A DNA stretch of 64,000 bases from Chloroflexota bacterium (GTDB taxonomy: Bacteria > Chloroflexota > Anaerolineae > Aggregatilineales > Phototrophicaceae). This document shows positions 1 through 64,000 of this stretch, piece by piece (position 1 is the stretch's first letter; every line of letters begins with the position of its first letter). Location of the stretch: the NCBI GenBank assembly GCA_011523615.1, contig WTGJ01000027.1:758599-822598 (forward strand), written 5' to 3'. Position numbers and translations under genes: made by a program. The notes beneath the pieces were generated by a model. It worked only from the letters and a program-made list of their open reading frames with translations, was not told the DNA's origin and did not search any database.

Positions 1-258
1 GTCAACGCGATCAGCGCAGGCGCGATCAAGACGTTGGCCGCGGCCGGCATTCCCGGTTTCCGGGATATGTTGCGCTTCACCCAACAGGCGTCTCCCCTGC
101 GCTCCCTCGTACATCAACGTGAAGTCGGCGATGCCGCGTTGTTCCTCGCTTCGGACCTCAGCCGCCAGGTGACCGGAGAAATCTTGCACGTGGACGCGGG
201 CTACCACGTCCTGGGATCTACCATCACCGATGAGATGATGGCTCAGTTAAAGTCCTGA
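1..258 (+). CDS. fabI: Enoyl-[acyl-carrier-protein] reductase, C-terminal part (cut by window edge)
   Basis: This is the last 85 residues of an NADH-dependent enoyl-ACP reductase, which performs the final reduction of each fatty-acid elongation cycle in the cytoplasm. The reading frame is open from base 1. It begins with the FabI-type stretch VNAISAGAIKTLAA, which follows the cofactor-binding core, and continues with FLASDLSRQVTGE and LHVDAGYH, the conserved FabI C-terminal features near the substrate-binding flap. The gene ends at a TGA and converges on the next gene with only six bases between them. The N-terminal Rossmann motif and catalytic Tyr/Lys lie outside the window. A generic SDR is the alternative, but the ISAG-IKTLAA sequence is characteristic of FabI. 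Confidence 0.93.
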   Translation, partial: VNAISAGAIKTLAAAGIPGFRDMLRFTQQASPLRSLVHQREVGDAALFLASDLSRQVTGEILHVDAGYHVLGSTITDEMMAQLKS

Positions 259-264
259 ACACGT

Positions 265-546
265 TCAAGTAAGGCGCTCAACACGTACCGCTGCCGTACG
301 GTATTGCGCGCGGCGGGTGTGTGGACGCACATTTGGCTGCATCGCCAGTTCTTCATCCAGCGTCACCTGGAAACCCTTCGCTGGGAGGATGTAACGAGTT
401 TGCCACAAGCCGTTGTGTTGCATGTTGCGAAAGTAGACCAGATGGCGTTTGCGGTCGATGCGAAGCAAGTGCCATTTTAGGCCTCTCGCATTGGTTTTCA
501 ACAAGTCTTCTGCCAACTGGGCAGGATCCAATTCACGATCACTCAT
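265..546 (-). CDS. Small conserved-type protein of unknown function
   Basis: This is a 93-residue soluble protein that I do not recognise. It has an acidic N-terminus (MSDRELDPAQLAEDLL), a basic, aromatic middle (KWHLLRIDRKRHLVYFRNM) and an arginine-rich tail. There is no signal peptide or membrane segment. The frame stays open further upstream, but the ATG at 546 is preferred: extending it would overlap the xseA start and produces residues with no family character. It is divergent from xseA, so the two share about 60 bases of promoter region, and it converges on fabI. The mix of charged and aromatic residues could suit nucleic-acid or protein binding, but that is only a guess. Confidence 0.55.
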   Translation of the reverse strand: MSDRELDPAQLAEDLLKTNARGLKWHLLRIDRKRHLVYFRNMQHNGLWQTRYILPAKGFQVTLDEELAMQPNVRPHTRRAQYRTAAVRVERLT

Positions 547-570
547 TGATCCATTCTCCACTTCCCTTCC

Positions 571-579
571 TGTTATACT
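571..579 (+). promoter_or_regulatory. Extended -10 promoter element for xseA
   Basis: TGTTATACT fits the TGnTATAAT extended -10 pattern with one mismatch. It lies 30 bases before the xseA ATG at 610. No good -35 box is visible at 17 bases, as is usual for extended -10 promoters. Confidence 0.45.
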
Positions 580-609
580 CAGCTCAAATTCCACAGTTTG
601 GTTCCACCC

Positions 610-1803
610 ATGACAATTTACAGCGTATCTCAGGTCACTGCATATCTGCGAGAAATTCTCGAAGAAGACTATGAGTTGCAAGCGCTGGCGGTTCGTGGGG
701 AAATCTCCAACTCGCAGCGGGCTGCATCCGGCCATTGGTATTTCACCCTGAGCGATCGGGGCGCTCAGCTGCGCTGTGTCTTATGGCGCACGCAGGCAGA
801 GAACATCCTCCACTCACCGGCGGATGGCGCGTCGTACGTCGTTCACGGTCGAATCAGCCTGTATGAAGAGCGTGGCGAACTGCAGCTCTACGTCCTGGAT
901 TTGCAACCCGACGGAGAAGGTACGCTCTATCAACAGTTCATGGAAATCAAAAACCGACTCGAGCAAGAAGGGCTGTTCGACTCCGAGAGAAAGCGCGCCA
1001 TCCCTGCCTACCCCAATGCCATCGGCATCGTCACCTCGCCGGAGGCAGCGGCCTTGCAGGACGTGATGCAAGTGTTGCGGCGCCGTTTTCCCTGTGCGCG
1101 CATCCTGCTCTGCCCGGCCACGGTGCAAGGGGCAAACGCAGCAGCCTCGATGATCCAGGCGCTCGCCCAGTTGGTTGCCGATGGCCGGCCGGAAGTCATC
1201 ATCCTGTGTCGTGGTGGCGGCAGCATGGAAGATCTCTGGCCCTTCAACGACGAAGGCCTCACCCGGGCTGTCGCACACTGTCCCATTCCGGTCGTCACAG
1301 GCATCGGTCATGAAACCGATTTCAGCCTGGTTGATTTTGCGGCCGATCTTCGGGCGCCGACGCCTTCGGTAGCTGCGGAATTGGTTACGCCGGATGGAGA
1401 AAGTTTGCTGAATACCCTGCAGGAAAGCAAAATCGCCCTCAAACGACGGATCCGAGAATACCTACATGATTCCGCAAATCGTTTGCAATTGAGACAGGAC
1501 CGATTGCAACGCGCCTCCCCTCTCCAGAAAATCAATGCGTCCCGCCAATCCATCGATGATCTGCGTGCGCTGCAAGCCATCCTGATCCGGCGAATGTTCA
1601 CCCTGCAGCGAGAACGAGTCCACAATCGCCGGCTGCGACTGGAAGGGAACAACCCCTCTTCCATCCTGCATCGTGGCTATGCCTACATCACCCGTGTGGA
1701 AGATGGTCGACAAATCGAACGGGCGTCCGCGTTGCAGGGAGGCGAGCGACTGAACTTGAATTTCTACGATGGGGTCCGCCAGGCTAAGGCGATGGAGGAG
1801 TAG
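610..1803 (+). CDS. xseA: Exodeoxyribonuclease VII large subunit
   Basis: This is the catalytic subunit of exonuclease VII, which degrades single-stranded DNA from both ends and works in mismatch repair and damage clearance. The 397 residues are near the usual 400-450. An N-terminal OB-fold (about residues 1-95, starting MTIYSVSQVTAYLREILE) is followed by the catalytic domain with CRGGGSMEDLWPFNDE near residue 202 and GIGHETDFSLVDF near 232. A helical stretch rich in Arg, Leu and Gln (about 280-360) should bind XseB. The ATG at 610 is chosen over an in-frame TTG at 598 because it begins the conserved N-terminus. xseB starts two bases after the stop, so the subunits are co-translated. Confidence 0.97.
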   Translation: MTIYSVSQVTAYLREILEEDYELQALAVRGEISNSQRAASGHWYFTLSDRGAQLRCVLWRTQAENILHSPADGASYVVHGRISLYEERGELQLYVLDLQPDGEGTLYQQFMEIKNRLEQEGLFDSERKRAIPAYPNAIGIVTSPEAAALQDVMQVLRRRFPCARILLCPATVQGANAAASMIQALAQLVADGRPEVIILCRGGGSMEDLWPFNDEGLTRAVAHCPIPVVTGIGHETDFSLVDFAADLRAPTPSVAAELVTPDGESLLNTLQESKIALKRRIREYLHDSANRLQLRQDRLQRASPLQKINASRQSIDDLRALQAILIRRMFTLQRERVHNRRLRLEGNNPSSILHRGYAYITRVEDGRQIERASALQGGERLNLNFYDGVRQAKAMEE

Positions 1804-1805
1804 TC

Positions 1806-2024
1806 ATGCAAAAGGAATCACCCCTCAGCTTCGAAGCGGCATTTGCGGAATTGGAATCGACTCTGGCGCAATTGGAATCCGATTCGCTGCCGCTGGAGCA
1901 GGCATTGGCGCTGTATCAGCGTGGCAGCCAATTGGCCCAATACTGCCAATCTTTATTGGACAGCGCGGAGCAACGCCTGGAAGTGCTCGAACAAGGGAAT
2001 CCAGGCCAGCAATCAAGACAGTGA
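1806..2024 (+). CDS. xseB: Exodeoxyribonuclease VII small subunit
   Basis: This 72-residue helical protein binds several copies per XseA and is needed for stable exonuclease VII. The family pattern is clear: SFEAAFAELESTLAQLESDSLPLEQALALYQRG, a coiled-coil hairpin, followed by the short acidic/Gln tail normal for XseB (shown here only in outline: residues 8-40 hold the conserved core). It starts two bases after xseA and ends 12 bases before murJ, which is on the other strand. Confidence 0.95.
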   Translation: MQKESPLSFEAAFAELESTLAQLESDSLPLEQALALYQRGSQLAQYCQSLLDSAEQRLEVLEQGNPGQQSRQ

Positions 2025-2036
2025 AGTCCTGTCTGG

Positions 2037-3677
2037 CTAATTCCTAAATTGCAAGACCCGCGCGAAGTGGCGGCTCATGGCTCGAAAGGCTTGCGAGATT
2101 TCTGCCAAGCGCAGCAATGAACCCAGGGCGGCGTAAGTCATCATGCCCAAAATCAGAGCCAGCAACAATACCCAGCCATCGTAGAATTGACCGCGAATAT
2201 CCAATACCCAAACGACCATCAAGCCCATCCCTGCCGTGGCGAGGCACATTTTCAGACCCGCAAGCAGCAATTCCCGCACCCAATTCCCCCCGATGCGTCG
2301 CTGCAACCGAGCAATCAGTATCAGTGATTCGGCCGTAGTAGTGAGCGCATTGGCCAGGGCCAATCCAGCAAAGGAGCCGCGTTCCAACTGGCCGGGATTC
2401 CCGATGTATTGGATCAAAATCAGACTCAAGCCGATGTTACCCAACATCGCCAGTGCCCCGAATATGACTGGGGTTCGGGTATCTTCCAACGCGTAAAATG
2501 CGCGGGAGAGCACCTCGATCATCACGAACGCGGGTAAGCCAAGGGCATAAAATCGCAAAGCCCAGGCAGTAGCTTGAGTGCTGCTCGCGCTCCAAACTCC
2601 GCGCTGCAGCAAAACGCTGAGCACCAGGTCACTGAGCAGGATCATGCCCACCATGCTGGGTATGGCCAGCAACAGAGCACCCCGCAAAGATTGAACCAAT
2701 CGCGCTTGAAAAGCCTTGAAATCGGCCGCCTGGTGAGTGGCGGCGAGGGTAGGAAACACCGCCGTTCCGACGCTTTGACCGATCAAGCCAATTACGAAGA
2801 ATACGAACACAAAAGCGTTGCTCAATGCGGTTCGGCTGCCGGCGATCATCTGTGAGGTGAGCACCACATTGACCAAGAAATTCACGCGCACGACGGCCAA
2901 GCCCAACATGCGCGGGATCATCAACTTCAGGACATCGATCGTCCCTTCAACATGGAAACGCCGAGTGAAAGTGAACTTTCCGCCCAGGCCGCGCAAACCC
3001 GGGAGTTGAACCAACAAGTGCAGCCAGGCACTCAAGATTGCGCCCAGGGCCAGGCCGTATACGTTGGCAGCTCCCACTTGACCGATGCCTCGGTCAGGTG
3101 GCAACCAATCGGCCAGGACCAAGGCACCAAAGATGATTCCCAGATTGTTCATGCCGATGGCCAGGGCGGGCAAAGCAAAACGACCATGACTCTGCAACAC
3201 ACTCATCAACAACCCACTGATGCTGAAGATGCAGGGAGTGAGCATCATCCATTGCGTCAATTCGGACGTCAAGCGCTGCTGTTCTGGGCTTGCCCCACGT
3301 TCCAACAGCGGTACAACGTAGGGTGCCAATGCCATCGTCGCGACACTCAAGACGAGCGCGGCGCCGCTGGTGAGGGTCAAGACCGAACGAGTCAATCGCC
3401 AGGCAGCCGCTTCATCGGTTTCTCGGAGGCGGGCAAATACCGGCACAAAAGCCGAACCCAGCGCCCCCCCGGCAACCAACACAAAAATCAGCTCTGGCAG
3501 CTGTTGAGCGGCGTTAAAGGCATCGGCGGCGCTGCGCGTGCCGAATTTCGCCGCAATGACCGCTGTCCGCGCGATGCCCAACATGCCACTCGCAAAAAAA
3601 CCGAGCAGCATCACGGCAATGGCCCGCCACAGCCGGGAACCCGTCAAAGTTCCGCCGGTTGCCATTTCCGAGTCCAT
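2037..3677 (-). CDS. murJ: Lipid II flippase MurJ (MviN family)
   Basis: This is a 546-residue polytopic inner-membrane protein of the MOP exporter superfamily that flips lipid II to the outer face for peptidoglycan synthesis. The N-terminus has the typical MurJ sequence FASGMLGIARTAVIAAKFG, and the second helix region keeps ELIFVLVAGGALGSAFVPVF. About 13-14 hydrophobic segments are visible, as expected. It is the last gene of a minus-strand run (thiamine pyrophosphokinase, DUF402, PucC-like carrier, murJ) and starts 12 bases after the carrier's stop. The presence of murJ implies a peptidoglycan-containing wall. A related O-antigen or other MOP flippase is less likely given the N-terminal match and length. 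Confidence 0.95.
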   Translation of the reverse strand: MDSEMATGGTLTGSRLWRAIAVMLLGFFASGMLGIARTAVIAAKFGTRSAADAFNAAQQLPELIFVLVAGGALGSAFVPVFARLRETDEAAAWRLTRSVLTLTSGAALVLSVATMALAPYVVPLLERGASPEQQRLTSELTQWMMLTPCIFSISGLLMSVLQSHGRFALPALAIGMNNLGIIFGALVLADWLPPDRGIGQVGAANVYGLALGAILSAWLHLLVQLPGLRGLGGKFTFTRRFHVEGTIDVLKLMIPRMLGLAVVRVNFLVNVVLTSQMIAGSRTALSNAFVFVFFVIGLIGQSVGTAVFPTLAATHQAADFKAFQARLVQSLRGALLLAIPSMVGMILLSDLVLSVLLQRGVWSASSTQATAWALRFYALGLPAFVMIEVLSRAFYALEDTRTPVIFGALAMLGNIGLSLILIQYIGNPGQLERGSFAGLALANALTTTAESLILIARLQRRIGGNWVRELLLAGLKMCLATAGMGLMVVWVLDIRGQFYDGWVLLLALILGMMTYAALGSLLRLAEISQAFRAMSRHFARVLQFRN

Positions 3678-3689
3678 CGCGTGATTTGG

Positions 3690-5093
3690 TTAACTTTCTA
3701 AACTCTCCGCCAAATCGGATATCCCGACCTCAGCCGTTCTGGAGCCAATCGGTGCATCGCGCAGCTGCTCTTTGACCTGCATCAACAAGAACCAGGAAAT
3801 CGTGATCCCCAGGGCCTCTAAGAGGAACAGCGTGCCATATGAATTGGCCAGAGAAAGGCCGAGAGTATGCAACAGATCCCGCACCACGCCGCCGGCAAAT
3901 ACGCCGACCCCACGAGAGAGGGTGATGACGACGGTCCAGATCCCCATGAACGTGCCAGCCCGATCGGCTGGGCTGAAGTCCATCATCAAGCCCAGTGTTC
4001 CCACATTCCAAACGCCAAGGCCCACACCCAGGAGGATCAAGCCGGGCATCATAAATACCGCGGCATCCCACAATGCGGCGAAAGCAAAAAGAGCGATGGC
4101 AAGGGTGAGCAATATCGTGCCCCAGCTGGCGAGGGTGATGTGGCGAACTCGCTCCCATTTGCGCAAGGCATACAATGCAATCAAAGAGCTGAGGATCGAC
4201 ATGCCACCCCAATAGGCTGCGAAACGTGCCGTCTCTTCATTGGATGAATCAAAAACATCGCCGGCAAACGGTTCCAAGACAACGTCTTGAAAAAACACGA
4301 ATACGAAAGAAAAAACCAGAAACAACAGAAAGTACCGCAAGTCGGTTTGTTGCCAGATCAGCTTCAACTCGGTTCGGTAATGCCCCTGCCGCAGCGCGGT
4401 ATTGGCGCTCGCACGGTCGCGGCGACCGAGTCTCTCCTCACCTGCCAAAGAGATCAACCACAGGACGGCGACGATTCCTCCCGCGATGAAAAAGAGCGAT
4501 CGGATGGTCGAGGGTGTCAATTGGAGGAGCTCGCCACCTTCTTCTGGAATCAAGACGCCAAACAAAATGCCGGCCAGCATGAAACCCAGGAGTAGGAAAG
4601 TCCATACGATGCCGACGACTTGTCCACGTTGGGATTGGGGTGCGCGGTCATACAGGAAAGCGAGAAAGGTGCTACCGGATAAGGCGTTGCCAAAGCTGAA
4701 GAGCAACAACGCCACCGCAAAGACGATCCAATCTGACCTGGTGATCGCCGTGCTTCCCAACTGGCTGAATTTTCGCGAAATCTCCGCCGTCTGCCAGCCA
4801 GTCCAGAGAATGCCGATGGTCATCAAGAGACGGCCCATCCAGATCCATGCCAGCCTCCTCGTTCCCAGCAAGCGATGCCGGTCGGACATTTCACCGGACC
4901 AGATGCCAATGGGCGTGAGGAAATAGCGCAGGCTGAGCAACAGGGCGACGGGGGTTGCGCTGAAGCCGAAATCACTGATCATGATGCGGTTCCAAACGCC
5001 CGTGGTCAACACATCGGCAATGCCCGATCCGAGGTGAAACAAGGCTATTTTTACGTTTCGCAGGAGGCTGAGAGGGCTTTGTTCAGGCTTCAT
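3690..5093 (-). CDS. PucC-like major facilitator superfamily transporter
   Basis: This is a 467-residue, roughly 12-helix membrane protein of the PUCC branch of the major facilitator superfamily. That branch is known from light-harvesting complex assembly (PucC, LhaA) but is also found in non-phototrophs. The N-terminal segment SLLRNVKIALFHLGSGIADV, then LTTGVWNRIMISDFG and a later DRHRLLGTRRLAWIWMGRLL, match the PUCC pattern of helix 1, a conserved Asn-Arg-Val/Ile-Met stretch and a charged cytoplasmic loop. The ATG at 5093 overlaps the stop of the DUF402 gene in an ATGA arrangement, which decides the start and indicates translational coupling. No bacteriochlorophyll or reaction-centre genes occur nearby, so the cargo is unknown. 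Confidence 0.82.
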   Translation of the reverse strand: MKPEQSPLSLLRNVKIALFHLGSGIADVLTTGVWNRIMISDFGFSATPVALLLSLRYFLTPIGIWSGEMSDRHRLLGTRRLAWIWMGRLLMTIGILWTGWQTAEISRKFSQLGSTAITRSDWIVFAVALLLFSFGNALSGSTFLAFLYDRAPQSQRGQVVGIVWTFLLLGFMLAGILFGVLIPEEGGELLQLTPSTIRSLFFIAGGIVAVLWLISLAGEERLGRRDRASANTALRQGHYRTELKLIWQQTDLRYFLLFLVFSFVFVFFQDVVLEPFAGDVFDSSNEETARFAAYWGGMSILSSLIALYALRKWERVRHITLASWGTILLTLAIALFAFAALWDAAVFMMPGLILLGVGLGVWNVGTLGLMMDFSPADRAGTFMGIWTVVITLSRGVGVFAGGVVRDLLHTLGLSLANSYGTLFLLEALGITISWFLLMQVKEQLRDAPIGSRTAEVGISDLAESLES

Positions 5094-5581
5094 CTTCGGC
5101 TCGACTCGATCGAGTGGGAGGATGGATCGCCGAAAGGAAATTGGCTGGTGTGAACGAGTTGTTTGATTTCTCGAAACGCAGCAGCCACTGCCCACCTTTC
5201 GGTTACTGTTATGGATAAACTCAAGTATTCCTTTAAATCCAGGATTTGGATTTGTTTGGTGGGAGTGATTGCCAGATCCAAACTCAAATCATCGGCAACC
5301 ACGAAATCATCTCCCATTTCAGCAGGTCGGGTGAAGTTACAGTACCATCCTTTCAGTTCCATGGTTTGTTGATTCCGAATCAGGAAAACATTATACCAGC
5401 GGTCCGTAAAGAACCATTCGGTGAGCCGATCGCCCTCACAAAGGTGGATGCTGCCCACCGCCGTATCCGCACGAGTGAAAACGGCCCGCAAGCAAATGCT
5501 GGTTGCATCCCGATGCAAGATCTCTTCAGCAGGATAGCGGGTGACTTCCGCACCCTGAGAATCACGTTTGATCACCCACAT
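5090..5581 (-). CDS. DUF402 family protein
   Basis: This 163-residue cytoplasmic protein has the DUF402 fold known from FomD and Ntdp nucleoside di/triphosphatases, a metal-dependent phosphate-ester hydrolase group. Visible family features are FFTDRWYNVFLIRNQQ, then KGWYCNFTRPAE (the Trp-Tyr-x-Asn strand) and DLSLDLAITPTKQIQILDL, with acidic residues that bind metal in relatives. A nucleotide phosphatase or RNA-linked role is inferred from the family; the substrate is unknown. Its TGA overlaps the ATG of the PucC-like carrier by four bases, and it begins nine bases after the thiamine pyrophosphokinase stop, so it belongs to that operon. Confidence 0.8.
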   Translation of the reverse strand: MWVIKRDSQGAEVTRYPAEEILHRDATSICLRAVFTRADTAVGSIHLCEGDRLTEWFFTDRWYNVFLIRNQQTMELKGWYCNFTRPAEMGDDFVVADDLSLDLAITPTKQIQILDLKEYLSLSITVTERWAVAAAFREIKQLVHTSQFPFGDPSSHSIESSRR

Positions 5582-5590
5582 GCTCGCCTC

Positions 5591-6244
5591 TCAGATCGGG
5601 CGCACCTCTTGGACGGAACACAAAATCCCCGAAGAGAAACGTACTTCTGCTTCGGGGCCCGTGAGCTCATTGCTGATCCCTCGGCCACGAACCATGAATA
5701 AGGTTTCGTCAACGAGGGGGTATTTCAATCCCCGCGTATGGATGCCGTTGACTTCAGGAGTGAGGGGGATCAAGGAGAGGCGATCGTGCTGCATTCCAGC
5801 GAAGGGAATCACGCCAGGATGATGGACTTGCAAGACTTCATTGCCACTGATCATTTGGATCTTTCGCCCTTTCAGTTCGGGGGCGGCAAGGATCATCACA
5901 TTGCTGAATTCCTGATCGAAACGGCCGCCGAAAGCCGCCAGGATTTGAATGTGCCGGTAACCCTGTTGCGTTGCCCAAGCAAGACACAATTCCAGATCGG
6001 TCTCGTTTTTCTCTACACCATAGCGCACCACCGTGGTGCCCGCCGCCGTCAATCGTCGCACGATTCCTTCTGGTGTGGAATCCAAATCGCCAATCAGGGC
6101 ACGCACTGGCAGGTCCAATGAAAGTGCATAGCGAACCCCGCCATCGGCGGCGATCACATCGGCATCAGCAAATTCGGCAAGGGCCCGATCGACGGCAACG
6201 CCTTCCCGCCATTCCCCGTTGGCGAACATCAACGCTCTGCGCAT
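5591..6244 (-). CDS. Thiamine pyrophosphokinase
   Basis: This 217-residue cytoplasmic enzyme transfers pyrophosphate from ATP to thiamine, giving thiamine diphosphate. The family motifs are all present: AADGGVRYA (32-40), GDLDST (52-57, metal/ATP binding), EKNETDLELCLAW (78-90) and GGRFDQEFSNV (106-116). The C-terminal half is the beta-sandwich that completes the thiamine site across the dimer. The ATG at 6244 is chosen because a purine-rich AAGGGTGGGGA Shine-Dalgarno region directly precedes it; an ATG at 6289 is the alternative. It heads the minus-strand operon that ends in murJ and is divergent from the DUF3048 gene. Confidence 0.93.
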   Translation of the reverse strand: MRRALMFANGEWREGVAVDRALAEFADADVIAADGGVRYALSLDLPVRALIGDLDSTPEGIVRRLTAAGTTVVRYGVEKNETDLELCLAWATQQGYRHIQILAAFGGRFDQEFSNVMILAAPELKGRKIQMISGNEVLQVHHPGVIPFAGMQHDRLSLIPLTPEVNGIHTRGLKYPLVDETLFMVRGRGISNELTGPEAEVRFSSGILCSVQEVRPI

Positions 6245-6270
6245 TCCCCACCCTTCATGAACCACCGTCC

Positions 6271-6297
6271 TGCACAGATTCCCCTGCATTCTATAAT
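6271..6297 (+). promoter_or_regulatory. Putative sigma-70 promoter for the DUF3048 gene
   Basis: A perfect TATAAT at 6292-6297 lies 33 bases before the ATG at 6331. The best -35 candidate is TGCACA at 6271-6276 with a short 15-base spacer, so the -35 assignment is weak. Confidence 0.45.
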
Positions 6298-6330
6298 GAA
6301 TGAGATTCTGGATGAAATCTGAGCGAGTGG

Positions 6331-7533
6331 ATGGGAATGCGCAGAAAAACCACTTGGTTTTTGACCTTGGCGACGATTCTTTGTACTGCCATCGGCAGCG
6401 CAGTTGGGCAAGAACCGACACCCACAGAGGACGATCAAGTTACGATCATCGTCCCCAAACTGGCCGGCACCGCTGAATCTCCTACTTCCACGCCAGGGGA
6501 AATACAGCCCACCGCAACTGCCACACTCCGCGCACCCATCCGTGAAATCGTCCAATTTGAACCGTATCAAATCCCTACCGATGTGAACCCTTTGACGGGT
6601 CTCCGCACCGATCCGGCCATCTTGGATCGCCGCCCACTGGTCATCAAAGTTTCCAATGCACCGGCCTCCGTCCGCCCGCAGGCAGGTTTGGGCAGCGCTG
6701 ATGTGGTCATCGAACACATTGTCGAATCCGGTTTGACGCGCTTGTCGGCTGTGTTTTATGGCGAAACGCCAGAGCGGGTCGGTTCCGTTCGCAGCGCGCG
6801 CTTGATCGATACGGATATTGTGCGGATGTACGATGCTTTGCTTGCCTATTCCGGTGGCAGCCAGGGCGTTCGTGACGACATCTATTGGTACATCCCCTAT
6901 CGCCGGATCTTTTTGGATGGCGCCACCACCGAATTCGTGCGCGATTGGGACGTTGCCGCGCCGCACAATCTATACGCCTTACCGGCAGAAATTTGGGAAG
7001 GGGCAGAACGCCTGGGTGAAAGAGCCAGACCCGAAGACATCCACGGTAACGCTTTCCGCACCCTCCCTCCCGCCGGCGCCCAGGAAAGCGCATCGCACGT
7101 GGAAGTCAAGCATGTTTCTCTGATCGCTGAGTGGTTTTATGATGCCGAACTGCGCCAGTACTTGCGCTTTACCGATGGCGAGATGCACCTGGATGCACTC
7201 AGTGGCCAACCGCTGGCCGTAGAAAATGTGCTGGTGGTCTACGCCTATCATGAACTGACCGATATCGTAGAAGATGTCTGGAATGAGCAAGTCTCATACG
7301 GCCACCGAATTTCATTGCTGCAGAGTGGCGATCTGCTCCTTTTTCGCGATGGCCAAGTCTATCGAGGGCGCTGGTCCCGACCGAGCGCGAGCGAGCAGCT
7401 GCGTTTCTATGATCAGGAAAACCTGCCTTTGTACTTGAAACCGGGTTCATCCTGGATCCACATCGTGAGACTCCCGCAACAAATGCGTTCCGACGCCGAA
7501 TGGGTGCGCTGGGATGATGAAGGGCTGCAGTGA
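6331..7533 (+). CDS. Secreted DUF3048 (YerB-like) protein
   Basis: This 400-residue exported protein begins with a charged n-region and hydrophobic stretch (residues 4-26, ending AIGSAVGQ) that reads as a signal peptide. A Thr/Pro-rich linker follows (about 27-75), then the DUF3048 domain: NPLTGLRTDP, RRPLVIKVSNAPASVRPQAG, SADVVIEHIVESGLTRLSAV and RVGSVRSARLIDTDIV. DUF3048 proteins such as Bacillus YerB are cell-surface proteins of unknown function. No lipobox cysteine is present at the cleavage region, so the protein may be released or held by the uncleaved helix. ATG 6331 and ATG 6337 are both possible starts. Confidence 0.88.
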   Translation: MGMRRKTTWFLTLATILCTAIGSAVGQEPTPTEDDQVTIIVPKLAGTAESPTSTPGEIQPTATATLRAPIREIVQFEPYQIPTDVNPLTGLRTDPAILDRRPLVIKVSNAPASVRPQAGLGSADVVIEHIVESGLTRLSAVFYGETPERVGSVRSARLIDTDIVRMYDALLAYSGGSQGVRDDIYWYIPYRRIFLDGATTEFVRDWDVAAPHNLYALPAEIWEGAERLGERARPEDIHGNAFRTLPPAGAQESASHVEVKHVSLIAEWFYDAELRQYLRFTDGEMHLDALSGQPLAVENVLVVYAYHELTDIVEDVWNEQVSYGHRISLLQSGDLLLFRDGQVYRGRWSRPSASEQLRFYDQENLPLYLKPGSSWIHIVRLPQQMRSDAEWVRWDDEGLQ

Positions 7534-7602
7534 TTTGGCACTCTTCAGAACTTGCCGTAACCGATATCGCTGGATCGATGCTGAGTGCGTTCGCGCGGCG
7601 CT

Positions 7603-9165
7603 TCAATCTGGTTCGCCCCAACCACCGCCACCCGGCGTCTCAATCAAGATGCCATCACCCTTTTCCAGGCGCGTGGTATATTTGCCACTGACCTTCCGTT
7701 TTATCTCGCCCTGGATGACGTAGTTTCGACCGACGCCGCCCGCTCGCCCACCCGCCAGACCATAGGGCCCTTTCAGGCGGCGCTCGCTGTTGATCGTCGC
7801 CGTGGCCGGGCTCAAAAATTCGTATTCGCGGATCACTCCTTCGCCGCCGCTGAATTTCCCCCGGCCGCCCGAACCTCGCCGCAAGCCATAACGCAGGACA
7901 CGGAGGGGGTAACTGTATTCCAAAGCTTCGATGGGTGTATTCAAGGTATTGGTCATGTGACAATGACGACCGCTGATTCCAGGACCGAAGGGGCCGGCGC
8001 CGTGCCCGCCGCCAATCGTTTCGTAATACACATAGGCTTCTCCGCTCGTTTGCTCGCCGCCGACGGTGAAATTATTCATCGTGCCCAGGCTCGCTGCCGG
8101 GATCAAATCAGGCAACGCTTGCGCCAATGCACCCAGGACCACATCCACAATCCGCTGTCCGGTTTCGGTATTCCCGACGACGACCGCCGCCGGGAAGGCT
8201 GGATTCAGCACGCTGCCCGCTTCCGTCACCACCTGCACGGGTTGAAAGCAGCCGTGGTTGACGGGCACTTCTTCTTGTGCCAACAGGCGGATCGCATACC
8301 AGGTTGCGGAACGGACGATGGGTTCAACCGCGTTCACGTTGCCCCGGACTTGCGCCGCAGAGCCATGAAAATCAACGCTCATGTTCCGCTCAGCGACTCG
8401 CAACGTCACCACGATGGGGATATCGAATTCGTTTTGACCGTCGCCTTCCAACGAGTCTGCAAAGGAATAGACGCCGTTCGGTATCGCTTCAATGCTGGAT
8501 TCCGTCAGCCTGCGGGAATAATCCATCAAGGCATCGGCGTGCGCTTTCATCTTTTCTCGGCCATGGCTTGCCAGCAGATCCAACATCCGCTTTTCGCCGA
8601 CTCTCTGGGCAGCCAATTGCGCTTGCAAGTCCCCCAATCTCTCTCTGGGGCCGCGGCTGTTCGCCGTAATGAGCGCAAGCAACGCATCATTGTAAATTCC
8701 GGCTGAACAGAGTTTGACGGGCGGGATGATCAATCCTTCTTGATACAGCTCCACGCTGAGCGGCAAAGAACCGGGGGACATGCCGCCCACATCGGCATGA
8801 TGGGCGCGGCTCGCCACGAAATACAACAACTCGCCAGCCACAAAAACCGGTGATAGCATCGTGATATCCGGCAGATGTGTCCCGCCATGGTAGGGATCGT
8901 TCAAAATGACGATGTCTCCTGGATCCAGACGTTCGAAATGATGCAAGGCATATTCAACGGAGGCGGGCATGCTGCCCAAGTGAACCGGGATGTGGGCCGC
9001 TTGCGCCACCATCCTCCCCTCTTCATCAAACAAGGCACAACTGAAATCCAATCGTTCGCGGATGTTGGGGCTGAAGCTGGAACGTTGCAAGGCAAGCCCC
9101 ATCTCTTCCGCCACGCTGCTGAAGAGGTGTTTGAATACCTCGAGGCTGATGCCATCCACAGTCAC
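7603..9165 (-). CDS. hyuB: Hydantoinase/oxoprolinase subunit B (HyuB family)
   Basis: This 520-residue protein is the B subunit of the ATP-dependent N-methylhydantoinase / 5-oxoprolinase / acetone carboxylase family. With subunit A it opens a cyclic amide, or activates a ketone, at the cost of ATP. Motifs are typical: ERLDFSCALFDEEGRMVAQA, HIPVHLGSMP, DPGDIVILNDPYHGGTHLPD (iron/zinc-binding region) and a C-terminal GDGILIETPGGGGWGEP. A GTG start at 9165 overlaps the hyuA stop as GTGA, with GGAG eight bases upstream. This is preferred over frame extension to 9240, which would run far into hyuA. The substrate cannot be told from sequence. Confidence 0.92.
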   Translation of the reverse strand: MTVDGISLEVFKHLFSSVAEEMGLALQRSSFSPNIRERLDFSCALFDEEGRMVAQAAHIPVHLGSMPASVEYALHHFERLDPGDIVILNDPYHGGTHLPDITMLSPVFVAGELLYFVASRAHHADVGGMSPGSLPLSVELYQEGLIIPPVKLCSAGIYNDALLALITANSRGPRERLGDLQAQLAAQRVGEKRMLDLLASHGREKMKAHADALMDYSRRLTESSIEAIPNGVYSFADSLEGDGQNEFDIPIVVTLRVAERNMSVDFHGSAAQVRGNVNAVEPIVRSATWYAIRLLAQEEVPVNHGCFQPVQVVTEAGSVLNPAFPAAVVVGNTETGQRIVDVVLGALAQALPDLIPAASLGTMNNFTVGGEQTSGEAYVYYETIGGGHGAGPFGPGISGRHCHMTNTLNTPIEALEYSYPLRVLRYGLRRGSGGRGKFSGGEGVIREYEFLSPATATINSERRLKGPYGLAGGRAGGVGRNYVIQGEIKRKVSGKYTTRLEKGDGILIETPGGGGWGEPD

Positions 9166-11141
9166 GAAAGACGCTCCAAAATCAGATTGTGGTAACCATC
9201 GACCCGCGCTTCCCATCCTGGAGCCACATAAGTCGTGCAATCATTTTGTAGTACGAGCGCTGGCCCGACGAAACGAGAACCGGGGATTAAATCTTCTCGC
9301 CAATGATGGGCCATCGTCTGCCCCGCCGAAGCGACTTCTGTGCGCATCGGTCTCGGTTGGCTCACCGACAGAACTTCGCGGTATGGCAATTCGGGTTTTC
9401 GCACCGCACCGATCGCTCGCAACCGTAGATTGACGATTTCAATTTCACGATCTCGCAATGCATGGCCGTATTCACGCTCATGCTCGGCATGAAACGCTTC
9501 TTCGTAATCTTCGCTGAAATCGATGGTGAGCTCGTGCGCTTGCCCTTGATAACGCACATCGAGATACGCATGAAACTGAGGTGCTTCGTCCAGCTTTTCC
9601 TTCACACAAACTGCCTCCGCGCGAGCACGCAGTTGTGACAAAAGCTCGTTGATTCGGTTCATTCTTTCTGGACCTGAGAATTGCAGCACCGATTGACTGA
9701 AATCCAATTGGACATCGGCGACGATCAAACCCAGCGCACACAACACGCCAGGAGTCGCCGGAATGAGGACGCTGGGCATCGCCAAGCGATCGGCCACATC
9801 GCAAGCATGCAAGGGGCCTGCACCGCCGAAGGCCATCAGGGTAAATTCTCGTGGATCGTAGCCTCGTGCCACCGAAACTCGGCGCAGGGAACGGTCGATA
9901 TTGGCGTTGGCCACCGCCAAAACGCCAATGGCCGCCTCTTCGATGGTCAGGTTCAGCCGCTCCGCCAAGGGGACAAAACCTCGCCGGGCCAAGCTGTTAT
10001 CCAGGCGAAGATTCCCGCCGAGCCGTTGGTCATCGCCCAACCTTCCCAGGATTGCATTGGCATCGCTGACCGTGGGCTGCTCCCCTCCCATGCCATAGAT
10101 CATGGGACCGGGATCCGCTCCCGCGCTCTCCGGCCCAACGCGCAGAGCGCCACCGGCATCGACCCGGGCAATGGAGCCTCCCCCCGCGCCGATCGTTTCG
10201 ATATCCAGGGTGCGGAGGCGCAGGGGCAGACCGTCGATCTCCGTTTGCGGTCGTGGGGTCAAGCCGCCATCGCAAAGGGAAACATCGGTAGACGTCCCCC
10301 CCATATCCAAGGTGATAATTTTCTCGAAACCCGCCTTTTGCGCGACGAAACGTGCGCCAATGACGCCAGCGGCTGGCCCACTGAGTGCCGTATGGATCGC
10401 TTGCTCGCGAATGTTTTCCGCGTGCAGCACTCCGCCATCCGAACGCATCATCCACAAATCTGCCTCATCGGGCAATTCGCGATCCAGCTGGGTGAGGTAA
10501 TGGTGCACTGCCGGACGCACATAGGCTTCCAGCGCAACGGTGCTGGCTCTTTCGTACTCACGAAATTCAGGCAACACTTCGCTGGAAAGAACGACTTGCC
10601 AGGGCTCGACGAAATCCCTCGCCAATATGAGCTCTTTGATCCGGCGTTCGTGCCCTGGATTCACATAACTGAAGAGCAAACAAATGGCGATCGCATCCAG
10701 GCTCAACTGCGCCAGCTCATCCAAGATGTGAGACAATTCGTTTTCATCCAGGGTGGTGATCACTTCACCGCGATGATCTAGGCGCCCGGAAACTTCAAAA
10801 CACCGCTCACGGGACAACAATGGCGGCGGTAGCTGGGGGTGGATGGCATATAGCTGCGGCCGATTCTGCCGCCCCAAAAACAGCAGATCACGAAAGCCCC
10901 GGGTCGTGATGAAGGCGATGCGGGCGCCGCGGCGTTGCAAAATCGCATTCGTGGCGACGGTAGAGCCATGCGCCAAGCGCTCCCATGCTTCTGCACCGCT
11001 GCCGACCCATTGCTGCAAACCCTGGAGCAAGGCTCGGGAAGGATCGTCAGGAGTGCTCAGCAATTTATGCGCCTGCAGCTGGCCATCTGCTTCGACCACA
11101 AAATCGGTGAAAGTCCCGCCAATATCAACGCCGATGCGCAT
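9162..11141 (-). CDS. hyuA: Hydantoinase/oxoprolinase subunit A (HyuA family)
   Basis: This 659-residue protein carries the ASKHA-type ATPase domains of the hydantoinase A / 5-oxoprolinase family. MRIGVDIGGTFTDFVVE is the phosphate-1 loop; the N-terminal domain (about 1-180) is followed by the oxoprolinase core with TALSGPAAGVIGA, ITLDMGGTSTDVSLCDGG (phosphate-2) and IGAGGGSIARVDAGG, then a C-terminal beta domain (about 500-659). It phosphorylates or activates the substrate hydrolysed with HyuB. hyuA and hyuB overlap by four bases and form a two-gene operon divergent from hsp20. A second, shorter HyuA-like protein is encoded at 43217-44758. Confidence 0.94.
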   Translation of the reverse strand: MRIGVDIGGTFTDFVVEADGQLQAHKLLSTPDDPSRALLQGLQQWVGSGAEAWERLAHGSTVATNAILQRRGARIAFITTRGFRDLLFLGRQNRPQLYAIHPQLPPPLLSRERCFEVSGRLDHRGEVITTLDENELSHILDELAQLSLDAIAICLLFSYVNPGHERRIKELILARDFVEPWQVVLSSEVLPEFREYERASTVALEAYVRPAVHHYLTQLDRELPDEADLWMMRSDGGVLHAENIREQAIHTALSGPAAGVIGARFVAQKAGFEKIITLDMGGTSTDVSLCDGGLTPRPQTEIDGLPLRLRTLDIETIGAGGGSIARVDAGGALRVGPESAGADPGPMIYGMGGEQPTVSDANAILGRLGDDQRLGGNLRLDNSLARRGFVPLAERLNLTIEEAAIGVLAVANANIDRSLRRVSVARGYDPREFTLMAFGGAGPLHACDVADRLAMPSVLIPATPGVLCALGLIVADVQLDFSQSVLQFSGPERMNRINELLSQLRARAEAVCVKEKLDEAPQFHAYLDVRYQGQAHELTIDFSEDYEEAFHAEHEREYGHALRDREIEIVNLRLRAIGAVRKPELPYREVLSVSQPRPMRTEVASAGQTMAHHWREDLIPGSRFVGPALVLQNDCTTYVAPGWEARVDGYHNLILERLS

Positions 11142-11287
11142 GCCTCAACGCCTTTGCACCCAGTAGTTAGCAAGAATCTGATGATTCATTGATCCAATTC
11201 TAATGATCTGCTGAGTTTCTTCTAATGCAACGTGCTTATGATAGCAAACGAGTGAATTGAGCTGAACCTGATTTAAGGAGGATTCTC

Positions 11288-11746
11288 ATGCGTTACATCG
11301 CCCGTTTCAACCCAGTGCAGGACCTCGTCAATCTGCAAGATGCTTTCGAACGTGCGTTTGATTTTCGTTGGCCTTCCCATGCGGGGAGCGCGGAAAACAA
11401 AGCCAACTATCGTCTGCCTCTGGACGTTTTCGAACGAGAAGATGGCTACACCATCTTTGCTTCACTGCCCGGAGTGGCGCCGGAGCACATCGAAATCAAC
11501 ATCGAAGATGACGTCCTCAGCATTCAGGCCGATGTACCGGCCTCCGTCGCCGGCGAAAATGCCGAGGCCCTGTGGCGGGAGCGTAGATTCGGCACCTTCC
11601 AACGCCAGCTGCGCCTGCCCGCACCCATCAACCGGGAAGCGATCACTGCGGAGACCGTCGATGGCGTGCTGCAGCTGACCTTGCCGAAAGAGGAAAGCGC
11701 TCAGGTGCACCAGATCCCGGTGCAGAGTGCCCACAGCAGTAACTGA
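11288..11746 (+). CDS. Small heat shock protein, Hsp20/alpha-crystallin family
   Basis: This 152-residue cytoplasmic holdase chaperone keeps unfolding proteins soluble under heat stress. The alpha-crystallin domain spans about residues 40-140: YRLPLDVFEREDGYTIFASL, PGVAPEHIEINIEDDVLSIQ and RFGTFQRQLRLPAPINREAI. The conserved GVLQLTLPKEE strand lies at its end, with a short tail after it. A strong AAGGAGGA Shine-Dalgarno sits seven bases before the ATG. I see no CIRCE operator in the 146 bases upstream. The gene is followed by a good intrinsic terminator. Confidence 0.95.
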   Translation: MRYIARFNPVQDLVNLQDAFERAFDFRWPSHAGSAENKANYRLPLDVFEREDGYTIFASLPGVAPEHIEINIEDDVLSIQADVPASVAGENAEALWRERRFGTFQRQLRLPAPINREAITAETVDGVLQLTLPKEESAQVHQIPVQSAHSSN

Positions 11747-11771
11747 TTTCGGAGACCATCCTATTACCACA

Positions 11772-11808
11772 AACGCCCGTGGTCGCTCAAAGATCGCGGG
11801 CGTTTTTT
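11772..11808 (+). terminator. Intrinsic terminator after hsp20
   Basis: An 8-bp stem (AACGCCCG at 11772-11779 with CGGGCGTT at 11797-11804) has an inner 4-bp extension and is followed by a run of six T (11803-11808). It overlaps the 3' end of the convergent kinase gene. Confidence 0.85.
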
Positions 11809-12371
11809 GGCTCCAAACCCAGACACTCCAATACCCTTTTCAGTCGCTGCGATAATTCAGCCACGCTACCATCATTGACGATCGTATGCTCCGCCAGCGC
11901 AATCGGCGCACTTTTTTCCAACGCTTCGACCTCTTGCCAATCCCGCTGCTCCGCTTCCCGCCGTGATAGCGGACGGTCAGTTCGGTTAGATAAGCGCTGA
12001 TGGCGCAGTTTCCTCGGTGCGGCGATCGCCAGCAATGCCAGCTCCCCATCCAAAGCTTCACGTAGGTAGCGATATTCGCTGAAGCTGTATAGGCCGTCCA
12101 TGACCACGCAACCTCGTTCCTTCACGATGCCTTGCAAAATGGGCAGAGCGCGTTGGGCCATGACAGCCATTCCTTCGGTATGGCGCAGCTCTTCGCGGAT
12201 CTGTCGCTCATGGGCCGGCGTGACTGGCCACCCTCTACGCTCGATTTCATCAATCACGATGGAGCCGAAACGAAAGGTCGGGTAGCCAGCGTCACGCAAA
12301 ATTTGGGCACAGGTGGTTTTCCCCGAACCCGGCATCCCTACGATTGCCAAGGCACGTGTTTTTCGCGCCAT
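11787..12371 (-). CDS. P-loop nucleotide kinase, dephospho-CoA-kinase-like
   Basis: This 194-residue cytoplasmic protein has a Walker A GMPGSGKTT at residues 12-20, an FGSIVIDEIERRGW segment and RRGWPVTPAHERQIREELR helices. GCVVMDGLYSFSEYRYLRE forms the Walker-B-like strand and NRTDRPLSRREAEQRDWQEVE the lid-like region. This pattern matches archaeal-type AAA nucleotide/dephospho-CoA kinase relatives more than bacterial CoaE. The substrate is therefore uncertain. An alternative ATG at 12395 would add eight residues; a TATAAT on this strand (12413-12408) fits either start. The 3' end overlaps the hsp20 terminator, and the upstream region is shared with livG. Confidence 0.72.
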   Translation of the reverse strand: MARKTRALAIVGMPGSGKTTCAQILRDAGYPTFRFGSIVIDEIERRGWPVTPAHERQIREELRHTEGMAVMAQRALPILQGIVKERGCVVMDGLYSFSEYRYLREALDGELALLAIAAPRKLRHQRLSNRTDRPLSRREAEQRDWQEVEALEKSAPIALAEHTIVNDGSVAELSQRLKRVLECLGLEPKNARDL

Positions 12372-12430
12372 ATCACCAAACGATCCTTCATTCATCACTG
12401 CTGGCTCATTATAAGAGCCCAAGCTGCCTG

Positions 12431-12439
12431 TGGTATAGT
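12431..12439 (+). promoter_or_regulatory. Extended -10 promoter for the liv operon
   Basis: TGGTATAGT at 12431-12439 fits an extended -10 element (TGnTATAAT, one mismatch), 25 bases before the livG ATG. On the minus strand, a TATAAT at 12413-12408 probably serves the divergent kinase gene. Confidence 0.45.
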
Positions 12440-12463
12440 TTCTTGAAATACCAGTTTCTGAAA

Positions 12464-13240
12464 ATGGGCGAAACGACGGCACTGCTCTCCATCGATCAGA
12501 TCAGCTTGAATTTCGGTGGCATCCAAGCCTTGCAAGACGTCAGTTTCGATGTAGCAGCGGGCGAAATTCTGGCCATCATCGGCCCCAATGGCGCCGGCAA
12601 AACGAGTCTGATCAACAGCATCAACGGTTTTTACCGACCGCAACAGGGCCGAATTCTCTACGAGGGATACGACATCAGCGATGTTCCGCCGTATCAGCGC
12701 GCTCGCCTGGGGATCTCGCGGACTTTTCAGAACATCGCCCTGTACACGAACGCCACCACGCTGGATAACCTCCTGGCGGCGCGTCACATCCACATGTCAA
12801 GCAATCTCTGGTCGGGTGCCTTGTTTCTCGGTCCCGCGAAGCGCGAAGAAATTGCCCATCGGCGGAGCATCGAGCACATCATTGATTTCTTAGAGATGGA
12901 ACCCATCCGTAAATCCATCGTGGGTAATCTCAGCTACGGCATGAGGAAGCGCGTCGAACTCGGCCGGGCCTTGGCATTGGAACCGACGCTCTTGCTCCTC
13001 GACGAGCCCATGGCGGGAATGAACGCCGAAGAGAAAGAGGATATGGCGCGCTTCATTTTGGCGATTCATCAACTGCAACAGATCACGATCCTCTTGATTG
13101 AACATGATATGGGACTCGTGATGGATGTTTCGCAGCGCATCATCGTGCTCAATTTTGGTCAAAAAATCGCCGAAGGTGCACCGGCAGCGATCCAGCAAAA
13201 TCCCGCCGTCATTCAGGCTTATTTGGGTCGGGCTGACTGA
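12464..13240 (+). CDS. livG: Branched-chain amino acid type ABC transporter, ATP-binding protein LivG
   Basis: This 258-residue cytoplasmic ATPase powers the LivHM permease. Walker A GPNGAGKTS lies at 40-48, the Q-loop region includes RLGISRTFQNIALY, the ABC signature reads NLSYGMRKRVELGRAL, and Walker B is LLLLDEPMAGMN, followed by the switch IEHDMG. The insert after the Q-loop and the C-terminal helix (GAPAAIQQNPAVIQAYLG) are typical of LivG. ATG 12464 is the first residue of the conserved sequence; upstream in-frame codons run into the promoter. It starts the Liv cluster and is followed by a 142-base gap before the acyl-CoA ligase. Confidence 0.95.
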   Translation: MGETTALLSIDQISLNFGGIQALQDVSFDVAAGEILAIIGPNGAGKTSLINSINGFYRPQQGRILYEGYDISDVPPYQRARLGISRTFQNIALYTNATTLDNLLAARHIHMSSNLWSGALFLGPAKREEIAHRRSIEHIIDFLEMEPIRKSIVGNLSYGMRKRVELGRALALEPTLLLLDEPMAGMNAEEKEDMARFILAIHQLQQITILLIEHDMGLVMDVSQRIIVLNFGQKIAEGAPAAIQQNPAVIQAYLGRAD

Positions 13241-13382
13241 CCATCGTCTCCTTACAATGGTTTTGGCATTTTCCATTCATCCACCCTCAACCATGCTGCA
13301 CCGCCCAATCTTCGCTACAATAGAAGACGTAACATTTTCATAGAAACGACTGTGTTTCAACCTGGGCAATCCTGATCGGGCA

Positions 13383-15368
13383 TTGGGTTTGAAGAAGCGA
13401 CCGACCAAGCCGGGTACGATTTACCGTGCAGCTCATGCACCAGATCCACCGTGTTTTGGCGAGTTGGATACCCTGGCCAAGTGTTTTCTGCACCAAGTGC
13501 AACGACGTGGGAACCAGATCGCCATGCGCAAAAAGCGCTTCGGCATCTGGCAGGAATACCGCTGGCAGGATGTCTACCGACACGTAAAACACTTCTCCCT
13601 GGGATTACGACAACTCGGCCTGCGCGCAGAAGAAACAGTCGCCATCATCGGCGACAACGAGCCAGAAATTTACTGGGCCCAAATGGCAAGCCATGCGGCC
13701 CGGGCACGGACCATTTGCATCTTCAGTGACGCATCGGTCGAGGAGATATCCTACATCTTGCAGAAAAGTGAGGCGGTTTTCTTCATCGTGCATGATCAAG
13801 AACAAGTGGACAAAGCGTTAGCAATCCATCCTTCCTTACCGCAGATCCGGCGCATCATCTACTGGGAAGAGCGTGGCCTGTGGCAATATGAGGAGGAAGC
13901 CTTGCTCCGCTTTGACGAGGTGGAAGCTTTGGGAGCGATGCGGGCAGAAGAAGAAGCAGAACAATTCGCAGAGGCCATCGCCCAAACGCAACCGGAGGAT
14001 ACCATCATCCTCAGCATGACTTCCGGCACCACCAGCCTTCCCAAACTGGCCATGGTCACGCATCGGCAGTTGCTATACAGCAATCACCTGAGTCTTGCCT
14101 TCTTCCCCAATACGGCCGAAGATAACTGGTTATCCTTCAGCCCGATGGCCTGGTTGACGGAACAGGCTTTTGGCTATACCCCGCACCTGATCCATGGATT
14201 GTGCGTGAATTTTCCGGAAGGGCCGGATACGGTTGCGAATGACATCCGAGAAATCGCGCCGATCGGACTCGTGTTTCCCAGCCGCAGTTGGGAAAACCTG
14301 GTGAGCATGATGCGCGTCCGAATCCAGGACAGTTCATGGATCAACCGAATGCTGTTTGCCTTCTTCATGCCGGTCGCTTATCAGATCATCGATCGGCAAG
14401 ATGCTGGCAAAGGAATCCCATTTTGGTTGCAAGCGATCCGCTGGTTCGGTGATTTTGCCGTCTTCCAGCCTTTGCGAGACAAGATCGGCCTCACCCGGGC
14501 GAAAAACTGTTTGACGGCGGGTTCTGCCCTCAGCCCTGATGTCGTTCGTTTTTTTCGCGCCATCGGCGTCGAGTTGCGTCAGCTGTACGCATCCACCGAG
14601 TCGCTCGCAACGATGCATCCGCAAGGCGATGCAACGCTGGCTTCCGTCGGCATCATCCCTCCGGGTGTGGAAATCAAGATTGCGAACGACCGAGAAATCC
14701 TCGTCCGAACGGAAGCCCGTTTCGCCGGTTATTTTCGCGACGAAGAAAAAACGGCAGCAGTATTGGATGAAGAGGGCTGGTACCATACCGGAGACGCAGG
14801 ATACATGGCGGAAAACGGCCACTTGTATTATTTGGATCGCGTCCAGGACATGCTCGAACTGGCAAACGGTGAACGGTACAGTCCACAATACATCGAGGGT
14901 CGGCTGAAATTCAGCCCTTACATCCGCGACGTGATGGCAATCGGCGGGGCCACGCGCGCATTCGTCGGCGCCATCATCAATATCGATTCGGATAACGTAG
15001 CCCGCTGGGCCGAAAAACGGCGCATCCCTTTCACCACATTTGTGGATCTCAGCCAACGACGCGAAGTCTATGAGTTGGTCCAGCGAGACCTGGCCGAAGT
15101 GAATGAAACCTTACCCGAAGCGGCCCGAATCCGCCGTTACATCATTTTGCATAAAGCATTCGATGCCGATGAAGCGGAACTCACGCGAACGAGGAAATTG
15201 AGGCGGAATCTGTTGGTGCAGAAATATGCGGAACTCATCGAATCCATGTATCGCGGCGATGCAGCATTCCACGTTCGAGCGGAAGTGCAATACCGCGATG
15301 GCAGGAAGAGCACGCTCGATACTACGCTGCACATCGGTGATTTTGCCGCTACGAATTCCGCATCATGA
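13383..15368 (+). CDS. Long-chain acyl-CoA synthetase type AMP-binding ligase
   Basis: This 661-residue adenylate-forming enzyme activates a carboxylic acid to the acyl-adenylate and then the CoA thioester. The ATP P-loop is ILSMTSGTTSLPKLAMVTH, with an adenine-binding QLYASTES and the hinge/Asp motif WYHTGDAGYM; the C-terminal domain follows from about residue 500. The N-terminus resembles ligases seen in Liv clusters of other bacteria (RKKRFGIWQEYRWQDVYRHV). The start is uncertain: no ATG is available, and TTG at 13383 or 13389 is the best choice. Its stop overlaps the livH ATG (ATGA), so it is co-translated with the permease. A carboxylic acid, not an amino acid, is thus a likely cargo of the transporter. 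Confidence 0.85.
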   Translation: MGLKKRPTKPGTIYRAAHAPDPPCFGELDTLAKCFLHQVQRRGNQIAMRKKRFGIWQEYRWQDVYRHVKHFSLGLRQLGLRAEETVAIIGDNEPEIYWAQMASHAARARTICIFSDASVEEISYILQKSEAVFFIVHDQEQVDKALAIHPSLPQIRRIIYWEERGLWQYEEEALLRFDEVEALGAMRAEEEAEQFAEAIAQTQPEDTIILSMTSGTTSLPKLAMVTHRQLLYSNHLSLAFFPNTAEDNWLSFSPMAWLTEQAFGYTPHLIHGLCVNFPEGPDTVANDIREIAPIGLVFPSRSWENLVSMMRVRIQDSSWINRMLFAFFMPVAYQIIDRQDAGKGIPFWLQAIRWFGDFAVFQPLRDKIGLTRAKNCLTAGSALSPDVVRFFRAIGVELRQLYASTESLATMHPQGDATLASVGIIPPGVEIKIANDREILVRTEARFAGYFRDEEKTAAVLDEEGWYHTGDAGYMAENGHLYYLDRVQDMLELANGERYSPQYIEGRLKFSPYIRDVMAIGGATRAFVGAIINIDSDNVARWAEKRRIPFTTFVDLSQRREVYELVQRDLAEVNETLPEAARIRRYIILHKAFDADEAELTRTRKLRRNLLVQKYAELIESMYRGDAAFHVRAEVQYRDGRKSTLDTTLHIGDFAATNSAS

Positions 15369-16963
15369 GGTCAGCGGGGATGCATCCACGGCTGGCGGAC
15401 CCACGCAGCGCATTCATCCACCATTACGCTGGTGCGTTCTTGATGGCGTCAGCGTTGGTTTTGCTCTTGCTCGCCTATGCCGTGTTTCCCTGGGATCCCA
15501 CCACATCTCTTCCCTCTCCGACGGAATGGTGGTTGCGTCGCTGGTTTGCGCTGAGCACGCCCAGCGCTGCATTGCTGGCTGTGCTGGCATTTGCCTGGGC
15601 GGTCGCAGCCCAACATAATGCCCATCGAGCCGCAGCATTGGCGTTTATTTCTGGCCATCTCCTCTGGCTGAATTCTGCTCTGTATGCCTTATGGGGTGCA
15701 ATGCCTTTTGGGACGGCGGGTTTTCTCCTGGAGTTTCTGGCCGGGTGGCTCTTGTTGTTGCCGGTCCTGTTCCCTCGTAGCCAGCCAGATCGACAGCTTC
15801 CCCATTCCCGGCTGAGCAACCCAATCCAGAGAAAAATATACCTGCAAGGCTACGTCATCTCCTTGGCGTCGATCACATTTTTACTCTGGTTGCTGCCCCT
15901 CTTTGCCGAAAAACCCTTGCATCGCTTGGTGCATTCTGGCGTGTTGGGAATTTTCGAAGGCAGCCTCTACGCGCTCATTGCCTTGGGCATCATCATCATC
16001 AACAAAGCAACCGGCGTCTTCAATTTCAGCCATGGCGCCATGATGTTGTTTGGCGGCATGATTCTGTTTTCATTTTTCCAATCCACGTCGATTCACCCCA
16101 TCGTCGCGGTCAGTTACTCCATCATCGTCGTCACTACGGTCCTCTATAGCTCAGGCAGCTGGCGCGAAAGCAAACGAATCCTGCTGGCAATGATTGCGGT
16201 GCTGCTATTGAGCGGCTTGCTCGTCGTGGGTGGCGCATCCTGGTGGTTGCTGCACGGTCTGGTGGGCACCTTGATGGGTGCGTTGCTACTGGCCTTCTTC
16301 ATCGATCGGGTGGCGATCCGCCCTTTGCTCGGCCAACCCATCTTTGCTGTGGTGATGGCGACCATCGCCATGGAGATCATACTGCGCGGTATCGTACGGG
16401 TTTTGTGGGGGTCGCAGGTGGTCACCATTCCGTTGTTCTATTTTGTAAAAAAACCCACCATCACCTTCCCCATCGGAGGTGGTCGTGTGTTCCTATTCAC
16501 TTCGGAAATGATCGGCATGTTCATCGCGATGCTTGCGTATCTGGCATTCATCCTCTTTTTTCGCTATTCAAAGATCGGTTTGTCGATGCGCGCTGCGGCG
16601 GAGAATCCGCGCCTGGCTCAATCATTGGGTTTGCAAGTGCGAATTCTGCTTTCCTTCACCTGGGGGATCGCCGCCATCTTCGCCGCATTGGCTGGCTCTT
16701 TGATCGGGGCATCCAAAGGCATCGCATCTGAAATCACCCCGGCGTTGGCTCTGAAAGCCTTCCCTGCCGTCTTGTTGGGTGGGTTGGAATCGATCCCCGG
16801 CGCTTTAGTGGGTGGGTTGATCATCGGCCTTGCCGAACAATACAGCGTCTTGTTGTTCTCGACGGATGTCGCCACCCAGTTGGTACCTTTTGCCTTGCTG
16901 ATGATCGTGCTCATCATCCGCCCGCAGGGTCTTTTTGGCCAAAAGCGAATCGAACGAATCTGA
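15365..16963 (+). CDS. livH: Branched-chain amino acid type ABC permease LivH with extra N-terminal membrane region
   Basis: This 532-residue membrane protein contains a normal LivH permease from about residue 190 onward: GILGIFEGSLYALIALGI-like start, NKATGVFNFSHGAMMLFGG, RMAAENPRLAQ-type loop (SMRAAAENPRLAQSLGL) and AFPAVLLGGLESIPGALVGG. The first ~190 residues hold four or five further hydrophobic helices that ordinary LivH (about 290-310 residues) lacks. They include ASALVLLLLAYAVFP and AAQHNAHRAAALAFISGHL. The ATG overlaps the ligase stop (ATGA), which supports the long form, and livM follows with a one-base TGATG overlap. The role of the extension is unknown. Confidence 0.9.
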   Translation: MRSAGMHPRLADPRSAFIHHYAGAFLMASALVLLLLAYAVFPWDPTTSLPSPTEWWLRRWFALSTPSAALLAVLAFAWAVAAQHNAHRAAALAFISGHLLWLNSALYALWGAMPFGTAGFLLEFLAGWLLLLPVLFPRSQPDRQLPHSRLSNPIQRKIYLQGYVISLASITFLLWLLPLFAEKPLHRLVHSGVLGIFEGSLYALIALGIIIINKATGVFNFSHGAMMLFGGMILFSFFQSTSIHPIVAVSYSIIVVTTVLYSSGSWRESKRILLAMIAVLLLSGLLVVGGASWWLLHGLVGTLMGALLLAFFIDRVAIRPLLGQPIFAVVMATIAMEIILRGIVRVLWGSQVVTIPLFYFVKKPTITFPIGGGRVFLFTSEMIGMFIAMLAYLAFILFFRYSKIGLSMRAAAENPRLAQSLGLQVRILLSFTWGIAAIFAALAGSLIGASKGIASEITPALALKAFPAVLLGGLESIPGALVGGLIIGLAEQYSVLLFSTDVATQLVPFALLMIVLIIRPQGLFGQKRIERI

Positions 16964-18153
16964 TGTCTGAAGCCATCCGGCCCGCCGGCGTATTTGATAC
17001 ACGTTATGAAGAAGACATCGCCCTGAACCGCACCCGCGGCGAACACGCCACCAGTCTGGGCAGTTTTCTATTGCTGATGTGCCTTCCTCTGATCAGTGCT
17101 GCGGGCCCCTTGGGCCTGAATTGGTTTCCCCTGCATTGGATCGGCACCATCAACCACATCGCGATCCTCACCATCGCCGTCCAGGGGTTGAACCTGTTGA
17201 TTGGCTATTGCGGACAAATCTCATTTGGCCAAGCCGCTTTCATGGCGGTGGGCGGCTATACCAGCGCGCTTCTGGGGATCCATTGGGGCATCCCATTTTG
17301 GCTTGCCCTGCCCCTGGCTGCGGCTTTCACCGGATTCATCGGCATCTTGTTCGGCTTACCGGCGCTCCGGGTCAAGGGATTTTACCTGGCGATGTCCACA
17401 CTAGCGGCGCAATTCATCCTCATTTGGTTCATCCACTTCCCGCTGGAAGGGTTGACCAATGGTTCGCGTGCGCTGACGCGCATCCCGCCGCCGACGCTCG
17501 GCCCCACCATCCGCGAAGTGCAGGCGCTACCCGTGGTGGGGCCGCAAAATCTGCAATTCGTCGCCCAGCGCGGCCCCATCACCTTTTCCAGCGCTGCCGA
17601 AATGTATTACATCATCGTCCCCTTGACTGTGTTTTTGATGCTGGCGGCGCGCAACATCCGCCGGACTCGCACGGGACGAGCCTTCATCAGCATCCGCGAT
17701 AACGACCTCGCCGCAGAACTCCTCGGAATCAACGTGTTTTACTATAAATTGCAGGCATTTTTCCTGTGTTCCGTGTATGCCGGCATCGCCGGGGCCTTGA
17801 TGGCCTACCATCAGAACTCACTCTCGATCACCAGCTTCATGTTGGATCATTCGATCATATACCTGGCGATGCTGGTCATCGGTGGTGCTGGCTTTCCGCT
17901 GGGTCCCATTTTTGGGGTAACGATCGTCCAGACTTTGACGATCATCATCATTCCAGCCATCGCGCCCGGAATCGGGGCGTTCTTGAGGTGGCTGTTGCCT
18001 TTTGTGCAATCTGCCAATTTGAGCTCCGCCCTGACCCTTTTGTTGCGCGGTGGCATCCTATTGGCTTTTCTGCTCTTTGAACCCAGGGGCGTGGCCCATC
18101 GCTGGGAGATCCTCAAAATCTCGTGGAAGTTGCGACCTTTTTCACATGAATGA
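16963..18153 (+). CDS. livM: Branched-chain amino acid type ABC permease LivM
   Basis: This 396-residue membrane protein is the second permease subunit. The core LivM features are present: GLNLLIGYCGQISFGQAAFMA with its Gly-Tyr-x-Gly-Gln-Ile-Ser motif, then FGLPALRVKGFYLAMSTLA, RTGRAFISIRDNDLAAELLGI and GAGFPLGPIFGVTIVQ. A cytoplasmic N-terminal tail of about 25 residues precedes the first helix. Between roughly residues 160 and 215 there is a longer extracytoplasmic loop, as usual. The start overlaps the livH stop by one base. The next gene is the binding protein, 72 bases on. Confidence 0.95.
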   Translation: MSEAIRPAGVFDTRYEEDIALNRTRGEHATSLGSFLLLMCLPLISAAGPLGLNWFPLHWIGTINHIAILTIAVQGLNLLIGYCGQISFGQAAFMAVGGYTSALLGIHWGIPFWLALPLAAAFTGFIGILFGLPALRVKGFYLAMSTLAAQFILIWFIHFPLEGLTNGSRALTRIPPPTLGPTIREVQALPVVGPQNLQFVAQRGPITFSSAAEMYYIIVPLTVFLMLAARNIRRTRTGRAFISIRDNDLAAELLGINVFYYKLQAFFLCSVYAGIAGALMAYHQNSLSITSFMLDHSIIYLAMLVIGGAGFPLGPIFGVTIVQTLTIIIIPAIAPGIGAFLRWLLPFVQSANLSSALTLLLRGGILLAFLLFEPRGVAHRWEILKISWKLRPFSHE

Positions 18154-18225
18154 CCCCCCATTGGTAAACCGGCGACCGCGCGATATAGTTTTGTTGTCCG
18201 TCGATTTTATACGGAGGGTTGGCTC

Positions 18226-19638
18226 ATGAAGAAGATCAATCAATGGATGATTGCAATATGCCTGTTGTTCCTGGCATTTTCACCCACCCTTGCCCAGGAA
18301 GATATGCTCAACACCCCTTCCACGCTCACCTCCTGCAATGAAGGCGTCGACCTCACCGGGCAAGAGTTCCAAGTGCATCATTTTGGGGATTTCACCGGCC
18401 CGCTCAGCTTCATCACCACTCCGCTGCTGGCCGCCCTGGAAGATGCAACGAACTATTACAATTCTCTGGGTGGTATTTGTGGCGCAACCATCACCATCCC
18501 CGACCCAACGACCATCGATACCGGTGGCGTTCCCAGTGTTTCCCAAGAGATCTACAACCGCATCTCTACCGCGGATCCCAAACCCAGTTTGCTCATCCTC
18601 TATTCATCGGATGATTCAGAAATCCTTCGCGAGCGGTTGGCAGAAGATGAAATTCCCGTCTTGATTTCGGCCGGTTCGATCGAAGGTCTTTACGGTGAAG
18701 ATGGGCAGACCCCTGGTTGGATCTTTGCCACCAACCCATTGTATGTGGATCAACTCGGCCATTTCTGTCAATACGTTTCCGAAAACCTGGAGCAATTCCC
18801 CGAGAACCCCACCATCGGCTACTTGAGCTGGTTGGGTGCATTTGGGCAAGCTGCCTACACCCCAGAAGTCATCGCTTACTGCCAAGCTCAGGGAGTGGGT
18901 TTCATCGAAACTCCGGAATACTGGCACCCCGCACAAACGACGGATATTTCCAACAACATCCTCAACCTCGTCGGCGCCGGCGCAAACATCATCTACACCA
19001 ATTCGTTGGCTTCCGGACCGTTCTTGATCTCAAAAACCCTCGCCTTGCTGGGTTTGTTGGATCAAGTCCAACTCGCCGGCGTCAACTGGGTGCTGGATAC
19101 GTCGGTGGCTTTGCTCAGCGCGCAGGACCTCGCCCAGGGCGTGGCCAACAGCGTCGGTTTACCGGCGGTCGATGGGATGATCGGCTCGATGCCATTTTAC
19201 TGGTGGTCGGAAGCGAACAGCCAACCGGGTATCGCTTTCATCCAGCAACAATTTGCCTTGAATGAGCGCCCCTTTGCAATTCAAAACATCGCTTACTTGC
19301 TCGGTTTCGGCATCGTCGAATACTGGTCGGAGTTGATGATCCGCACGGGGAACCGCGTCGGATTCGAGAACATCGACGGCGTCGCGGTGAAAGAGACGAT
19401 AGAGAACACTGTCTTCGCACCTTTGACTGGTGTCCCGATCGACTTCCAAGGTGGCGCGCTGCGCGATGCTGCCCCCAATCGCATCGCGCAGTTGCGCTTC
19501 CTAGGCACGGATGGCGGGCCGGCGACCAGCATTCAGGATCTCGATATGAGCATGGATATTCCCATACCGATCGTAATCCCCTTGAGTGATTTCACCGATT
19601 CCCCCGATTTGCGGCCGGGCGGAGCAGACGTACCGTAA
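18226..19638 (+). CDS. ABC transporter substrate-binding protein (LivJ/HAAT type)
   Basis: This 470-residue exported type I periplasmic binding protein feeds the LivGHMF transporter. A signal peptide is clear (MKKINQWMIAICLLFLAF, cleavage after ...TLAQ). Two Rossmann-like lobes follow, with SLLILYSSDDSEILRERLAE, IGYLSWLGAFGQAAY and AGANIIYTNSLASGPFLISK. A good Shine-Dalgarno (GGAGGG) precedes the ATG by seven bases. No lipobox Cys is present. The ligand pocket cannot be read by eye; the neighbouring acyl-CoA ligases suggest a carboxylic acid. A 13-bp hairpin lies between this gene and livF. Confidence 0.9.
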   Translation: MKKINQWMIAICLLFLAFSPTLAQEDMLNTPSTLTSCNEGVDLTGQEFQVHHFGDFTGPLSFITTPLLAALEDATNYYNSLGGICGATITIPDPTTIDTGGVPSVSQEIYNRISTADPKPSLLILYSSDDSEILRERLAEDEIPVLISAGSIEGLYGEDGQTPGWIFATNPLYVDQLGHFCQYVSENLEQFPENPTIGYLSWLGAFGQAAYTPEVIAYCQAQGVGFIETPEYWHPAQTTDISNNILNLVGAGANIIYTNSLASGPFLISKTLALLGLLDQVQLAGVNWVLDTSVALLSAQDLAQGVANSVGLPAVDGMIGSMPFYWWSEANSQPGIAFIQQQFALNERPFAIQNIAYLLGFGIVEYWSELMIRTGNRVGFENIDGVAVKETIENTVFAPLTGVPIDFQGGALRDAAPNRIAQLRFLGTDGGPATSIQDLDMSMDIPIPIVIPLSDFTDSPDLRPGGADVP

Positions 19639-19652
19639 GTGGATCGCATTGC

Positions 19653-19682
19653 CTTGGGGGGTTGTTCGCACAACTCCCCAAG
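19653..19682 (+). other. Intercistronic hairpin after the Liv binding-protein gene
   Basis: CTTGGGGGGTTGT at 19653-19665 pairs with ACAACTCCCCAAG at 19670-19682 (13 bp, one G-U pair) around a TCGC loop. No U-tract follows, so it is probably an mRNA-stabilising or partial-attenuation element and not a full terminator. Confidence 0.75.
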
Positions 19683-19706
19683 ATCTCCTGTTCGCCTGGA
19701 TAAGCG

Positions 19707-20504
19707 ATGCTCAGCCTAAATCATATTGAAGTGATCTACAGCCGCGTGATTTGGGCCTTGCGCGGTGTTTCGTTGCAGGTTCAAGAAGGGCAAGTGGTTG
19801 CCCTTCTCGGCCCGAATGGTGCCGGAAAATCCACGACATTGAAAGCAATCAGCGGCTTGTTGCACGATGAACTGGGTGAGATTTCCCATGGCAACATCAC
19901 CTGGCTGGGTCAACGAATCGACACGCGGAATCCAGAGGAAATTGTGCGCTTTGGCATCATTCAAGTCATCGAAGGCCGCCCCATTTTTCAGCATTTGACC
20001 GTAGAGGAAAATATGCTCGCGGGCGCCATGGCACATGAAAACGGTCGTCGTTTTCGCGATGACTTGGAACGCATTTATCAATACTTCCCCATCCTGAAAC
20101 AGCACCACCATCGGGTCAGCGGTTATCTTTCGGGTGGTGAGCAGCAAATGCTGGTCATTGGCCGGGCGGTCTGCGGTCACCCGCGCTTGATGATGCTGGA
20201 TGAACCTTCGTTGGGTTTGGCGCCCATGCTCGTGGAAGAAATATTCGCCATCTTGCGAGAAATCAACCAACGAGAAAAGATCTCCATCCTCCTCGTCGAA
20301 CAAAACGCGCGCGCCGCCCTCGATCTGGCTGATTTCGGCTACGTCATGGAAGGTGGGCGGATCGTAATGGATGGAACGGCCGCTGAATTACAGGACAACG
20401 AGGATATCAAAGAGTTTTATCTGGGCTTGAACGCCCGTGGTGAAAGAAAGTCGTACCAGAATCTGCGTTTTTACAAGCGCCGCAAACGTTGGCTGGGAGG
20501 ATAG
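19707..20504 (+). CDS. livF: Branched-chain amino acid type ABC transporter, ATP-binding protein LivF
   Basis: This 265-residue ATPase is the partner of LivG. Walker A GPNGAGKST is near residues 35-43, LivF-type IIQVIEGRPIFQHLTVEENM follows the Q-loop, the signature is LSGGEQQMLVIGRAV, and Walker B is LMMLDEPSLGLAPM. It ends with a basic tail (KSYQNLRFYKRRKRWLGG) about 20 residues longer than E. coli LivF. It lies after the hairpin and 12 bases before the PaaK-like ligase. Confidence 0.95.
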   Translation: MLSLNHIEVIYSRVIWALRGVSLQVQEGQVVALLGPNGAGKSTTLKAISGLLHDELGEISHGNITWLGQRIDTRNPEEIVRFGIIQVIEGRPIFQHLTVEENMLAGAMAHENGRRFRDDLERIYQYFPILKQHHHRVSGYLSGGEQQMLVIGRAVCGHPRLMMLDEPSLGLAPMLVEEIFAILREINQREKISILLVEQNARAALDLADFGYVMEGGRIVMDGTAAELQDNEDIKEFYLGLNARGERKSYQNLRFYKRRKRWLGG

Positions 20505-20516
20505 AGGAGTGGGCGG

Positions 20517-21737
20517 ATGAACGACACGTTGAATCGAAAACTGCGAAACCTGATCGCCACCGCTTATGAACATACGCCGGCAATGCGGGAAAGGATGTCA
20601 GCTGCTGGGGTCTCTCCTGCAGACATCCAAACGACACAAGATTTACCGCTGTTGCCCGTCTTACAAAAAGATGAATTGACCCAATTGCAACAAACACGGC
20701 CGCCATTCGGGGGGATGTTGGCCGCCAAGATTGAAGATTTGCCCCGGATCTACGTCTCTCCGGGCCCGATTTTGGATCCACAACCTGCATGGGAGGGAGA
20801 AGAACGAGAAGCCAGCCTGGCCCCCTTCCGCTATGTGGGTTTCCAAAGAGGAGATCGCGTCTTGAATACCTTCGCCTATCACATCACCCCGGCGGGTTTG
20901 CTGTTTGATGAAGCCCTGCGCGCTTGTGGCGCAACCGTTCTGCCCACCGGGCCCGGCAATAGCGACGTGCAAATCATGCTGGCCACCCAGCTGTCGGCCA
21001 GTGGTTTCATCGGTCAACCGAGCTATCTGATGACCTTGCTCGATAAAATGTCGGAACAGGGCATTGCTGCGGCAGATTCTCCTTTTCGCAAAGCCTTGTT
21101 TTCCGCTGAGCCCTATACCCCCACCCAGCGCAGCCGTTTCGAAGATGAATATGGCATGAAAACGACCTCGGCTTATGGGACGGCAGACCTCGGTCTCTTC
21201 GCGTATACCGCCCAAGGAGTGCGGGGTTTCTGCGTGAGCGAATCCGTGTTCATCGAGATCGTCGATCCAAGCGATGGCCAAACCCTAGCGGCAGAGGAAG
21301 TGGGAGAAATCGTGGTCACGACCTTCAATCCTGCTTATCCCCTCATCCGCTTCGGCACGGGTGATCTCGGGGCCTTGGCCGCTGCTCCTGACCCGGGCAA
21401 CCCGGGCAGTCAACAGATCACCGGCTTGTTCGGCAGGAGTGGCGACGCAGTCAAGGTGCGAGGGATGTTCCTCCACCCCAATCAGTTGCAAGCAGTCCAG
21501 AGGCGATTTCCGCAGATTGAGAAGCTGCGCGCCACCGTAACCCGACCGGGCCACACGGATGTCCTGGTCATCGAGGTAGAGCTACAGCCCGTGGCCCAAG
21601 AAGAAGGGATCGCAGAAGGGATCGTCCAGTTCGCCATGCAGGCTGCCCGGCTGCGGGTCGATCGAGTCGAAATCGTTCCTGGCGGTACCATCGCGGATGG
21701 CGGCAAAACCATTGTGGATGAGCGTGCCTGGGAGTAA
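20517..21737 (+). CDS. Phenylacetate-CoA ligase-like (PaaK family) enzyme
   Basis: This 406-residue adenylate-forming enzyme resembles phenylacetate-CoA ligases. It has NLIATAYEHTPAMRERM at the start, the substrate region LLFDEALRACGATVLPTGPG, FIGQPSYLMTLLDKM, the ATP-binding SAYGTADLGLF and PLIRFGTGDLG, then a short C-terminal domain (RSGDAVKVRGMFLHPNQLQ). The P-loop usually found near residue 90 (SSGTTG) is replaced by a poorly matching YVSPGPILDPQ stretch. Catalysis or ATP binding may therefore differ. A strong GAGGAG precedes the ATG. Its place at the end of the Liv cluster suggests that it activates the imported acid. Confidence 0.85.
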   Translation: MNDTLNRKLRNLIATAYEHTPAMRERMSAAGVSPADIQTTQDLPLLPVLQKDELTQLQQTRPPFGGMLAAKIEDLPRIYVSPGPILDPQPAWEGEEREASLAPFRYVGFQRGDRVLNTFAYHITPAGLLFDEALRACGATVLPTGPGNSDVQIMLATQLSASGFIGQPSYLMTLLDKMSEQGIAAADSPFRKALFSAEPYTPTQRSRFEDEYGMKTTSAYGTADLGLFAYTAQGVRGFCVSESVFIEIVDPSDGQTLAAEEVGEIVVTTFNPAYPLIRFGTGDLGALAAAPDPGNPGSQQITGLFGRSGDAVKVRGMFLHPNQLQAVQRRFPQIEKLRATVTRPGHTDVLVIEVELQPVAQEEGIAEGIVQFAMQAARLRVDRVEIVPGGTIADGGKTIVDERAWE

Positions 21738-21801
21738 GTTTCCCGGTGATTCCCATACCTGATGGCCGGAGTCGCGCAAGCGCTGGTGAAAGCGCGAATC
21801 T

Positions 21802-22605
21802 TCAGCCGGAGTCGGACTCCGCACTCGATACGTAGGTGAACAATTCAGAAAGGGCAATCGGCGCCATATTCCAGTCATCGAGGAAATCCAGGATGGCTTC
21901 GATGGCGAGGAAGGAAGCTTTGATCGCGTGGTGCAGGATGATCGTACCCGGCCGCATGTATCCTTCGTAATTGGCCAGGATCGCTTCTTCGCAATTCTCA
22001 GCGCCATTTTCTCTGGTGCAAATGGCATCCTGAGAATCCAAGCCCCACATGATCAACGGCATCTGGTAACGAGAAGAAAGTTCCCGCAAGGGATCGGTGA
22101 TGATCCCAAACGGTGGTCGGATGCCCAGCGGTTCAAAATTGGAGCCGAAGGCAATTCGCAACACCTCCAGCGATGGTTCCAATTCTTCATCGATCAACTG
22201 TTGCAGATCGAACTCGGAGATGACGCGGTGGGTGTGGAGGTGGCAGCCGAATTCATGCCCCATATCACGGAGGCGCAAATACAAGCCTTCATATCCCGGA
22301 TTGGGTTTGGATAGGTTTTTGGCAACGGCGCGACCTATAGGGAAGAACGTCACGCGGATGTCGCGACGGTAAAATTCGCGGCCGATGCGAAACGCATAAT
22401 ATTCGCTCCAAAGGTCGTCGAAGGTAAGGGAGATTTTCCGTTCACGAGTGTTGATGTGTCGGATGACTCCTTGCAAACCCGCACCCGGCATCAGCTGTTG
22501 CGGATCTGCATGCGCGAATGTGGGAACTGCGCCCGGCAAAGTCGCTCCCATCGCCATACCGCCCCCCCAGCGAAGGAATTGCCGACGCGAAATATGTTCA
22601 GTCAC
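21802..22605 (-). CDS. Tat-exported polysaccharide deacetylase (NodB) family protein
   Basis: This 267-residue extracytoplasmic protein starts at GTG 22605, preceded by GGGAT. The N-terminus SRRQFLRWGGGMAMGA is a twin-arginine signal. The NodB domain has motif 1 ISLTFDDLW with both Asp residues, zinc motif GHEFGCHLHTH (His-x3-His) and motif 3 GIRPPFG. It probably deacetylates a cell-wall or surface glycan, or is a related carbohydrate esterase; the usual TFDDG glycine is Leu. The final stretch HHAIKASFLAIEAILDFLDD is typical of the family. It follows recR on the same strand after 39 bases and converges on the PaaK-like gene. Confidence 0.88.
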   Translation of the reverse strand: MTEHISRRQFLRWGGGMAMGATLPGAVPTFAHADPQQLMPGAGLQGVIRHINTRERKISLTFDDLWSEYYAFRIGREFYRRDIRVTFFPIGRAVAKNLSKPNPGYEGLYLRLRDMGHEFGCHLHTHRVISEFDLQQLIDEELEPSLEVLRIAFGSNFEPLGIRPPFGIITDPLRELSSRYQMPLIMWGLDSQDAICTRENGAENCEEAILANYEGYMRPGTIILHHAIKASFLAIEAILDFLDDWNMAPIALSELFTYVSSAESDSG

Positions 22606-22644
22606 GTTTCATCCCATCGATTGCTTTCCATATGGTCTTTCGCT

Positions 22645-23259
22645 TCACTCTTTGCGCCCCTGCAACGCTCGGGTCAACGTCAACTCGTCGACATATTCGA
22701 TATCACCGCCGGTCGGCAGACCGCGCGCCAATGTGGTGATCCGCAGCTCGAATTCTGCCAGGACACTGCGAAGATACATCGCCGTTGCATCACCTTCCAT
22801 ACCGGGGTTGGTCGCCAGGATCACTTCGCCGACCTCGCCACTGCGAAGGCGCAAACGCAATTCTTCGATGCGCAAATCTTCCGGTCCGATGCCGTTCAGC
22901 GGTGATATGACTCCGTGCAACACGTGGTATCGACCGCGGAACGCGCCCGTTCGCTCCAGCGCCACGACATCCAGCGGTTCTTCTACGACGGCCAGCACGT
23001 GTTCGTCCCGCGAAACATCGCTGCAGATTTCACAGGGATCCTGCTCGGTGATGTTGGCACAAATGGAGCAAAACGTGGTGAGTTCCACCATTGCCTTCAG
23101 GGCAGTTGCGAGTTGCATCGCTTGTTGCTCGGGCGCGCGGATGAGATGGAAGGTCAACCGGGAAGCGGTTTTCGGGCCGATCCCAGGCAACACCGAAAAC
23201 GCTTCGATCAGATCGGCAACGGGTGGTGGAATGGCGTCAGTAATCGGCAATGGCTTCAC
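22645..23259 (-). CDS. recR: Recombination mediator RecR
   Basis: This 204-residue protein acts with RecF and RecO to load RecA at gaps. FSVLPGIGPKTASRLTFHL is the helix-hairpin-helix, CSICANITEQDPCEIC the four-cysteine zinc motif, and VLAVVEEPLDVVALERTGAF to VLHGVISPLNGIGPEDL the Toprim domain. It starts with GTG placed directly after the ybaB stop. dnaX, ybaB and recR together are a conserved bacterial operon. Confidence 0.96.
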   Translation of the reverse strand: MKPLPITDAIPPPVADLIEAFSVLPGIGPKTASRLTFHLIRAPEQQAMQLATALKAMVELTTFCSICANITEQDPCEICSDVSRDEHVLAVVEEPLDVVALERTGAFRGRYHVLHGVISPLNGIGPEDLRIEELRLRLRSGEVGEVILATNPGMEGDATAMYLRSVLAEFELRITTLARGLPTGGDIEYVDELTLTRALQGRKE

Positions 23260-23619
23260 TCATCTCAATAAATTATCCAACGAGAGATCACCCAAAGACC
23301 CCGTGATGCCTTCCAGCTTCTGTGCAGAACGCAATTGGCTCTGTTCAATCGCTTGATTCACACCCGCCACCAGCAAATCTTGCAGATCCGTCAGCCATTC
23401 TTCATCCGCCAAATCCAGGGCATCCTCGTTGATCATGATCGATCGTACCCGCTGATGGCCGGTGATGGTGATGCGCAGCGCGCCACCACCCACGGAGATT
23501 TCCAACTCTTCCTGCTCCAACGACGCCTGAGTCGCCGCCATCTGCTGTTGCATTTGTTGCAACTGATCCATCATGCCCGCACGACCCTTCTTACCTCGTG
23601 CGCGATTTCTCTTGCTCAT
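23260..23619 (-). CDS. ybaB: Nucleoid-associated protein YbaB/EbfC
   Basis: This 119-residue DNA-binding protein forms tweezer-like dimers on DNA. A basic N-terminal tail (MSKRNRARGKKGRAG) precedes the helical MMDQLQQMQQQMAATQASLE, a central beta-sheet (ISVGGGALRITITGHQRVRS) and the C-terminal helix with QEDLLVAGVNQAI-type sequence. The ATG overlaps the dnaX stop (ATGA), which supports this start. The basic tail is longer than in E. coli YbaB. Its place between dnaX and recR is the standard one. Confidence 0.95.
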   Translation of the reverse strand: MSKRNRARGKKGRAGMMDQLQQMQQQMAATQASLEQEELEISVGGGALRITITGHQRVRSIMINEDALDLADEEWLTDLQDLLVAGVNQAIEQSQLRSAQKLEGITGSLGDLSLDNLLR

Positions 23620-25160
23620 TCCGTTTCCCTTCCTGGTTCGATCACTTCAGCGCCCAACTCTTTGGCCACCGGGATCAAGTCTTGCAGCGGGTTCACTTCA
23701 TTGCCATTTGCTTTCGCCCGTTCCCCATTCGCCGTACTATCCAAAAACTCAACGCTCACCCGTTCACCGAACAATTGCTGGACACCGCGCTCCAAAGCGT
23801 TCTTTTTCGCCGCGTCTTGCCATTTCTCCAAGAACAAAGGTTTGGTGAACAAGCGCAACGTATCCTGCACCACATCCATTTGTTCCACCTGCCGCAATAA
23901 CTGAGTGACATTGGCTGGCGATTGTCGTGTGATTTCCAATAATTCCGGCCAACGATCTTGGATGTGTTCCACGGTGAGTGCAGGGCGCCCAACCTGATTC
24001 ACACCTCGCTCCACTTCATTCGTCCGCGCAACTTCGGGCCGTGTTTCCTCAGCTGTGCGCCGAGAAGCCCGTTCGGAGGAAGAGGCGGGCGCGTGGCGAA
24101 TTTCGGTTTCTTCCCATTCGACGCTCTTCAAAAATGCGAGTTCCAAATCCAGCTGCGGTTGCCAGGAGCGACGCATCTGGTTGGCCGCCTGGGAAAAATG
24201 GGCGATGGCAGCAATCAATCGTCTTTTGGGCCAGCGCTTTCCTGAGTTTGTGGCTGCATCGGTAACGTTGGCCCCCGCTGCATTCAGCAGTTCCAACCGC
24301 AATTGCTCCACCACTTGTTGACAGAGCTGCCGAGCGTCCGCACCATGTTCGAGCGCTTCCTGTATTCCCTTGAATCCGGCGACCAGATCCGAGCGGCTCA
24401 TCGCAGCGACGATGGATGCGATCACTTGCTGATGCTCGGTTCCAATCACAGTTTGCACAAATTCGCGGGTTAACATTTCAGCTGGATCGGTCAGGAGTTG
24501 ATCCAGCAGGCTGATGCTATCTCGAACGCTGCCATTGCCGGCGCGAGCGATCAGCTGCAAGGCATCTTCCTCCACCCGGTAGCCCTCGTCTTGCGCAATC
24601 TGCGCCAGCTGAGTGAATACATCCTGCTGTGGGATCCGCCGAAAGGCAAAATGAAGGCATCGACTCTGAATCGTTGCGGGCACTCGCCCCACTTCCGTTG
24701 TCGCCAGAACGAAGACCGCATGATTGGGCGGTTCTTCCAGAGTTTTCAATAATGCGTCAAACGCATTGCCGGTGAATCGATGCACTTCATCAATGATGTA
24801 GACTTTGTAGCGCCCTTCACTCGGGGAAAAGACGATCTTTTCTCTGAGCTCACGAACGTCATCCACTCCAGTGTGTGTCGCGGCATCCATCTCAATCAAG
24901 TCCAAATAGCGACCTTCTTGAATCGCCCGGCAAACGGAACATTCCCCACAAGGTCGATCATCCCCCGCGCAATTCACGGCTTTCGCAAGCAGGCGTGCTG
25001 TGGTGGTTTTACCGGTTCCTCTGGGGCCACTGAAGAGATAAGCATGACGGAAACGACCCGCTTTCAGGGAATTGGCCAATACCTGAGTGATATGAGATTG
25101 ACCGATGACTTCGTCAAATCGTTGCGGTCGCCATTTCAAATAAAGCGCCAATTCTGGCAT
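23616..25160 (-). CDS. dnaX: DNA polymerase III subunit gamma/tau
   Basis: This 514-residue clamp-loader ATPase has Walker A FSGPRGTGKTTTARLLAKA near residue 44. The zinc module CAGDDRPCGECSVC follows at about 64-77, then Walker B VYIIDEVHRF, the sensor region VFVLATTEVGRVPATIQSRC, and domain III with helices to about residue 360. The C-terminal part (about 360-514) is short for tau and contains a domain that may bind the polymerase or helicase. I see no obvious A-rich slippery frameshift site. It starts the dnaX-ybaB-recR operon. Confidence 0.96.
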   Translation of the reverse strand: MPELALYLKWRPQRFDEVIGQSHITQVLANSLKAGRFRHAYLFSGPRGTGKTTTARLLAKAVNCAGDDRPCGECSVCRAIQEGRYLDLIEMDAATHTGVDDVRELREKIVFSPSEGRYKVYIIDEVHRFTGNAFDALLKTLEEPPNHAVFVLATTEVGRVPATIQSRCLHFAFRRIPQQDVFTQLAQIAQDEGYRVEEDALQLIARAGNGSVRDSISLLDQLLTDPAEMLTREFVQTVIGTEHQQVIASIVAAMSRSDLVAGFKGIQEALEHGADARQLCQQVVEQLRLELLNAAGANVTDAATNSGKRWPKRRLIAAIAHFSQAANQMRRSWQPQLDLELAFLKSVEWEETEIRHAPASSSERASRRTAEETRPEVARTNEVERGVNQVGRPALTVEHIQDRWPELLEITRQSPANVTQLLRQVEQMDVVQDTLRLFTKPLFLEKWQDAAKKNALERGVQQLFGERVSVEFLDSTANGERAKANGNEVNPLQDLIPVAKELGAEVIEPGRETE

Positions 25161-25240
25161 ATGGTTTCCTGCTCAATTCCCCATTAATGTAGCAGCCTGC
25201 CCTGCAATCAACAAACCATTTCGCAATTCGATGCGCGGTG

Positions 25241-26212
25241 TTAAGGGACGGTATATTCGATGATCACGCTGCCATCGGGTGAAATCAAGGTGACCACGGC
25301 ACCGCTGGACCAGATGGCAGCGGGCAAACCCCAATGCAGTTGGGTGGGCAAGTCAGCTCCACCGCGGGTGGCGACCCGCAACTCAGCACCGGCAAACAGC
25401 CGTTGGCTACCGAAACGGTACTCGTTACCCGAAGGTTCGCTCAATATCCAGCCAATGAGATCCACAGAAGTACTGCCGCGATTGCGTATGACCACTTCTT
25501 CCGTTTCATAGTTTCCCATGCCACGAACCGCTTCAATCGAGAGAGCGATGGGTGGTTGCGTTGCAAAGCTGGTAGCGCCGCCTGAACCGCTCGCATCCCG
25601 TTCCCGATAGATCGCAGCCACACAACTCGCCCAGGGGATGATCAACCGATCGCCGGGTTGCAAGCTCAACGCATCATCCAAGGTCAGACCATTGATATCC
25701 AGCAACAGATCCAAGTCGACACCCCATCTGGCAGCGATGAATGAGAGCGATTCCCCAACAGTAACCGTATGCAGGGTACAACCGGAAGGAAGTGCCGTAA
25801 CATATCCTTCGATGGCGGCAAAGGTCGCGGTGGGCACCGCTGCTCGCGGGGTGACCGGGCTCGCTTCTCTACCTTGGGAAGCACCGGTAAGCGGCGTCAC
25901 CGTAACGATGATCACCGGCATGGTCGCCTCCGGATCGATGGGTTCATACAGCACCCGATAATCGCCATCGATGATGATCAAAGGGATGGGCGCATTCAGC
26001 ACCGGTGTCGGCTCAACCAGGCGGGGGATCTCGACGACTTCCACGCTGCTCGTCACCTCCGGGATCCAACCGCGTTCCACGCTGACGAAGATCATCGCCA
26101 CCGTCGCCAGCGCAGCGACCAGGGCGCTCATCACCAACAGGAACAGAATGCGCAATTGAGTCAAGACCCGCAACCTTGAGTTATCGCTGCAATCCCAACT
26201 ATGATACTTCAT
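25241..26212 (-). CDS. Membrane-anchored LysM and lamin-tail domain protein
   Basis: This 323-residue protein has one N-terminal transmembrane helix (about 18-46, ILFLLVMSALVAALATVAMI). A Pro/Val/Thr-rich spacer follows, then a LysM domain (about 148-195: HTVTVGESLSFIAARWGV ... LQPGDRLIIPW) and a C-terminal lamin-tail domain (about 215-323: SIEAVRGMGNYETEEVVIRN, LIGWILSEPSGNEYRFG, ISPDGSVIIEYTVP). LysM binds peptidoglycan or chitin-like glycans. Extracellular lamin-tail domains are common in Chloroflexota surface proteins. The protein is likely to sit on the outer side of the membrane. It follows the dnaX operon divergently from the NYN gene, 80 bases upstream of dnaX. Confidence 0.82.
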   Translation of the reverse strand: MKYHSWDCSDNSRLRVLTQLRILFLLVMSALVAALATVAMIFVSVERGWIPEVTSSVEVVEIPRLVEPTPVLNAPIPLIIIDGDYRVLYEPIDPEATMPVIIVTVTPLTGASQGREASPVTPRAAVPTATFAAIEGYVTALPSGCTLHTVTVGESLSFIAARWGVDLDLLLDINGLTLDDALSLQPGDRLIIPWASCVAAIYRERDASGSGGATSFATQPPIALSIEAVRGMGNYETEEVVIRNRGSTSVDLIGWILSEPSGNEYRFGSQRLFAGAELRVATRGGADLPTQLHWGLPAAIWSSGAVVTLISPDGSVIIEYTVP

Positions 26213-26258
26213 AATTCATATGGGGATTTGCCAACCCTGCGGTGCCAGGAAGATCGTA

Positions 26259-26732
26259 ATGCCTTATCTGATCGATGGTCACAATCTGATTCAGTCCATG
26301 AACGACATCAGCATCGAAGATCCAAACGATGAAGCCAAGCTGGTGGGGGCATTGCGCAGTTTCATGATTGGCCAAAACAAGAAATGCAAAGTGTTCTTCG
26401 ACGGGGGGTTACCCGGTGGTTCATCCCGAATGTCTTGCTCTCGCGTGCAAGTCCATTTCGCCCACACCGGGCAAGAAGCCGATGCCAATATCATCGCTTG
26501 CATCCACCATTTGGCGAACCCGAAACAATGGATACTGGTCAGCTCCGATCGCAGAATTCGTGAACAGGCATTGAAGCGCCACATTCAGCTCGTGCATGCC
26601 AGGGATTTTGCGCAAGCTTTGGAAAGGCCGCGACAATATTCTCGTGAGCGTGATTCTTCTGATCCGCCCATTCAGGTGGCCGATCTGGAAGAATGGTACG
26701 AGATCTTCGGCATCGACGATGAGCCTTCATAG
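26259..26732 (+). CDS. NYN-domain (YacP-like) putative nuclease
   Basis: This 157-residue cytoplasmic protein opens with MPYLIDGHNLIQ, the DGHN signature of NYN/PIN-like ribonucleases. It has KVFFDGG, a central GQEADANIIACIH acidic site, and ILVSSDRRIREQALKRH with the SSD motif. These acidic residues would bind Mg2+. Relatives include Bacillus Rae1/YacP, a ribosome-associated mRNA endonuclease. ATG 26259 is preferred to an upstream in-frame start because AGGAAG precedes it and it begins the conserved domain. It is immediately upstream of three tRNA genes, which may be incidental. Confidence 0.82.
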   Translation: MPYLIDGHNLIQSMNDISIEDPNDEAKLVGALRSFMIGQNKKCKVFFDGGLPGGSSRMSCSRVQVHFAHTGQEADANIIACIHHLANPKQWILVSSDRRIREQALKRHIQLVHARDFAQALERPRQYSRERDSSDPPIQVADLEEWYEIFGIDDEPS

Positions 26733-26765
26733 ACGAGAAGCGCAAAGCGGATTAGAATGCGGCTA

Positions 26766-26840
26766 CGGGGCGTGGCGCAGTCCGGTTAGCGCGCGCGCTT
26801 TGGGAGCGCGAGGTCCCCGGTTCAAATCCGGGCGCCCCGA
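26766..26840 (+). tRNA. tRNA-Pro (TGG)
   Basis: A complete cloverleaf: acceptor CGGGGCG pairs with CGCCCCG, the anticodon stem CGCGC/GCGCG encloses loop TTTGGGA (anticodon TGG), and the T-arm is CCCGG-TTCAAAT-CCGGG. The discriminator is A. CCA is not encoded. Confidence 0.96.
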
Positions 26841-26852
26841 TCGTATTGTTTT

Positions 26853-26923
26853 GCGGGTATGGTGTAATGGTAGCACATGACCCTTCCAAGGTCCTGGCAC
26901 GGGTTCGAATCCCGTTACCCGCT
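26853..26923 (+). tRNA. tRNA-Gly (TCC)
   Basis: Acceptor GCGGGTA pairs with TACCCGC. The anticodon loop is CTTCCAA (anticodon TCC), and the T-arm is ACGGG-TTCGAAT-CCCGT. The discriminator is T. CCA is not encoded. It lies 12 bases after tRNA-Pro. Confidence 0.96.
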
Positions 26924-26928
26924 CATCT

Positions 26929-27000
26929 GGGTCCATAGCTCAAGGGCAGAGCACGCGGCTCATAACCGTTAGGTTGCAGGTTCGAATCCTGCTGGACCCA
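26929..27000 (+). tRNA. tRNA with CAT anticodon (elongator Met or Ile2)
   Basis: Acceptor GGGTCCA pairs with TGGACCC. The anticodon loop is CTCATAA (CAT), and the T-arm is GCAGG-TTCGAAT-CCTGC. It lacks the three G-C pairs of an initiator anticodon stem. The body resembles tRNA-Ile2 (lysidine-modified) as much as elongator Met, and I cannot decide from sequence alone. Confidence 0.9.
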
Positions 27001-27009
27001 CTCCCCTGT

Positions 27010-27846
27010 TCAACTTTCAGCAGCAGTATCAGCTTCAGCCAGCGCTTCATCCAACATCCGGGAAAAAGTCGCAAAGGATTGAGCGCCACTGATGAATTGC
27101 CCGTTGATGTAGAAACCTGGTGTTCCATTCAAGCCCAAAGACTGGGCAGCGGCGTAATCCGCTTGCACTTCTTCGATGTAGCGCGTGGACCAGACGCAAA
27201 TCTGGAATTCTTCCACGTCGTAACCCAGCTCCTCTGCCAAGGCGAAAAGGAAATCCGCATCGGTGTATTCGCTACTGCGTAAAAAAAGTGCGTCATGAAA
27301 GGTCCAGAAATCGCCTTGTTCCAGCGCACATTGCCCGGCCAAAGCTGCCCAGAGCGATCGTTCACCAAAAATGGGGAAATCTCGATACACGAAACGGACG
27401 CGATCGGCATACACCTCGCGGATTTGTGGCAAGGTTTCATTGGCAAAGACCCCACAATAACTGCATTGAAAGTCGCTGAATTCGATCATGACGACGGAAG
27501 CATCTTCCGGACCAAAATAGGGATCGTCTTCCCAGCCTTCATAGAGTGGCGCCAAAGCAGCGATGCGCTCCGCTTCCCGTTGCTCATCCAGAGCCAGGCG
27601 CACCGCGGCTGCCAATTCCCCTTCCGTCAGTTGCAAATCGCTACTGGCCAATGCTTGTCGAATCGTCTCTTCGATCGCCGTCATGTTCTCCTGGATGGCG
27701 TCATCGATATCATCTTGCAGGCGCTCCGATATCAAAGGCTCTGCCAAAAGAAATCCGAGCATCAGGCCGAGGATGAGAAAAGTCAGTCCTACCAGGACGT
27801 ATCCAAGGGTGCGGCTCGAGCGGTTCACTTTCTCCCATTCCTTCAT
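27010..27846 (-). CDS. Membrane-anchored DsbA/thioredoxin-like thiol oxidoreductase
   Basis: This 278-residue protein has a short cytoplasmic tail, one transmembrane helix (about 14-36) and a helical linker. From about residue 105 it has a DsbA-type thioredoxin fold: SVVMIEFSDFQCSYCGVF, with the active site Cys128-Ser-Tyr-Cys131. A long helical insert carries RSLWAALAGQCALEQGDFW, and NGTPGFYINGQ is the cis-proline loop. It should catalyse disulfide formation or exchange outside the membrane. Both catalytic cysteines are intact. The gene ends nine bases after the tRNA with CAT anticodon, on the opposite strand, and is divergent from rsgA. Confidence 0.9.
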   Translation of the reverse strand: MKEWEKVNRSSRTLGYVLVGLTFLILGLMLGFLLAEPLISERLQDDIDDAIQENMTAIEETIRQALASSDLQLTEGELAAAVRLALDEQREAERIAALAPLYEGWEDDPYFGPEDASVVMIEFSDFQCSYCGVFANETLPQIREVYADRVRFVYRDFPIFGERSLWAALAGQCALEQGDFWTFHDALFLRSSEYTDADFLFALAEELGYDVEEFQICVWSTRYIEEVQADYAAAQSLGLNGTPGFYINGQFISGAQSFATFSRMLDEALAEADTAAES

Positions 27847-27924
27847 GCTTCAACCTGTTTCTTGATCAACGCTATCATACAAGATAAGCAAGCTAAGTTT
27901 TCCAATTGGGCGTCGATTTTGCCG

Positions 27925-28917
27925 ATGATTCCGTCCGTCGATCCCGTTTCCCCTACTCCGGGTGAGTTGAAAGGCCTGGTGATGCGCCAGAGCAGCGGAG
28001 TCTATTCGGTGCGATCCGATGCGGATGGTCGCATGTATGCCTGCTCGATTCGCGGTCGTTTGCTCGAACAAGCCAGTGAGTCCGACCTGGTCGCTATCGG
28101 TGATCGGGTTCGATTCACCGCAAGCGATCCGCAAACCCATGAAGGCATCATCGAGCAGATCGCCGATCGGGACAACGTTCTCTCCCGGGCGCTGAGGACA
28201 GAAGGTTTGCGCGGAGCAGGCTTACCGGAGCGGGAACAAGTCCTGGTTGCCAACGTCCAACTGGCGCTGTTTGTATTCGCCATCTCACAACCCAAACCCA
28301 GCTTCCGCATGTTGGATCGTTTCCTGGTTGCTGGTGAACGGGCGCAGATCCCAGAGCTCATCATCGTCATCAACAAGGTCGATTTGCTGGACGCCGCAGA
28401 GCCGCAAACCGTTGCCCAATTCTCAGAATATGAAACGTTGGGCTATCCCCTCTATTGGACCAGCGCAATCACCAGAGAAGGTCTCTCGGAATTAAAACAG
28501 CTGCTGAAGAGTGGCATAGCAGTCGTCAGCGGCCCTTCTGGGGTGGGCAAGAGTTCGATCTTGAACGCCATCCAACCGGGGATTGACAGAAAAGTCCAGC
28601 TCGTCAGCCAAAAACGTCAGGAAGGCATACACACCACGCGCGACCGGGAACTGGTACCCCTCAAGACAGGAGCATATCTCGCCGATACTCCTGGTTTGCG
28701 GAATCTGAATTTCTGGGACCTTGAGCCCGATGAATTGGATGGGTATTTTCGCGATCTGGCGCCATTGGTACCCCAGTGCCACTTCCGCAATTGCAGCCAT
28801 CGGGATGAACCAGATTGCGCGGTGAAGGCGGCCCTCGCCAAGCAGGAATTGAGCCAGAGCCGATATGATAGCTATCGTGCCTTTTATGAAGAACTCGTCG
28901 CTGCCTACGAGATTTAG
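27925..28917 (+). CDS. rsgA: Ribosome small-subunit biogenesis GTPase RsgA
   Basis: This 330-residue GTPase checks late 30S maturation. An OB-fold (about 15-85) precedes a circularly permuted GTPase: NKVD at 150-153 (G4), then GPSGVGKSS at 203-211 (G1) and DTPGLR near 255 (G3). The C-terminal zinc motif CHFRNCSHRDEPDC (Cys-x4-Cys-x-His-x5-Cys) is complete. The frame is open 210 codons further upstream, but that stretch is antisense to the DsbA-like gene; ATG 27925 begins the family sequence. The 3' end overlaps the convergent def gene by four bases. Confidence 0.95.
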   Translation: MIPSVDPVSPTPGELKGLVMRQSSGVYSVRSDADGRMYACSIRGRLLEQASESDLVAIGDRVRFTASDPQTHEGIIEQIADRDNVLSRALRTEGLRGAGLPEREQVLVANVQLALFVFAISQPKPSFRMLDRFLVAGERAQIPELIIVINKVDLLDAAEPQTVAQFSEYETLGYPLYWTSAITREGLSELKQLLKSGIAVVSGPSGVGKSSILNAIQPGIDRKVQLVSQKRQEGIHTTRDRELVPLKTGAYLADTPGLRNLNFWDLEPDELDGYFRDLAPLVPQCHFRNCSHRDEPDCAVKAALAKQELSQSRYDSYRAFYEELVAAYEI

Positions 28918-29468
28918 TGGGCTGCTGCTGGATCCGCAGGATTCTCTTCTGCCGGCGCTTCATCCTCCCAGATGCGCGTAGCGATATCGATGAATAGCCG
29001 GCCATCCAGATGATCGATCTCATGTTGAAACACGCGAGCCAGCCAGCCTTTGGCCTTCACTCGCTGCGGCGCACCATTGCGATCCTGACCCGTTACCACA
29101 ATCTCCTGATGGCGTTCTACCGTACCACTGATGCCGGGGATGGATAAGCAACCTTCCACATCTTCCACCGTTTCTCGGCTTCGCTTGATGATTTTGGGGT
29201 TGGCAAAGACGAAGGTTTGGCCCCGCGCATCGCCCATTTTCTCGATCATCGCCTCGTCGGCCTCCTCGGGCAAGCGCGCCACGAAAAGACGATACCGTTC
29301 ACCCACCTGTGGGGCCGCCAAACCCACCCCGGATGCTGCCGTCATCGTTTCCAACATATCGTCGATCAGCGCATTCGTGCTGCGGCCAAAATCCTGCAAT
29401 TTAATGGCACGGCGCCGGAGTATGGGCTGGCCATTCAACACAATCTCTCGCAGGGCCATCGCCTTCAC
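28914..29468 (-). CDS. def: Peptide deformylase
   Basis: This 184-residue metalloenzyme removes the formyl group from nascent proteins. The three motifs are intact: GVGLAAPQ (47-54), EGCLSIP (105-111, metal-binding Cys107) and QHEIDHLDG (148-156, with the two metal His and the catalytic Glu). A GTG at 29468 overlaps the upstream gene's stop as GTGA. ATG 29459 is an alternative start, three residues shorter. It is probably co-transcribed with the secreted protein gene upstream. Confidence 0.96.
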   Translation of the reverse strand: MKAMALREIVLNGQPILRRRAIKLQDFGRSTNALIDDMLETMTAASGVGLAAPQVGERYRLFVARLPEEADEAMIEKMGDARGQTFVFANPKIIKRSRETVEDVEGCLSIPGISGTVERHQEIVVTGQDRNGAPQRVKAKGWLARVFQHEIDHLDGRLFIDIATRIWEDEAPAEENPADPAAAH

Positions 29469-30652
29469 TCACTCAACGGGATGATGATTCGACCGTCTTC
29501 GTCCGCTTCCAGGGCGTCTTGCGTGATATAATCCCAGTCAACGGATTGAACCGTTCGCAAAACCGCCAGAATCTCAGAGTGATCTGGAGCGGTGGGATCA
29601 GATTCCTCTCCAGCATCTTGGGACGATTCAGCTGCCAATTGGACCAGATCGAGGTCGCTTTCCTCGAAGAGGATTTCTGCCAATAGCGTCGCATGGTCAT
29701 CTTTGCCTTGTACATACCAGGCAGCGCTATGTTCTTCGCCCAAGGCGGTTTCAAATGCGAAACTGATCAAATCACCACCTTCCCATTCCGTGCGGGAGAA
29801 AACGCTGGCATTGGGGAAGGCCTTGGCGAGGAGGGCGAGGACTTGTTCCTCATCGTGGATTGCATTCGGAATGGCTTCGATTCTCAGTTGCTTTTGGGCA
29901 TCGATCTGGATGCTCAAAGGATTGCCCGGTGCATAGTCCTGCACCTCCCAACTGCTGGGAAACCGTAGGACGTAGCCGGATACGGGATCGTAATTCCCTG
30001 TCCAGCCGGCCGTTCCTTCGCCATACATGGGGATCTCCTCCAGCCGGAGGGCCATTTGTTCAGCGAGGAAAATGGTTTGTTCGATCGCATTGCTCGGTCC
30101 TACGACGCGAACGACGTACAAGCGATGGCCATCAGTCCAAGCCAGATGCCGCGCGTTGAACAACCGACGATTCAACGTCAGATTGTAATCCACGTAGTAA
30201 CGATCACCGCGCAATTCGCCCGGGCCGCGGCGGGAGACTGCTTGATAATTCCTCCAGGTCCGCTCCAAGTTGGTTGAGGTAAAGTGCTGCGGCAAATCAT
30301 CGAGCGACAGGCCGGCAGCGTCCTGGACGTAGACTTCAATCACGCTCAAGTCACCGCGCAGGGTGGTACGAGCTAAATCCGCCTCATTGCTAGGCAAAAC
30401 CTGGTTCCAAGCTAAAGGCTGCGGTATGGGAATGGTGTACAAAGCGCCGGGGTGGATGTACCGTGCCGAGAAATCCAGGGCTACATTGGCCAATGCCGTG
30501 GGAAAGGGTTCCGGGCTGGGTAAAGGGGTAGCTTCGATGGTTTGCGTGGGTGCAGGGTTACTGATGGCGGGCAGAATAGCGGTCGCAGCCATCACGATGA
30601 CCAGAAAAGATCCAATGATGATCGACATTCGCTTCTGCATTTCCCGGCTCAT
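29465..30652 (-). CDS. Membrane-anchored protein of unknown function
   Basis: This 395-residue protein has an N-terminal membrane anchor or signal (residues 10-30, IIIGSFLVIVMAATAILPAI) and a Pro/Thr-rich linker. Two similar-looking extracytoplasmic alpha/beta stretches follow: one around 75-190 (RGDLSVIEVYVQDAAG ... LYVVRVVGPSNAIEQTIFLA), the second around 200-330 (YVLRFPSSWEVQDYAPGNPL ... AAWYVQGKDDHATLLAEILF). The second half resembles PsbP/MOG1-type folds that begin with a Phe-Pro-x-Trp strand, but this is tentative. ATG 30652 is preferred, with TAGGA upstream. The gene overlaps def by four bases. Confidence 0.65.
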   Translation of the reverse strand: MSREMQKRMSIIIGSFLVIVMAATAILPAISNPAPTQTIEATPLPSPEPFPTALANVALDFSARYIHPGALYTIPIPQPLAWNQVLPSNEADLARTTLRGDLSVIEVYVQDAAGLSLDDLPQHFTSTNLERTWRNYQAVSRRGPGELRGDRYYVDYNLTLNRRLFNARHLAWTDGHRLYVVRVVGPSNAIEQTIFLAEQMALRLEEIPMYGEGTAGWTGNYDPVSGYVLRFPSSWEVQDYAPGNPLSIQIDAQKQLRIEAIPNAIHDEEQVLALLAKAFPNASVFSRTEWEGGDLISFAFETALGEEHSAAWYVQGKDDHATLLAEILFEESDLDLVQLAAESSQDAGEESDPTAPDHSEILAVLRTVQSVDWDYITQDALEADEDGRIIIPLSE

Positions 30653-30699
30653 CAATTCCTACCTCAACGACTGATCCTGTTCGGCCATCATACAGGAAA

Positions 30700-30733
30700 T
30701 TGACCCAGGAAATAAGGTGCAAGCGTCTATAAT
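30700..30733 (+). promoter_or_regulatory. Putative promoter of the acyl-CoA carboxylase operon
   Basis: A perfect TATAAT lies at 30728-30733, and TTGACC at 30700-30705. The spacer is 22 bases, too long for a standard pair, so the -10 may act with a weaker -35. The ATG is at 30756, preceded by AGAGG. Confidence 0.4.
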
Positions 30734-30755
30734 TAAGAGGGAGTAAAGAGGTAGT

Positions 30756-32363
30756 ATGGAAATCCTTCCCACCGAAATTCAAAAATCCAGCGAAGAGTAT
30801 CCAGAGAATTTTGCTTTTCATCAAAGCCTCGCCGCGGAGCTGCACGAAAGGCAAGCACAGGTGAGCCTGGGCGGTGGTGAACGGTACCGCCAGAGGCATC
30901 AGCAGCAGGGAAAAATGCTGGTGCGTGCACGCATCGACGCCCTCGTCGATCACGCTGCTGCTTTTCTGGAATTATCCCCGCTGGCGGCCTGGGGCTGTTA
31001 TGAAGATGATGCGCCGGCTGCGGGCATCATCACCGGCATCGGCCGGATTCAAGGCCAGCCCTGCATCATCATCGCCAATGATGCGACCGTCAAAGGCGGC
31101 ACCTATTATCCTTTGACGGTCAAAAAGCATCTGCGGGCGCAACAGATCGCCCTCGAGAACCGGTTGCCGTGCATTTACCTCGTGGATAGTGGTGGCGCGT
31201 ATCTACCGTTGCAGGCAGAAGTGTTTCCCGACCGCGATGATTTTGGCCGCATCTTCTACAACCAGGCCCAGATGAGTGCAGCGGGCATCCCGCAAATTGC
31301 TTGTGTGATGGGCAGTTGTACGGCGGGCGGGGCATATGTTCCGGCCATGTCCGATGAAACGGTGATCGTCAAAGACCAAGGCAGCATCTTTTTGGGGGGT
31401 CCGCCCTTGGTCAAGGCGGCGACCGGAGAAGATGTGACGGTCGAGGAGTTGGGTGGTGCCATCGTCCATACCCATACCTCCGGCGTCGCCGATCATCTGG
31501 CGCAAAACGATGAGCATGCCCTGCAGATCTTGCGTGATATCGTCGCCAACCTGAATCTACCCTCCTTCCCCCCACCACCTCATCCACCGGTCGCGCCCCT
31601 CCATGATGCAAATGAGATTTACGGCATCCTCCCGACCAGTTTTCGCCAAACCTACGATGTTCGTGAAATCATCAGTCGGCTGGTAGATGACAGTCGCTTC
31701 CATGAATTCAAGAAGAATTACGGTACGACGTTGGTGACTGGTTTTGCTCGATTGGAAGGATACCCGGTGGGAATCCTGGCGAACCAGGGCATCCTTTTCA
31801 GCGAATCAGCGCTCAAAGGGGCTCATTTCATTCAACTATGTGCTGCCCGCGGGGTGCCTTTGCTCTTTTTGCAAAACATCACCGGTTTCATGGTCGGACG
31901 TGAATACGAGGCGGGCGGGATCGCGAAGGATGGGGCAAAGCTCGTCAACGCCGTCGCGAACGCCGCCGTGCCCAAGCTGACCGTCATCATTGGCGGTAGC
32001 TTCGGCGCCGGGAATTATGGGATGTGCGGCCGCGCCTATGATCCGCGTTTTCTATGGCTGTGGCCCAACGCACGCATCAGCGTCATGGGCGGCGAGCAAG
32101 CGGCCAACGTCTTGCTCACCATCCGGCGCGAACAAAGGGCCAGACAGGGTGAAACAGAAATGAGCCCAGAGGAAGAAAATCGTTTCCGCAAACCGATCCT
32201 CGAAAAATATGAGGCAGAAGGCAACCCATATTATGCCAGCGCACGCCTATGGGATGATGGCATCATCGATCCCCTGCAAACCCGTCGCGTGCTGGGTTTA
32301 GCCCTGGCCATCACCAGCCGCGAACTCCCTTACGATTCGACATATGGCATTTTTCGCATGTGA
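30756..32363 (+). CDS. Acyl-CoA carboxylase carboxyltransferase subunit (methylcrotonyl-CoA carboxylase beta type)
   Basis: This 535-residue carboxyltransferase moves CO2 from carboxybiotin to an acyl-CoA. It matches the methylcrotonyl-CoA carboxylase beta group more than propionyl-CoA carboxylase: [20 protein letters not shown], an N-terminal crotonase-like domain with [14 protein letters not shown] and [32 protein letters not shown], a C-terminal domain with [20 protein letters not shown] and [18 protein letters not shown]. It would act in leucine or related branched acid breakdown. The biotin carboxylase/BCCP partner is not in the window. The selenoprotein gene starts 13 bases downstream. 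Confidence 0.9.
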
Positions 32364-32376
32364 GGAAGGCAACGAC

Positions 32377-32949
32377 ATGAACCAACCACAGGACCGGATC
32401 GCCTGGATCGAAACCATCGCACCAGCGGAAGCGGATGGCGAGTTGAAGACTCTCTATGAAGCCCATTTCGATCGACAAGGGGGTGGGGTGGATCACATCT
32501 TGCAGATTCACAGTTTGCATCCACAAAGCTTGCAGGATCACGTCCAACTGTATCAAACCTTGATGTTCGCTCCTTCTCCCTTATCCAGAGCAGAAAGGGA
32601 AATGATCGCGGTCGTGGTTTCGTCGATCAACCAGTGCAAGTACTGACTGCTCCACCATTCGCGAAATCTTCGCCAGTTGGTGAAGGACGAAGAGCTGGTC
32701 GACCAAATCGAACGCAATCACCAGCAGGCGAAACTCACCGCCGAAACCAAGGCCTTGCTGGATTATGCAGCGAAGTTGACGCTCCGCCCCGGTGAGATGC
32801 AGGAAAACGATGTCGCAGCATTGCGGGCTGCAGGCTATACCGACCGCGCGATCCTCGATGCGGCCCAAATCGTCGCCTACTACGCATACGTGAATCGCAT
32901 CGCTTCTGGACTCGGGGTGGGTTTGGAGGATTACTGGCGAAAAGCCTGA
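32377..32949 (+). CDS. AhpD-like peroxidase-related protein with in-frame TGA (probable selenocysteine)
   Basis: Read through the TGA at 32644-32646, this frame gives a 190-residue protein of the AhpD-like carboxymuconolactone-decarboxylase superfamily, close to the 'peroxidase-related enzyme' group. Conserved segments occur on both sides of the TGA: AWIETIAPAEADGELKTLYE, MFAPSPLSRAEREMIAVVV, then ALLDYAAKLTLRP and AAGYTDRAILDAAQIVAYY. The family active site NQCxYCxxHH reads Asn-Gln-Cys87-Lys-Tyr-TGA90-Leu-Leu-His-His, so the stop replaces exactly the second redox cysteine. A hairpin fitting a bacterial SECIS lies 28 nt downstream. I therefore call one selenoprotein with CxxU. A strong GAGGAAGG precedes the ATG. 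It would reduce peroxides or act as a thiol-disulfide enzyme. The alternative is a recent nonsense mutation. Confidence 0.85.
32668..32685 (+). promoter_or_regulatory. Candidate bacterial SECIS element
   Basis: CTTCGCC (32668-32674) pairs with GGTGAAG (32679-32685), 7 bp with one G-U, around the loop AGTT (32675-32678); a flanking T-G pair can extend it. The loop has a G in its second position and begins 28 nt after the TGA, within the 16-37 nt range described for bSECIS. Confidence 0.7.
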
Positions 32950-33449
32950 TCCGCCATCCCCGCTGCCCAGCGCTGGATTGCATCCGCCAACCGCAACCGA
33001 ATCTTCAACCGTTGCTTTGCCTCATAGGGAATGCGCAGGAGCGGTTGTTTCGGCGGTGAATCTTCTCCCACATAATAGATTCGGTAATCTTTCTGCAGTT
33101 GCATGTGCAAAGATTCCGGGTTGTGAAACAGGCCTTTGTAGGCCCATTCGCGTTCACCCAGGATGAGTTCATAAGAAGAGCTGTTCGCACCCTGCCGGAG
33201 CGACCAAATCCCCATCAACTTGATTCTCTCGAATGAAAAAAAGGAGCCCCTGCGCCACCAAGCGATCGCCGCCATGCCATCCGCTTCTTGCGGCAATACT
33301 TTCGGACCATAGCCATACCAACCGTCGATGGCGCCCCGAAGGTACGTTTCGAGCAAATCGAAGGCGCCCACGTCATCCAGTACCCTGGCCGCAGCAGCAT
33401 TCGTTCGCCGGTGCTGTTGTGGGCTTGCGCGGCCTTTCATTCTGGCCAT
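32931..33449 (-). CDS. Protein of unknown function
   Basis: This 172-residue protein is basic and soluble, and I do not recognise the family. It contains GAFDLLETYLRGAIDGWYGYG, a strand-rich middle (SFFSFERIKLMGIWSLRQG, SYELILGEREWAYKGL) and a C-terminal helix. No signal peptide or membrane segment is seen. Its 3' end overlaps the selenoprotein gene by 19 bases tail to tail. It is divergent from gmd, and the ATG at 33449 is the first in frame. Confidence 0.6.
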   Translation of the reverse strand: MARMKGRASPQQHRRTNAAAARVLDDVGAFDLLETYLRGAIDGWYGYGPKVLPQEADGMAAIAWWRRGSFFSFERIKLMGIWSLRQGANSSSYELILGEREWAYKGLFHNPESLHMQLQKDYRIYYVGEDSPPKQPLLRIPYEAKQRLKIRLRLADAIQRWAAGMADQAFRQ

Positions 33450-33520
33450 ATTTTCCTGAAGTCGGGATTCTCTTCGGTTACCGGCGTTCCAGGCAGACGA
33501 TGGACTTCAGTATACGAAAC

Positions 33521-33549
33521 TTAACCGGGATGCAAACGCCTGCTACAAT
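33521..33549 (+). promoter_or_regulatory. Sigma-70 promoter of gmd
   Basis: A -35 TTAACC (33521-33526), a 17-base spacer and a -10 TACAAT (33544-33549) lie 28 bases before the gmd ATG. Confidence 0.6.
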
Positions 33550-33577
33550 CCGATACCGCGTCTGAGAAAGGCAATGC

Positions 33578-34588
33578 ATGCAACGTACAGCGCTCATCAG
33601 TGGCATCAGCGGGCAAGATGGCTCATATCTGGCAGAGTTGCTCACCAGCAAAGGCTACCATGTCGTCGGCATCCTCAGGCGTTCGACGCATTATCATCAT
33701 CCCAACATCGCCCACTTGTATGGGAAAATCCAGCTGGAATACGGCGATGTATTGGATGAGGCCAATCTGACTCAGATCATCCGGGAGTGCCAACCCGATG
33801 AGATTTATCACTTGGCCGCACAATCGGTGCCGGCGGATAGTTGGCGGCAGCCACTGGTCACCGCGGAAATCACCGCATTGGGTACTCTGCGCATGTTGGA
33901 AGCGGCCCGCCTGGAAGCGCCGCATGCCCGCTTCTATCAAGCCACCAGTCGAGAGATTTTTGGCGGGGTAGCGCAAGAGGTCTGCGATGAAGAAACCCCG
34001 ACCATCGCCAACAATCCATATGGCATCGCCAAAGTCTTCGCCCATCAAATGATGCAAACCTATCGGGAATCCTATGGGATGTTTGCCTGTGGCGGCATCC
34101 TGTTCAATCATGAAAGCCCGCGGCGGAGCCTGCATTTTGTGACGCGCAAAATCACGATGGCTGCCGCATGCATCGCACTCGGGGTGAGCGATCCGCCGCT
34201 GAATGAGCTGGGTGAACCGCTCATACAGGATCGCAGGTTGCAGCTCGGCAACCTGGATGCGGTGCGCGACTGGGGTTACGCCAGGGAATATGTGGATGCC
34301 ATGTGGCGCATGTTGCAATGCGCTGAACCGAGAGATTTTGTAATCGCCACTAACCAATGCCACACCGTGAGAGAGCTTTGCCGCATCGCCTTTGCTGCAG
34401 TCGATTTGGATTGGCAAAACCATGTAGTCGTTGACGAGCGCTTTCTCCGCCCCACAGAAATCAATGCGGCCCGGGGGGATTACTCTGCCGCCAAAGCCGC
34501 ACTGGGCTGGCAACCGGAAACCTCCTTTGAAGACTTGATTCAGATGATGGTGGAAGCGGATATCCAGTTGCTTCGCAAGCGAAAATGA
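33578..34588 (+). CDS. gmd: GDP-mannose 4,6-dehydratase
   Basis: This 336-residue SDR-type enzyme converts GDP-mannose to GDP-4-keto-6-deoxymannose, the precursor of GDP-fucose and GDP-rhamnose. The NADP motif is GISGQDGSYLAELL. IYHLAAQSVPADSWRQP, the catalytic TSREIFGG and YGIAK (Tyr-x3-Lys), FNHESPRR and LGNLDAVRDWGYAREYVDAM all fit Gmd. The length is normal. It stands alone with its own promoter; no partner reductase is nearby. A strong AAAGG site precedes the ATG. It converges on the histidine kinase gene. Confidence 0.93.
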   Translation: MQRTALISGISGQDGSYLAELLTSKGYHVVGILRRSTHYHHPNIAHLYGKIQLEYGDVLDEANLTQIIRECQPDEIYHLAAQSVPADSWRQPLVTAEITALGTLRMLEAARLEAPHARFYQATSREIFGGVAQEVCDEETPTIANNPYGIAKVFAHQMMQTYRESYGMFACGGILFNHESPRRSLHFVTRKITMAAACIALGVSDPPLNELGEPLIQDRRLQLGNLDAVRDWGYAREYVDAMWRMLQCAEPRDFVIATNQCHTVRELCRIAFAAVDLDWQNHVVVDERFLRPTEINAARGDYSAAKAALGWQPETSFEDLIQMMVEADIQLLRKRK

Positions 34589-34589
34589 G

Positions 34590-36194
34590 CTAAGCCGGCA
34601 GCTCCATAACAAATCTCGCCCCGCCGGTGCTCCCGGCTTCTACCCATACCTTGCCCTCATGGGCCAGGGCGATCTCCCGAACGATGGACAAGCCGAGTCC
34701 CGTTCCTCGACCGGGGCCACGTGTCGGGTCCATTTGATAAAAGCGCTCAAAAATACGCTCGCGTTGCTCGGCAGGGACACCAGGGCCACTGTCCTCCACG
34801 ATGATGCGAATCGCTTTCTCGCGCTTTTCCTGCCGGACCTTCACCCAACCCCCTCTGGGCGTGAATTGCAAGGCATTGCTGACCAAATTCATGACCGCCT
34901 GTTCGATCAAATCGACATCGCAGGTGATTTTCTCTTCACCAAGGCTGCTGCAGTTCAGCTCGATGCCACACTGATCGGCCGCGATCTGCTGCTGCTGACA
35001 CACCCGCTGCAAGATCAGGGCCAGGCTCGCCTCCTGAAACGCATCCTGCAAGGCACTCGCCCCCAATCGCGATAAGGTGAGCAAACCGGTTACCATGCGA
35101 TTCAATCGTTTCGCTTCATGTTGGATGATGCTCGCCGCCTGGCTGACGTCGCTGGTGGCGCCGTCGACGATGGCTTGCGAATAGCCCTGAATGGATGTCA
35201 ACGGTGTTTTCAGATCGTGACTGATGTTTGCCAGCAGATCTTGCTGGCTGCGTTGGGTGGTTTTCACTTGCACGCTCATGTGATTGAATGCGGCAGCAGC
35301 GTGCTGCATTTCGGGTGGGCCCGAGACGGGAACCCGCTGATCCAGATCGCCTTCAGCGACCGCATCCGCTGCTCGAGCAAAAGCGGATAGTGGATTGCTG
35401 ATGCTGCGGCTGATCCAGACTGCCAACAACAAAGCGACGACCGTACTCACGGCAAACGAGCGCAATAATGGCCGCTGCAAGACTTCCCACTGACTGGGGC
35501 GTTCTTCGGCCAGCAATACCGTGATCCCTTGCGGTAAGAGGGATTGACCAAAAGGCCAGCGCCAATTCATGCCGTAAAATACCCATTGCTCGCCGGCTGA
35601 GTCACGAAAGTCACCAAAGGTGCTGGTGAAACGCTCCCTCCCCCGCGACTCGCCTCTGCGATGAGGCCCATCCAGGTGGAATTCCTTCAGGGTGTCACCC
35701 AGCATAAAGTGCTTCTGGCTATCGAACCAGACAACGGGGCTCTGGTCGTCATCCGTGCCGTTCACTCCAGCGGTAACGATCAGGCGATATCCCATGCGCT
35801 CCACGCTATCGGCCAGCCGCTCCAGATTATCTGATTCCATGGTAAAGGTGGATTTCTCCCTGAGGCCCGGGAGATTCGGCAGGGAGATGGCAGGCATACG
35901 ATCAGCCAATATGCTCCGCTCGAATGAGGGTTCCATCCCCCCAAAGAAGCGAAACAGAGTGGCGTAGTCTTGGCCGGCCAATTCCAGCAAACGTATGACT
36001 TCTGGCTGGAATCGGCGGTGGTCCACGTGGGTCAGTGCACCGTATTCATCCATGCTGTTGCGCAACAACTCCAGAGCCTCTTCCCTGGGTGCCGGTACGT
36101 GCCGCAAGAGGAACAGAATGGGTAGCGCGGCCGTCAGCAGTGCAATGACGATCAGTACAATGTATGAAGCCAATAATCGGTAACGGAGTGTCAC
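34590..36194 (-). CDS. Membrane sensor histidine kinase
   Basis: This 534-residue kinase has TM1 at about 8-30, a large extracytoplasmic sensor region (about 31-255, rich in Asp and Phe-Trp) and TM2 at about 260-280. A HAMP domain follows (RSISNPLSAFARAADAVAEG), then HisKA with LLANISHDLKTPLTSIQGYS (phospho-His) and a HATPase_c domain with the N box NLVSNALQFTP, DSGPGVP and GRGTGLGLSIV. Signal unknown. The start is unclear: GTG 36194 is used here and TTG 36200 is possible. It lies 14-20 bases after its response regulator. Confidence 0.93.
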   Translation of the reverse strand: MTLRYRLLASYIVLIVIALLTAALPILFLLRHVPAPREEALELLRNSMDEYGALTHVDHRRFQPEVIRLLELAGQDYATLFRFFGGMEPSFERSILADRMPAISLPNLPGLREKSTFTMESDNLERLADSVERMGYRLIVTAGVNGTDDDQSPVVWFDSQKHFMLGDTLKEFHLDGPHRRGESRGRERFTSTFGDFRDSAGEQWVFYGMNWRWPFGQSLLPQGITVLLAEERPSQWEVLQRPLLRSFAVSTVVALLLAVWISRSISNPLSAFARAADAVAEGDLDQRVPVSGPPEMQHAAAAFNHMSVQVKTTQRSQQDLLANISHDLKTPLTSIQGYSQAIVDGATSDVSQAASIIQHEAKRLNRMVTGLLTLSRLGASALQDAFQEASLALILQRVCQQQQIAADQCGIELNCSSLGEEKITCDVDLIEQAVMNLVSNALQFTPRGGWVKVRQEKREKAIRIIVEDSGPGVPAEQRERIFERFYQMDPTRGPGRGTGLGLSIVREIALAHEGKVWVEAGSTGGARFVMELPA

Positions 36195-36214
36195 ACGCAA
36201 TGCTTTGCTTGTCC

Positions 36215-36943
36215 CTAAATTCCCGCTACTAACTTGTACCCCATCCCCCAGACGGTATCGATGCGGGGCAGCATGTGCGCCAGGGTTTTTCTGAGCAAAG
36301 CAATGTGCACATCGACGGTCCGCGTCTGGTAAGTGTAGTCTTCACTCCAACCCCAAACCGCTTCCAACAATCGTTCGCGACTGATGACTTCGCCCGGCCT
36401 TTCCACCAGGTACAACAACAAGTCAAAGGCCTTGAGCCGCAACGGGACAGGCTCTTCATCCACCAGTACGGTCCTACGCTTGGGCAGGATGGTCAAGTTC
36501 TGCAAAACCAGCGCCTCGGACTCCGTTGAATCAGGCTGGCGACCATTCATGCTCGTCCGTCGCAGGATCGCTCGGATCCGCGCCACCAATTCTCGCGGAT
36601 TAAAGGGTTTGCTCAGGTAATCATCCGCGCCCATTTCCAGACCCACGATCCGATCGATCTCCTCATTCCGTGCAGTCAACATGAGGATGGGCAGGTCGGC
36701 TTTTGCTGGGTCGGCCAATGATCGTATGCGTTGGCATACCTGCCAGCCATCCACGACCGGCAACATCAAATCCAACACCACCAGATCGATCGCTTCACGT
36801 TCAGCCACTGCCAGGGCCTCGGCGCCATTCGTCACAGGGATGGCTTCAAAACCCTCATGATCGAGATACAAACGAACCAATTCGACGATGTTGGGTTCAT
36901 CATCGACGATCAAGACCGTCGGTTTGGCTGGACCTGTTGCCAT
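36215..36943 (-). CDS. OmpR/PhoB-type response regulator
   Basis: This 242-residue DNA-binding regulator has a receiver domain (about 8-125: VLIVDDEPNIVELVRLYL, with the phospho-acceptor Asp in LVVLDLMLPVVDGW, and GADDYLSKPFNPRELVARI). A winged-helix domain follows (LRLKAFDLLLYLVERPGEVI, SRERLLEAVWGW, TRTVDVHIALLRKTL). It is the partner of the adjacent kinase. The ATG at 36943 starts the conserved receiver sequence, two bases after the acetyltransferase stop. Confidence 0.95.
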   Translation of the reverse strand: MATGPAKPTVLIVDDEPNIVELVRLYLDHEGFEAIPVTNGAEALAVAEREAIDLVVLDLMLPVVDGWQVCQRIRSLADPAKADLPILMLTARNEEIDRIVGLEMGADDYLSKPFNPRELVARIRAILRRTSMNGRQPDSTESEALVLQNLTILPKRRTVLVDEEPVPLRLKAFDLLLYLVERPGEVISRERLLEAVWGWSEDYTYQTRTVDVHIALLRKTLAHMLPRIDTVWGMGYKLVAGI

Positions 36944-36945
36944 TG

Positions 36946-37947
36946 CTACGACTCTCGGTAATGCATATTCACAACCGTTCGCGCCAGTCGGAAACCGCAA
37001 TCTTTCATGACGGGTTCCAGAGCCGATTCCTGGGGATGTTCCAGGATGAAATTGCGGAAGGGGTAGCGTCCGATCGCCCAGCTCAGCAACGTCCGGATGA
37101 CATCCGCAGGCGGGTTTGCTTCATGAAGCAAGGTCAACTCAATCGGTCGGTTGAAGCGGCGATCCAGCCATAGGGCGGCCATGACCCGGTTCTCGTTCGC
37201 CAGCCAGAGCCTTCGCTCACGGATGCGTCCTTCACGCAACTGCAACCAATGACCGCGTACACCGCTGATGAAATCGCCATCAGCCAGGGGCCGCAACCAG
37301 GCGATCCCGCCCTGTTCATTCGCTCTCGTCTGCCGCGCCAGTTGATGTTCCAACTTTCGCCGGGCGGCCGTGCTGCGCAACAGCGAACTTTCCTGCCCTT
37401 CGCCGCCGGGGATGTGCGCATTGCGCCGTCGCAGCCAGATGCCAAAGACATTTTCTTCCACAAATCCCAGGCTTTGATACAACTTGCGTGCGGTGGCGTT
37501 CTCTTCATCCACTTGCAGCACAATGAGAGGGGATTCTTTTGGTTGCAATTTCTCCAAAGCAGCGGAGATCAGTTGGGTGGCGATTCCACGATTGCGCTGC
37601 CCGGGTAGCACGGCGATATTGGCGAGGATCCAGGCACGCCGTTTCTGGTAGGGCAGCGTTTCCGCGTATATTGAGATGTTACCCAACAACCGGCCATCTT
37701 CTACCCAAACCAAAGAACGGCGGATCCCCTCAGCCAGACTGGATGGGAACCAGCGATGCAGCACACCGAAACGGCCGATATCGCGCAATTGTTGGAGAGC
37801 TGCGCGGCCAGCCGCATCCATTTTTTCCTGGAAGGCGATTTCCAATAAATGGGCTAAAGCGGGCAGATCCGTTCGGGTATTGATAGGCCGGATGCCCTTC
37901 CCTGAGATGTTCGGCGCATCCGCGCGATGAATGCTCAAAGAAACCAT
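36946..37947 (-). CDS. GNAT-family N-acetyltransferase
   Basis: This 333-residue protein has an N-terminal GNAT domain: WVEDGRLLGNISIYA, ANIAVLPGQRNRGIATQLIS (acetyl-CoA motif with Arg/Gly-x-Gly-x-Ala), and VLQVDEENATARKLYQSLGF. The C-terminal half (about 190-333) looks like a second, weaker GNAT-type fold without a clear acetyl-CoA loop. The substrate is unknown. It heads the operon with the response regulator and kinase, so it may be regulated with, or act in, the same response. ATG 37947 is chosen over an upstream in-frame start. Confidence 0.85.
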   Translation of the reverse strand: MVSLSIHRADAPNISGKGIRPINTRTDLPALAHLLEIAFQEKMDAAGRAALQQLRDIGRFGVLHRWFPSSLAEGIRRSLVWVEDGRLLGNISIYAETLPYQKRRAWILANIAVLPGQRNRGIATQLISAALEKLQPKESPLIVLQVDEENATARKLYQSLGFVEENVFGIWLRRRNAHIPGGEGQESSLLRSTAARRKLEHQLARQTRANEQGGIAWLRPLADGDFISGVRGHWLQLREGRIRERRLWLANENRVMAALWLDRRFNRPIELTLLHEANPPADVIRTLLSWAIGRYPFRNFILEHPQESALEPVMKDCGFRLARTVVNMHYRES

Positions 37948-38021
37948 CGTACCGTCCGCCTGACTGCCCAATTACCTTAGCAATTCCCGAATCATGCGGC
38001 AACAGACACCCGCCTACGTGC

Positions 38022-38027
38022 TATACT
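38022..38027 (+). promoter_or_regulatory. Probable -10 element of the pspA operon
   Basis: TATACT at 38022-38027 lies 33 bases before the pspA ATG. The -35 candidate GCAACA (37999-38004, 17-base spacer) is weak, so the start site may need an activator or alternative sigma factor. No sigma-54 box is visible. Confidence 0.35.
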
Positions 38028-38060
38028 GATTTGTAAAGAAATTGCAAAAGGATCTCCGCT

Positions 38061-38750
38061 ATGGCTTCCTTAATCTCAAAAATTCAAACCCTCATCAATG
38101 CCAATCTCCATTCCATCGTCGATCGGGCATTGGAACGCAACTCTTTGCGTGTTTATGATGAATACTTGCGGCAAATTGAGAACAATCTGGAAGCGCTGGA
38201 AGATTCAATCGCTACGGTCGGCGGTACGGTGAAGACGCTGAAACGCAAGCACGAAGAAAAAGCCTCCGAAGCAGAAAAGATGGATTACAACATCGACAAC
38301 TTGATCGTGCAGGGTCGTGATGAGCTCGCACAAGCTGCGCAATCAAAACTCAACATCACCCAAGAAGTCGCCCAGGACTATCATGAGCAATGGCAAATAC
38401 AGGAGCAACAATACAAATCACTCCTGGACTTGCGCATTCAACTCCAACAGCGCCTCATTTTCATCAACCAACAACGAGACAAACTGCAGGATCTCATCGA
38501 ACTCACGGAAGCCAAAAAGATCGCGACTGCTTCCATTGGCGGGTTGAACCAATTGGCAGAAATCGATGATGCCCAGATCAACTCGGTGGCGGATCGAATC
38601 CGCGCCGATCTGGATCGCGAGGATGCCCGTCTTGAGTTGGCCACCAGCAACCTTTCTATTGAAGTGGAGCGAGTCGTACAAGATGAGGAAATTCGCAGCC
38701 AATTGGAAGAACGACGACAGCGCCTGGGCGTCCGCGGCGCTGGCCCCTGA
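38061..38750 (+). CDS. pspA: PspA/IM30 family membrane-stress protein
   Basis: This 229-residue protein is almost entirely helical: a short amphipathic N-terminus (MASLISKIQTLINANLHSIV), then long coiled-coil stretches rich in Glu, Lys and Gln (YDEYLRQIENNLEALEDSIA, EEKASEAEKMDYNIDNLIVQ). PspA/IM30 proteins assemble ESCRT-III-like rods on damaged membranes. The match is by architecture and N-terminal sequence. A strong AAAGGATC site precedes the ATG. The next gene, 15 bases on, encodes a membrane coiled-coil protein that may be its partner. Confidence 0.83.
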   Translation: MASLISKIQTLINANLHSIVDRALERNSLRVYDEYLRQIENNLEALEDSIATVGGTVKTLKRKHEEKASEAEKMDYNIDNLIVQGRDELAQAAQSKLNITQEVAQDYHEQWQIQEQQYKSLLDLRIQLQQRLIFINQQRDKLQDLIELTEAKKIATASIGGLNQLAEIDDAQINSVADRIRADLDREDARLELATSNLSIEVERVVQDEEIRSQLEERRQRLGVRGAGP

Positions 38751-38765
38751 TCCCGCGGGAGTTTC

Positions 38766-39632
38766 ATGGATCGTACCAACCAGCGCAACCGAATCTTCGC
38801 CACACTAACCCTGGTCTTGTGCCAGCCTGAATCCCTGCTGAGCTGGGCCTTCGTCATACTGCTAGCGCTTTTCACCGCAAATTCCAATGAACCCCTGAAT
38901 TCCGCCTGGCTGACTTTCCGTTTCGCAGCTTGGCACTGGCTTCTGGTGGGTTTGTTGTTGCAACTGGCGCTATTTTACGGCGCTTGGCGCAACCCAGAAT
39001 CGTTGAACGAAAGCCGAACCAGATCTTTCCGAAAAGAGCTGAATCCCAATCAGATCCGCAATCGCAATTCCAGAGAGCAGTTCCTAGAAGCGATGATGTA
39101 TCACGACAACATCCACGCCATGGTCACTGCACTCGACACCGGCGGCGCCATGAAATTATCTTTGTCCACCACGCTCACCGACATCGGCAATTGGATGCGC
39201 TACATGCATGATTTGGCGCTGAAGATCGACGGTTTCGAGGCCAATGATCTGATTCATCAGGACCTGTTGCGGATACCCGGCCAGCTGCGAGAAGTGGAAG
39301 ATCAACTGGCTGCCGAAAGCGATGAAACGCTGCTGCAGGATATCCAAGCGCGCCGAGAGCGATTGTCGCTTCAACACGAGAATTTGCTCCAAGCAGAACA
39401 AGTGGCTCGCAGAGCGAAAATCACCTTGCAGAATACCCGTGATTCCCTGGCAACCATTTACGCACAAATGGCGCGCATGAATACTCTCAAAAGCATCGAC
39501 GGCTCTCGTGCCAATCGCTTGCGAGAAGAGATTCGCGATGAAGTGAATCAAATGAGTGATGTCTTGCTGACCATGGATGAAATGCGCAGCATCGATGATG
39601 CCTTAGCGGTCGAATCGCGCCACGACGGCTGA
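38766..39632 (+). CDS. Membrane protein with C-terminal coiled coil, possible PspA partner
   Basis: This 288-residue protein has two N-terminal membrane helices (about 25-40 and 55-75). From about residue 90 it is a long helical domain: RNSREQFLEAMMYHDNIHAM, RIPGQLREVEDQLAAESDE and a run of Gln/Arg/Leu helices. I recognise no named family. It sits 15 bases after pspA on the same strand, so it is likely to be the membrane anchor or sensor of that PspA system. That is an inference from context. Confidence 0.7.
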   Translation: MDRTNQRNRIFATLTLVLCQPESLLSWAFVILLALFTANSNEPLNSAWLTFRFAAWHWLLVGLLLQLALFYGAWRNPESLNESRTRSFRKELNPNQIRNRNSREQFLEAMMYHDNIHAMVTALDTGGAMKLSLSTTLTDIGNWMRYMHDLALKIDGFEANDLIHQDLLRIPGQLREVEDQLAAESDETLLQDIQARRERLSLQHENLLQAEQVARRAKITLQNTRDSLATIYAQMARMNTLKSIDGSRANRLREEIRDEVNQMSDVLLTMDEMRSIDDALAVESRHDG

Positions 39633-39711
39633 TCTTTCCTCAATCACGACGCCCGCAACACGAGCGAATTCATACCTGGGTGGCCCGCGGCCCTATCTCC
39701 CCAGCCGTTCT

Positions 39712-40341
39712 TCATTCGGTAGCCGTCCATGGAATGTGATGAACCTCTCCCTTGCGTTGCGGGTCCGGGAGCAATTCTTGCATCGTTTCCCCCAGGATGT
39801 TCAGCACGGTCAAGGGGATGAGTTTCAAAGACATCTCCTGAAGTTGTTGTAGCTCGTCCGCCAATACCCGTTTTGCTGATTCATCCCGCTCGGTCAGCAA
39901 ATCCCGATAAGAGGAGGTCATGCTGCGCAAGATTTCAGAAACCTGTTCCGTGATCTGGGTTAAAGATTCCCCGTCTGATTGCTCCGCCTTGCTCAAGGCC
40001 CAACTGGCACTGATGAGCAGGGGTACCGTACTCAACCATACGACGATGTACGCTTGAATCAATGCTTCGTGCACATCCGCCGGTAGATTCGCCAGATCAT
40101 CCTTCAATGCTTGGCGAATGCGCTGCATGACCCGCTCCGGCAGCCCAGCGGGCGCACGCTCCAACTGCACTTCACGGAGCCACTGTTCCAATTTTCTCAA
40201 CGGAATAGCCAACGGATCGGCGGCCATTTCTGGCGCGGACGTTGGTCTCCGCTCTTCATCGGTATCTTCCGCCAGATCGTGGCTCAGTTCGGGTTCTTCT
40301 TGCAACGAGGGTAGCGGTCTTTTTCGCGGCTCCTGCTTCAT
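39712..40341 (-). CDS. Putative regulator of the adjacent sigma factor
   Basis: This 209-residue protein has an acidic N-terminus (KRPLPSLQEEPELSHDLAED), a helical region (LRKLEQWLREVQLERAPAGL) and one hydrophobic stretch at about 115-135 (ALIQAYIVVWLSTVPLLISA). The C-terminal domain is helical. It starts two bases after the sigma factor gene ends, the normal place for an anti-sigma factor. It lacks the HxxxCxxC zinc motif of ZAS-type anti-sigma factors, so the role is inferred only from position. ATG 40341 is preferred over an upstream extension. Confidence 0.55.
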   Translation of the reverse strand: MKQEPRKRPLPSLQEEPELSHDLAEDTDEERRPTSAPEMAADPLAIPLRKLEQWLREVQLERAPAGLPERVMQRIRQALKDDLANLPADVHEALIQAYIVVWLSTVPLLISASWALSKAEQSDGESLTQITEQVSEILRSMTSSYRDLLTERDESAKRVLADELQQLQEMSLKLIPLTVLNILGETMQELLPDPQRKGEVHHIPWTATE

Positions 40342-40342
40342 T

Positions 40343-40972
40343 TCAATCCCCTTCCTCTGGGATGGATAAACGCTCTTCCGGGCTGCGTGCCCGTTGTTTT
40401 GGCGCTTCTTTGCGGCTCGCATCAGGATGAACCTCCGCCAAACGGCGCCGCGCCCTGAATAACTTGCTTTTCACTGCACTGACGCTCTCGCCTTGCAGTT
40501 CAGCAATTTCACGGTAGGAATAGTCATACCAATAGCGCAATATCACCACGAGTCGATAATCCTCTGGCAATTGGGCCAGCAGCTGTTGAAACTCTTCGCT
40601 GGTTTCATGAGCGATCGCGGCTTGTTCGGGGCTGGGTTCATCGCTGGCCAAAGCCAAAGAGCCGGCGGAAGGTTCATCTTCCAGCGAGATGAACGAAATG
40701 CGCCGGCGCCGCAAGCGATCGATGCAATGATGGGATGCGATGGAAAGCAACCAGGTCTTGAAGGATCGTTCGCGGTTGAAGCTTCCTAAGTTTCGGTAAG
40801 CACGCAGAAAACTCTCCTGACTCGCATCTTCCGCTTCAATCCGATCGCCCAACATGCGGTAACAAAGGTTGTAGACATCGTCTTGATATGCGAGGACGAG
40901 CTGAGCAAATGCATCCTGGTCGCCTGCCAAGGTCGCGACGACCCAATCCAGAATCTCCAGTGGCGACTCCAC
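40343..40972 (-). CDS. ECF RNA polymerase sigma factor
   Basis: This 209-residue sigma-70 family factor has region 2 (DAFAQLVLAYQDDVYNLCYR, EDASQESFLRAYRNLGSF, SFKTWLLSIASHHCIDRLRR) and region 4 (EEFQQLLAQLPEDYRLVVIL, YSYREIAELQGESVSAVKSK, a helix-turn-helix). The linker is rich in Ser, Pro and Ala. The C-terminal ~20 residues are charged. There is no ATG at the start; GTG 40972 or TTG 40975 both fit. The gene is upstream of the possible regulator and downstream, on the same strand, of the DUF917 operon. Confidence 0.9.
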   Translation of the reverse strand: MESPLEILDWVVATLAGDQDAFAQLVLAYQDDVYNLCYRMLGDRIEAEDASQESFLRAYRNLGSFNRERSFKTWLLSIASHHCIDRLRRRRISFISLEDEPSAGSLALASDEPSPEQAAIAHETSEEFQQLLAQLPEDYRLVVILRYWYDYSYREIAELQGESVSAVKSKLFRARRRLAEVHPDASRKEAPKQRARSPEERLSIPEEGD

Positions 40973-41037
40973 CAAAATACGTACCTGTATTCTACGTTAC
41001 CTACCGCCGGTTGTTGCGGTTTTGAGAGTGAATGAAA

Positions 41038-42135
41038 TTATAGTAAATCGCCAGGTAACGCTTGGAATGCTACATCGGGGTAGCCAAAGGCTGCCGGCCC
41101 GACGCTCGCCAGCGCAGTGGTCGTTTTCAGCTCTTTCGGCGCGGGCATCGCCAAAACGGCGACCCGCAATCCATAACGGATGGCTTCCGTCCCCACCGGT
41201 TCACCCTCTTCGAGCGTCAACAGTGAAATCAAATCCGGCACCGTACACAGGATTTGATCACCCTGTACCGCGATCAGGTTTTCGTTTTGAAAGTCGATCA
41301 CCAACTCTTCTTGGCCGTGATCCAAAGAGGCGATGCGCATCCGCCCTCTTGCGAAGCCCTTCACCGTTCGCCGAAATACGTCGACGATCTTTCCACGGTA
41401 CAGGATGAAGCCATTCGCCGCAGCTGCCACATGCTCGGCGGGGTCCTCTCCATTGGCTCGACATTCCAAGATGATGTTCCCCAAACGCCAGGAAAGGGTC
41501 AATGTGTCCCGGATCAAGTGACGCTTCAGCGTTGCGCCATCCGTGACCGGCATCACCAACGCGGCCGAACCACCCATCTCGATCGTAAGGTTTCGCGCAT
41601 ATTCTTCGGCTCGTTTTGGCGTATCCAGTTCATTGAAAATCGCGACGTTCCCATGGCAATCCCCCAACACGAATGGCACTGGCGGAACCCCGCCGATCAT
41701 CAGCGTATCCATCTGCAATTCGGGGAATGCCCGCCCCATGGAATCACCATCGATCAGCGGCAGGCCGAGCTGCAATGCCGCCGGAATGGGGGACAAGGCA
41801 TTGCCGCCGCCGATCTCCGCGATCCCGATCGCGACCATCTGCTTTCCGGTATGCTCTTCCCAGGCGCGGCAGGCCAGCGAAACTTCATCGCCACGGGCCA
41901 TTTTCTCCACCCCGACGGTGGGGGCGCCCATCACGCTCACGGTGCAGACGATGGCCTCATCCACCAACTCATCTACGGAGATCACCGGGCAGACCCCACC
42001 GTACTCCCTCAGGTAGACGCGCGCTTCGATCGCGCCGAGGTAGGTGCTGCCCCCTCCACCGGTGCCCAGGACGCCGGCGCCGATGGCGATGGCTTCGATC
42101 TCCGCTTCCGTGATGCGCCGCAATCCGCCATTCAT
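41038..42135 (-). CDS. DUF917 family protein, copy 1
   Basis: This 365-residue protein is one of three DUF917 proteins in the operon. The family start AIGAGVLGTGGGGSTYLGAI is clear, followed by VSVMGAPTVGVEKMARGDE, AEIGGGNALSPIPAALQLGL, DSMGRAFPELQMDTL, and DVFRRTVKGFARGRM near residue 230. DUF917 proteins are often linked to hydantoinase-type genes; as I recall, one branch of this Pfam family is named S-methyl-thiohydantoin desulfurase. The function here is not proven. Its ATG overlaps the preceding copy's stop (ATGA). It is the last gene of the nine-gene operon. Confidence 0.87.
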   Translation of the reverse strand: MNGGLRRITEAEIEAIAIGAGVLGTGGGGSTYLGAIEARVYLREYGGVCPVISVDELVDEAIVCTVSVMGAPTVGVEKMARGDEVSLACRAWEEHTGKQMVAIGIAEIGGGNALSPIPAALQLGLPLIDGDSMGRAFPELQMDTLMIGGVPPVPFVLGDCHGNVAIFNELDTPKRAEEYARNLTIEMGGSAALVMPVTDGATLKRHLIRDTLTLSWRLGNIILECRANGEDPAEHVAAAANGFILYRGKIVDVFRRTVKGFARGRMRIASLDHGQEELVIDFQNENLIAVQGDQILCTVPDLISLLTLEEGEPVGTEAIRYGLRVAVLAMPAPKELKTTTALASVGPAAFGYPDVAFQALPGDLL

Positions 42136-43214
42136 GAACCGAGCCGTTCCTCCACTGGGATGTAATCGACGTCATAGCCAAAATAGCGCGGCCCGACCAA
42201 CTCAATCCCCGCTTCCGTCCGCCATTGTGCAGCACAGGGAAAGGCGATCACCGCCACCCGAAATCCGTAGCGCAAGCCTTCCGTGGTGATCGGCTCCGCG
42301 GATTCCGCATCCAGCACGGCGATCAAATCCGGCACCGTGACGATGAATTGATCATCGATTCGGGCGGCCAGATGCTCATTCTGGAAACTCAAGCGCAGTC
42401 GTTTGCCTTCATATTCATGGATGCCTTCCATATAAGCATCGCCTCTGGCAAAGCCACCTTCCGTCCGCCGCTCCACGTCGCTGACTTTCCCCTCGAAGAC
42501 CAGGAAACCATCCAGCGCAGCTCGCACCGAATCCACCGGATTCGCTTCCTGCCGGCGAGCATTCATGATGATCCGACCGATTTCCCTCGCGCGAGACATC
42601 GTGCCATGGATCGCACACTCTTTGAGTTGGGCCACGGTGGCTGGATAAAGGGCGATCAAGGCGGTTGCGCCCATATCGATGGTGATGCTCCGCGCAAAGG
42701 TCTCCGTCCATAGGTTGTCGATCGTCTCGAGCAGCAGGGTATTGCCACGTTCATCAGACATCGCCATCGGAGTCGCCGATAAACCATGTAGGGTATGCGT
42801 CACCATCTGCAGCTCTGGAAAGGCCCGGCCCATCCCATCACAGTCGACGAGGGGAATCTGCAAGCGCGCCGCCAAATACAAAGGCACCACCGAATTCAAG
42901 CCACCGGCTTCGATGCTCATAGTGGCGCGGATCGGCTGATTGAGATAACGGCTGATGGTCTCGAACGCATTGAGCACATCGTCGCCGCTGGGCATTTTTT
43001 CCACCATCACGGTGGGCGCGCCCATCATCGCCGAGGGCACCACCAGATCTTCATCCGCCAATTCATCCAGGCTCAGCATTTGAATGGGACCATAATCGCG
43101 GATCGCTTGCCGGGACATGATTTTGCCGATGTAAGGATCGCCGCCACCGCCAGTGCCCAATACCGCCGCACCCAATGCCAACTCATCCAGTGCAGTTTCA
43201 TCCACCAGCTGCAT
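42132..43214 (-). CDS. DUF917 family protein, copy 2
   Basis: This 360-residue protein shares the copy 1 plan: LGAAVLGTGGGGDPYIGKIM, PSAMMGAPTVMVEKMPSGDD, SIEAGGLNSVVPLYLAARLQ (Ser-Ile-Glu-Ala-Gly-Gly in place of the copy 1 Ala-Glu-Ile-Gly-Gly), DGMGRAFPELQMVTH and DVERRTEGGFARGDAYM. It starts two bases after the HyuA-like stop and overlaps copy 1. The three copies are clearly different by eye, so they are older paralogues and may form hetero-oligomers or act on successive intermediates. Confidence 0.87.
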   Translation of the reverse strand: MQLVDETALDELALGAAVLGTGGGGDPYIGKIMSRQAIRDYGPIQMLSLDELADEDLVVPSAMMGAPTVMVEKMPSGDDVLNAFETISRYLNQPIRATMSIEAGGLNSVVPLYLAARLQIPLVDCDGMGRAFPELQMVTHTLHGLSATPMAMSDERGNTLLLETIDNLWTETFARSITIDMGATALIALYPATVAQLKECAIHGTMSRAREIGRIIMNARRQEANPVDSVRAALDGFLVFEGKVSDVERRTEGGFARGDAYMEGIHEYEGKRLRLSFQNEHLAARIDDQFIVTVPDLIAVLDAESAEPITTEGLRYGFRVAVIAFPCAAQWRTEAGIELVGPRYFGYDVDYIPVEERLGS

Positions 43215-43216
43215 GA

Positions 43217-44758
43217 CTACGCTCCTTCCAAATCGCCAACTGCCTTGACCGCAATGCGTATGGCATTCCCAGGCAAATATGCCAGCGGCACCTCTTCCAC
43301 ATCGACAATTTCGATCGAGTCAGAGGTTGCGCCGGCCGCAATCGCCCGTTGACGTGCCTCATCTTTTGCCTGATCCAAAACTTCATCTCTGGTGGAGCCT
43401 TCGAGTGAGAAAATGCGGTCGCATTCACCACCCACCTGCGCGATGGCTGCGCCGATTGCATTGGCGACGGCAAAATGCGGCGGTTTCAGCATCTCGGAAG
43501 ATCCGGGGATTTCCTCCTGCAACAAAATGCTGCCGCCACCCACCACAATCACCGGCACCGGCGTGGCGCTGGTTTTCATGCGATCAACGGCATTCGTCAC
43601 CATTTCCAACATATGGCCTTCCACGTTTTGGGCAAAATCCGCCGTAATCTGCGTCACACGCGAGCGATCGCCGATATCCACTTTGCCCGTTGCGACCATC
43701 ACATCGGAGGCCGTCATCTCCTCCCCACCAAAGATCAAGGCGCGATCCGTGATCTCATAGCCTACGCTGCGGGGACCCACGGCGATCGGTTCGCTCTGCA
43801 CCAAACTGCCGCCACCCAAGCCGATGTTGTAGGTATCAGGCATTCGGAAATTCGTGCGCACCCCGCCAATATCCACCGCCAAAGCCGCCACTCGGGGAAA
43901 GCCCTGCTGCAGCACGCCGATATCGGTCGTCGTTCCACCCACATCGACGACGATCGCGTCTCGCAAACCGCTGAGGAAAGCGGCGCCGCGCATGCTGTTG
44001 GTCGGCCCCGAAGCAAAAGTCAACACCGGATAATCCGCCGCGAATTCCGCGTTCATCAACGTGCCATCATTTTGGCTGATGAAAAACGGTGCTTCGATCG
44101 CCATTTGTTCCAGAGCAGCGCGAAATCCGGCGATCGTCCTCAGCGCCAGGGTACGCAGACAGCCATTCATGATGGCGGCATTCTCTCTTTCGAGGAGGCC
44201 GATGCGCCCGATTTCGCTGGATAAGGTCACATTGGCATCCGGGATCACATCTGCGACGATTTCCCCAGCACGCACCTCAAATTCGGTGTTCACCGGTGAG
44301 AAGACGGAGCTGATGGCCACCGCCGAAATGCCGCGATCGCGGATCTGCTCCGCAATCCCCCGAATCTCGCTTTCATCAAAGGGGGAGATGACCCGGCCAT
44401 CAAACTCGTGCCCACCATGAGCCAGGAAGTAATGATTGCCCACCACATCGCGCAGATCATCCGGCCAATCCACCATCGGCGGCAAACAGACCGTCGCCGG
44501 CAAACCCAGCCGCAGGCAAGCCGTCTCTTGCAAATGGCGCCGTTCGACCACCGCGTTGGTGAAGTGCGTCGTGCCGATCATCACCCCATCCAAACTCGCA
44601 GGATCCAACGAAACCTCGTCGATGATGTGCCGCAGTGAATTGATGATGCCGGCGGTTACATCGGCAGTGGTAGGCGTCTTGTACCATGCGCGAACTTCGC
44701 GGCCTTCCATCAAGACGATATCCGTATTGGTTCCCCCGACGTCGATCCCTATCCTCAT
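43217..44758 (-). CDS. Short HyuA-like hydantoinase/oxoprolinase family protein
   Basis: This 513-residue ASKHA-fold protein belongs to the hydantoinase/oxoprolinase family. MRIGIDVGGTNTDIVLMEG is phosphate-1; TTADVTAGIINSLRHIID and ISPFDESEIRGIAEQIRD lie in the N-terminal domain; IVVDVGGTTTDIGVLQQGFP is phosphate-2; NIGLGGGSLVQ follows. It is about 150 residues shorter than HyuA at 9162-11141 because it lacks that C-terminal domain. There is no HyuB next to it; the DUF917 proteins may take that place. A GGAAGGAAG Shine-Dalgarno precedes the ATG. Confidence 0.88.
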   Translation of the reverse strand: MRIGIDVGGTNTDIVLMEGREVRAWYKTPTTADVTAGIINSLRHIIDEVSLDPASLDGVMIGTTHFTNAVVERRHLQETACLRLGLPATVCLPPMVDWPDDLRDVVGNHYFLAHGGHEFDGRVISPFDESEIRGIAEQIRDRGISAVAISSVFSPVNTEFEVRAGEIVADVIPDANVTLSSEIGRIGLLERENAAIMNGCLRTLALRTIAGFRAALEQMAIEAPFFISQNDGTLMNAEFAADYPVLTFASGPTNSMRGAAFLSGLRDAIVVDVGGTTTDIGVLQQGFPRVAALAVDIGGVRTNFRMPDTYNIGLGGGSLVQSEPIAVGPRSVGYEITDRALIFGGEEMTASDVMVATGKVDIGDRSRVTQITADFAQNVEGHMLEMVTNAVDRMKTSATPVPVIVVGGGSILLQEEIPGSSEMLKPPHFAVANAIGAAIAQVGGECDRIFSLEGSTRDEVLDQAKDEARQRAIAAGATSDSIEIVDVEEVPLAYLPGNAIRIAVKAVGDLEGA

Positions 44759-44806
44759 GATCTTCCTTCCTTGAACGGATGCTCAGCAGAACGATAATGT
44801 TTACGG

Positions 44807-45919
44807 TCACATATGTTGTGCAACCGGTGGCCGTTCACCCACCACTCCTCCGGGCAATGCCTGGAAATCCACGTCATAGCCGAAGGCTCTGGGGCCGACT
44901 ACCTGCAAGCCAGCCTCTGTCTTCAATTGAGCCGCACCTGGTACCGCGAGCACCGCCACTCGCGTGCCAAAGCGCAACAGCTCCGTGGGCACCGGTTCAC
45001 CGGTCTCATCTTCGATGATGCAAATCATATCGGGCACGGTGACGCGGACCTCATCGTTGATGGTGGCAATCAAGTATTCGTTTTGAAACTCGATCTGCAA
45101 CCGCTCGCGCTCCGCAAAATCGTCGATTTTGACCCAACCTCGGGCAAAGCCACGCGTCGTCCTACGAAACACATCGACCACCTTGCCACGCAGCAGGACT
45201 TCACCCGCCAATACCTCAGCGACGATGGTGGGAATGTCTTCGTTGGCGTCTCGACCCGCCAACACGCGGCAACCCAAGGCATGGGCCAGACTCAGCGTGT
45301 AGTGCACACCGTGATCTTTCAGCTGACGACCGGTCATCACCACACCTGCCAGACCGGAACGTGCGCCCATGCTGGTGGCGAGATTCCGCGCGATCCTTTC
45401 CGCCCAGAATTCATCCGCCGCTTTTGGCACGATCACTTCCGCAAACCGGCAATCCGCCATCGCCAGAGGGGTGACTGGGATGCCGCCGTTGAAACTGAAA
45501 CTGCTCATCTGAATTTCCGGGAATGCTCGCCCCATGCCATCGCTATCCACGGTGGGTATGCCGAGCTGCACACCGGCAATCAAGGGATTGATGGAATTGG
45601 AACCGCCGATTTCCGCAATCGCCACCGCATCAAATCGTTGACCCAGATGCTTTTCCAGCGCGCGGATGGCTCGTTTCATTTCCGTGCCTTCCGGCAGTTT
45701 CTCAATGCCCACGGTCGGCGCACCGATGCTACCCACCACCATGGTCAAGGCTTCATCCGCGAGATCATCGGGGGCGATGACGTCTTGTTTGCCTTTCTGT
45801 TTGAGTAGTTCTCGCAATTGCAACTTGCCCAGATACGGGTTCCCTCCCCCGCCGGTACCCAGTATGCCGGCGCCGATGGCCAGGGGTTCCAAATCTACCC
45901 ACTTGATCTCACGAAGCAT
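44807..45919 (-). CDS. DUF917 family protein, copy 3
   Basis: This 370-residue protein is the most upstream of the three DUF917 genes. Motifs are AIGAGILGTGGGGNPYLGKL, GSIGAPTVGIEKLPEGTE, AEIGGSNSINPLIAGVQLGI, DSDGMGRAFPEIQMSS and DVFRRTTRGFARGWV. By eye copies 1 and 3 resemble each other more than copy 2. The start codon lies inside the end of oppF (11-base overlap), which ties the transporter and DUF917 genes into one transcript. A 48-base gap follows before the HyuA-like gene. Confidence 0.87.
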   Translation of the reverse strand: MLREIKWVDLEPLAIGAGILGTGGGGNPYLGKLQLRELLKQKGKQDVIAPDDLADEALTMVVGSIGAPTVGIEKLPEGTEMKRAIRALEKHLGQRFDAVAIAEIGGSNSINPLIAGVQLGIPTVDSDGMGRAFPEIQMSSFSFNGGIPVTPLAMADCRFAEVIVPKAADEFWAERIARNLATSMGARSGLAGVVMTGRQLKDHGVHYTLSLAHALGCRVLAGRDANEDIPTIVAEVLAGEVLLRGKVVDVFRRTTRGFARGWVKIDDFAERERLQIEFQNEYLIATINDEVRVTVPDMICIIEDETGEPVPTELLRFGTRVAVLAVPGAAQLKTEAGLQVVGPRAFGYDVDFQALPGGVVGERPPVAQHM

Positions 45920-46901
45920 GCGACACCGTTCCCGGGTGCAAGTGGCAGGCTACATGATGATTCTCGTCCGTCAGCAACAAGGGTGGCAAATGTGTCTCAC
46001 ATTTGGACATTTTCTCGGCATGGCAGCGAGAGGCAAATGGGCAACCGGGCAAGTCACTCAATTCGCTGATTTCTCCTTTCAGGATGATTTCTTCCCGTTG
46101 CAGATCAGGATCCGGCTCGGGAATTGCCGAGATCAAAGCCTGAGTATAGGGATGTTTGGGGCGTTCAAAAATGGTATCTGACCCGGCAACTTCCACCAGC
46201 TTTCCCAGATAGAGCAGACCGATTTCATCGCACATATAACGGACCAAACCCAAATCATGAGAGATGAACATATAGGACAAGGCATATTCGTCCTGCAAAC
46301 GCTGCAGCAAATTCAGGATCTGCGCCTGCACCGACACATCCAGCGCGCTGGTGGGCTCATCCAGAATCAACAGCTCCGGCTGGACGGCCAAAGCCCTGGC
46401 AATTCCCACTCTTTGCTGTTGCCCACCACTGAATTCGTGGGGATAACGGTAGAAATGTTCGTTTTGCAAACCCACCTCGCGCAACAATTCAGCGGCTCTT
46501 TTTTGCCGCGCTTCCCCGCGCAGACCTTTATGCAACCACAATGCTTCGCCAACGATCTGCCCGATCGTCATGCGCCGATTCAAGGAAGCCGCCGGCGCCT
46601 GGTAAATCATTTGCATTTGCGAGCGAATCTTGCGCAACTGGCGCGCATTCAAATCGGTCAGCTGGATGCCATTGAATTCGATGCTCCCCGCGCTCGGCTG
46701 GATCAGCCGCAGCACACTCTTGCCGATCGTCGTCTTGCCCGAGCCAGATTCCCCCACCAAACCGAAGGTCTTGCCTCTTGGGATGCGAAAACTGACATCA
46801 TCCACCGCTTTGAACTCACCGATCTTGCGGTTGAGCAGCCCACCACGAATGGGGAAGGATACTTTGAGCCCCCTCACCTCGAGGATGGCGTCATCTGGCA
46901 T
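45909..46901 (-). CDS. oppF: Oligopeptide-type ABC transporter ATP-binding protein OppF
   Basis: This 330-residue ATPase has Walker A GESGSGKTT near residues 47-55, LRKIRSQMQMIYQAPAASLN (the Opp/Dpp Q-loop with Tyr-Gln-Ala/Asp-Pro), signature EFSGGQQQRVGIARAL, Walker B LLILDEPTSALDV and switch FISHDLGLV. The C-terminus has the cysteine-rich GCPFASRCHAEKMSKCE that binds an iron-sulfur cluster in DppF-type proteins. ATG 46901 is chosen because GGAG lies seven bases upstream. It overlaps oppD and copy 3 of DUF917. Confidence 0.93.
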   Translation of the reverse strand: MPDDAILEVRGLKVSFPIRGGLLNRKIGEFKAVDDVSFRIPRGKTFGLVGESGSGKTTIGKSVLRLIQPSAGSIEFNGIQLTDLNARQLRKIRSQMQMIYQAPAASLNRRMTIGQIVGEALWLHKGLRGEARQKRAAELLREVGLQNEHFYRYPHEFSGGQQQRVGIARALAVQPELLILDEPTSALDVSVQAQILNLLQRLQDEYALSYMFISHDLGLVRYMCDEIGLLYLGKLVEVAGSDTIFERPKHPYTQALISAIPEPDPDLQREEIILKGEISELSDLPGCPFASRCHAEKMSKCETHLPPLLLTDENHHVACHLHPGTVSHAS

Positions 46902-47940
46902 GCCCATACTCCTCAGTTTCATCAAATAGGTGACAGAACACGTGATGTTCGGCGGTTTTCCGGCTGACCGGCGGGACGACTTCCCGGCAGTGATCCATGA
47001 CGTGCGCACAGCGAGGATGGAAACGGCAACCCGCCGGCGGTGAGATCAAGTCGGGTATGTGCCCCGGAATGCCCTCCAAACCGCCCCGTTCGGATTGCGC
47101 ATGGGGCAAGGCCTTCAACAAACCCTGCGTATAGGGGTGCAAGGGCTGGTTGAAGAGATCACGCACCGGTGCAGTCTCGATGACGCGCCCGGAATACATC
47201 ACCGCCACCCGATCACAAATCTTCGCGACCACGCCCAAATTGTGGGTGATGAGCAAAACCGACAAACCCATTTTGCGACCCAACTCTTGGATGAGGCGCA
47301 GGATTTGTGCCTGGATGGTCACATCCAACGCGGTGGTGGGCTCGTCGGCGATGAGCAGCTTGGGTTCGCCGGCCAGGGCCATCGCGATCAGGACCCTTTG
47401 CCGCATGCCGCCGCTGAACTGGTGCGGGTAATCATGGATGCGACGATCGGCGTCCGGGATGCCGACCATATGCAACAACTCGATCGATCGCTGGAATGCA
47501 TCGCGCCGTTTTTGTCGGCTGCTGGCAGGGCGTCGGCGCTGGCCCGCTGGCTTCCGACCATTGGCATCGCTCTGGTAGACCACCGCATCGATGAGTTGTT
47601 CGCGGATGCTGAACATCGGGTTGAGGTTGGTCACGGGGTCCTGAAACACGTAACCCAACTCCCGAGCGCGAAAGCTTTCGATGCCTTTATCGTTCAACTG
47701 CAATAAGTCTTTGCCCTCGAAAATCACCTCACCGCGGGTGATCCGCCCCGGCGGGATCGGGATCAAGCGCGGAATGGCCAGCGCCGTCATCGATTTGCCA
47801 CAACCCGTTTCGCCGACCAAACCCAGGAATTCACCGCGGCGCAGCTGCAAATTGACGCCGGCCAAGACTTTTGCCACTCCCTCAAAGGTGTGGAACTCCA
47901 GGTGTAAATCGCGGATCTCCAGGAGCGAATCGTTCATCAT
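46891..47940 (-). CDS. oppD: Oligopeptide-type ABC transporter ATP-binding protein OppD
   Basis: This 349-residue ATPase has Walker A GETGCGKSM, the Q-loop LGYVFQDPVTNLNPMFSIRE, signature QFSGGMRQRVLIAMALAG, Walker B LLIADEPTTALDV and switch LITHNLGVV. A loop of about 20 basic residues (RKPAGQRRRPASSRQKRRDA) sits after the Q-loop and is not found in typical OppD. The C-terminal GCRFHPRCAHVMDHC is the OppD/DppD cysteine motif. Starts 47940 and 47937 are both possible. It begins three bases after oppC. Confidence 0.93.
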   Translation of the reverse strand: MMNDSLLEIRDLHLEFHTFEGVAKVLAGVNLQLRRGEFLGLVGETGCGKSMTALAIPRLIPIPPGRITRGEVIFEGKDLLQLNDKGIESFRARELGYVFQDPVTNLNPMFSIREQLIDAVVYQSDANGRKPAGQRRRPASSRQKRRDAFQRSIELLHMVGIPDADRRIHDYPHQFSGGMRQRVLIAMALAGEPKLLIADEPTTALDVTIQAQILRLIQELGRKMGLSVLLITHNLGVVAKICDRVAVMYSGRVIETAPVRDLFNQPLHPYTQGLLKALPHAQSERGGLEGIPGHIPDLISPPAGCRFHPRCAHVMDHCREVVPPVSRKTAEHHVFCHLFDETEEYGHAR

Positions 47941-47943
47941 GCC

Positions 47944-48855
47944 TCAACGGCGGGAACGCGGATCGAGCACATCGCGCAAGCCATCCCCCAACAGGTTCCA
48001 ACAAAATACCATCAACCAGATGGCCATGCCGGGAAAGGTCGACATCCACCAACGTTCTGGAAAATAGTCGCGGCCAAAATTGATCATCGCGCCCCATTCC
48101 GGCGTCGGCGGTTGCGCACCCACCCCAACAAAACCCAGAGCCGCTGCGGTCAGCACAGCAAAGCCAAAATCGGTGGTCATCTTGATGATGATCGGCGAAA
48201 AAGCGTTCGGCAAAATGTGGCGGAAAATGATGCGCATGTGGCCGCCGCCAAGGCCGTAAATCGCTTCCACGTAGGGTTCTTCCTTAATCGAGATGACCTG
48301 GCTCCGCGTCATGCGCGCGAATCCGGGCCACCAGACCAACGCGATGCCGATCATCGCATTATCGATCCCCCGGCCCAATGCCGCCGTGAACGCAATCGCC
48401 AGGACCAGACCCGGGACGGTGAGGAAGATATCGGTGAAGCGCATCAATAGCTCTTCGACCCAACCACCGAAATAACCGGAGACCGCGCCGATGGTGACGC
48501 CGATGCTGCTCGCCATGAAAACAATCGTGGTTCCCACGCGCAAGGCCAAGCCAGTCCCCAAGAGCACGCGACTGAAAATATCGCGCCCAATGCGGTCGGT
48601 GCCGAAATAATACGTTTCATTGGGCGACTGGTCTCTCGCCAGTGGATTGGCTCTGGTCGCTGCTTCCGGGTATGGTGCGATCCAAGGAGCAGAAATAGCG
48701 ACCAACAAGATGAAAATCAGGATGACCAGGCCGACCATGGACATCCGATTGGTGCGGAAGCGATAAATGCCCCGCCGCCAGCTTTCCCAACGATGATGGA
48801 TCGCTTCCTGCGGGACCGCCTCTGGATCGATGATCGAGTGCGTTTTTTCAGCCAA
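47944..48855 (-). CDS. oppC: Oligopeptide-type ABC transporter permease OppC
   Basis: This 303-residue membrane protein starts with a long cytoplasmic tail, then TM1 (SMVGLVILIFILLVAISAPW) and the OppC-type sequence YYFGTDRIGRDIFSRVLLGTG. The permease core follows with GYFGGWVEELLMRFTDIFL, ALVWWPGFARMTRSQVISIK and FVGVGAQPPTPEWGAMINFG, the EAA-like loop between them. There is no ATG; TTG 48855 with GAGG six bases before it is the likeliest start and overlaps oppB by eight bases. Confidence 0.92.
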   Translation of the reverse strand: MAEKTHSIIDPEAVPQEAIHHRWESWRRGIYRFRTNRMSMVGLVILIFILLVAISAPWIAPYPEAATRANPLARDQSPNETYYFGTDRIGRDIFSRVLLGTGLALRVGTTIVFMASSIGVTIGAVSGYFGGWVEELLMRFTDIFLTVPGLVLAIAFTAALGRGIDNAMIGIALVWWPGFARMTRSQVISIKEEPYVEAIYGLGGGHMRIIFRHILPNAFSPIIIKMTTDFGFAVLTAAALGFVGVGAQPPTPEWGAMINFGRDYFPERWWMSTFPGMAIWLMVFCWNLLGDGLRDVLDPRSRR

Positions 48856-49861
48856 AACGAATCCTCGGGTCAATCAAACCGTAGCAGATGTCAGTGATGA
48901 TGTTCACCGTGCTGAAGATCACGCCATAGACCAAGGTGACGCCCATGATCGGCTGAAAATCATTGTTGAGTGAGGCATCCACGATATAGCCACCCAGCCC
49001 CGGCCAACCAAAGATCGCCTCGACCAAAACCGCCCCCGCCATCAACCAACCAAATTCCAGCGAGATGATCGTGAAGGTCGCGGTGAACGCATTCCGCAAC
49101 ACGTATTTCATCACGATGAGCGCCCAGGGGATGCCGATCGAACGCTCCGTGCGCACCGATTCGTTGTTGAGCGCTTCCAACATGCTCGCCCGCGTGATCC
49201 GCGTGATGCTGGCCAGTGCGCCCAGAGACAAAACAAAGGCCGGTAAAGCGATGTGGTGCAAGGTGCTGAAAAAGGCTGTCAGATCCCCCGCGAGCAAACT
49301 ATCGATGCTCAGCAGTCCAGTGACGCGCTGGGGAGGAAGAGCCAGACGTGGGAAGCGACCGGCCACTGGCGTGATATCCCAATACACACCCAGCGCCGAT
49401 TGAAAGATCATCGCCAACCAGAACGAAGGAAAACTCACGAAAAACAGGGTGAGCAAACGCGATACATGATCCGGCGGTTTGTTCTGATGCAACGAAGATA
49501 CAATGCCCAGCGGAATGCCAATGGTGGATGCGAAAATGATCGCCGCCAGCGTCAATTCCAGGGTCGCCGGGATGCGCGCCTGCAGCTCAATGTTGACATC
49601 CCGCTTCGTGTAGAGCGAACGCCCAAAATCCAGCTGCAATACCCCAGCCATGTAGTTGATGTATTGCTCCGGGATGGGCCGATCCAGGCCAAATTCGGCG
49701 GCCATTCGTTCGCGGATCTCCGGCGTCGATTGCGGCCCGGCCGCCAGGCCTACTGGATCGCCCGGCACCAGGCGCGATATGGAAAAAGTGATCAGACTCA
49801 ACCCCAGCAGGACGGGGATGACCAGGAGCAAGCGCCGCAGGACATAGATGTAGATATTCAT
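48848..49861 (-). CDS. oppB: Oligopeptide-type ABC transporter permease OppB
   Basis: This 337-residue membrane protein begins MNIYIYVLRRLLLVIPVLLG, the OppB/DppB start. It has RLVPGDPVGLAAGP, DFGRSLYTKRDVNIELQARI, TLELTLAAIIFASTIGIPLG and the core EAA-type segment ITRASMLEALNNESVRTERS (the Arg-Thr-x-Arg-Ser loop that contacts the ATPases). ATG 49861 is preferred over an upstream in-frame ATG at 49906 that would lie inside the hairpin. It follows the binding protein gene by 97 bases. Confidence 0.93.
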   Translation of the reverse strand: MNIYIYVLRRLLLVIPVLLGLSLITFSISRLVPGDPVGLAAGPQSTPEIRERMAAEFGLDRPIPEQYINYMAGVLQLDFGRSLYTKRDVNIELQARIPATLELTLAAIIFASTIGIPLGIVSSLHQNKPPDHVSRLLTLFFVSFPSFWLAMIFQSALGVYWDITPVAGRFPRLALPPQRVTGLLSIDSLLAGDLTAFFSTLHHIALPAFVLSLGALASITRITRASMLEALNNESVRTERSIGIPWALIVMKYVLRNAFTATFTIISLEFGWLMAGAVLVEAIFGWPGLGGYIVDASLNNDFQPIMGVTLVYGVIFSTVNIITDICYGLIDPRIRFG

Positions 49862-49908
49862 GGTCGCGTTGGTGCTGTGATCAACAGGGTTGCCATGGGC
49901 ACCCATTC

Positions 49909-49944
49909 TGCCTCACCCTCTCCTTTTCAGAAGAGGGTAAGGCA
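49909..49944 (-). other. Intercistronic hairpin between binding protein and oppB
   Basis: TGCCTCACCCTCT (49909-49921) pairs with AGAGGGTAAGGCA (49932-49944): 13 bp, one G-U pair in RNA, loop of 10. No U-tract follows on the coding strand. It resembles the hairpin at 19653-19682, which is in the same place in the Liv operon. Confidence 0.78.
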
Positions 49945-49958
49945 AATCGGATCCACGA

Positions 49959-51524
49959 TCAGGGGCAATCCACCATGGTCAAGTCCTGGAACAACACGGT
50001 GATTGGGTAGTAGGGCGAAAAGACGAAGCCACCAATGCAGGCATTGAAGGCGATGGTCCCCGCTTCGGTGTACATCCAGGCACCCACGGCTTCATCCACC
50101 AGGATTTCTTGCACTTCGCCATACATTTCCACTCGGCGATCCCAGTCCGCTTCCGCACGAGCCGCATCCAAGAGCTCATCCACACGATCATTGGCGTAGA
50201 AGTTGCAGGAATTGAAGCTGCCCCAGTTGGCGGAATGGTATTGGTTGTAGTAATGAGCGTCGGGGTCACCATAGGAGGGCAAGGTGTAGATATTGATGAT
50301 GTCCGGCCCGGTCTCCACATTGCCACAGCTCGCGACCATATCCGGCCAGAGCATCGGCACCATGTTCATCGTCACGCCGATTTCGGCCAGGTTGGATTGC
50401 AGCAACAGCCCGGGCACTTCCTCCATGGCGAAATCCGTCACGTAGACATAATCCAACTCGAGCGTCCCCGCTTCCCATTCATCGGCATAGGCCGAAGCAG
50501 CCAGGTACTCGCGCGCTTTATCCAGATCAAAGGTGGGAATATCCAATCCCTCTTTGAAGCCGGGGAAGTTGGCGGGTTGCGGCCCGGGCAGAATCACGAT
50601 GTCGTTATCCAACACTTCTGGCAGGATTTCGTAATTCATGGCATGTGCGACCGCCCGCCGTACGTTCACATCCGCCGATGGCCCTTGCTGGTTGTTGAAT
50701 TTGAGGGTATTGGTGAAGAAACCGGGATTGACCTCGACAAAGTGATCAGGCGATTCGTTCAGCCGATCGATGTCGCTGAAGTCAATCGTATCCGCCACAT
50801 GGGTTTCGCCGGCCAACAGCGAATTCACCTGCGTCGATCCTTCACGTTGGATGATCCAGATGAAGCCATCGATGCCATTTTCTGGCCAGCCACCCCAGTA
50901 ATCCGGCACGGCGTGGAATTCATACAGGTTGCCGATCTCCCAACGTCCCTGGGCGAAGGGGCCCGAACCAGCGGACGTGGTCCTCAAGTAGGTTGCACCA
51001 AAATCATCCCCCCGGTTGGCCTCCACCGTAGCCGGGTTGACGATGAACATCTGCGTCAAAGTTTGCGTGAAAGGAGCGAAGGGACGACTCAGGGTAAAGC
51101 GAACACTGTATTCACCCGTCGCTTCCACGTTCTCCACAATCCCTGCCCAGCGGTAGGTGGGTGGCCCACCGATTTCCAGGGTGCGGTTGAACGAATAAAC
51201 CACCGCATCGGCATTGACTGGGCTGCCATCATCATTGAACGTCGCATTCTGCACCAGTTCCATATCCCAGACGCTGGCGTCTTCATTGCCCTGGAAGCTG
51301 GTAACCAGATGCGGCACGATATCGTTGCCTCGCGCAATGAAGAGCGCGTCGTAGAGCGAGCGCAAGGCCGCATTGATGGAATAATTCTCGCCCGTCGCCG
51401 GGTCAATGTCGTGGATGTCCTGGTTGCCGCCATAAAGCAAGATGTTATCCTGCGCCACAACCGAACTGAAACTCAGCACGGCTAGCGCAGCGACACCGAC
51501 CATACAAAAGACTAACTTTTTCAT
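49959..51524 (-). CDS. ABC transporter substrate-binding protein, family 5 (Opp/Dpp/Nik)
   Basis: This 521-residue exported binding protein delivers the ligand to OppBCDF. The signal peptide is MKKLVFCMVGVAALAVLSFS with cleavage after ...VVAQ; no lipobox Cys is evident. SBP family 5 features are LLYGGNQDIHDIDPATGENY, RSLYDALFIARGNDIVPHLV, VWDMELVQNATFNDDGSPVN, and VRRAVAHAMNYEILPEVL. The N-terminus shows the classic 'drug-like' start of family 5. It is the first gene of the nine-gene operon. The ligand might be a peptide, but linkage with HyuA-like and DUF917 genes points to a small cyclic compound. Confidence 0.93.
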   Translation of the reverse strand: MKKLVFCMVGVAALAVLSFSSVVAQDNILLYGGNQDIHDIDPATGENYSINAALRSLYDALFIARGNDIVPHLVTSFQGNEDASVWDMELVQNATFNDDGSPVNADAVVYSFNRTLEIGGPPTYRWAGIVENVEATGEYSVRFTLSRPFAPFTQTLTQMFIVNPATVEANRGDDFGATYLRTTSAGSGPFAQGRWEIGNLYEFHAVPDYWGGWPENGIDGFIWIIQREGSTQVNSLLAGETHVADTIDFSDIDRLNESPDHFVEVNPGFFTNTLKFNNQQGPSADVNVRRAVAHAMNYEILPEVLDNDIVILPGPQPANFPGFKEGLDIPTFDLDKAREYLAASAYADEWEAGTLELDYVYVTDFAMEEVPGLLLQSNLAEIGVTMNMVPMLWPDMVASCGNVETGPDIINIYTLPSYGDPDAHYYNQYHSANWGSFNSCNFYANDRVDELLDAARAEADWDRRVEMYGEVQEILVDEAVGAWMYTEAGTIAFNACIGGFVFSPYYPITVLFQDLTMVDCP

Positions 51525-51616
51525 TGGATTCCTCTTCCTGTTTCAGACAGACTCTGCCAATATACTCATTCCGCCACCATTAATCAAACCAGTGAATCTT
51601 TGAATTGGGATTGCCC

Positions 51617-52609
51617 ATGAAGCTATTGCTCGTTGGTTTCGGCAATGTAGGGAGAGCCTTGGTGGAGCTCCTGGCACAGAATCGCCGCGGCCTGCAAATC
51701 GTCGGCCTCTTCACGCGAACCCGCGGTTCTTTGTATTGCGAGCAGGGCCTGGATAGCGAAGCGCTGTCGGCTCTTCAACCCGGCGAACCGCTCTCGAATC
51801 ATCCTCGCCTCTCCGCATTCGCAACGGGACGCTCCGTCGCCGAAATCCTGGCGGAGGCTTCGGTGGAGGTCCTGGTGGATGCCTCGCCGACCATCCTGCC
51901 GGATGCCGGGCCCGCCCTGGGTTGGTGCCGCCAGGCTCTCGAGCGGGGGATCCACGTGGTCCTGGCCAACAAAGCGCCGCTCATTGCCGATGCCGCCTCG
52001 CTGCACGCGAGCGCCGCAAAGAGTGGTGCGCGCTTGCTCTTTGAAGCGACCGTCATGGCCGGCACGCCGGTGATTCAGCTGGCACGGCACGGTTTGCGCG
52101 CGGAGCAAGTCAGCGAAGTGCAGGGCATCCTCAACGGCACCAGCAACTACATCCTCAGCCGCATGGATGAAGGGCGCCGTTTTGAGGATGCCCTCGCGGA
52201 AGCGCAGGAACTGGGATATGCCGAAACCGATCCTTCCGCCGATATCGACGGCTGGGATATCGCAGTGAAGCTCGTGATTCTGTCGCAAGTCTTGTTCGAT
52301 CGGCCGATCGCCTTGTATCAAGTCGCCCGCCAAAGCCTGCGTGAACTCAGCTCAGCGGATATCCAGAACGCGCACGCCCAGCAGCGCAGGTGGAAATATG
52401 TCGGCAGCCTCGATGAATCGGGCGCACGCGTCGCTCCGATGGCCCTGCCGCAAACGCATCCTTTATCGCAGGTGGCGGGAGCCCAAAACGCCATCACTCT
52501 GCAGGGCAAAACCTTGGGCAGCGTCACGTTGCAGGGGCCGGGGGCCGGCGGCAAAGAGACGGCCCTGGGCATTTTGAATGATCTGCTCGAGTTGCAAGGC
52601 ATGGCCTGA
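51617..52609 (+). CDS. hom: Homoserine dehydrogenase
   Basis: This 330-residue oxidoreductase makes homoserine from aspartate semialdehyde for threonine and methionine synthesis. The cofactor motif is LLLVGFGNVGRALVELLAQN. The catalytic domain holds VVLANKAPLIADAASL, FEATVMAGTPVIQLA, the family signature GILNGTSNYILSRMDEG and GYAETDPSADIDGWDIAVKL. The length lacks the C-terminal ACT domain (usual length 430), so allosteric threonine control of the long form is not expected. ATG 51617 is chosen over TTG 51605. The next gene is 71 bases downstream. Confidence 0.93.
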   Translation: MKLLLVGFGNVGRALVELLAQNRRGLQIVGLFTRTRGSLYCEQGLDSEALSALQPGEPLSNHPRLSAFATGRSVAEILAEASVEVLVDASPTILPDAGPALGWCRQALERGIHVVLANKAPLIADAASLHASAAKSGARLLFEATVMAGTPVIQLARHGLRAEQVSEVQGILNGTSNYILSRMDEGRRFEDALAEAQELGYAETDPSADIDGWDIAVKLVILSQVLFDRPIALYQVARQSLRELSSADIQNAHAQQRRWKYVGSLDESGARVAPMALPQTHPLSQVAGAQNAITLQGKTLGSVTLQGPGAGGKETALGILNDLLELQGMA

Positions 52610-52680
52610 GCCCACTGCCCAAAACCGGCGTTTCGTCTACACTGGGTTGAATATGCAAGGGCGATGAAGGTTCACCCGCC

Positions 52681-53433
52681 ATGACGCGGAATGTCGGCAT
52701 CCTGGGCTATGGGCGATTTGGCGCCTTTTGGGCGCAATTGCACGCGGCAGATTTTGCAATCCACGTTCACAGCCGCAGCCCGCGCCGTGAACAGGTAGAA
52801 CAGGATGGCTTCCGCTGGCATGACACGGAGGCATCGCTTTGTTCCCACGTCGATGTGCTCTTCCTCTGTGTTTCGATCGGCGCCATGGAAGCCACCCTGG
52901 CGCGGATCGTCCCACTGCTGCCAGCCGGTACCGTCGTGATGGATACCTGCTCCGTGAAAGTTTGGCCCACGCGTTGGTTCACAGAACAACTCGCCTCTCG
53001 CCCAGATGTGGAGATCCTCGCTTGCCACCCTTTGTTTGGACCGGATAGCGCGGCGCAAGGGGTGCGGGGTTTGCCGTTGGTGCTTTTTCCTCTGCGCTGC
53101 CAGGACGAAACGTTTGCTTACTGGCATGATCATTTTGTGCGGCTTGGCCTCGCCGTCCACGAAATGGAACCGCACGAACACGATCGCCTCGCCGCCTATT
53201 CACAGGGACTCACCCATTTCATCGGTCGCGTGTTGGATGAGCTGGACCTGAACGAATCACCCATCGACACCGTTGGCTTCCGTCACCTGCTTTCCATCAT
53301 CCGCCAAACTTGTGATGACTCCACGGAGTTGTTTTACGAACTGCAAACTTACAACCCTTACACCGGGGAAATGCGCGAACGTTTGGATGCGGCGTTCAAA
53401 AAAATATCAGAACAGTTAAATCGCCAGGAGTGA
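52681..53433 (+). CDS. tyrA: Prephenate/arogenate dehydrogenase (TyrA family)
   Basis: This 250-residue enzyme oxidatively decarboxylates prephenate or arogenate in tyrosine synthesis. The N-terminal NAD(P) domain begins NVGILGYGRFGAFWAQLHA, with VDVLFLCVSIGAMEATLARI and VVMDTCSVKVWPTRWF. The HPLFGPDSA sequence is a strong TyrA feature, followed by the helical domain with HDRLAAYSQGLTHFIGR. It is short because no ACT or chorismate mutase domain is attached. Cofactor and substrate preference cannot be told. Its last 18 bases overlap the convergent SDR gene. Confidence 0.88.
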   Translation: MTRNVGILGYGRFGAFWAQLHAADFAIHVHSRSPRREQVEQDGFRWHDTEASLCSHVDVLFLCVSIGAMEATLARIVPLLPAGTVVMDTCSVKVWPTRWFTEQLASRPDVEILACHPLFGPDSAAQGVRGLPLVLFPLRCQDETFAYWHDHFVRLGLAVHEMEPHEHDRLAAYSQGLTHFIGRVLDELDLNESPIDTVGFRHLLSIIRQTCDDSTELFYELQTYNPYTGEMRERLDAAFKKISEQLNRQE

Positions 53434-54033
53434 AGCGCGGCAAGAAGCCAAAATGCGTGCCGCCATTTCTTCCTGGGTTTCCTGCGGATCAGCCGTGATG
53501 GACAGGACATGTACGCCATGTTCGTGCAATCTTTCATGCGCGTGTTGGGAGAAGGCCGCGATGGCCGCGCGCGTGGCGGACGTGGCCGGATTTCCGGCGA
53601 GGATGGGCGAGCCAATGGCATGGACGATCACCCCACCCTCCTCTTCTGCCATGACACGGGCCATCAACTGCGTCGCGAAGAACGCTCCCGTCAGGTTGAC
53701 ATCCACCATGCGCCGCCATTCCCATTCATCCAACGACAGTATGTCTCTATTGGGGGCGAGTTCCGTGCAATTGACGAGCAGCGATATCCGCTCCAACTGA
53801 TCCCTGGCCCGTTCGATGAGGGCCGAAACCTGAAACCGATTCGAAATATCCGCGCACCAGGCTTCGGCTCGCCCACCCTGGCGCCGGATCAGCTCGACGA
53901 CTTGATCCGACCGATCTGGGTTTGCATCCACGGCAAAGAGCGAGACACCCAGCGAGGCGAGGCGTTGGGCCAAGTGCGAGCCGCTTGCTGCTCCGGCCCC
54001 CAGGACAATTGCGGATCGGTTCTCCCACGGCAT
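53416..54033 (-). CDS. SDR-fold protein without the catalytic Tyr-x3-Lys
   Basis: This 205-residue Rossmann protein belongs to the short-chain dehydrogenase family by AIVLGAGAASGSHLAQRLAS (the expected TGxxxGxG motif is GAGAASGS), LLVNCTELAPNRD (in place of NNAG) and WRRMVDVNLTGAFFATQLM. The active site region reads SPILAGNPATSATRAAIAAF: the usual Tyr is Thr and the Lys is Arg, so normal SDR catalysis should be lost. It may be a regulator or binding protein. It is about 40 residues shorter than usual. It overlaps tyrA by 18 bases. Confidence 0.75.
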   Translation of the reverse strand: MPWENRSAIVLGAGAASGSHLAQRLASLGVSLFAVDANPDRSDQVVELIRRQGGRAEAWCADISNRFQVSALIERARDQLERISLLVNCTELAPNRDILSLDEWEWRRMVDVNLTGAFFATQLMARVMAEEEGGVIVHAIGSPILAGNPATSATRAAIAAFSQHAHERLHEHGVHVLSITADPQETQEEMAARILASCRASLLAI

Positions 54034-54169
54034 TTGGATCCTCTGAGAATTCTAAAATCTACCAATTTTGCAACATAACAATCATGCAATTCTCCATGAT
54101 ATGCAATGCGTGCTCACCGTTGCTTCATATGCTAAGTACTGGATGCCCACAAAGTAGTCGAGAAGCACC

Positions 54170-54580
54170 ATGCAACGAGAAACCCTTTGGCACCATGTTC
54201 GTGAAGTATGGCAAGCCAGCTCTATACTCTTGCAGAAGGAAGGCGAAAAACTCAACTCTCAACAACATGATTCGGTGCTGTCCATCTTTCTCGGCATCAC
54301 TCGTTTGCGCAAGGCTTTGATGGAAGCGGACCAAATCCATCAACAAAACGAAGCTCCCCTCAATGGCGAGGCGCCGGATTGGAATCATCTCATGTTGAGT
54401 CCATTGACTTCGGTTCGTGGTTATTCGAAATTGCTCTTGGATGGCGCATTTGGCCAATTATCCAGCAAACAGGCCCTTTTGGTTTCCACCATCCATCGCC
54501 ATTCCCAACCCATCAGTGATTTGATTGATGAACTATATCTGGGGGCCCATGAAGCGAGCAAACAATTCGCTCTCCGCTAG
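54170..54580 (+). CDS. Stand-alone histidine-kinase dimerisation (HisKA-like) protein
   Basis: This 136-residue protein has a helical N-terminus (about 1-60). It then has NHLMLSPLTSVRGYSKLLLD, which lines up with the HisKA H-box SHELRTPLTSxRGY, His included. GAFGQLSSKQALLVSTIHRH and SQPISDLIDELYLGA complete the two-helix dimerisation domain. There is no ATPase domain. It cannot autophosphorylate by itself; it could be a phosphotransfer partner or a dominant dimerising regulator. It lies between an SDR gene and a decarboxylase gene. A GAGAAG site precedes the ATG. Confidence 0.7.
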   Translation: MQRETLWHHVREVWQASSILLQKEGEKLNSQQHDSVLSIFLGITRLRKALMEADQIHQQNEAPLNGEAPDWNHLMLSPLTSVRGYSKLLLDGAFGQLSSKQALLVSTIHRHSQPISDLIDELYLGAHEASKQFALR

Positions 54581-54649
54581 TTCTCACTGCGTTTCCTTCA
54601 CTGAGCAAGTAGGGAGAACCGTGCGAACCCTGCGTCGCTGCCTGACGGC

Positions 54650-56119
54650 ATGAACGATAATTTGCAAATGCAATCACCACCTTCGCCCGAACCACAGCTC
54701 CATATGAGCGCGGATGAGTTTCGCCAACATGGCTATGCCTTGATCGATTGGATCGCCGAGTATCTGGACCACAGCGAACGCTACCCGGTGCAAGCGCAGG
54801 TCCAGCCGGGTGAAATTGCCGCTCGCCTCCCTGACGCCGGTCCGGAATGGGGCGAAGATTTCGCCAACATCATCGCCGATTTCGAAAGCGACATCCTGCC
54901 GGGAATCACCCATTGGCACAGTCCCAATTTCTTCAATTATTTCGCCATCAGCGCGACCGGCCCCTCCATTCTGGGTGAGCTATTGACGGCGGCGCTCAAC
55001 GTGAACGGCATGCTCTGGTTGACCTCGCCAGCCGCCACGGAGCTGGAAGGAAGGGTTACCGATTGGTTGCGGCGCTGGCTCCAGCTGCCGGATTCTTTCC
55101 AGGGGATCATCACGGATACCGCTTCCATTTCCTCGCTTCTGGCGATGGCCGCCGCCCGCGAAGCGCTGGATCGCAACATTCGCAGCGAGGGGGTGAGCGG
55201 TCGTGATTTGCCACGATTGTGCGCTTATACCTCGGAACAGGCACACAGTTCCATCACCAAAGCGGGTTTGGCGTTGGGCATCGGGCAAGAAAACATCCGC
55301 TTGATCGAAGTGGATGCGGATTATCGCCTGCGGACCGACGCGTTGACCCATGCGGTACAGGCGGATAGCGAAGCGGGCCATCTGCCCTTTTTCGTGGCCG
55401 CTACCATCGGCACGACCAGTACCACGAGTGTGGACCCCATCCCGCAAATGGCGCAGCTCTGCAAACGTCATCAGCTTTGGCTGCATGTGGATGCAGCCTA
55501 TGCCGGTGTCGTCGCCCTGTTGGACGAACATGCGGATTTGTTGCAGGGCTGTGAGCAGGCAGATTCCATCGTCACCAACCCACACAAATGGTTGTTCACC
55601 AATGTGGATTGCAGCGTGTTCTGGTTGAAACGACCCAATTTACTCAAGCGAGCTTTCTCAGTTGTGCCGCAGTATCTCCAATCGGCTGGGGAGATTAACA
55701 ACTACATGGACTGGGGCGTCCAACTGGGGCGCCGCTTCCGCGCGCTGAAGCTGTGGTTCGTGCTGCGATATTACGGTCGCCGTGGCCTGGCCCACCACAT
55801 CCGCGAGCACATCCGCCTGGCTCGGTTGCTCGCCGATTGGATCGACGGCGCTCCTCACTTTGAGCGATTGGCCCCGGTCCCCTTCAGTACGGTCTGCTTT
55901 CGCTACGCTCCGCCCCACACCGACGAAAGCGAAAAGGACGATTTGAATCGGAAGATGCACTCATTGATCAACGAGAGCGGTGCCGCTTTCATCTCGCAAA
56001 CCGTCTTGAATAAGCAATTCTCTCTGCGCGTCGCCATTGGCAACATCCAGACGCAAGAAAAGCACATTCGGGCGCTGTGGCAGTTGCTCCAGGATACCGC
56101 AGCGCAAGTCATATCATAA
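54650..56119 (+). CDS. PLP-dependent group II (aromatic-L-amino-acid type) decarboxylase
   Basis: This 489-residue enzyme removes CO2 from an amino acid with pyridoxal phosphate. The family features are DFESDILPGITHWHSPNFFN, then ISATGPSILGELLTAALNVN, ITDTASISSLLAMAAAREAL, LWLHVDAAYAG and SIVTNPHKWLFTNVDCSVFW, with the PLP-binding Lys in HKW. The Tyr/His environment (THWHSPNFF) is like DOPA/tryptophan decarboxylases. The exact amino acid is uncertain. Alternative ATG starts exist at 54668 and 54704. It converges on rplL with 49 bases between. Confidence 0.9.
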   Translation: MNDNLQMQSPPSPEPQLHMSADEFRQHGYALIDWIAEYLDHSERYPVQAQVQPGEIAARLPDAGPEWGEDFANIIADFESDILPGITHWHSPNFFNYFAISATGPSILGELLTAALNVNGMLWLTSPAATELEGRVTDWLRRWLQLPDSFQGIITDTASISSLLAMAAAREALDRNIRSEGVSGRDLPRLCAYTSEQAHSSITKAGLALGIGQENIRLIEVDADYRLRTDALTHAVQADSEAGHLPFFVAATIGTTSTTSVDPIPQMAQLCKRHQLWLHVDAAYAGVVALLDEHADLLQGCEQADSIVTNPHKWLFTNVDCSVFWLKRPNLLKRAFSVVPQYLQSAGEINNYMDWGVQLGRRFRALKLWFVLRYYGRRGLAHHIREHIRLARLLADWIDGAPHFERLAPVPFSTVCFRYAPPHTDESEKDDLNRKMHSLINESGAAFISQTVLNKQFSLRVAIGNIQTQEKHIRALWQLLQDTAAQVIS

Positions 56120-56168
56120 GTCATAAAACCCCGCCGCTAAAGACAAGTGTTGTCGTCTCAGACTTCCG

Positions 56169-56546
56169 TCACTTGATTTCGACTTTGGCGCCTTCTTCTT
56201 CCAGCTTTCCTTTGGCTTCTTCCGCCGCTTCTTTACCGACGGCTTCCAACAAAGTAGTGGGCGCCCCTTCCACCGCCTCTTTCGCCTCTCTCAGGCCCAG
56301 ATTGGTCAGGGCGCGCACCACTTTGATGACGTTGATCTTCTTGGGGCCAATTTCGGAAAGCACCAGGTCAAATTCGGTCTGCTCTTCTTCGGGCTCGGCG
56401 GCAGCAACGGCGGCCGTGGGCATCATCATGGCGCCGCCAGTCGCTGCCGTAACTCCCCATTTCTCTTCGAGGGCTGTTTTCAACTCCGCCGCTTCCAACA
56501 AAGTCAGCTCACTCAATTCATTGACGAGTTTCTCGATATCTGCCAC
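56169..56546 (-). CDS. rplL: 50S ribosomal protein L7/L12
   Basis: This 125-residue stalk protein recruits translation factors. The dimerising N-terminus ([20 protein letters not shown]) and hinge ([17 protein letters not shown]) lead to the factor-binding C-terminal domain ([33 protein letters not shown]). The frame is open to 56579, but GTG 56546 is the true start: AGGAGG sits eight bases before it and it gives the standard MADIEKL N-terminus and length. It follows rplJ by 33 bases. rpoB does not follow it. Confidence 0.95.
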
Positions 56547-56579
56547 TTCTTTAACCTCCTGAACTGTAATTACAGCCAC

Positions 56580-57116
56580 TCAGGCTGCGTCTTTCTCTGC
56601 CAAATAGGCGGCCAACACATTGACCACTGAGCTGGTAGCCGCGTTTAACACGTTGACCAAATTCTGCGAAGGTGCAACCAGTAGCCCCATCAACTGGGAG
56701 CGCATTTCATCCTGAGTGGGCAGAGCAGAAATCGCCTTAACGCGCTGGGCATCCAACTGCTCTCCCAGGAGAACGCCGCCTTTGATGACCAGGGCATCTT
56801 CTGCTTCCAATTCATCCGTGAATTTCAGGATGGTTTTCGCAACCGCCGGGAAATTGGGGCCGGCGAAGGCCACCGCTGTCGGCCCACTGAGCAAGTCCAG
56901 CGGGATCGGCCAGCCTTGCTGATCCAGGGCCAATTTCAACAACGTATTCTTGCACACACTGTAGCGACCTGCGGAATGCCGGATCTCGTTGCGGAGTTTT
57001 TCCGTCTGCGGTACATCCAAACGGCGGTAATCCATCAAGACGATGCCGTCCGCCGCTTGCAACCAATCACTATATTGAGCGACCAGGGCATTCTTTCGCT
57101 CTCGCGTAATTGCCAA
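56580..57116 (-). CDS. rplJ: 50S ribosomal protein L10
   Basis: This 178-residue protein is the base of the ribosomal stalk. It has AITRERKNALVAQYSDWLQA, GIVLMDYRRLDVPQTEKLRN, YSVCKNTLLKLALDQ and LLSGPTAVAFA, then C-terminal helices that bind L7/L12 dimers. The start is TTG 57116, preceded by GGGAGG at five bases; the open frame extends to 57137 but those codons lie over the Shine-Dalgarno. It is expressed from its own promoter and leader. No rplK or rplA precedes it; the upstream gene is sucD. Confidence 0.94.
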   Translation of the reverse strand: MAITRERKNALVAQYSDWLQAADGIVLMDYRRLDVPQTEKLRNEIRHSAGRYSVCKNTLLKLALDQQGWPIPLDLLSGPTAVAFAGPNFPAVAKTILKFTDELEAEDALVIKGGVLLGEQLDAQRVKAISALPTQDEMRSQLMGLLVAPSQNLVNVLNAATSSVVNVLAAYLAEKDAA

Positions 57117-57140
57117 GTGAACCTCCCTTCCCCACAAAGA

Positions 57141-57171
57141 AAAAACGGCGACCGCAAAAGGCAGCCACCGT
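57141..57171 (-). terminator. Attenuator terminator in the rplJ leader
   Basis: On the minus strand, CGGTGGCTGC (57171-57162) pairs with GCGGTCGCCG (57156-57147): 10 bp with three G-U pairs, loop CTTTT, followed by six T (57146-57141). It lies 25 bases before rplJ, so it can decide between termination and read-through. Confidence 0.75.
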
Positions 57172-57272
57172 CACCAGCCAACGGATCTTTGCCTCGGCAG
57201 GCTTTACACGGTAAACGCAACCTGCGGTCTGCGGCTCGGACGAGCTGAGGTTTTCCTCAACCGTCAACGATC
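57172..57272 (-). ncRNA. Ribosomal protein L10 leader RNA
   Basis: The leader before rplJ contains, on the minus strand, CCGCAGACCGCAGG ... AAAGCCTGCCGAGGC (about 57233-57190). This is the L10-binding kink-turn region of the L10 leader family (Rfam L10_leader), which represses rplJL when L10(L12) is in excess. The downstream terminator suggests transcription attenuation. Boundaries are approximate. Confidence 0.75.
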
Positions 57273-57278
57273 ACTGGA

Positions 57279-57306
57279 ATGCTAATGCATCTCTGACAGG
57301 AGTCAA
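57279..57306 (-). promoter_or_regulatory. Promoter of rplJL
   Basis: On the minus strand a -35 TTGACT (57306-57301), a 16-base spacer and a -10 TAGCAT (57284-57279) precede the L10 leader. It overlaps the region just after the sucD stop. Confidence 0.6.
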
Positions 57307-57318
57307 GTGTGGAGTCAT

Positions 57319-58194
57319 TCAGGAAAGGGCAGAGGTTACGAGCGGCCCAATATCCGTTGGGTTACGGGCAATCTTCACCCCGGCCGCTTCCAGGGTTTCC
57401 ATTTTGGCGGCGGCCGTCCCTTTTCCGCCACTGATGATCGCCCCCGCATGTCCCATTTTGACCCCGGGCGGAGCGGTCATCCCAGCAATATAGGCGATCA
57501 CTGGTTTGCGAACGTGCTGGGCGATGAATTCCGCGGCTTCTTCCTCGGCGTTGCCACCGATCTCACCAATGAGCACGATGGCGCGGGTCTCATTATCCTC
57601 CACGAAGGCGGCCAAAGCATCCACAAAGCTGGTCCCCGGAACCGGGTCTCCGCCGATGCCCACACAGGTGCTTTGACCGATGCCGGCTTCGGTCAATTCG
57701 TACAGCGCTTGATACGCCAAGGTCCCCGAGCGGCTGATCACGCCGACGGGGCCGGGTCGGGAAACTTCCGCCGGGGTGAAACCGATGTTGCATTGACCGG
57801 GACTCAAGATTCCCGCGCAGTTGGGGCCGAACATTCGCGTCCCTGGGTGTTCTTTCTTTAAATGCTGGTAAATTTCAGCCTGGTCATGGGCCGGAATGTG
57901 CTCGGTGACGCAAACAATCAAGGGGATACCCGCCTCCGCTGCTTCGTAGATGGCTGCTTTGCAAAATCGAGCGGGGACGATCACAAACGAAGCGTTGGCC
58001 CCGGTCTGCGAAACCACTTCGGCGACGGTGGCATGGATGGGGATGCCATCGACATCCGTTCCCGCCTTGTTGGGGTTCGTGCCCGCAACGACCTTCGTTC
58101 CATAATCACGGTTGCGCAGGCCGTAATAACGGCCTTGTTTCCCCGTCAAACCCTGGATGACCACCTTCGTATTGCGATCCACATAGATCGCCAT
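57319..58194 (-). CDS. sucD: Succinate-CoA ligase (ADP-forming) subunit alpha
   Basis: This 291-residue TCA-cycle subunit carries the phosphohistidine. It has [20 protein letters not shown] (CoA-binding start), [51 protein letters not shown] and the active site [17 protein letters not shown] with the phosphorylated His. It begins one base after sucC stops. The rplJ promoter lies just after its stop. Confidence 0.96.
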
Positions 58195-58195
58195 T

Positions 58196-59341
58196 TCAAG
58201 AAGTATTCGCCAATTTCACGGCACGTTTTGCGGCATTCAACATATCGGATTCCGATTTCAGCCATTCTTGACGATGACTCGCCAGGATGCTCCTTCCTTC
58301 CACCGCATTGGTGCCATCCAAACGAACGACCAGCGGGCAGCGCAACTCTACTTCTCTCATCGCTTGCAGGATGCCTTTTGCGATCTCATCGCAGCGGGTG
58401 ATCCCGCCGAAAATGTTGATGAAGATCACCCGCACTTTTTCGTCCTGGTGAATCACAGAAAGGGCATCGGCCATTCGCCGCGCGTTGGCGCCACCGCCGA
58501 TATCGAGGAAATTGGCGGCGGATCCACCCACCTGATCGACGATATCCACGGTGCTCATCGCCAGGCCGGCGCCATTGGCGATGATGCCCACGTTGCCGCT
58601 CAAGCCTACGTATTGCAAGCCAAACTGCTTTGCCAATCGTTCCCGAGGATCGGGGATGGGATTCTCGCTGAATTCACCCCATTCCGGATGGCGAAAGGAT
58701 GCGGCTGGATCCAAAGTCACTTTTGCATCCAGGGCGATTGTCTTTCCCGCACGATCCAGGATCAAGGGATTGATCTCAACCAGCGTGGCATCCCCTTCCA
58801 GATAACAGCGATACAGGTTCTGCAAGAACGTGATGAGCGCTTCGGTTGCCGAACCAGCCAAACCGGCGCCATCCACCCACTCCGCGATTGCCTCACGGGT
58901 GAAGTCTTTCACCGGGTTGATGCGCAGCCGCGCAATGGCAGCCGGGTCTTCGGCGGCAACGGTCTCGATCTCGACACCGCCTTCCCGAGAAAGCATGCCC
59001 AAATGCTGCTTTCGCCCGCGGTCCAACGTGAAGGAAACGTAATATTCCGCTTCGATCTCCGCCGCTTCTTCCAACCAAATTCGTTCTACGGTATGACCCC
59101 GAATGTCCATCCCGAGAATGCGTTCCACTTCCCGCGTGAGTTCCGCAGCATCGTGGCACAAACGAATGCCACCCGCTTTGCCGCGTCCCCCAACGAGCAC
59201 CTGGGCTTTGACCACGAGAGGAAAGCCGAGCTGCGCGGAATTTTCCAATGCTTCGGAAACGGTGGTTGCGAGCACCCCCCTGGGTATGGGGATGCCAAAC
59301 TGGGTCAGGTAATGTTTGCCTTGATACTCGAATAGATCCAA
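58196..59341 (-). CDS. sucC: Succinate-CoA ligase (ADP-forming) subunit beta
   Basis: This 381-residue subunit has the ATP-grasp domain and nucleotide site: [80 protein letters not shown] and [20 protein letters not shown]. The length is normal. With SucD it makes succinate and ATP from succinyl-CoA. It follows ssb1 by 37 bases on the same strand, so sucCD may be read from the gatB-ssb transcript. Confidence 0.96.
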
Positions 59342-59378
59342 CTTGACTCCCTACGCTCTGGAATGAAACAGCGGCGGA

Positions 59379-59885
59379 TCAGAAGGGAATGTCATCGATC
59401 TCATCGAAACGATCACCCTCGCCATCGGTACTGCGAGAGGGGGGCGCCTCACCCCTGGTCTCCGCTGCGGAGCTCCTCCTTGCGGGTGGTGCAAAACTCT
59501 CCCGCGTTCGCCCGCCGCTCTGTTCGTAACCATCCGTGGAATCTCGACTGCCCCGATCGCCGCTTAAGAACCGCACCTCTCTGGCACGCAATTCCAAACT
59601 GGCGGCCGCTTCCCCGTCGCGATTGGTGAATGCATTCACCGATACCTGACCGATGACCATCACTTGCCTTCCTCTCGCCAGGTATTGATTGCAGGTTTCT
59701 CCCAATTCTCGCCAGGCGTTCACGCGATACCAGGTCGTGCGTTCTCGGCGTTCGCCGCTGCGCCGGTCCGTCCAGCGCTCGTTGACCGCAACGGAAAACG
59801 TACAAACAGAAGTTCCATCTTGCAAGTACCGCATATCCGGGTCTTGACCCAGGTTACCGACGATGATGGTTTGATGCCAAGTCAT
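59379..59885 (-). CDS. ssb: Single-stranded DNA-binding protein, copy 1
   Basis: This 168-residue OB-fold protein has MTWHQTIIVGNLGQDPDMRY, FSVAVNERWTDRRSGERRER, TTWYRVNAWRELGETCNQYL and VMVIGQVSVNAFTNRDGEAA. The flexible tail (about 110-160) is rich in Ser, Arg and Gly and ends in the acidic tip FDEIDDIPF, which binds replication and repair proteins. It lies downstream of copy 2 with 39 bases between. ATG 59885 begins the family sequence. Confidence 0.95.
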   Translation of the reverse strand: MTWHQTIIVGNLGQDPDMRYLQDGTSVCTFSVAVNERWTDRRSGERRERTTWYRVNAWRELGETCNQYLARGRQVMVIGQVSVNAFTNRDGEAAASLELRAREVRFLSGDRGSRDSTDGYEQSGGRTRESFAPPARRSSAAETRGEAPPSRSTDGEGDRFDEIDDIPF

Positions 59886-59924
59886 ATTCGCAATCCCAAA
59901 TTCAGAGTCCGTTGCAATATACAA

Positions 59925-60476
59925 TTATTGGAAAGGAATATCATCCGCTGGTTCGTTGCGGGAGCCATAGGGAGTCAAGCGTTCGCTGGGTTCATCGACG
60001 TAGTATCTCGTTTCATCCGCATCGTTCAAGCCAGTTGATTGATCGCTTCGCCCGGGTGGGGGGAAACTCTGTGTGCGGTCGTCCGGCAATTCACGAGCAG
60101 CTGTATCAGCGGAGTGTGCAGGGCGTTGGAAGCGATCCTCTTCCCTGCGGCCATCCAAGAAGCGCACTTCGCGAGAACGCATATCGAGCGAAGCAGCGGG
60201 TTGCCCCTCTCGGTTCACAAAAGCGCGCGCCGAAACCGAACCAATCACCATCACTCGACTGCCGCGGGATAAATTGTTGTGGCAAGTATCCCCCAAAGCG
60301 CCCCAGGCACTCACCTGATACCCGGTGGTGCGCTCGCGGCGCTCACCCGTACGGCGATCGCGCCAACTTTCGTTCACCGCTACGCGAAAGGTGCATACAG
60401 AATTGCCATCCTGAAAGTAGCGGACCTCCGGGTCTCGCCCCAAATTGCCTACGATGATCGTTTGATGCCATGTCAT
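59925..60476 (-). CDS. ssb: Single-stranded DNA-binding protein, copy 2
   Basis: This 183-residue SSB shares the copy 1 N-terminus: MTWHQTIIVGNLGRDPEVRY, FRVAVNESWRDRRTGERRER, TTGYQVSAWGALGDTCHNNL. It clearly arose by tandem duplication. In copy 2 the Trp of TTWYRV is Gly and the tail ends PADDIPFQ, with one Gln after the usual terminal Phe. The tip's free C-terminal Phe binds partner proteins, so this SSB may interact differently. The ATG overlaps the gatB stop by four bases. Confidence 0.94.
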   Translation of the reverse strand: MTWHQTIIVGNLGRDPEVRYFQDGNSVCTFRVAVNESWRDRRTGERRERTTGYQVSAWGALGDTCHNNLSRGSRVMVIGSVSARAFVNREGQPAASLDMRSREVRFLDGRREEDRFQRPAHSADTAARELPDDRTQSFPPPGRSDQSTGLNDADETRYYVDEPSERLTPYGSRNEPADDIPFQ

Positions 60477-61939
60477 GATAAATCTCCGTTACTCGTTCCA
60501 TTTATCAACTCTGCGGTCAAAAGCTGGCGAACCAAAGCCGGTTTGCCTCTCCCGGCCAATGCCCGCATCACCATCCCCATGAGGGCGCCGAATAATTTCT
60601 CCTCTCCTGCATGATACCGCAATACCAGATTTGGATTCGCCTCCAATACCTGCCGGATCTCTCGTTTCACTTCTCGGTCATCATCCACCAATTGCAGACC
60701 CAATCGTTGCACGATCGCTGCCGCACTCTCCGTTCGCTGCCACATCTCAGTCAACACGGTCACCGCCGACGCCCTGCTGATCTGCTCTGTTTTCAACAGA
60801 TTCAACAACTCAGCAAGGGCAGCCGAACGGATCGGGATCTGGGCGAACTGCTCTTTCTCCAGCTGATCCCGATTCATCAGGGCAAACAATTCCCCCATGA
60901 TCCAATGGGCAGCCGATTTGGGATCGATGCCCGCCTGAATCAATTCCTCAAAGTATTCCGCCACCGCGCGCTCACTCACAAGCACGTCTGCTTCCTGTTG
61001 AGCCAAGTCGTAATCCTGCAAGAATCTCGTTCGCTTCGCCTCCGGTAGCTCCACCAATGAAGCCCGTTGTTCTTCGACCCACTCTCTGGGCAAATGCATC
61101 GTCGGCAAGTCTGGCTCTGGAAAATAGCGATACTCATCGGCTTCTTCTTTATATCGCTGGATCACCAAATCCTGCCTGCCTTCATCCCAGCCGATGGTTG
61201 CCGGGCGCACTTCCTCGCCCTTCTCCCATAGAGCGATTTGCCGTTCGGCTTCGGCTTGAATGGCGCGTTTCAAACTGCGCAGGCTGTTCAAATTCTTGAT
61301 CTCTGTCCGCTGCCGAAAACGCTCTTCGCCGATGGGCCGTACACTGACGTTTGCCTCCAGGCGCAGGACCCCTTTGGACATGTCGCCATGGTTCACACCC
61401 AGGTATCTCATGATGGAACGCAATTTTTGTGCATATGCTTCGGCTTCATCCGCGCTGCGCAAATCCGGCTCGCTCACGATTTCCAACAGAGGGACACCCG
61501 CCCGGTTGTAATCGACAAGGCTGATTCTGCCGTCAGGGTGGCTCAGTTTACCCGTATCTTCCTCCAGATGCGTGCGGCGGATGCGGATGATCTTTTGCTC
61601 TTGCCCGGTATCGATCGCCACCTTCCCGTGGAGCGCCAAGGGCTGTTCATATTGGCTGATCTGATAGCCTTTGGGCAAATCAGGATAAAAGTAATTCTTG
61701 CGTGCGAACCGATGGTACGGCGGGATTTCACAATCCAAGGCCAGGGCCACTCGCGTGGCGTATTCCAGGGCTTTGCGGTTGATGGTGGGAAGCGTGCCCG
61801 GTAAGCCCAGGCTGAATTCATCGACGGCTGCATTCGGTTCCGTCTCCGTACCATCCACCACCGGACACGGGCTGAACATTTTGCTCGCCGTCGCCAATTC
61901 CGCATGAATTTCCAGCCCAATGATGGTTTCCCATTCCAT
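60473..61939 (-). CDS. gatB: Aspartyl/glutamyl-tRNA amidotransferase subunit B
   Basis: This 488-residue subunit of GatCAB converts misacylated Glu-tRNA-Gln or Asp-tRNA-Asn to Gln- or Asn-tRNA. It has WETIIGLEIHAELATASKMF, FARKNYFYPDLPKGYQISQY, DYNRAGVPLLEIVSEPDL, VLRLEANVSVRP and EPDLPTMHL, then the C-terminal GatB/YqeY domain. gatA and gatC are not in the window. ATG 61939 is preferred. It follows the cNMP-bPH gene by 56 bases and overlaps ssb copy 2. Confidence 0.96.
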   Translation of the reverse strand: MEWETIIGLEIHAELATASKMFSPCPVVDGTETEPNAAVDEFSLGLPGTLPTINRKALEYATRVALALDCEIPPYHRFARKNYFYPDLPKGYQISQYEQPLALHGKVAIDTGQEQKIIRIRRTHLEEDTGKLSHPDGRISLVDYNRAGVPLLEIVSEPDLRSADEAEAYAQKLRSIMRYLGVNHGDMSKGVLRLEANVSVRPIGEERFRQRTEIKNLNSLRSLKRAIQAEAERQIALWEKGEEVRPATIGWDEGRQDLVIQRYKEEADEYRYFPEPDLPTMHLPREWVEEQRASLVELPEAKRTRFLQDYDLAQQEADVLVSERAVAEYFEELIQAGIDPKSAAHWIMGELFALMNRDQLEKEQFAQIPIRSAALAELLNLLKTEQISRASAVTVLTEMWQRTESAAAIVQRLGLQLVDDDREVKREIRQVLEANPNLVLRYHAGEEKLFGALMGMVMRALAGRGKPALVRQLLTAELINGTSNGDLS

Positions 61940-61995
61940 ACCGAATATCTTTTCCCTCAACGATAATTGGCTACCACACCATGCAATTCACTGGC

Positions 61996-63723
61996 TCAAT
62001 CTTCTGGTAGTTCTTCCGGTCGGTTGGGCGGAGGTTTGGGCAATTCCTCTGCTGGGCGCTTCTGGTATGAATCAAACATTGGCTCGAAAAAGTGATCCAC
62101 ATCCTCGTGGATCGAGTGCGGTATGGTTGCGGAATCCGCTGCTGCTAGGTTCAGTTCATCCCTTCGCGCCACTGGCGCCAAAGGGGGCACCAGTTGCAAT
62201 TCCTGGGCACGTTCTTCCTTGACAGACAGCAACATCTCCCTTCGGCGGGAAATCTCTTGCTGGACTCGTTGCGGTTGCGGGACCCCGCTGAAACGTTTCA
62301 CGTCCTCTGCATCATCCCCCATCAACGCCAAACGTATTTCACCAAAATTCCACAGCGTCTGCAACAAACCCACGCTCCTGGATGTGACATTATCCACTCT
62401 TTCCAACAAAATTTCATCCCGCTCGCTTTGCAACCAGAGGGGGCGGCGATGGTGCAATATGATCGTGTTTTCGCCGAGGATCAGCAGGTCATGTCGCCAA
62501 TCCCAATCCATCAAATACATCCATACCCCACCGATCACCATGATGCAGATGGACATTGCCAAGCCGATACCGCCCAAAGATTGCAGAGGCGGCCAAACAG
62601 GCCAGCTCAGCGCCAATGCCAGACCGATGAAGAAGATCAAGGCCCCCAGCCAGATATGACCCAGCCAGACCCAAATGTGTTTGCGGTACATTCGTTCCGC
62701 AGCGTCCGACCGGCCGTTCTCTGCAGAATCCAGATGCAGCGGTGGCTCCAGGGTGCATTCTTCGCCCGTTAGTTCCGCGATCTCTTTTCGCCACAAATTT
62801 TCTTCTTCGGTTACTGTTTCGTCTTTGGCGTGGTCGGTTTCAAACAGCGAGCAGTAGCCCATGATTTCTTGTTGCAGCGCTCTGGGTGCACTCATATCGT
62901 GGATGCGGATGCTCCCGGCATCCCCCGTCGCTCGCAATTCGAGCGTGCCATAATTGAGCAAGCGAGCCAGTGGGTCTCGTGGTGGGAAATCCGCGCTCAC
63001 TTGTTGGACGTTGCCCAATGCAGTTTCGCTGACCTGAGTCTGCAAACCCAGGATGGTTCTGGCGATGTGGATCACACGACGATTGCTCACGATCAGCGAA
63101 TCATTCCACCACTCCACAAATTGATAGATCCCGAGCGTGCCGGCTGAGACCGCTGCGACCCACAATAATACAATGGAACTGAGTACAAAAGACGACCCGA
63201 TGCCGATGGCAAGCGCAGCCGCGATCAGCAAGCTGGGCAACCAAAGTTTGCGGCACATTGCCCACAGGTGCCGCCGCCGAAACAGCAGGACTCGCTCATC
63301 GTCCCATTGGCCCGGGAAATGCGACGCTCTGTGCGCATTCTGGGCAGCAAACCAGCGGGCGCAAGCCAGCCGGGCCTTGGGATCTGTCGCCTGAGCCTGT
63401 TGGATGATCTCCTGAAAACTTTCCCGCGGCAACAACCACAGAGTTGCGGGCTGGGTGACGACCAGGGGCACGTCTGCGGCGACTGACTGGAAGAGGGCCG
63501 CACCACCCAAGGGTACGCCCGCTACCAAGTAATGGGTTTCTTTCCCAATACGGTACTCGGCTCCTCCCTCCTGCAACAGGTACAAACCGCGGATCTTCTG
63601 CCCTTTGCGAAACACGGTCGAACCTGCCTCATAGCGCGATTTCAGGCTAGCATGCAACAATCGGGAACGCGTCGTGTTCGACAAATGGCGAAAAAAAGGT
63701 AAATCAGAAAAGAGGTCTGTCAT
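61996..63723 (-). CDS. Cyclic-nucleotide-binding and bacterial PH (bPH) domain membrane protein
   Basis: This 575-residue protein has an N-terminal cNMP-binding fold (about 1-125: FFRHLSNTTRSRLLHASLKS, STVFRKGQKIRGLYLLQEGG). Two membrane-helix pairs follow (about 165-210 and 365-425), each leading to a bPH domain: DSLIVSNRRVIHIARTILG ... NVQQVSADFPPRDPLARLLN, and HDLLILGENTIILHHRRPLW ... RVDNVTSRSVGLLQTLWNFG. The C-terminal tail is acidic and proline-rich. The cNMP domain lacks the clear Gly-Glu-Leu phosphate cassette, so it may not bind nucleotide. It could sense membrane or ligand state; function unknown. Confidence 0.8.
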   Translation of the reverse strand: MTDLFSDLPFFRHLSNTTRSRLLHASLKSRYEAGSTVFRKGQKIRGLYLLQEGGAEYRIGKETHYLVAGVPLGGAALFQSVAADVPLVVTQPATLWLLPRESFQEIIQQAQATDPKARLACARWFAAQNAHRASHFPGQWDDERVLLFRRRHLWAMCRKLWLPSLLIAAALAIGIGSSFVLSSIVLLWVAAVSAGTLGIYQFVEWWNDSLIVSNRRVIHIARTILGLQTQVSETALGNVQQVSADFPPRDPLARLLNYGTLELRATGDAGSIRIHDMSAPRALQQEIMGYCSLFETDHAKDETVTEEENLWRKEIAELTGEECTLEPPLHLDSAENGRSDAAERMYRKHIWVWLGHIWLGALIFFIGLALALSWPVWPPLQSLGGIGLAMSICIMVIGGVWMYLMDWDWRHDLLILGENTIILHHRRPLWLQSERDEILLERVDNVTSRSVGLLQTLWNFGEIRLALMGDDAEDVKRFSGVPQPQRVQQEISRRREMLLSVKEERAQELQLVPPLAPVARRDELNLAAADSATIPHSIHEDVDHFFEPMFDSYQKRPAEELPKPPPNRPEELPED

Positions 63724-63801
63724 CCCACCCGGCTCTTGCCCGACCATACCTCATTGTATCCTGAGCGCCCTCACGCGCTATTCAAGGTCGTGCCGATCAC
63801 T

Positions 63802-64000
63802 ATGCCTACCCTGAGGATTGTCGGTGATGACATCGGCCTATCACCGCGGCAAAACGATCATGTCGTTGCCCTCGCGCGCGAAGGGCTGCTCACGGGTGTC
63901 AGCATCCTCACCAACTTTCCCCATGCCGAATCGGTTTGCCAGCAATTGCATGCTCTGGGGATCGAAGACATCGGCGTTCATTTAAACTTGAGCGATGGCT
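63802..64000 (+). CDS. YdjC/ChbG-like carbohydrate deacetylase, N-terminal part (cut by window edge)
   Basis: This is the first 66 residues of a YdjC-family deacetylase. MPTLRIVGDDIGLSPRQN carries the metal-binding Asp pair, TGVSILTNFPHAESV and DIGVHLNLSDG supply the His-Leu-Asn-Leu motif. Family members remove acetyl groups from chito-oligosaccharides or, as HpnK, act in hopanoid synthesis. ATG 63802 begins the family sequence. It is divergent from the cNMP-bPH gene. Confidence 0.88.
   Translation, partial: MPTLRIVGDDIGLSPRQNDHVVALAREGLLTGVSILTNFPHAESVCQQLHALGIEDIGVHLNLSDG

Follow-up and report, generated by a model that had tools for sequence, protein, structure and literature searches.

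A probable AhpD-like selenoprotein with a CxxU motif encoded in a Chloroflexota genome

The locus studied here raises the question of whether a TGA in the middle of a gene for an AhpD-like enzyme ends the protein or is read as selenocysteine (Sec). The gene lies within the window, by which we mean the whole 64,000-nucleotide stretch of Chloroflexota DNA that was analysed, and its features are collected in Table 1. A sequence-only reading had placed the TGA inside one conserved protein and on the second cysteine of a redox CxxC motif, and both statements are borne out. Apart from the TGA that ends it, the frame is interrupted by a single stop, the TGA at codon 90, and the residues around this codon read exactly as proposed, C87-K-Y-U90-L-L-H-H. 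With the TGA translated as Cys, the product matches the 'peroxidase-related enzyme' family TIGR01926 over residues 10-181 (163.3 bits, cut-off 81.8) and also PF02627 (CMD), so that homology is seen before the TGA as well as after it. In alignments, the Cys of Cys-form homologues falls on the UGA. A significant Pfam match to the sestrin family PF04636, weaker than these two, covers residues 17-126. The sequence GAGGAAGG is found just 5′ of the ATG.

Table 1. Location of the features discussed in the text (window coordinates unless a contig is given)
Feature	Position	Strand	Remarks
Acyl-CoA carboxylase carboxyltransferase-type gene	30756..32363	+	ends 13 nt upstream of the selenoprotein ATG
Shine-Dalgarno-like GAGGAAGG	32362..32369	+	read from sequence; overlaps 3′ end of upstream gene
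AhpD-like (TIGR01926) probable selenoprotein gene	32377..32949	+	190 residues, Sec at position 90
TGC, Cys87	32635..32637	+	opens CxxU motif
In-frame TGA, read as selenocysteine (U90)	32644..32646	+	CxxU second position
Putative bacterial SECIS hairpin CUUCGCC-AGUU-GGUGAAG	32668..32685	+	7 bp, loop 4 nt, -10.0 kcal/mol
selD / selA loci, listed together	G000:C19:123494-124426 and C19:836727-838070		

Because the score against TIGR00777, the AhpD peroxidase proper, stays under the curated cut-off (21.3 bits against 191.95), the protein is by its family scores a relative of AhpD and not AhpD itself. The model for AhpD-related (seleno)proteins, NF041238, likewise gave a score under its cut-off (63.8 against 175 bits). 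Judged from these comparisons and from those that follow, it is nearly certain that the gene encodes a real selenoprotein belonging to the TIGR01926 'peroxidase-related' branch of the AhpD/CMD superfamily.

The fate of the TGA in relatives bears directly on this. We surveyed 98 genomes of the same family for homologues with an E value below 1e-14 and exactly one in-frame TGA, and 53 of them carry such a close homologue. Close relatives from Chloroflexota and Bacillota, 48-64% identical, were read at the motif wherever the script could place them (L029, for which another frame was picked, was left out); all are CxYU with the TGA at the second position. Among them are three from Bacillota, namely Acidaminobacter sp. 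JC074 and two MAGs (48-51% identity). Chance had been judged improbable from the one sequence and can be excluded, because homologues in a further 52 genomes from the family retain a single TGA in the matched frame, the inspected motifs are CxxU and the TGA also occurs in Bacillota. A nonsense mutation that breaks an ordinary Cys enzyme, or an assembly error that misreads TGC or TGT, could draw on the fragmented assembly (31 contigs) and on the Cys homologues found in the phylum, but it deserves practically no credence since the frame has no other defect, the downstream synonymous sites are constrained as in a SECIS, and the TGA stands at the same codon in dozens of independently assembled genomes, a conservation across families and phyla that refutes it.

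Is the codon then read as selenocysteine or as some other residue? The genome (2.64 Mb, 94% complete) contains all four of the genes that such decoding would call for, as the sequence-only reading had proposed to check. A genome search found tRNA-Sec with 73.6 bits, where the gathering score is 47, and ARAGORN confirmed it as SeC with anticodon tca; SelA (555.8 bits), SelB (390 bits) and SelD (368.8 bits) all exceed their curated cut-offs. The selA gene is situated about 14 kb beyond the end of the window, and selD itself carries one in-frame TGA. Across the family survey, SelA or SelB exceeds the cut-off in every one of the 53 genomes with a TGA homologue. Such a homologue is present in 53 of the 77 genomes with SelA or SelB and in none of the 21 with neither (Fisher p = 3e-9, a value that ignores shared descent). 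In two fragmentary assemblies (G045 and G047) SelA is present and SelB has no match over the cut-off, and the reverse holds for G025. The inserted residue cannot be seen from sequence alone, and in principle an altered code might give the UGA another meaning, such as Trp or Cys, or plain readthrough might pass it. However, this is very improbable: the TGA occupies a redox Cys position and not a Trp position, its carriers track the Sec machinery, and the genome has both tRNA-Sec and SelB. An altered genetic code was rejected given that UGA also terminates the very same gene and that the Sec machinery is present.

Reading the codon as selenocysteine would further require a SECIS element downstream. 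A recent model of the bacterial element specifies a stem of 4-16 bp, a loop of 3-9 nt in which a G is found among the first two bases, a distance of 16-37 nt from the UGA and an energy of at most -7.5 kcal/mol (PMC13188914). The hairpin at 32668-32685, with a G at loop position 2 and 28 nt between the UGA and the loop, satisfies all of these constraints. In an alignment of 33 sequences, the window included, the loop is invariably AGUU, and a single bulged base interrupts the 3′ strand of most stems. The third pair can be C-G, U-A or G-C, and the sixth is U-A in the relatives and C-G in the window. In the seven sequences that lack the bulge, all 49 cells pair and two pairs have changed on both sides, a result equalled by 9 of 500 shuffles; sliding the partner strand abolishes pairing. 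The synonymous choices tell a similar story, codons +8 to +11 being nearly fixed as CTC CGT CAG TTG, far above background use: codon +9 is CGT in 32 of the 33 sequences (8% elsewhere) and codon +11 is TTG in all 33 (25% elsewhere). The compensatory changes, the invariant loop and the biased synonymous codons thus support a SECIS function for the predicted hairpin. The hairpin with SECIS spacing that had been proposed from the window sequence is right in substance, being conserved and compatible with the bacterial model, and the conserved element is the one at 32668-32685.

The hairpin alone would prove little, because 4.1% of the TGA triplets present in the window are by chance followed by a perfect stem of this kind. 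Such a stem arose in 0.02% of 5000 synonymous randomisations. The strict perfect-stem model finds the element in 8 of 37 relatives, as the stems of most of them contain the one-base bulge. When the free downstream RNA is folded, the lowest-energy structure is a longer pairing nearer the UGA (-12.6 kcal/mol, against -10.0 for the conserved hairpin), which is not the element conserved in the relatives. The conserved hairpin takes over as best fold only if roughly the first 12 nt or more, beginning with the U of the UGA, are masked, as a ribosome is expected to do. Sliding-window folding energies compared with synonymous shuffles gave a modest dip after the TGA, a weakly informative result partly because the codon table used included the conserved SECIS codons, and an Rfam scan of 32300-33000 returned no matches.

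Sixteen loci of about 45% identity form a second group, which is also CxYU, and one of its members, a paralogue of the window gene, is in the window's own genome (CRYU, G000:C31:13495-14034, L053). The hairpin of this group, GACCUC-CGUGCC-GAGGUC, differs from the SECIS of the window gene. A sample of 400 genomes across the phylum added more TGA forms and also Cys forms. A tree of 82 rows brings the Sec-bearing rows together, and on it the Sec/Cys label needs three changes as compared with about 12 when labels are shuffled. One Cys sequence with the motif CDYC (L089, from G180) sits on a long branch among the Sec rows, possibly as a Sec-to-Cys change or through misplacement. Two more distant homologues, L068 and L099, have the motifs CPFU and CTFU and are perhaps a third Sec branch. 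We are doubtful of a bolder proposal, in which the Sec form would be the old fixed state of one TIGR01926 branch common to Chloroflexota and part of the Bacillota; each genome would carry two paralogues, each with a SECIS of its own and with different substrates, and Sec would be required for chemistry that proteins of the Cys branch do not perform.

What the protein might do can be approached through its fold. The AlphaFold2 model (pLDDT 79.6) has an all-helical fold of the AhpD type, which matches 3c1l, 6k40 and 2pfx with TM scores of 0.77-0.81. Together with 2oyo and 2prr these are Cys-form peroxidase-related proteins that share full-length homology and fold with the window protein, and in the printed alignments 2pfx and 6k40 have Cys where it has Sec. 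The N-terminal domain of Sestrin (PF04636; Sestrin-2, 5dj4) is likewise similar in fold and matched by Pfam; Sestrin, unlike the window protein, is a eukaryotic two-domain regulator, and is not known to have a counterpart of Sec/Cys 90. AhpD of Mycobacterium tuberculosis (1gu9, 1knc) has the same core in spite of a weak sequence match (E 0.012). Its relay is made up of Glu118, Cys130, His132, Cys133 and His137 (PMC3141380), which correspond by spacing to E75, C87, Y89, U90 and H94, all invariant in the aligned relatives. The window protein thus differs in having Sec for Cys133 and Tyr89 for His132; PA0269 also has Tyr in the latter place.

We have combined these data in a model for synthesis and catalysis. 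SelB carrying Sec-tRNA-Sec would bind the hairpin and deliver Sec to the UGA, and decoding of the UGA would yield the full 190-residue protein; the machinery, the codon and the hairpin can all be read in the genome, and from them we infer the insertion. U90, in the place of AhpD Cys133, would be paired with C87, the counterpart of Cys130. Its selenolate, aided by the relay residues E75, Y89 and H94, may attack a peroxide or a disulfide, the resulting selenenyl group would be resolved by C87 with formation of a Se-S bond, and a thiol reductant would then reduce this bond. A selenol-based peroxide or disulfide reductase that uses the AhpD relay is what we consider the probable activity, and the likely role would be hydroperoxide detoxification or electron relay to a peroxiredoxin.

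A real selenoprotein could also catalyse something other than peroxide reduction, acting as a thiol-disulfide adaptor, as a Bmp8-like dehalogenase or, through the carboxylase, in CoA-thioester metabolism. Proteins with the AhpD fold do have varied functions, the structural matches include the debrominase Bmp8, and the carboxyltransferase gene ends only 13 nt upstream. On the other hand, the closest relatives of known structure go by antioxidant or peroxidase-related names, even if these names are largely untested, and the carboxylase did not turn up in the flanks searched around the relatives, which were 1.5 kb long in most cases and 4 kb at the most. Such a different reaction is conceivable and somewhat unlikely.

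The acyl-CoA carboxylase neighbour was correctly noted in the window and the two genes are possibly co-transcribed. However, the neighbour does not recur near the relatives in a search of their flanks that covered no more than 1.5 kb for most and as far as 4 kb for a few, with the window as positive control, and no functional link is to be drawn from it for this reason. A Pfam search of the neighbours that do recur in relatives gave no family above the cut-off. One recurring downstream gene (L016:4821-6293, also at L023, L030 and L040) starts with KRDCxTC, has no Pfam match and looks thioredoxin-like. Within the window, two ORFs on the minus strand have no Pfam or NCBIfam match, one of 396 aa (29465-30655) and one of 172 aa (32931-33449) that shares 19 bases with the 3′ end of the selenoprotein gene.

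With respect to known systems, the window selenoprotein is not new in kind. AhpD-like CxxU proteins are known among bacterial selenoproteins, as had been stated: the Sargasso Sea selenoproteome of 2005 included 27 such sequences, there under COG2128 (PMC1088965), and this study is cited by a 2026 catalogue of prokaryotic selenoproteins for its entry 'AhpD-like protein, TIGR01926, CxxU' (PMC13188914). The peroxidase-related subgroup, which had seemed less familiar, is therefore already catalogued, and the window gene adds to a known kind. The likeness, as judged from the catalogue description (example entry MCB9421940.1), lies in TIGR01926 over the cut-off and a CxxU with Sec second in both. 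We found no biochemistry for the CxYU branch of TIGR01926 in the literature.

Taken as a whole, the selenoprotein explanation, comprising the assignment to the TIGR01926 branch and the putative Sec insertion, is one in which we place very high confidence. Without it, the gene would be annotated as a truncated protein of 89 residues or as a pseudogene. The explanation also documents a widespread pair of CxYU AhpD-like selenoproteins in Chloroflexota, a branch that offers a comparison of Sec and Cys within one fold.
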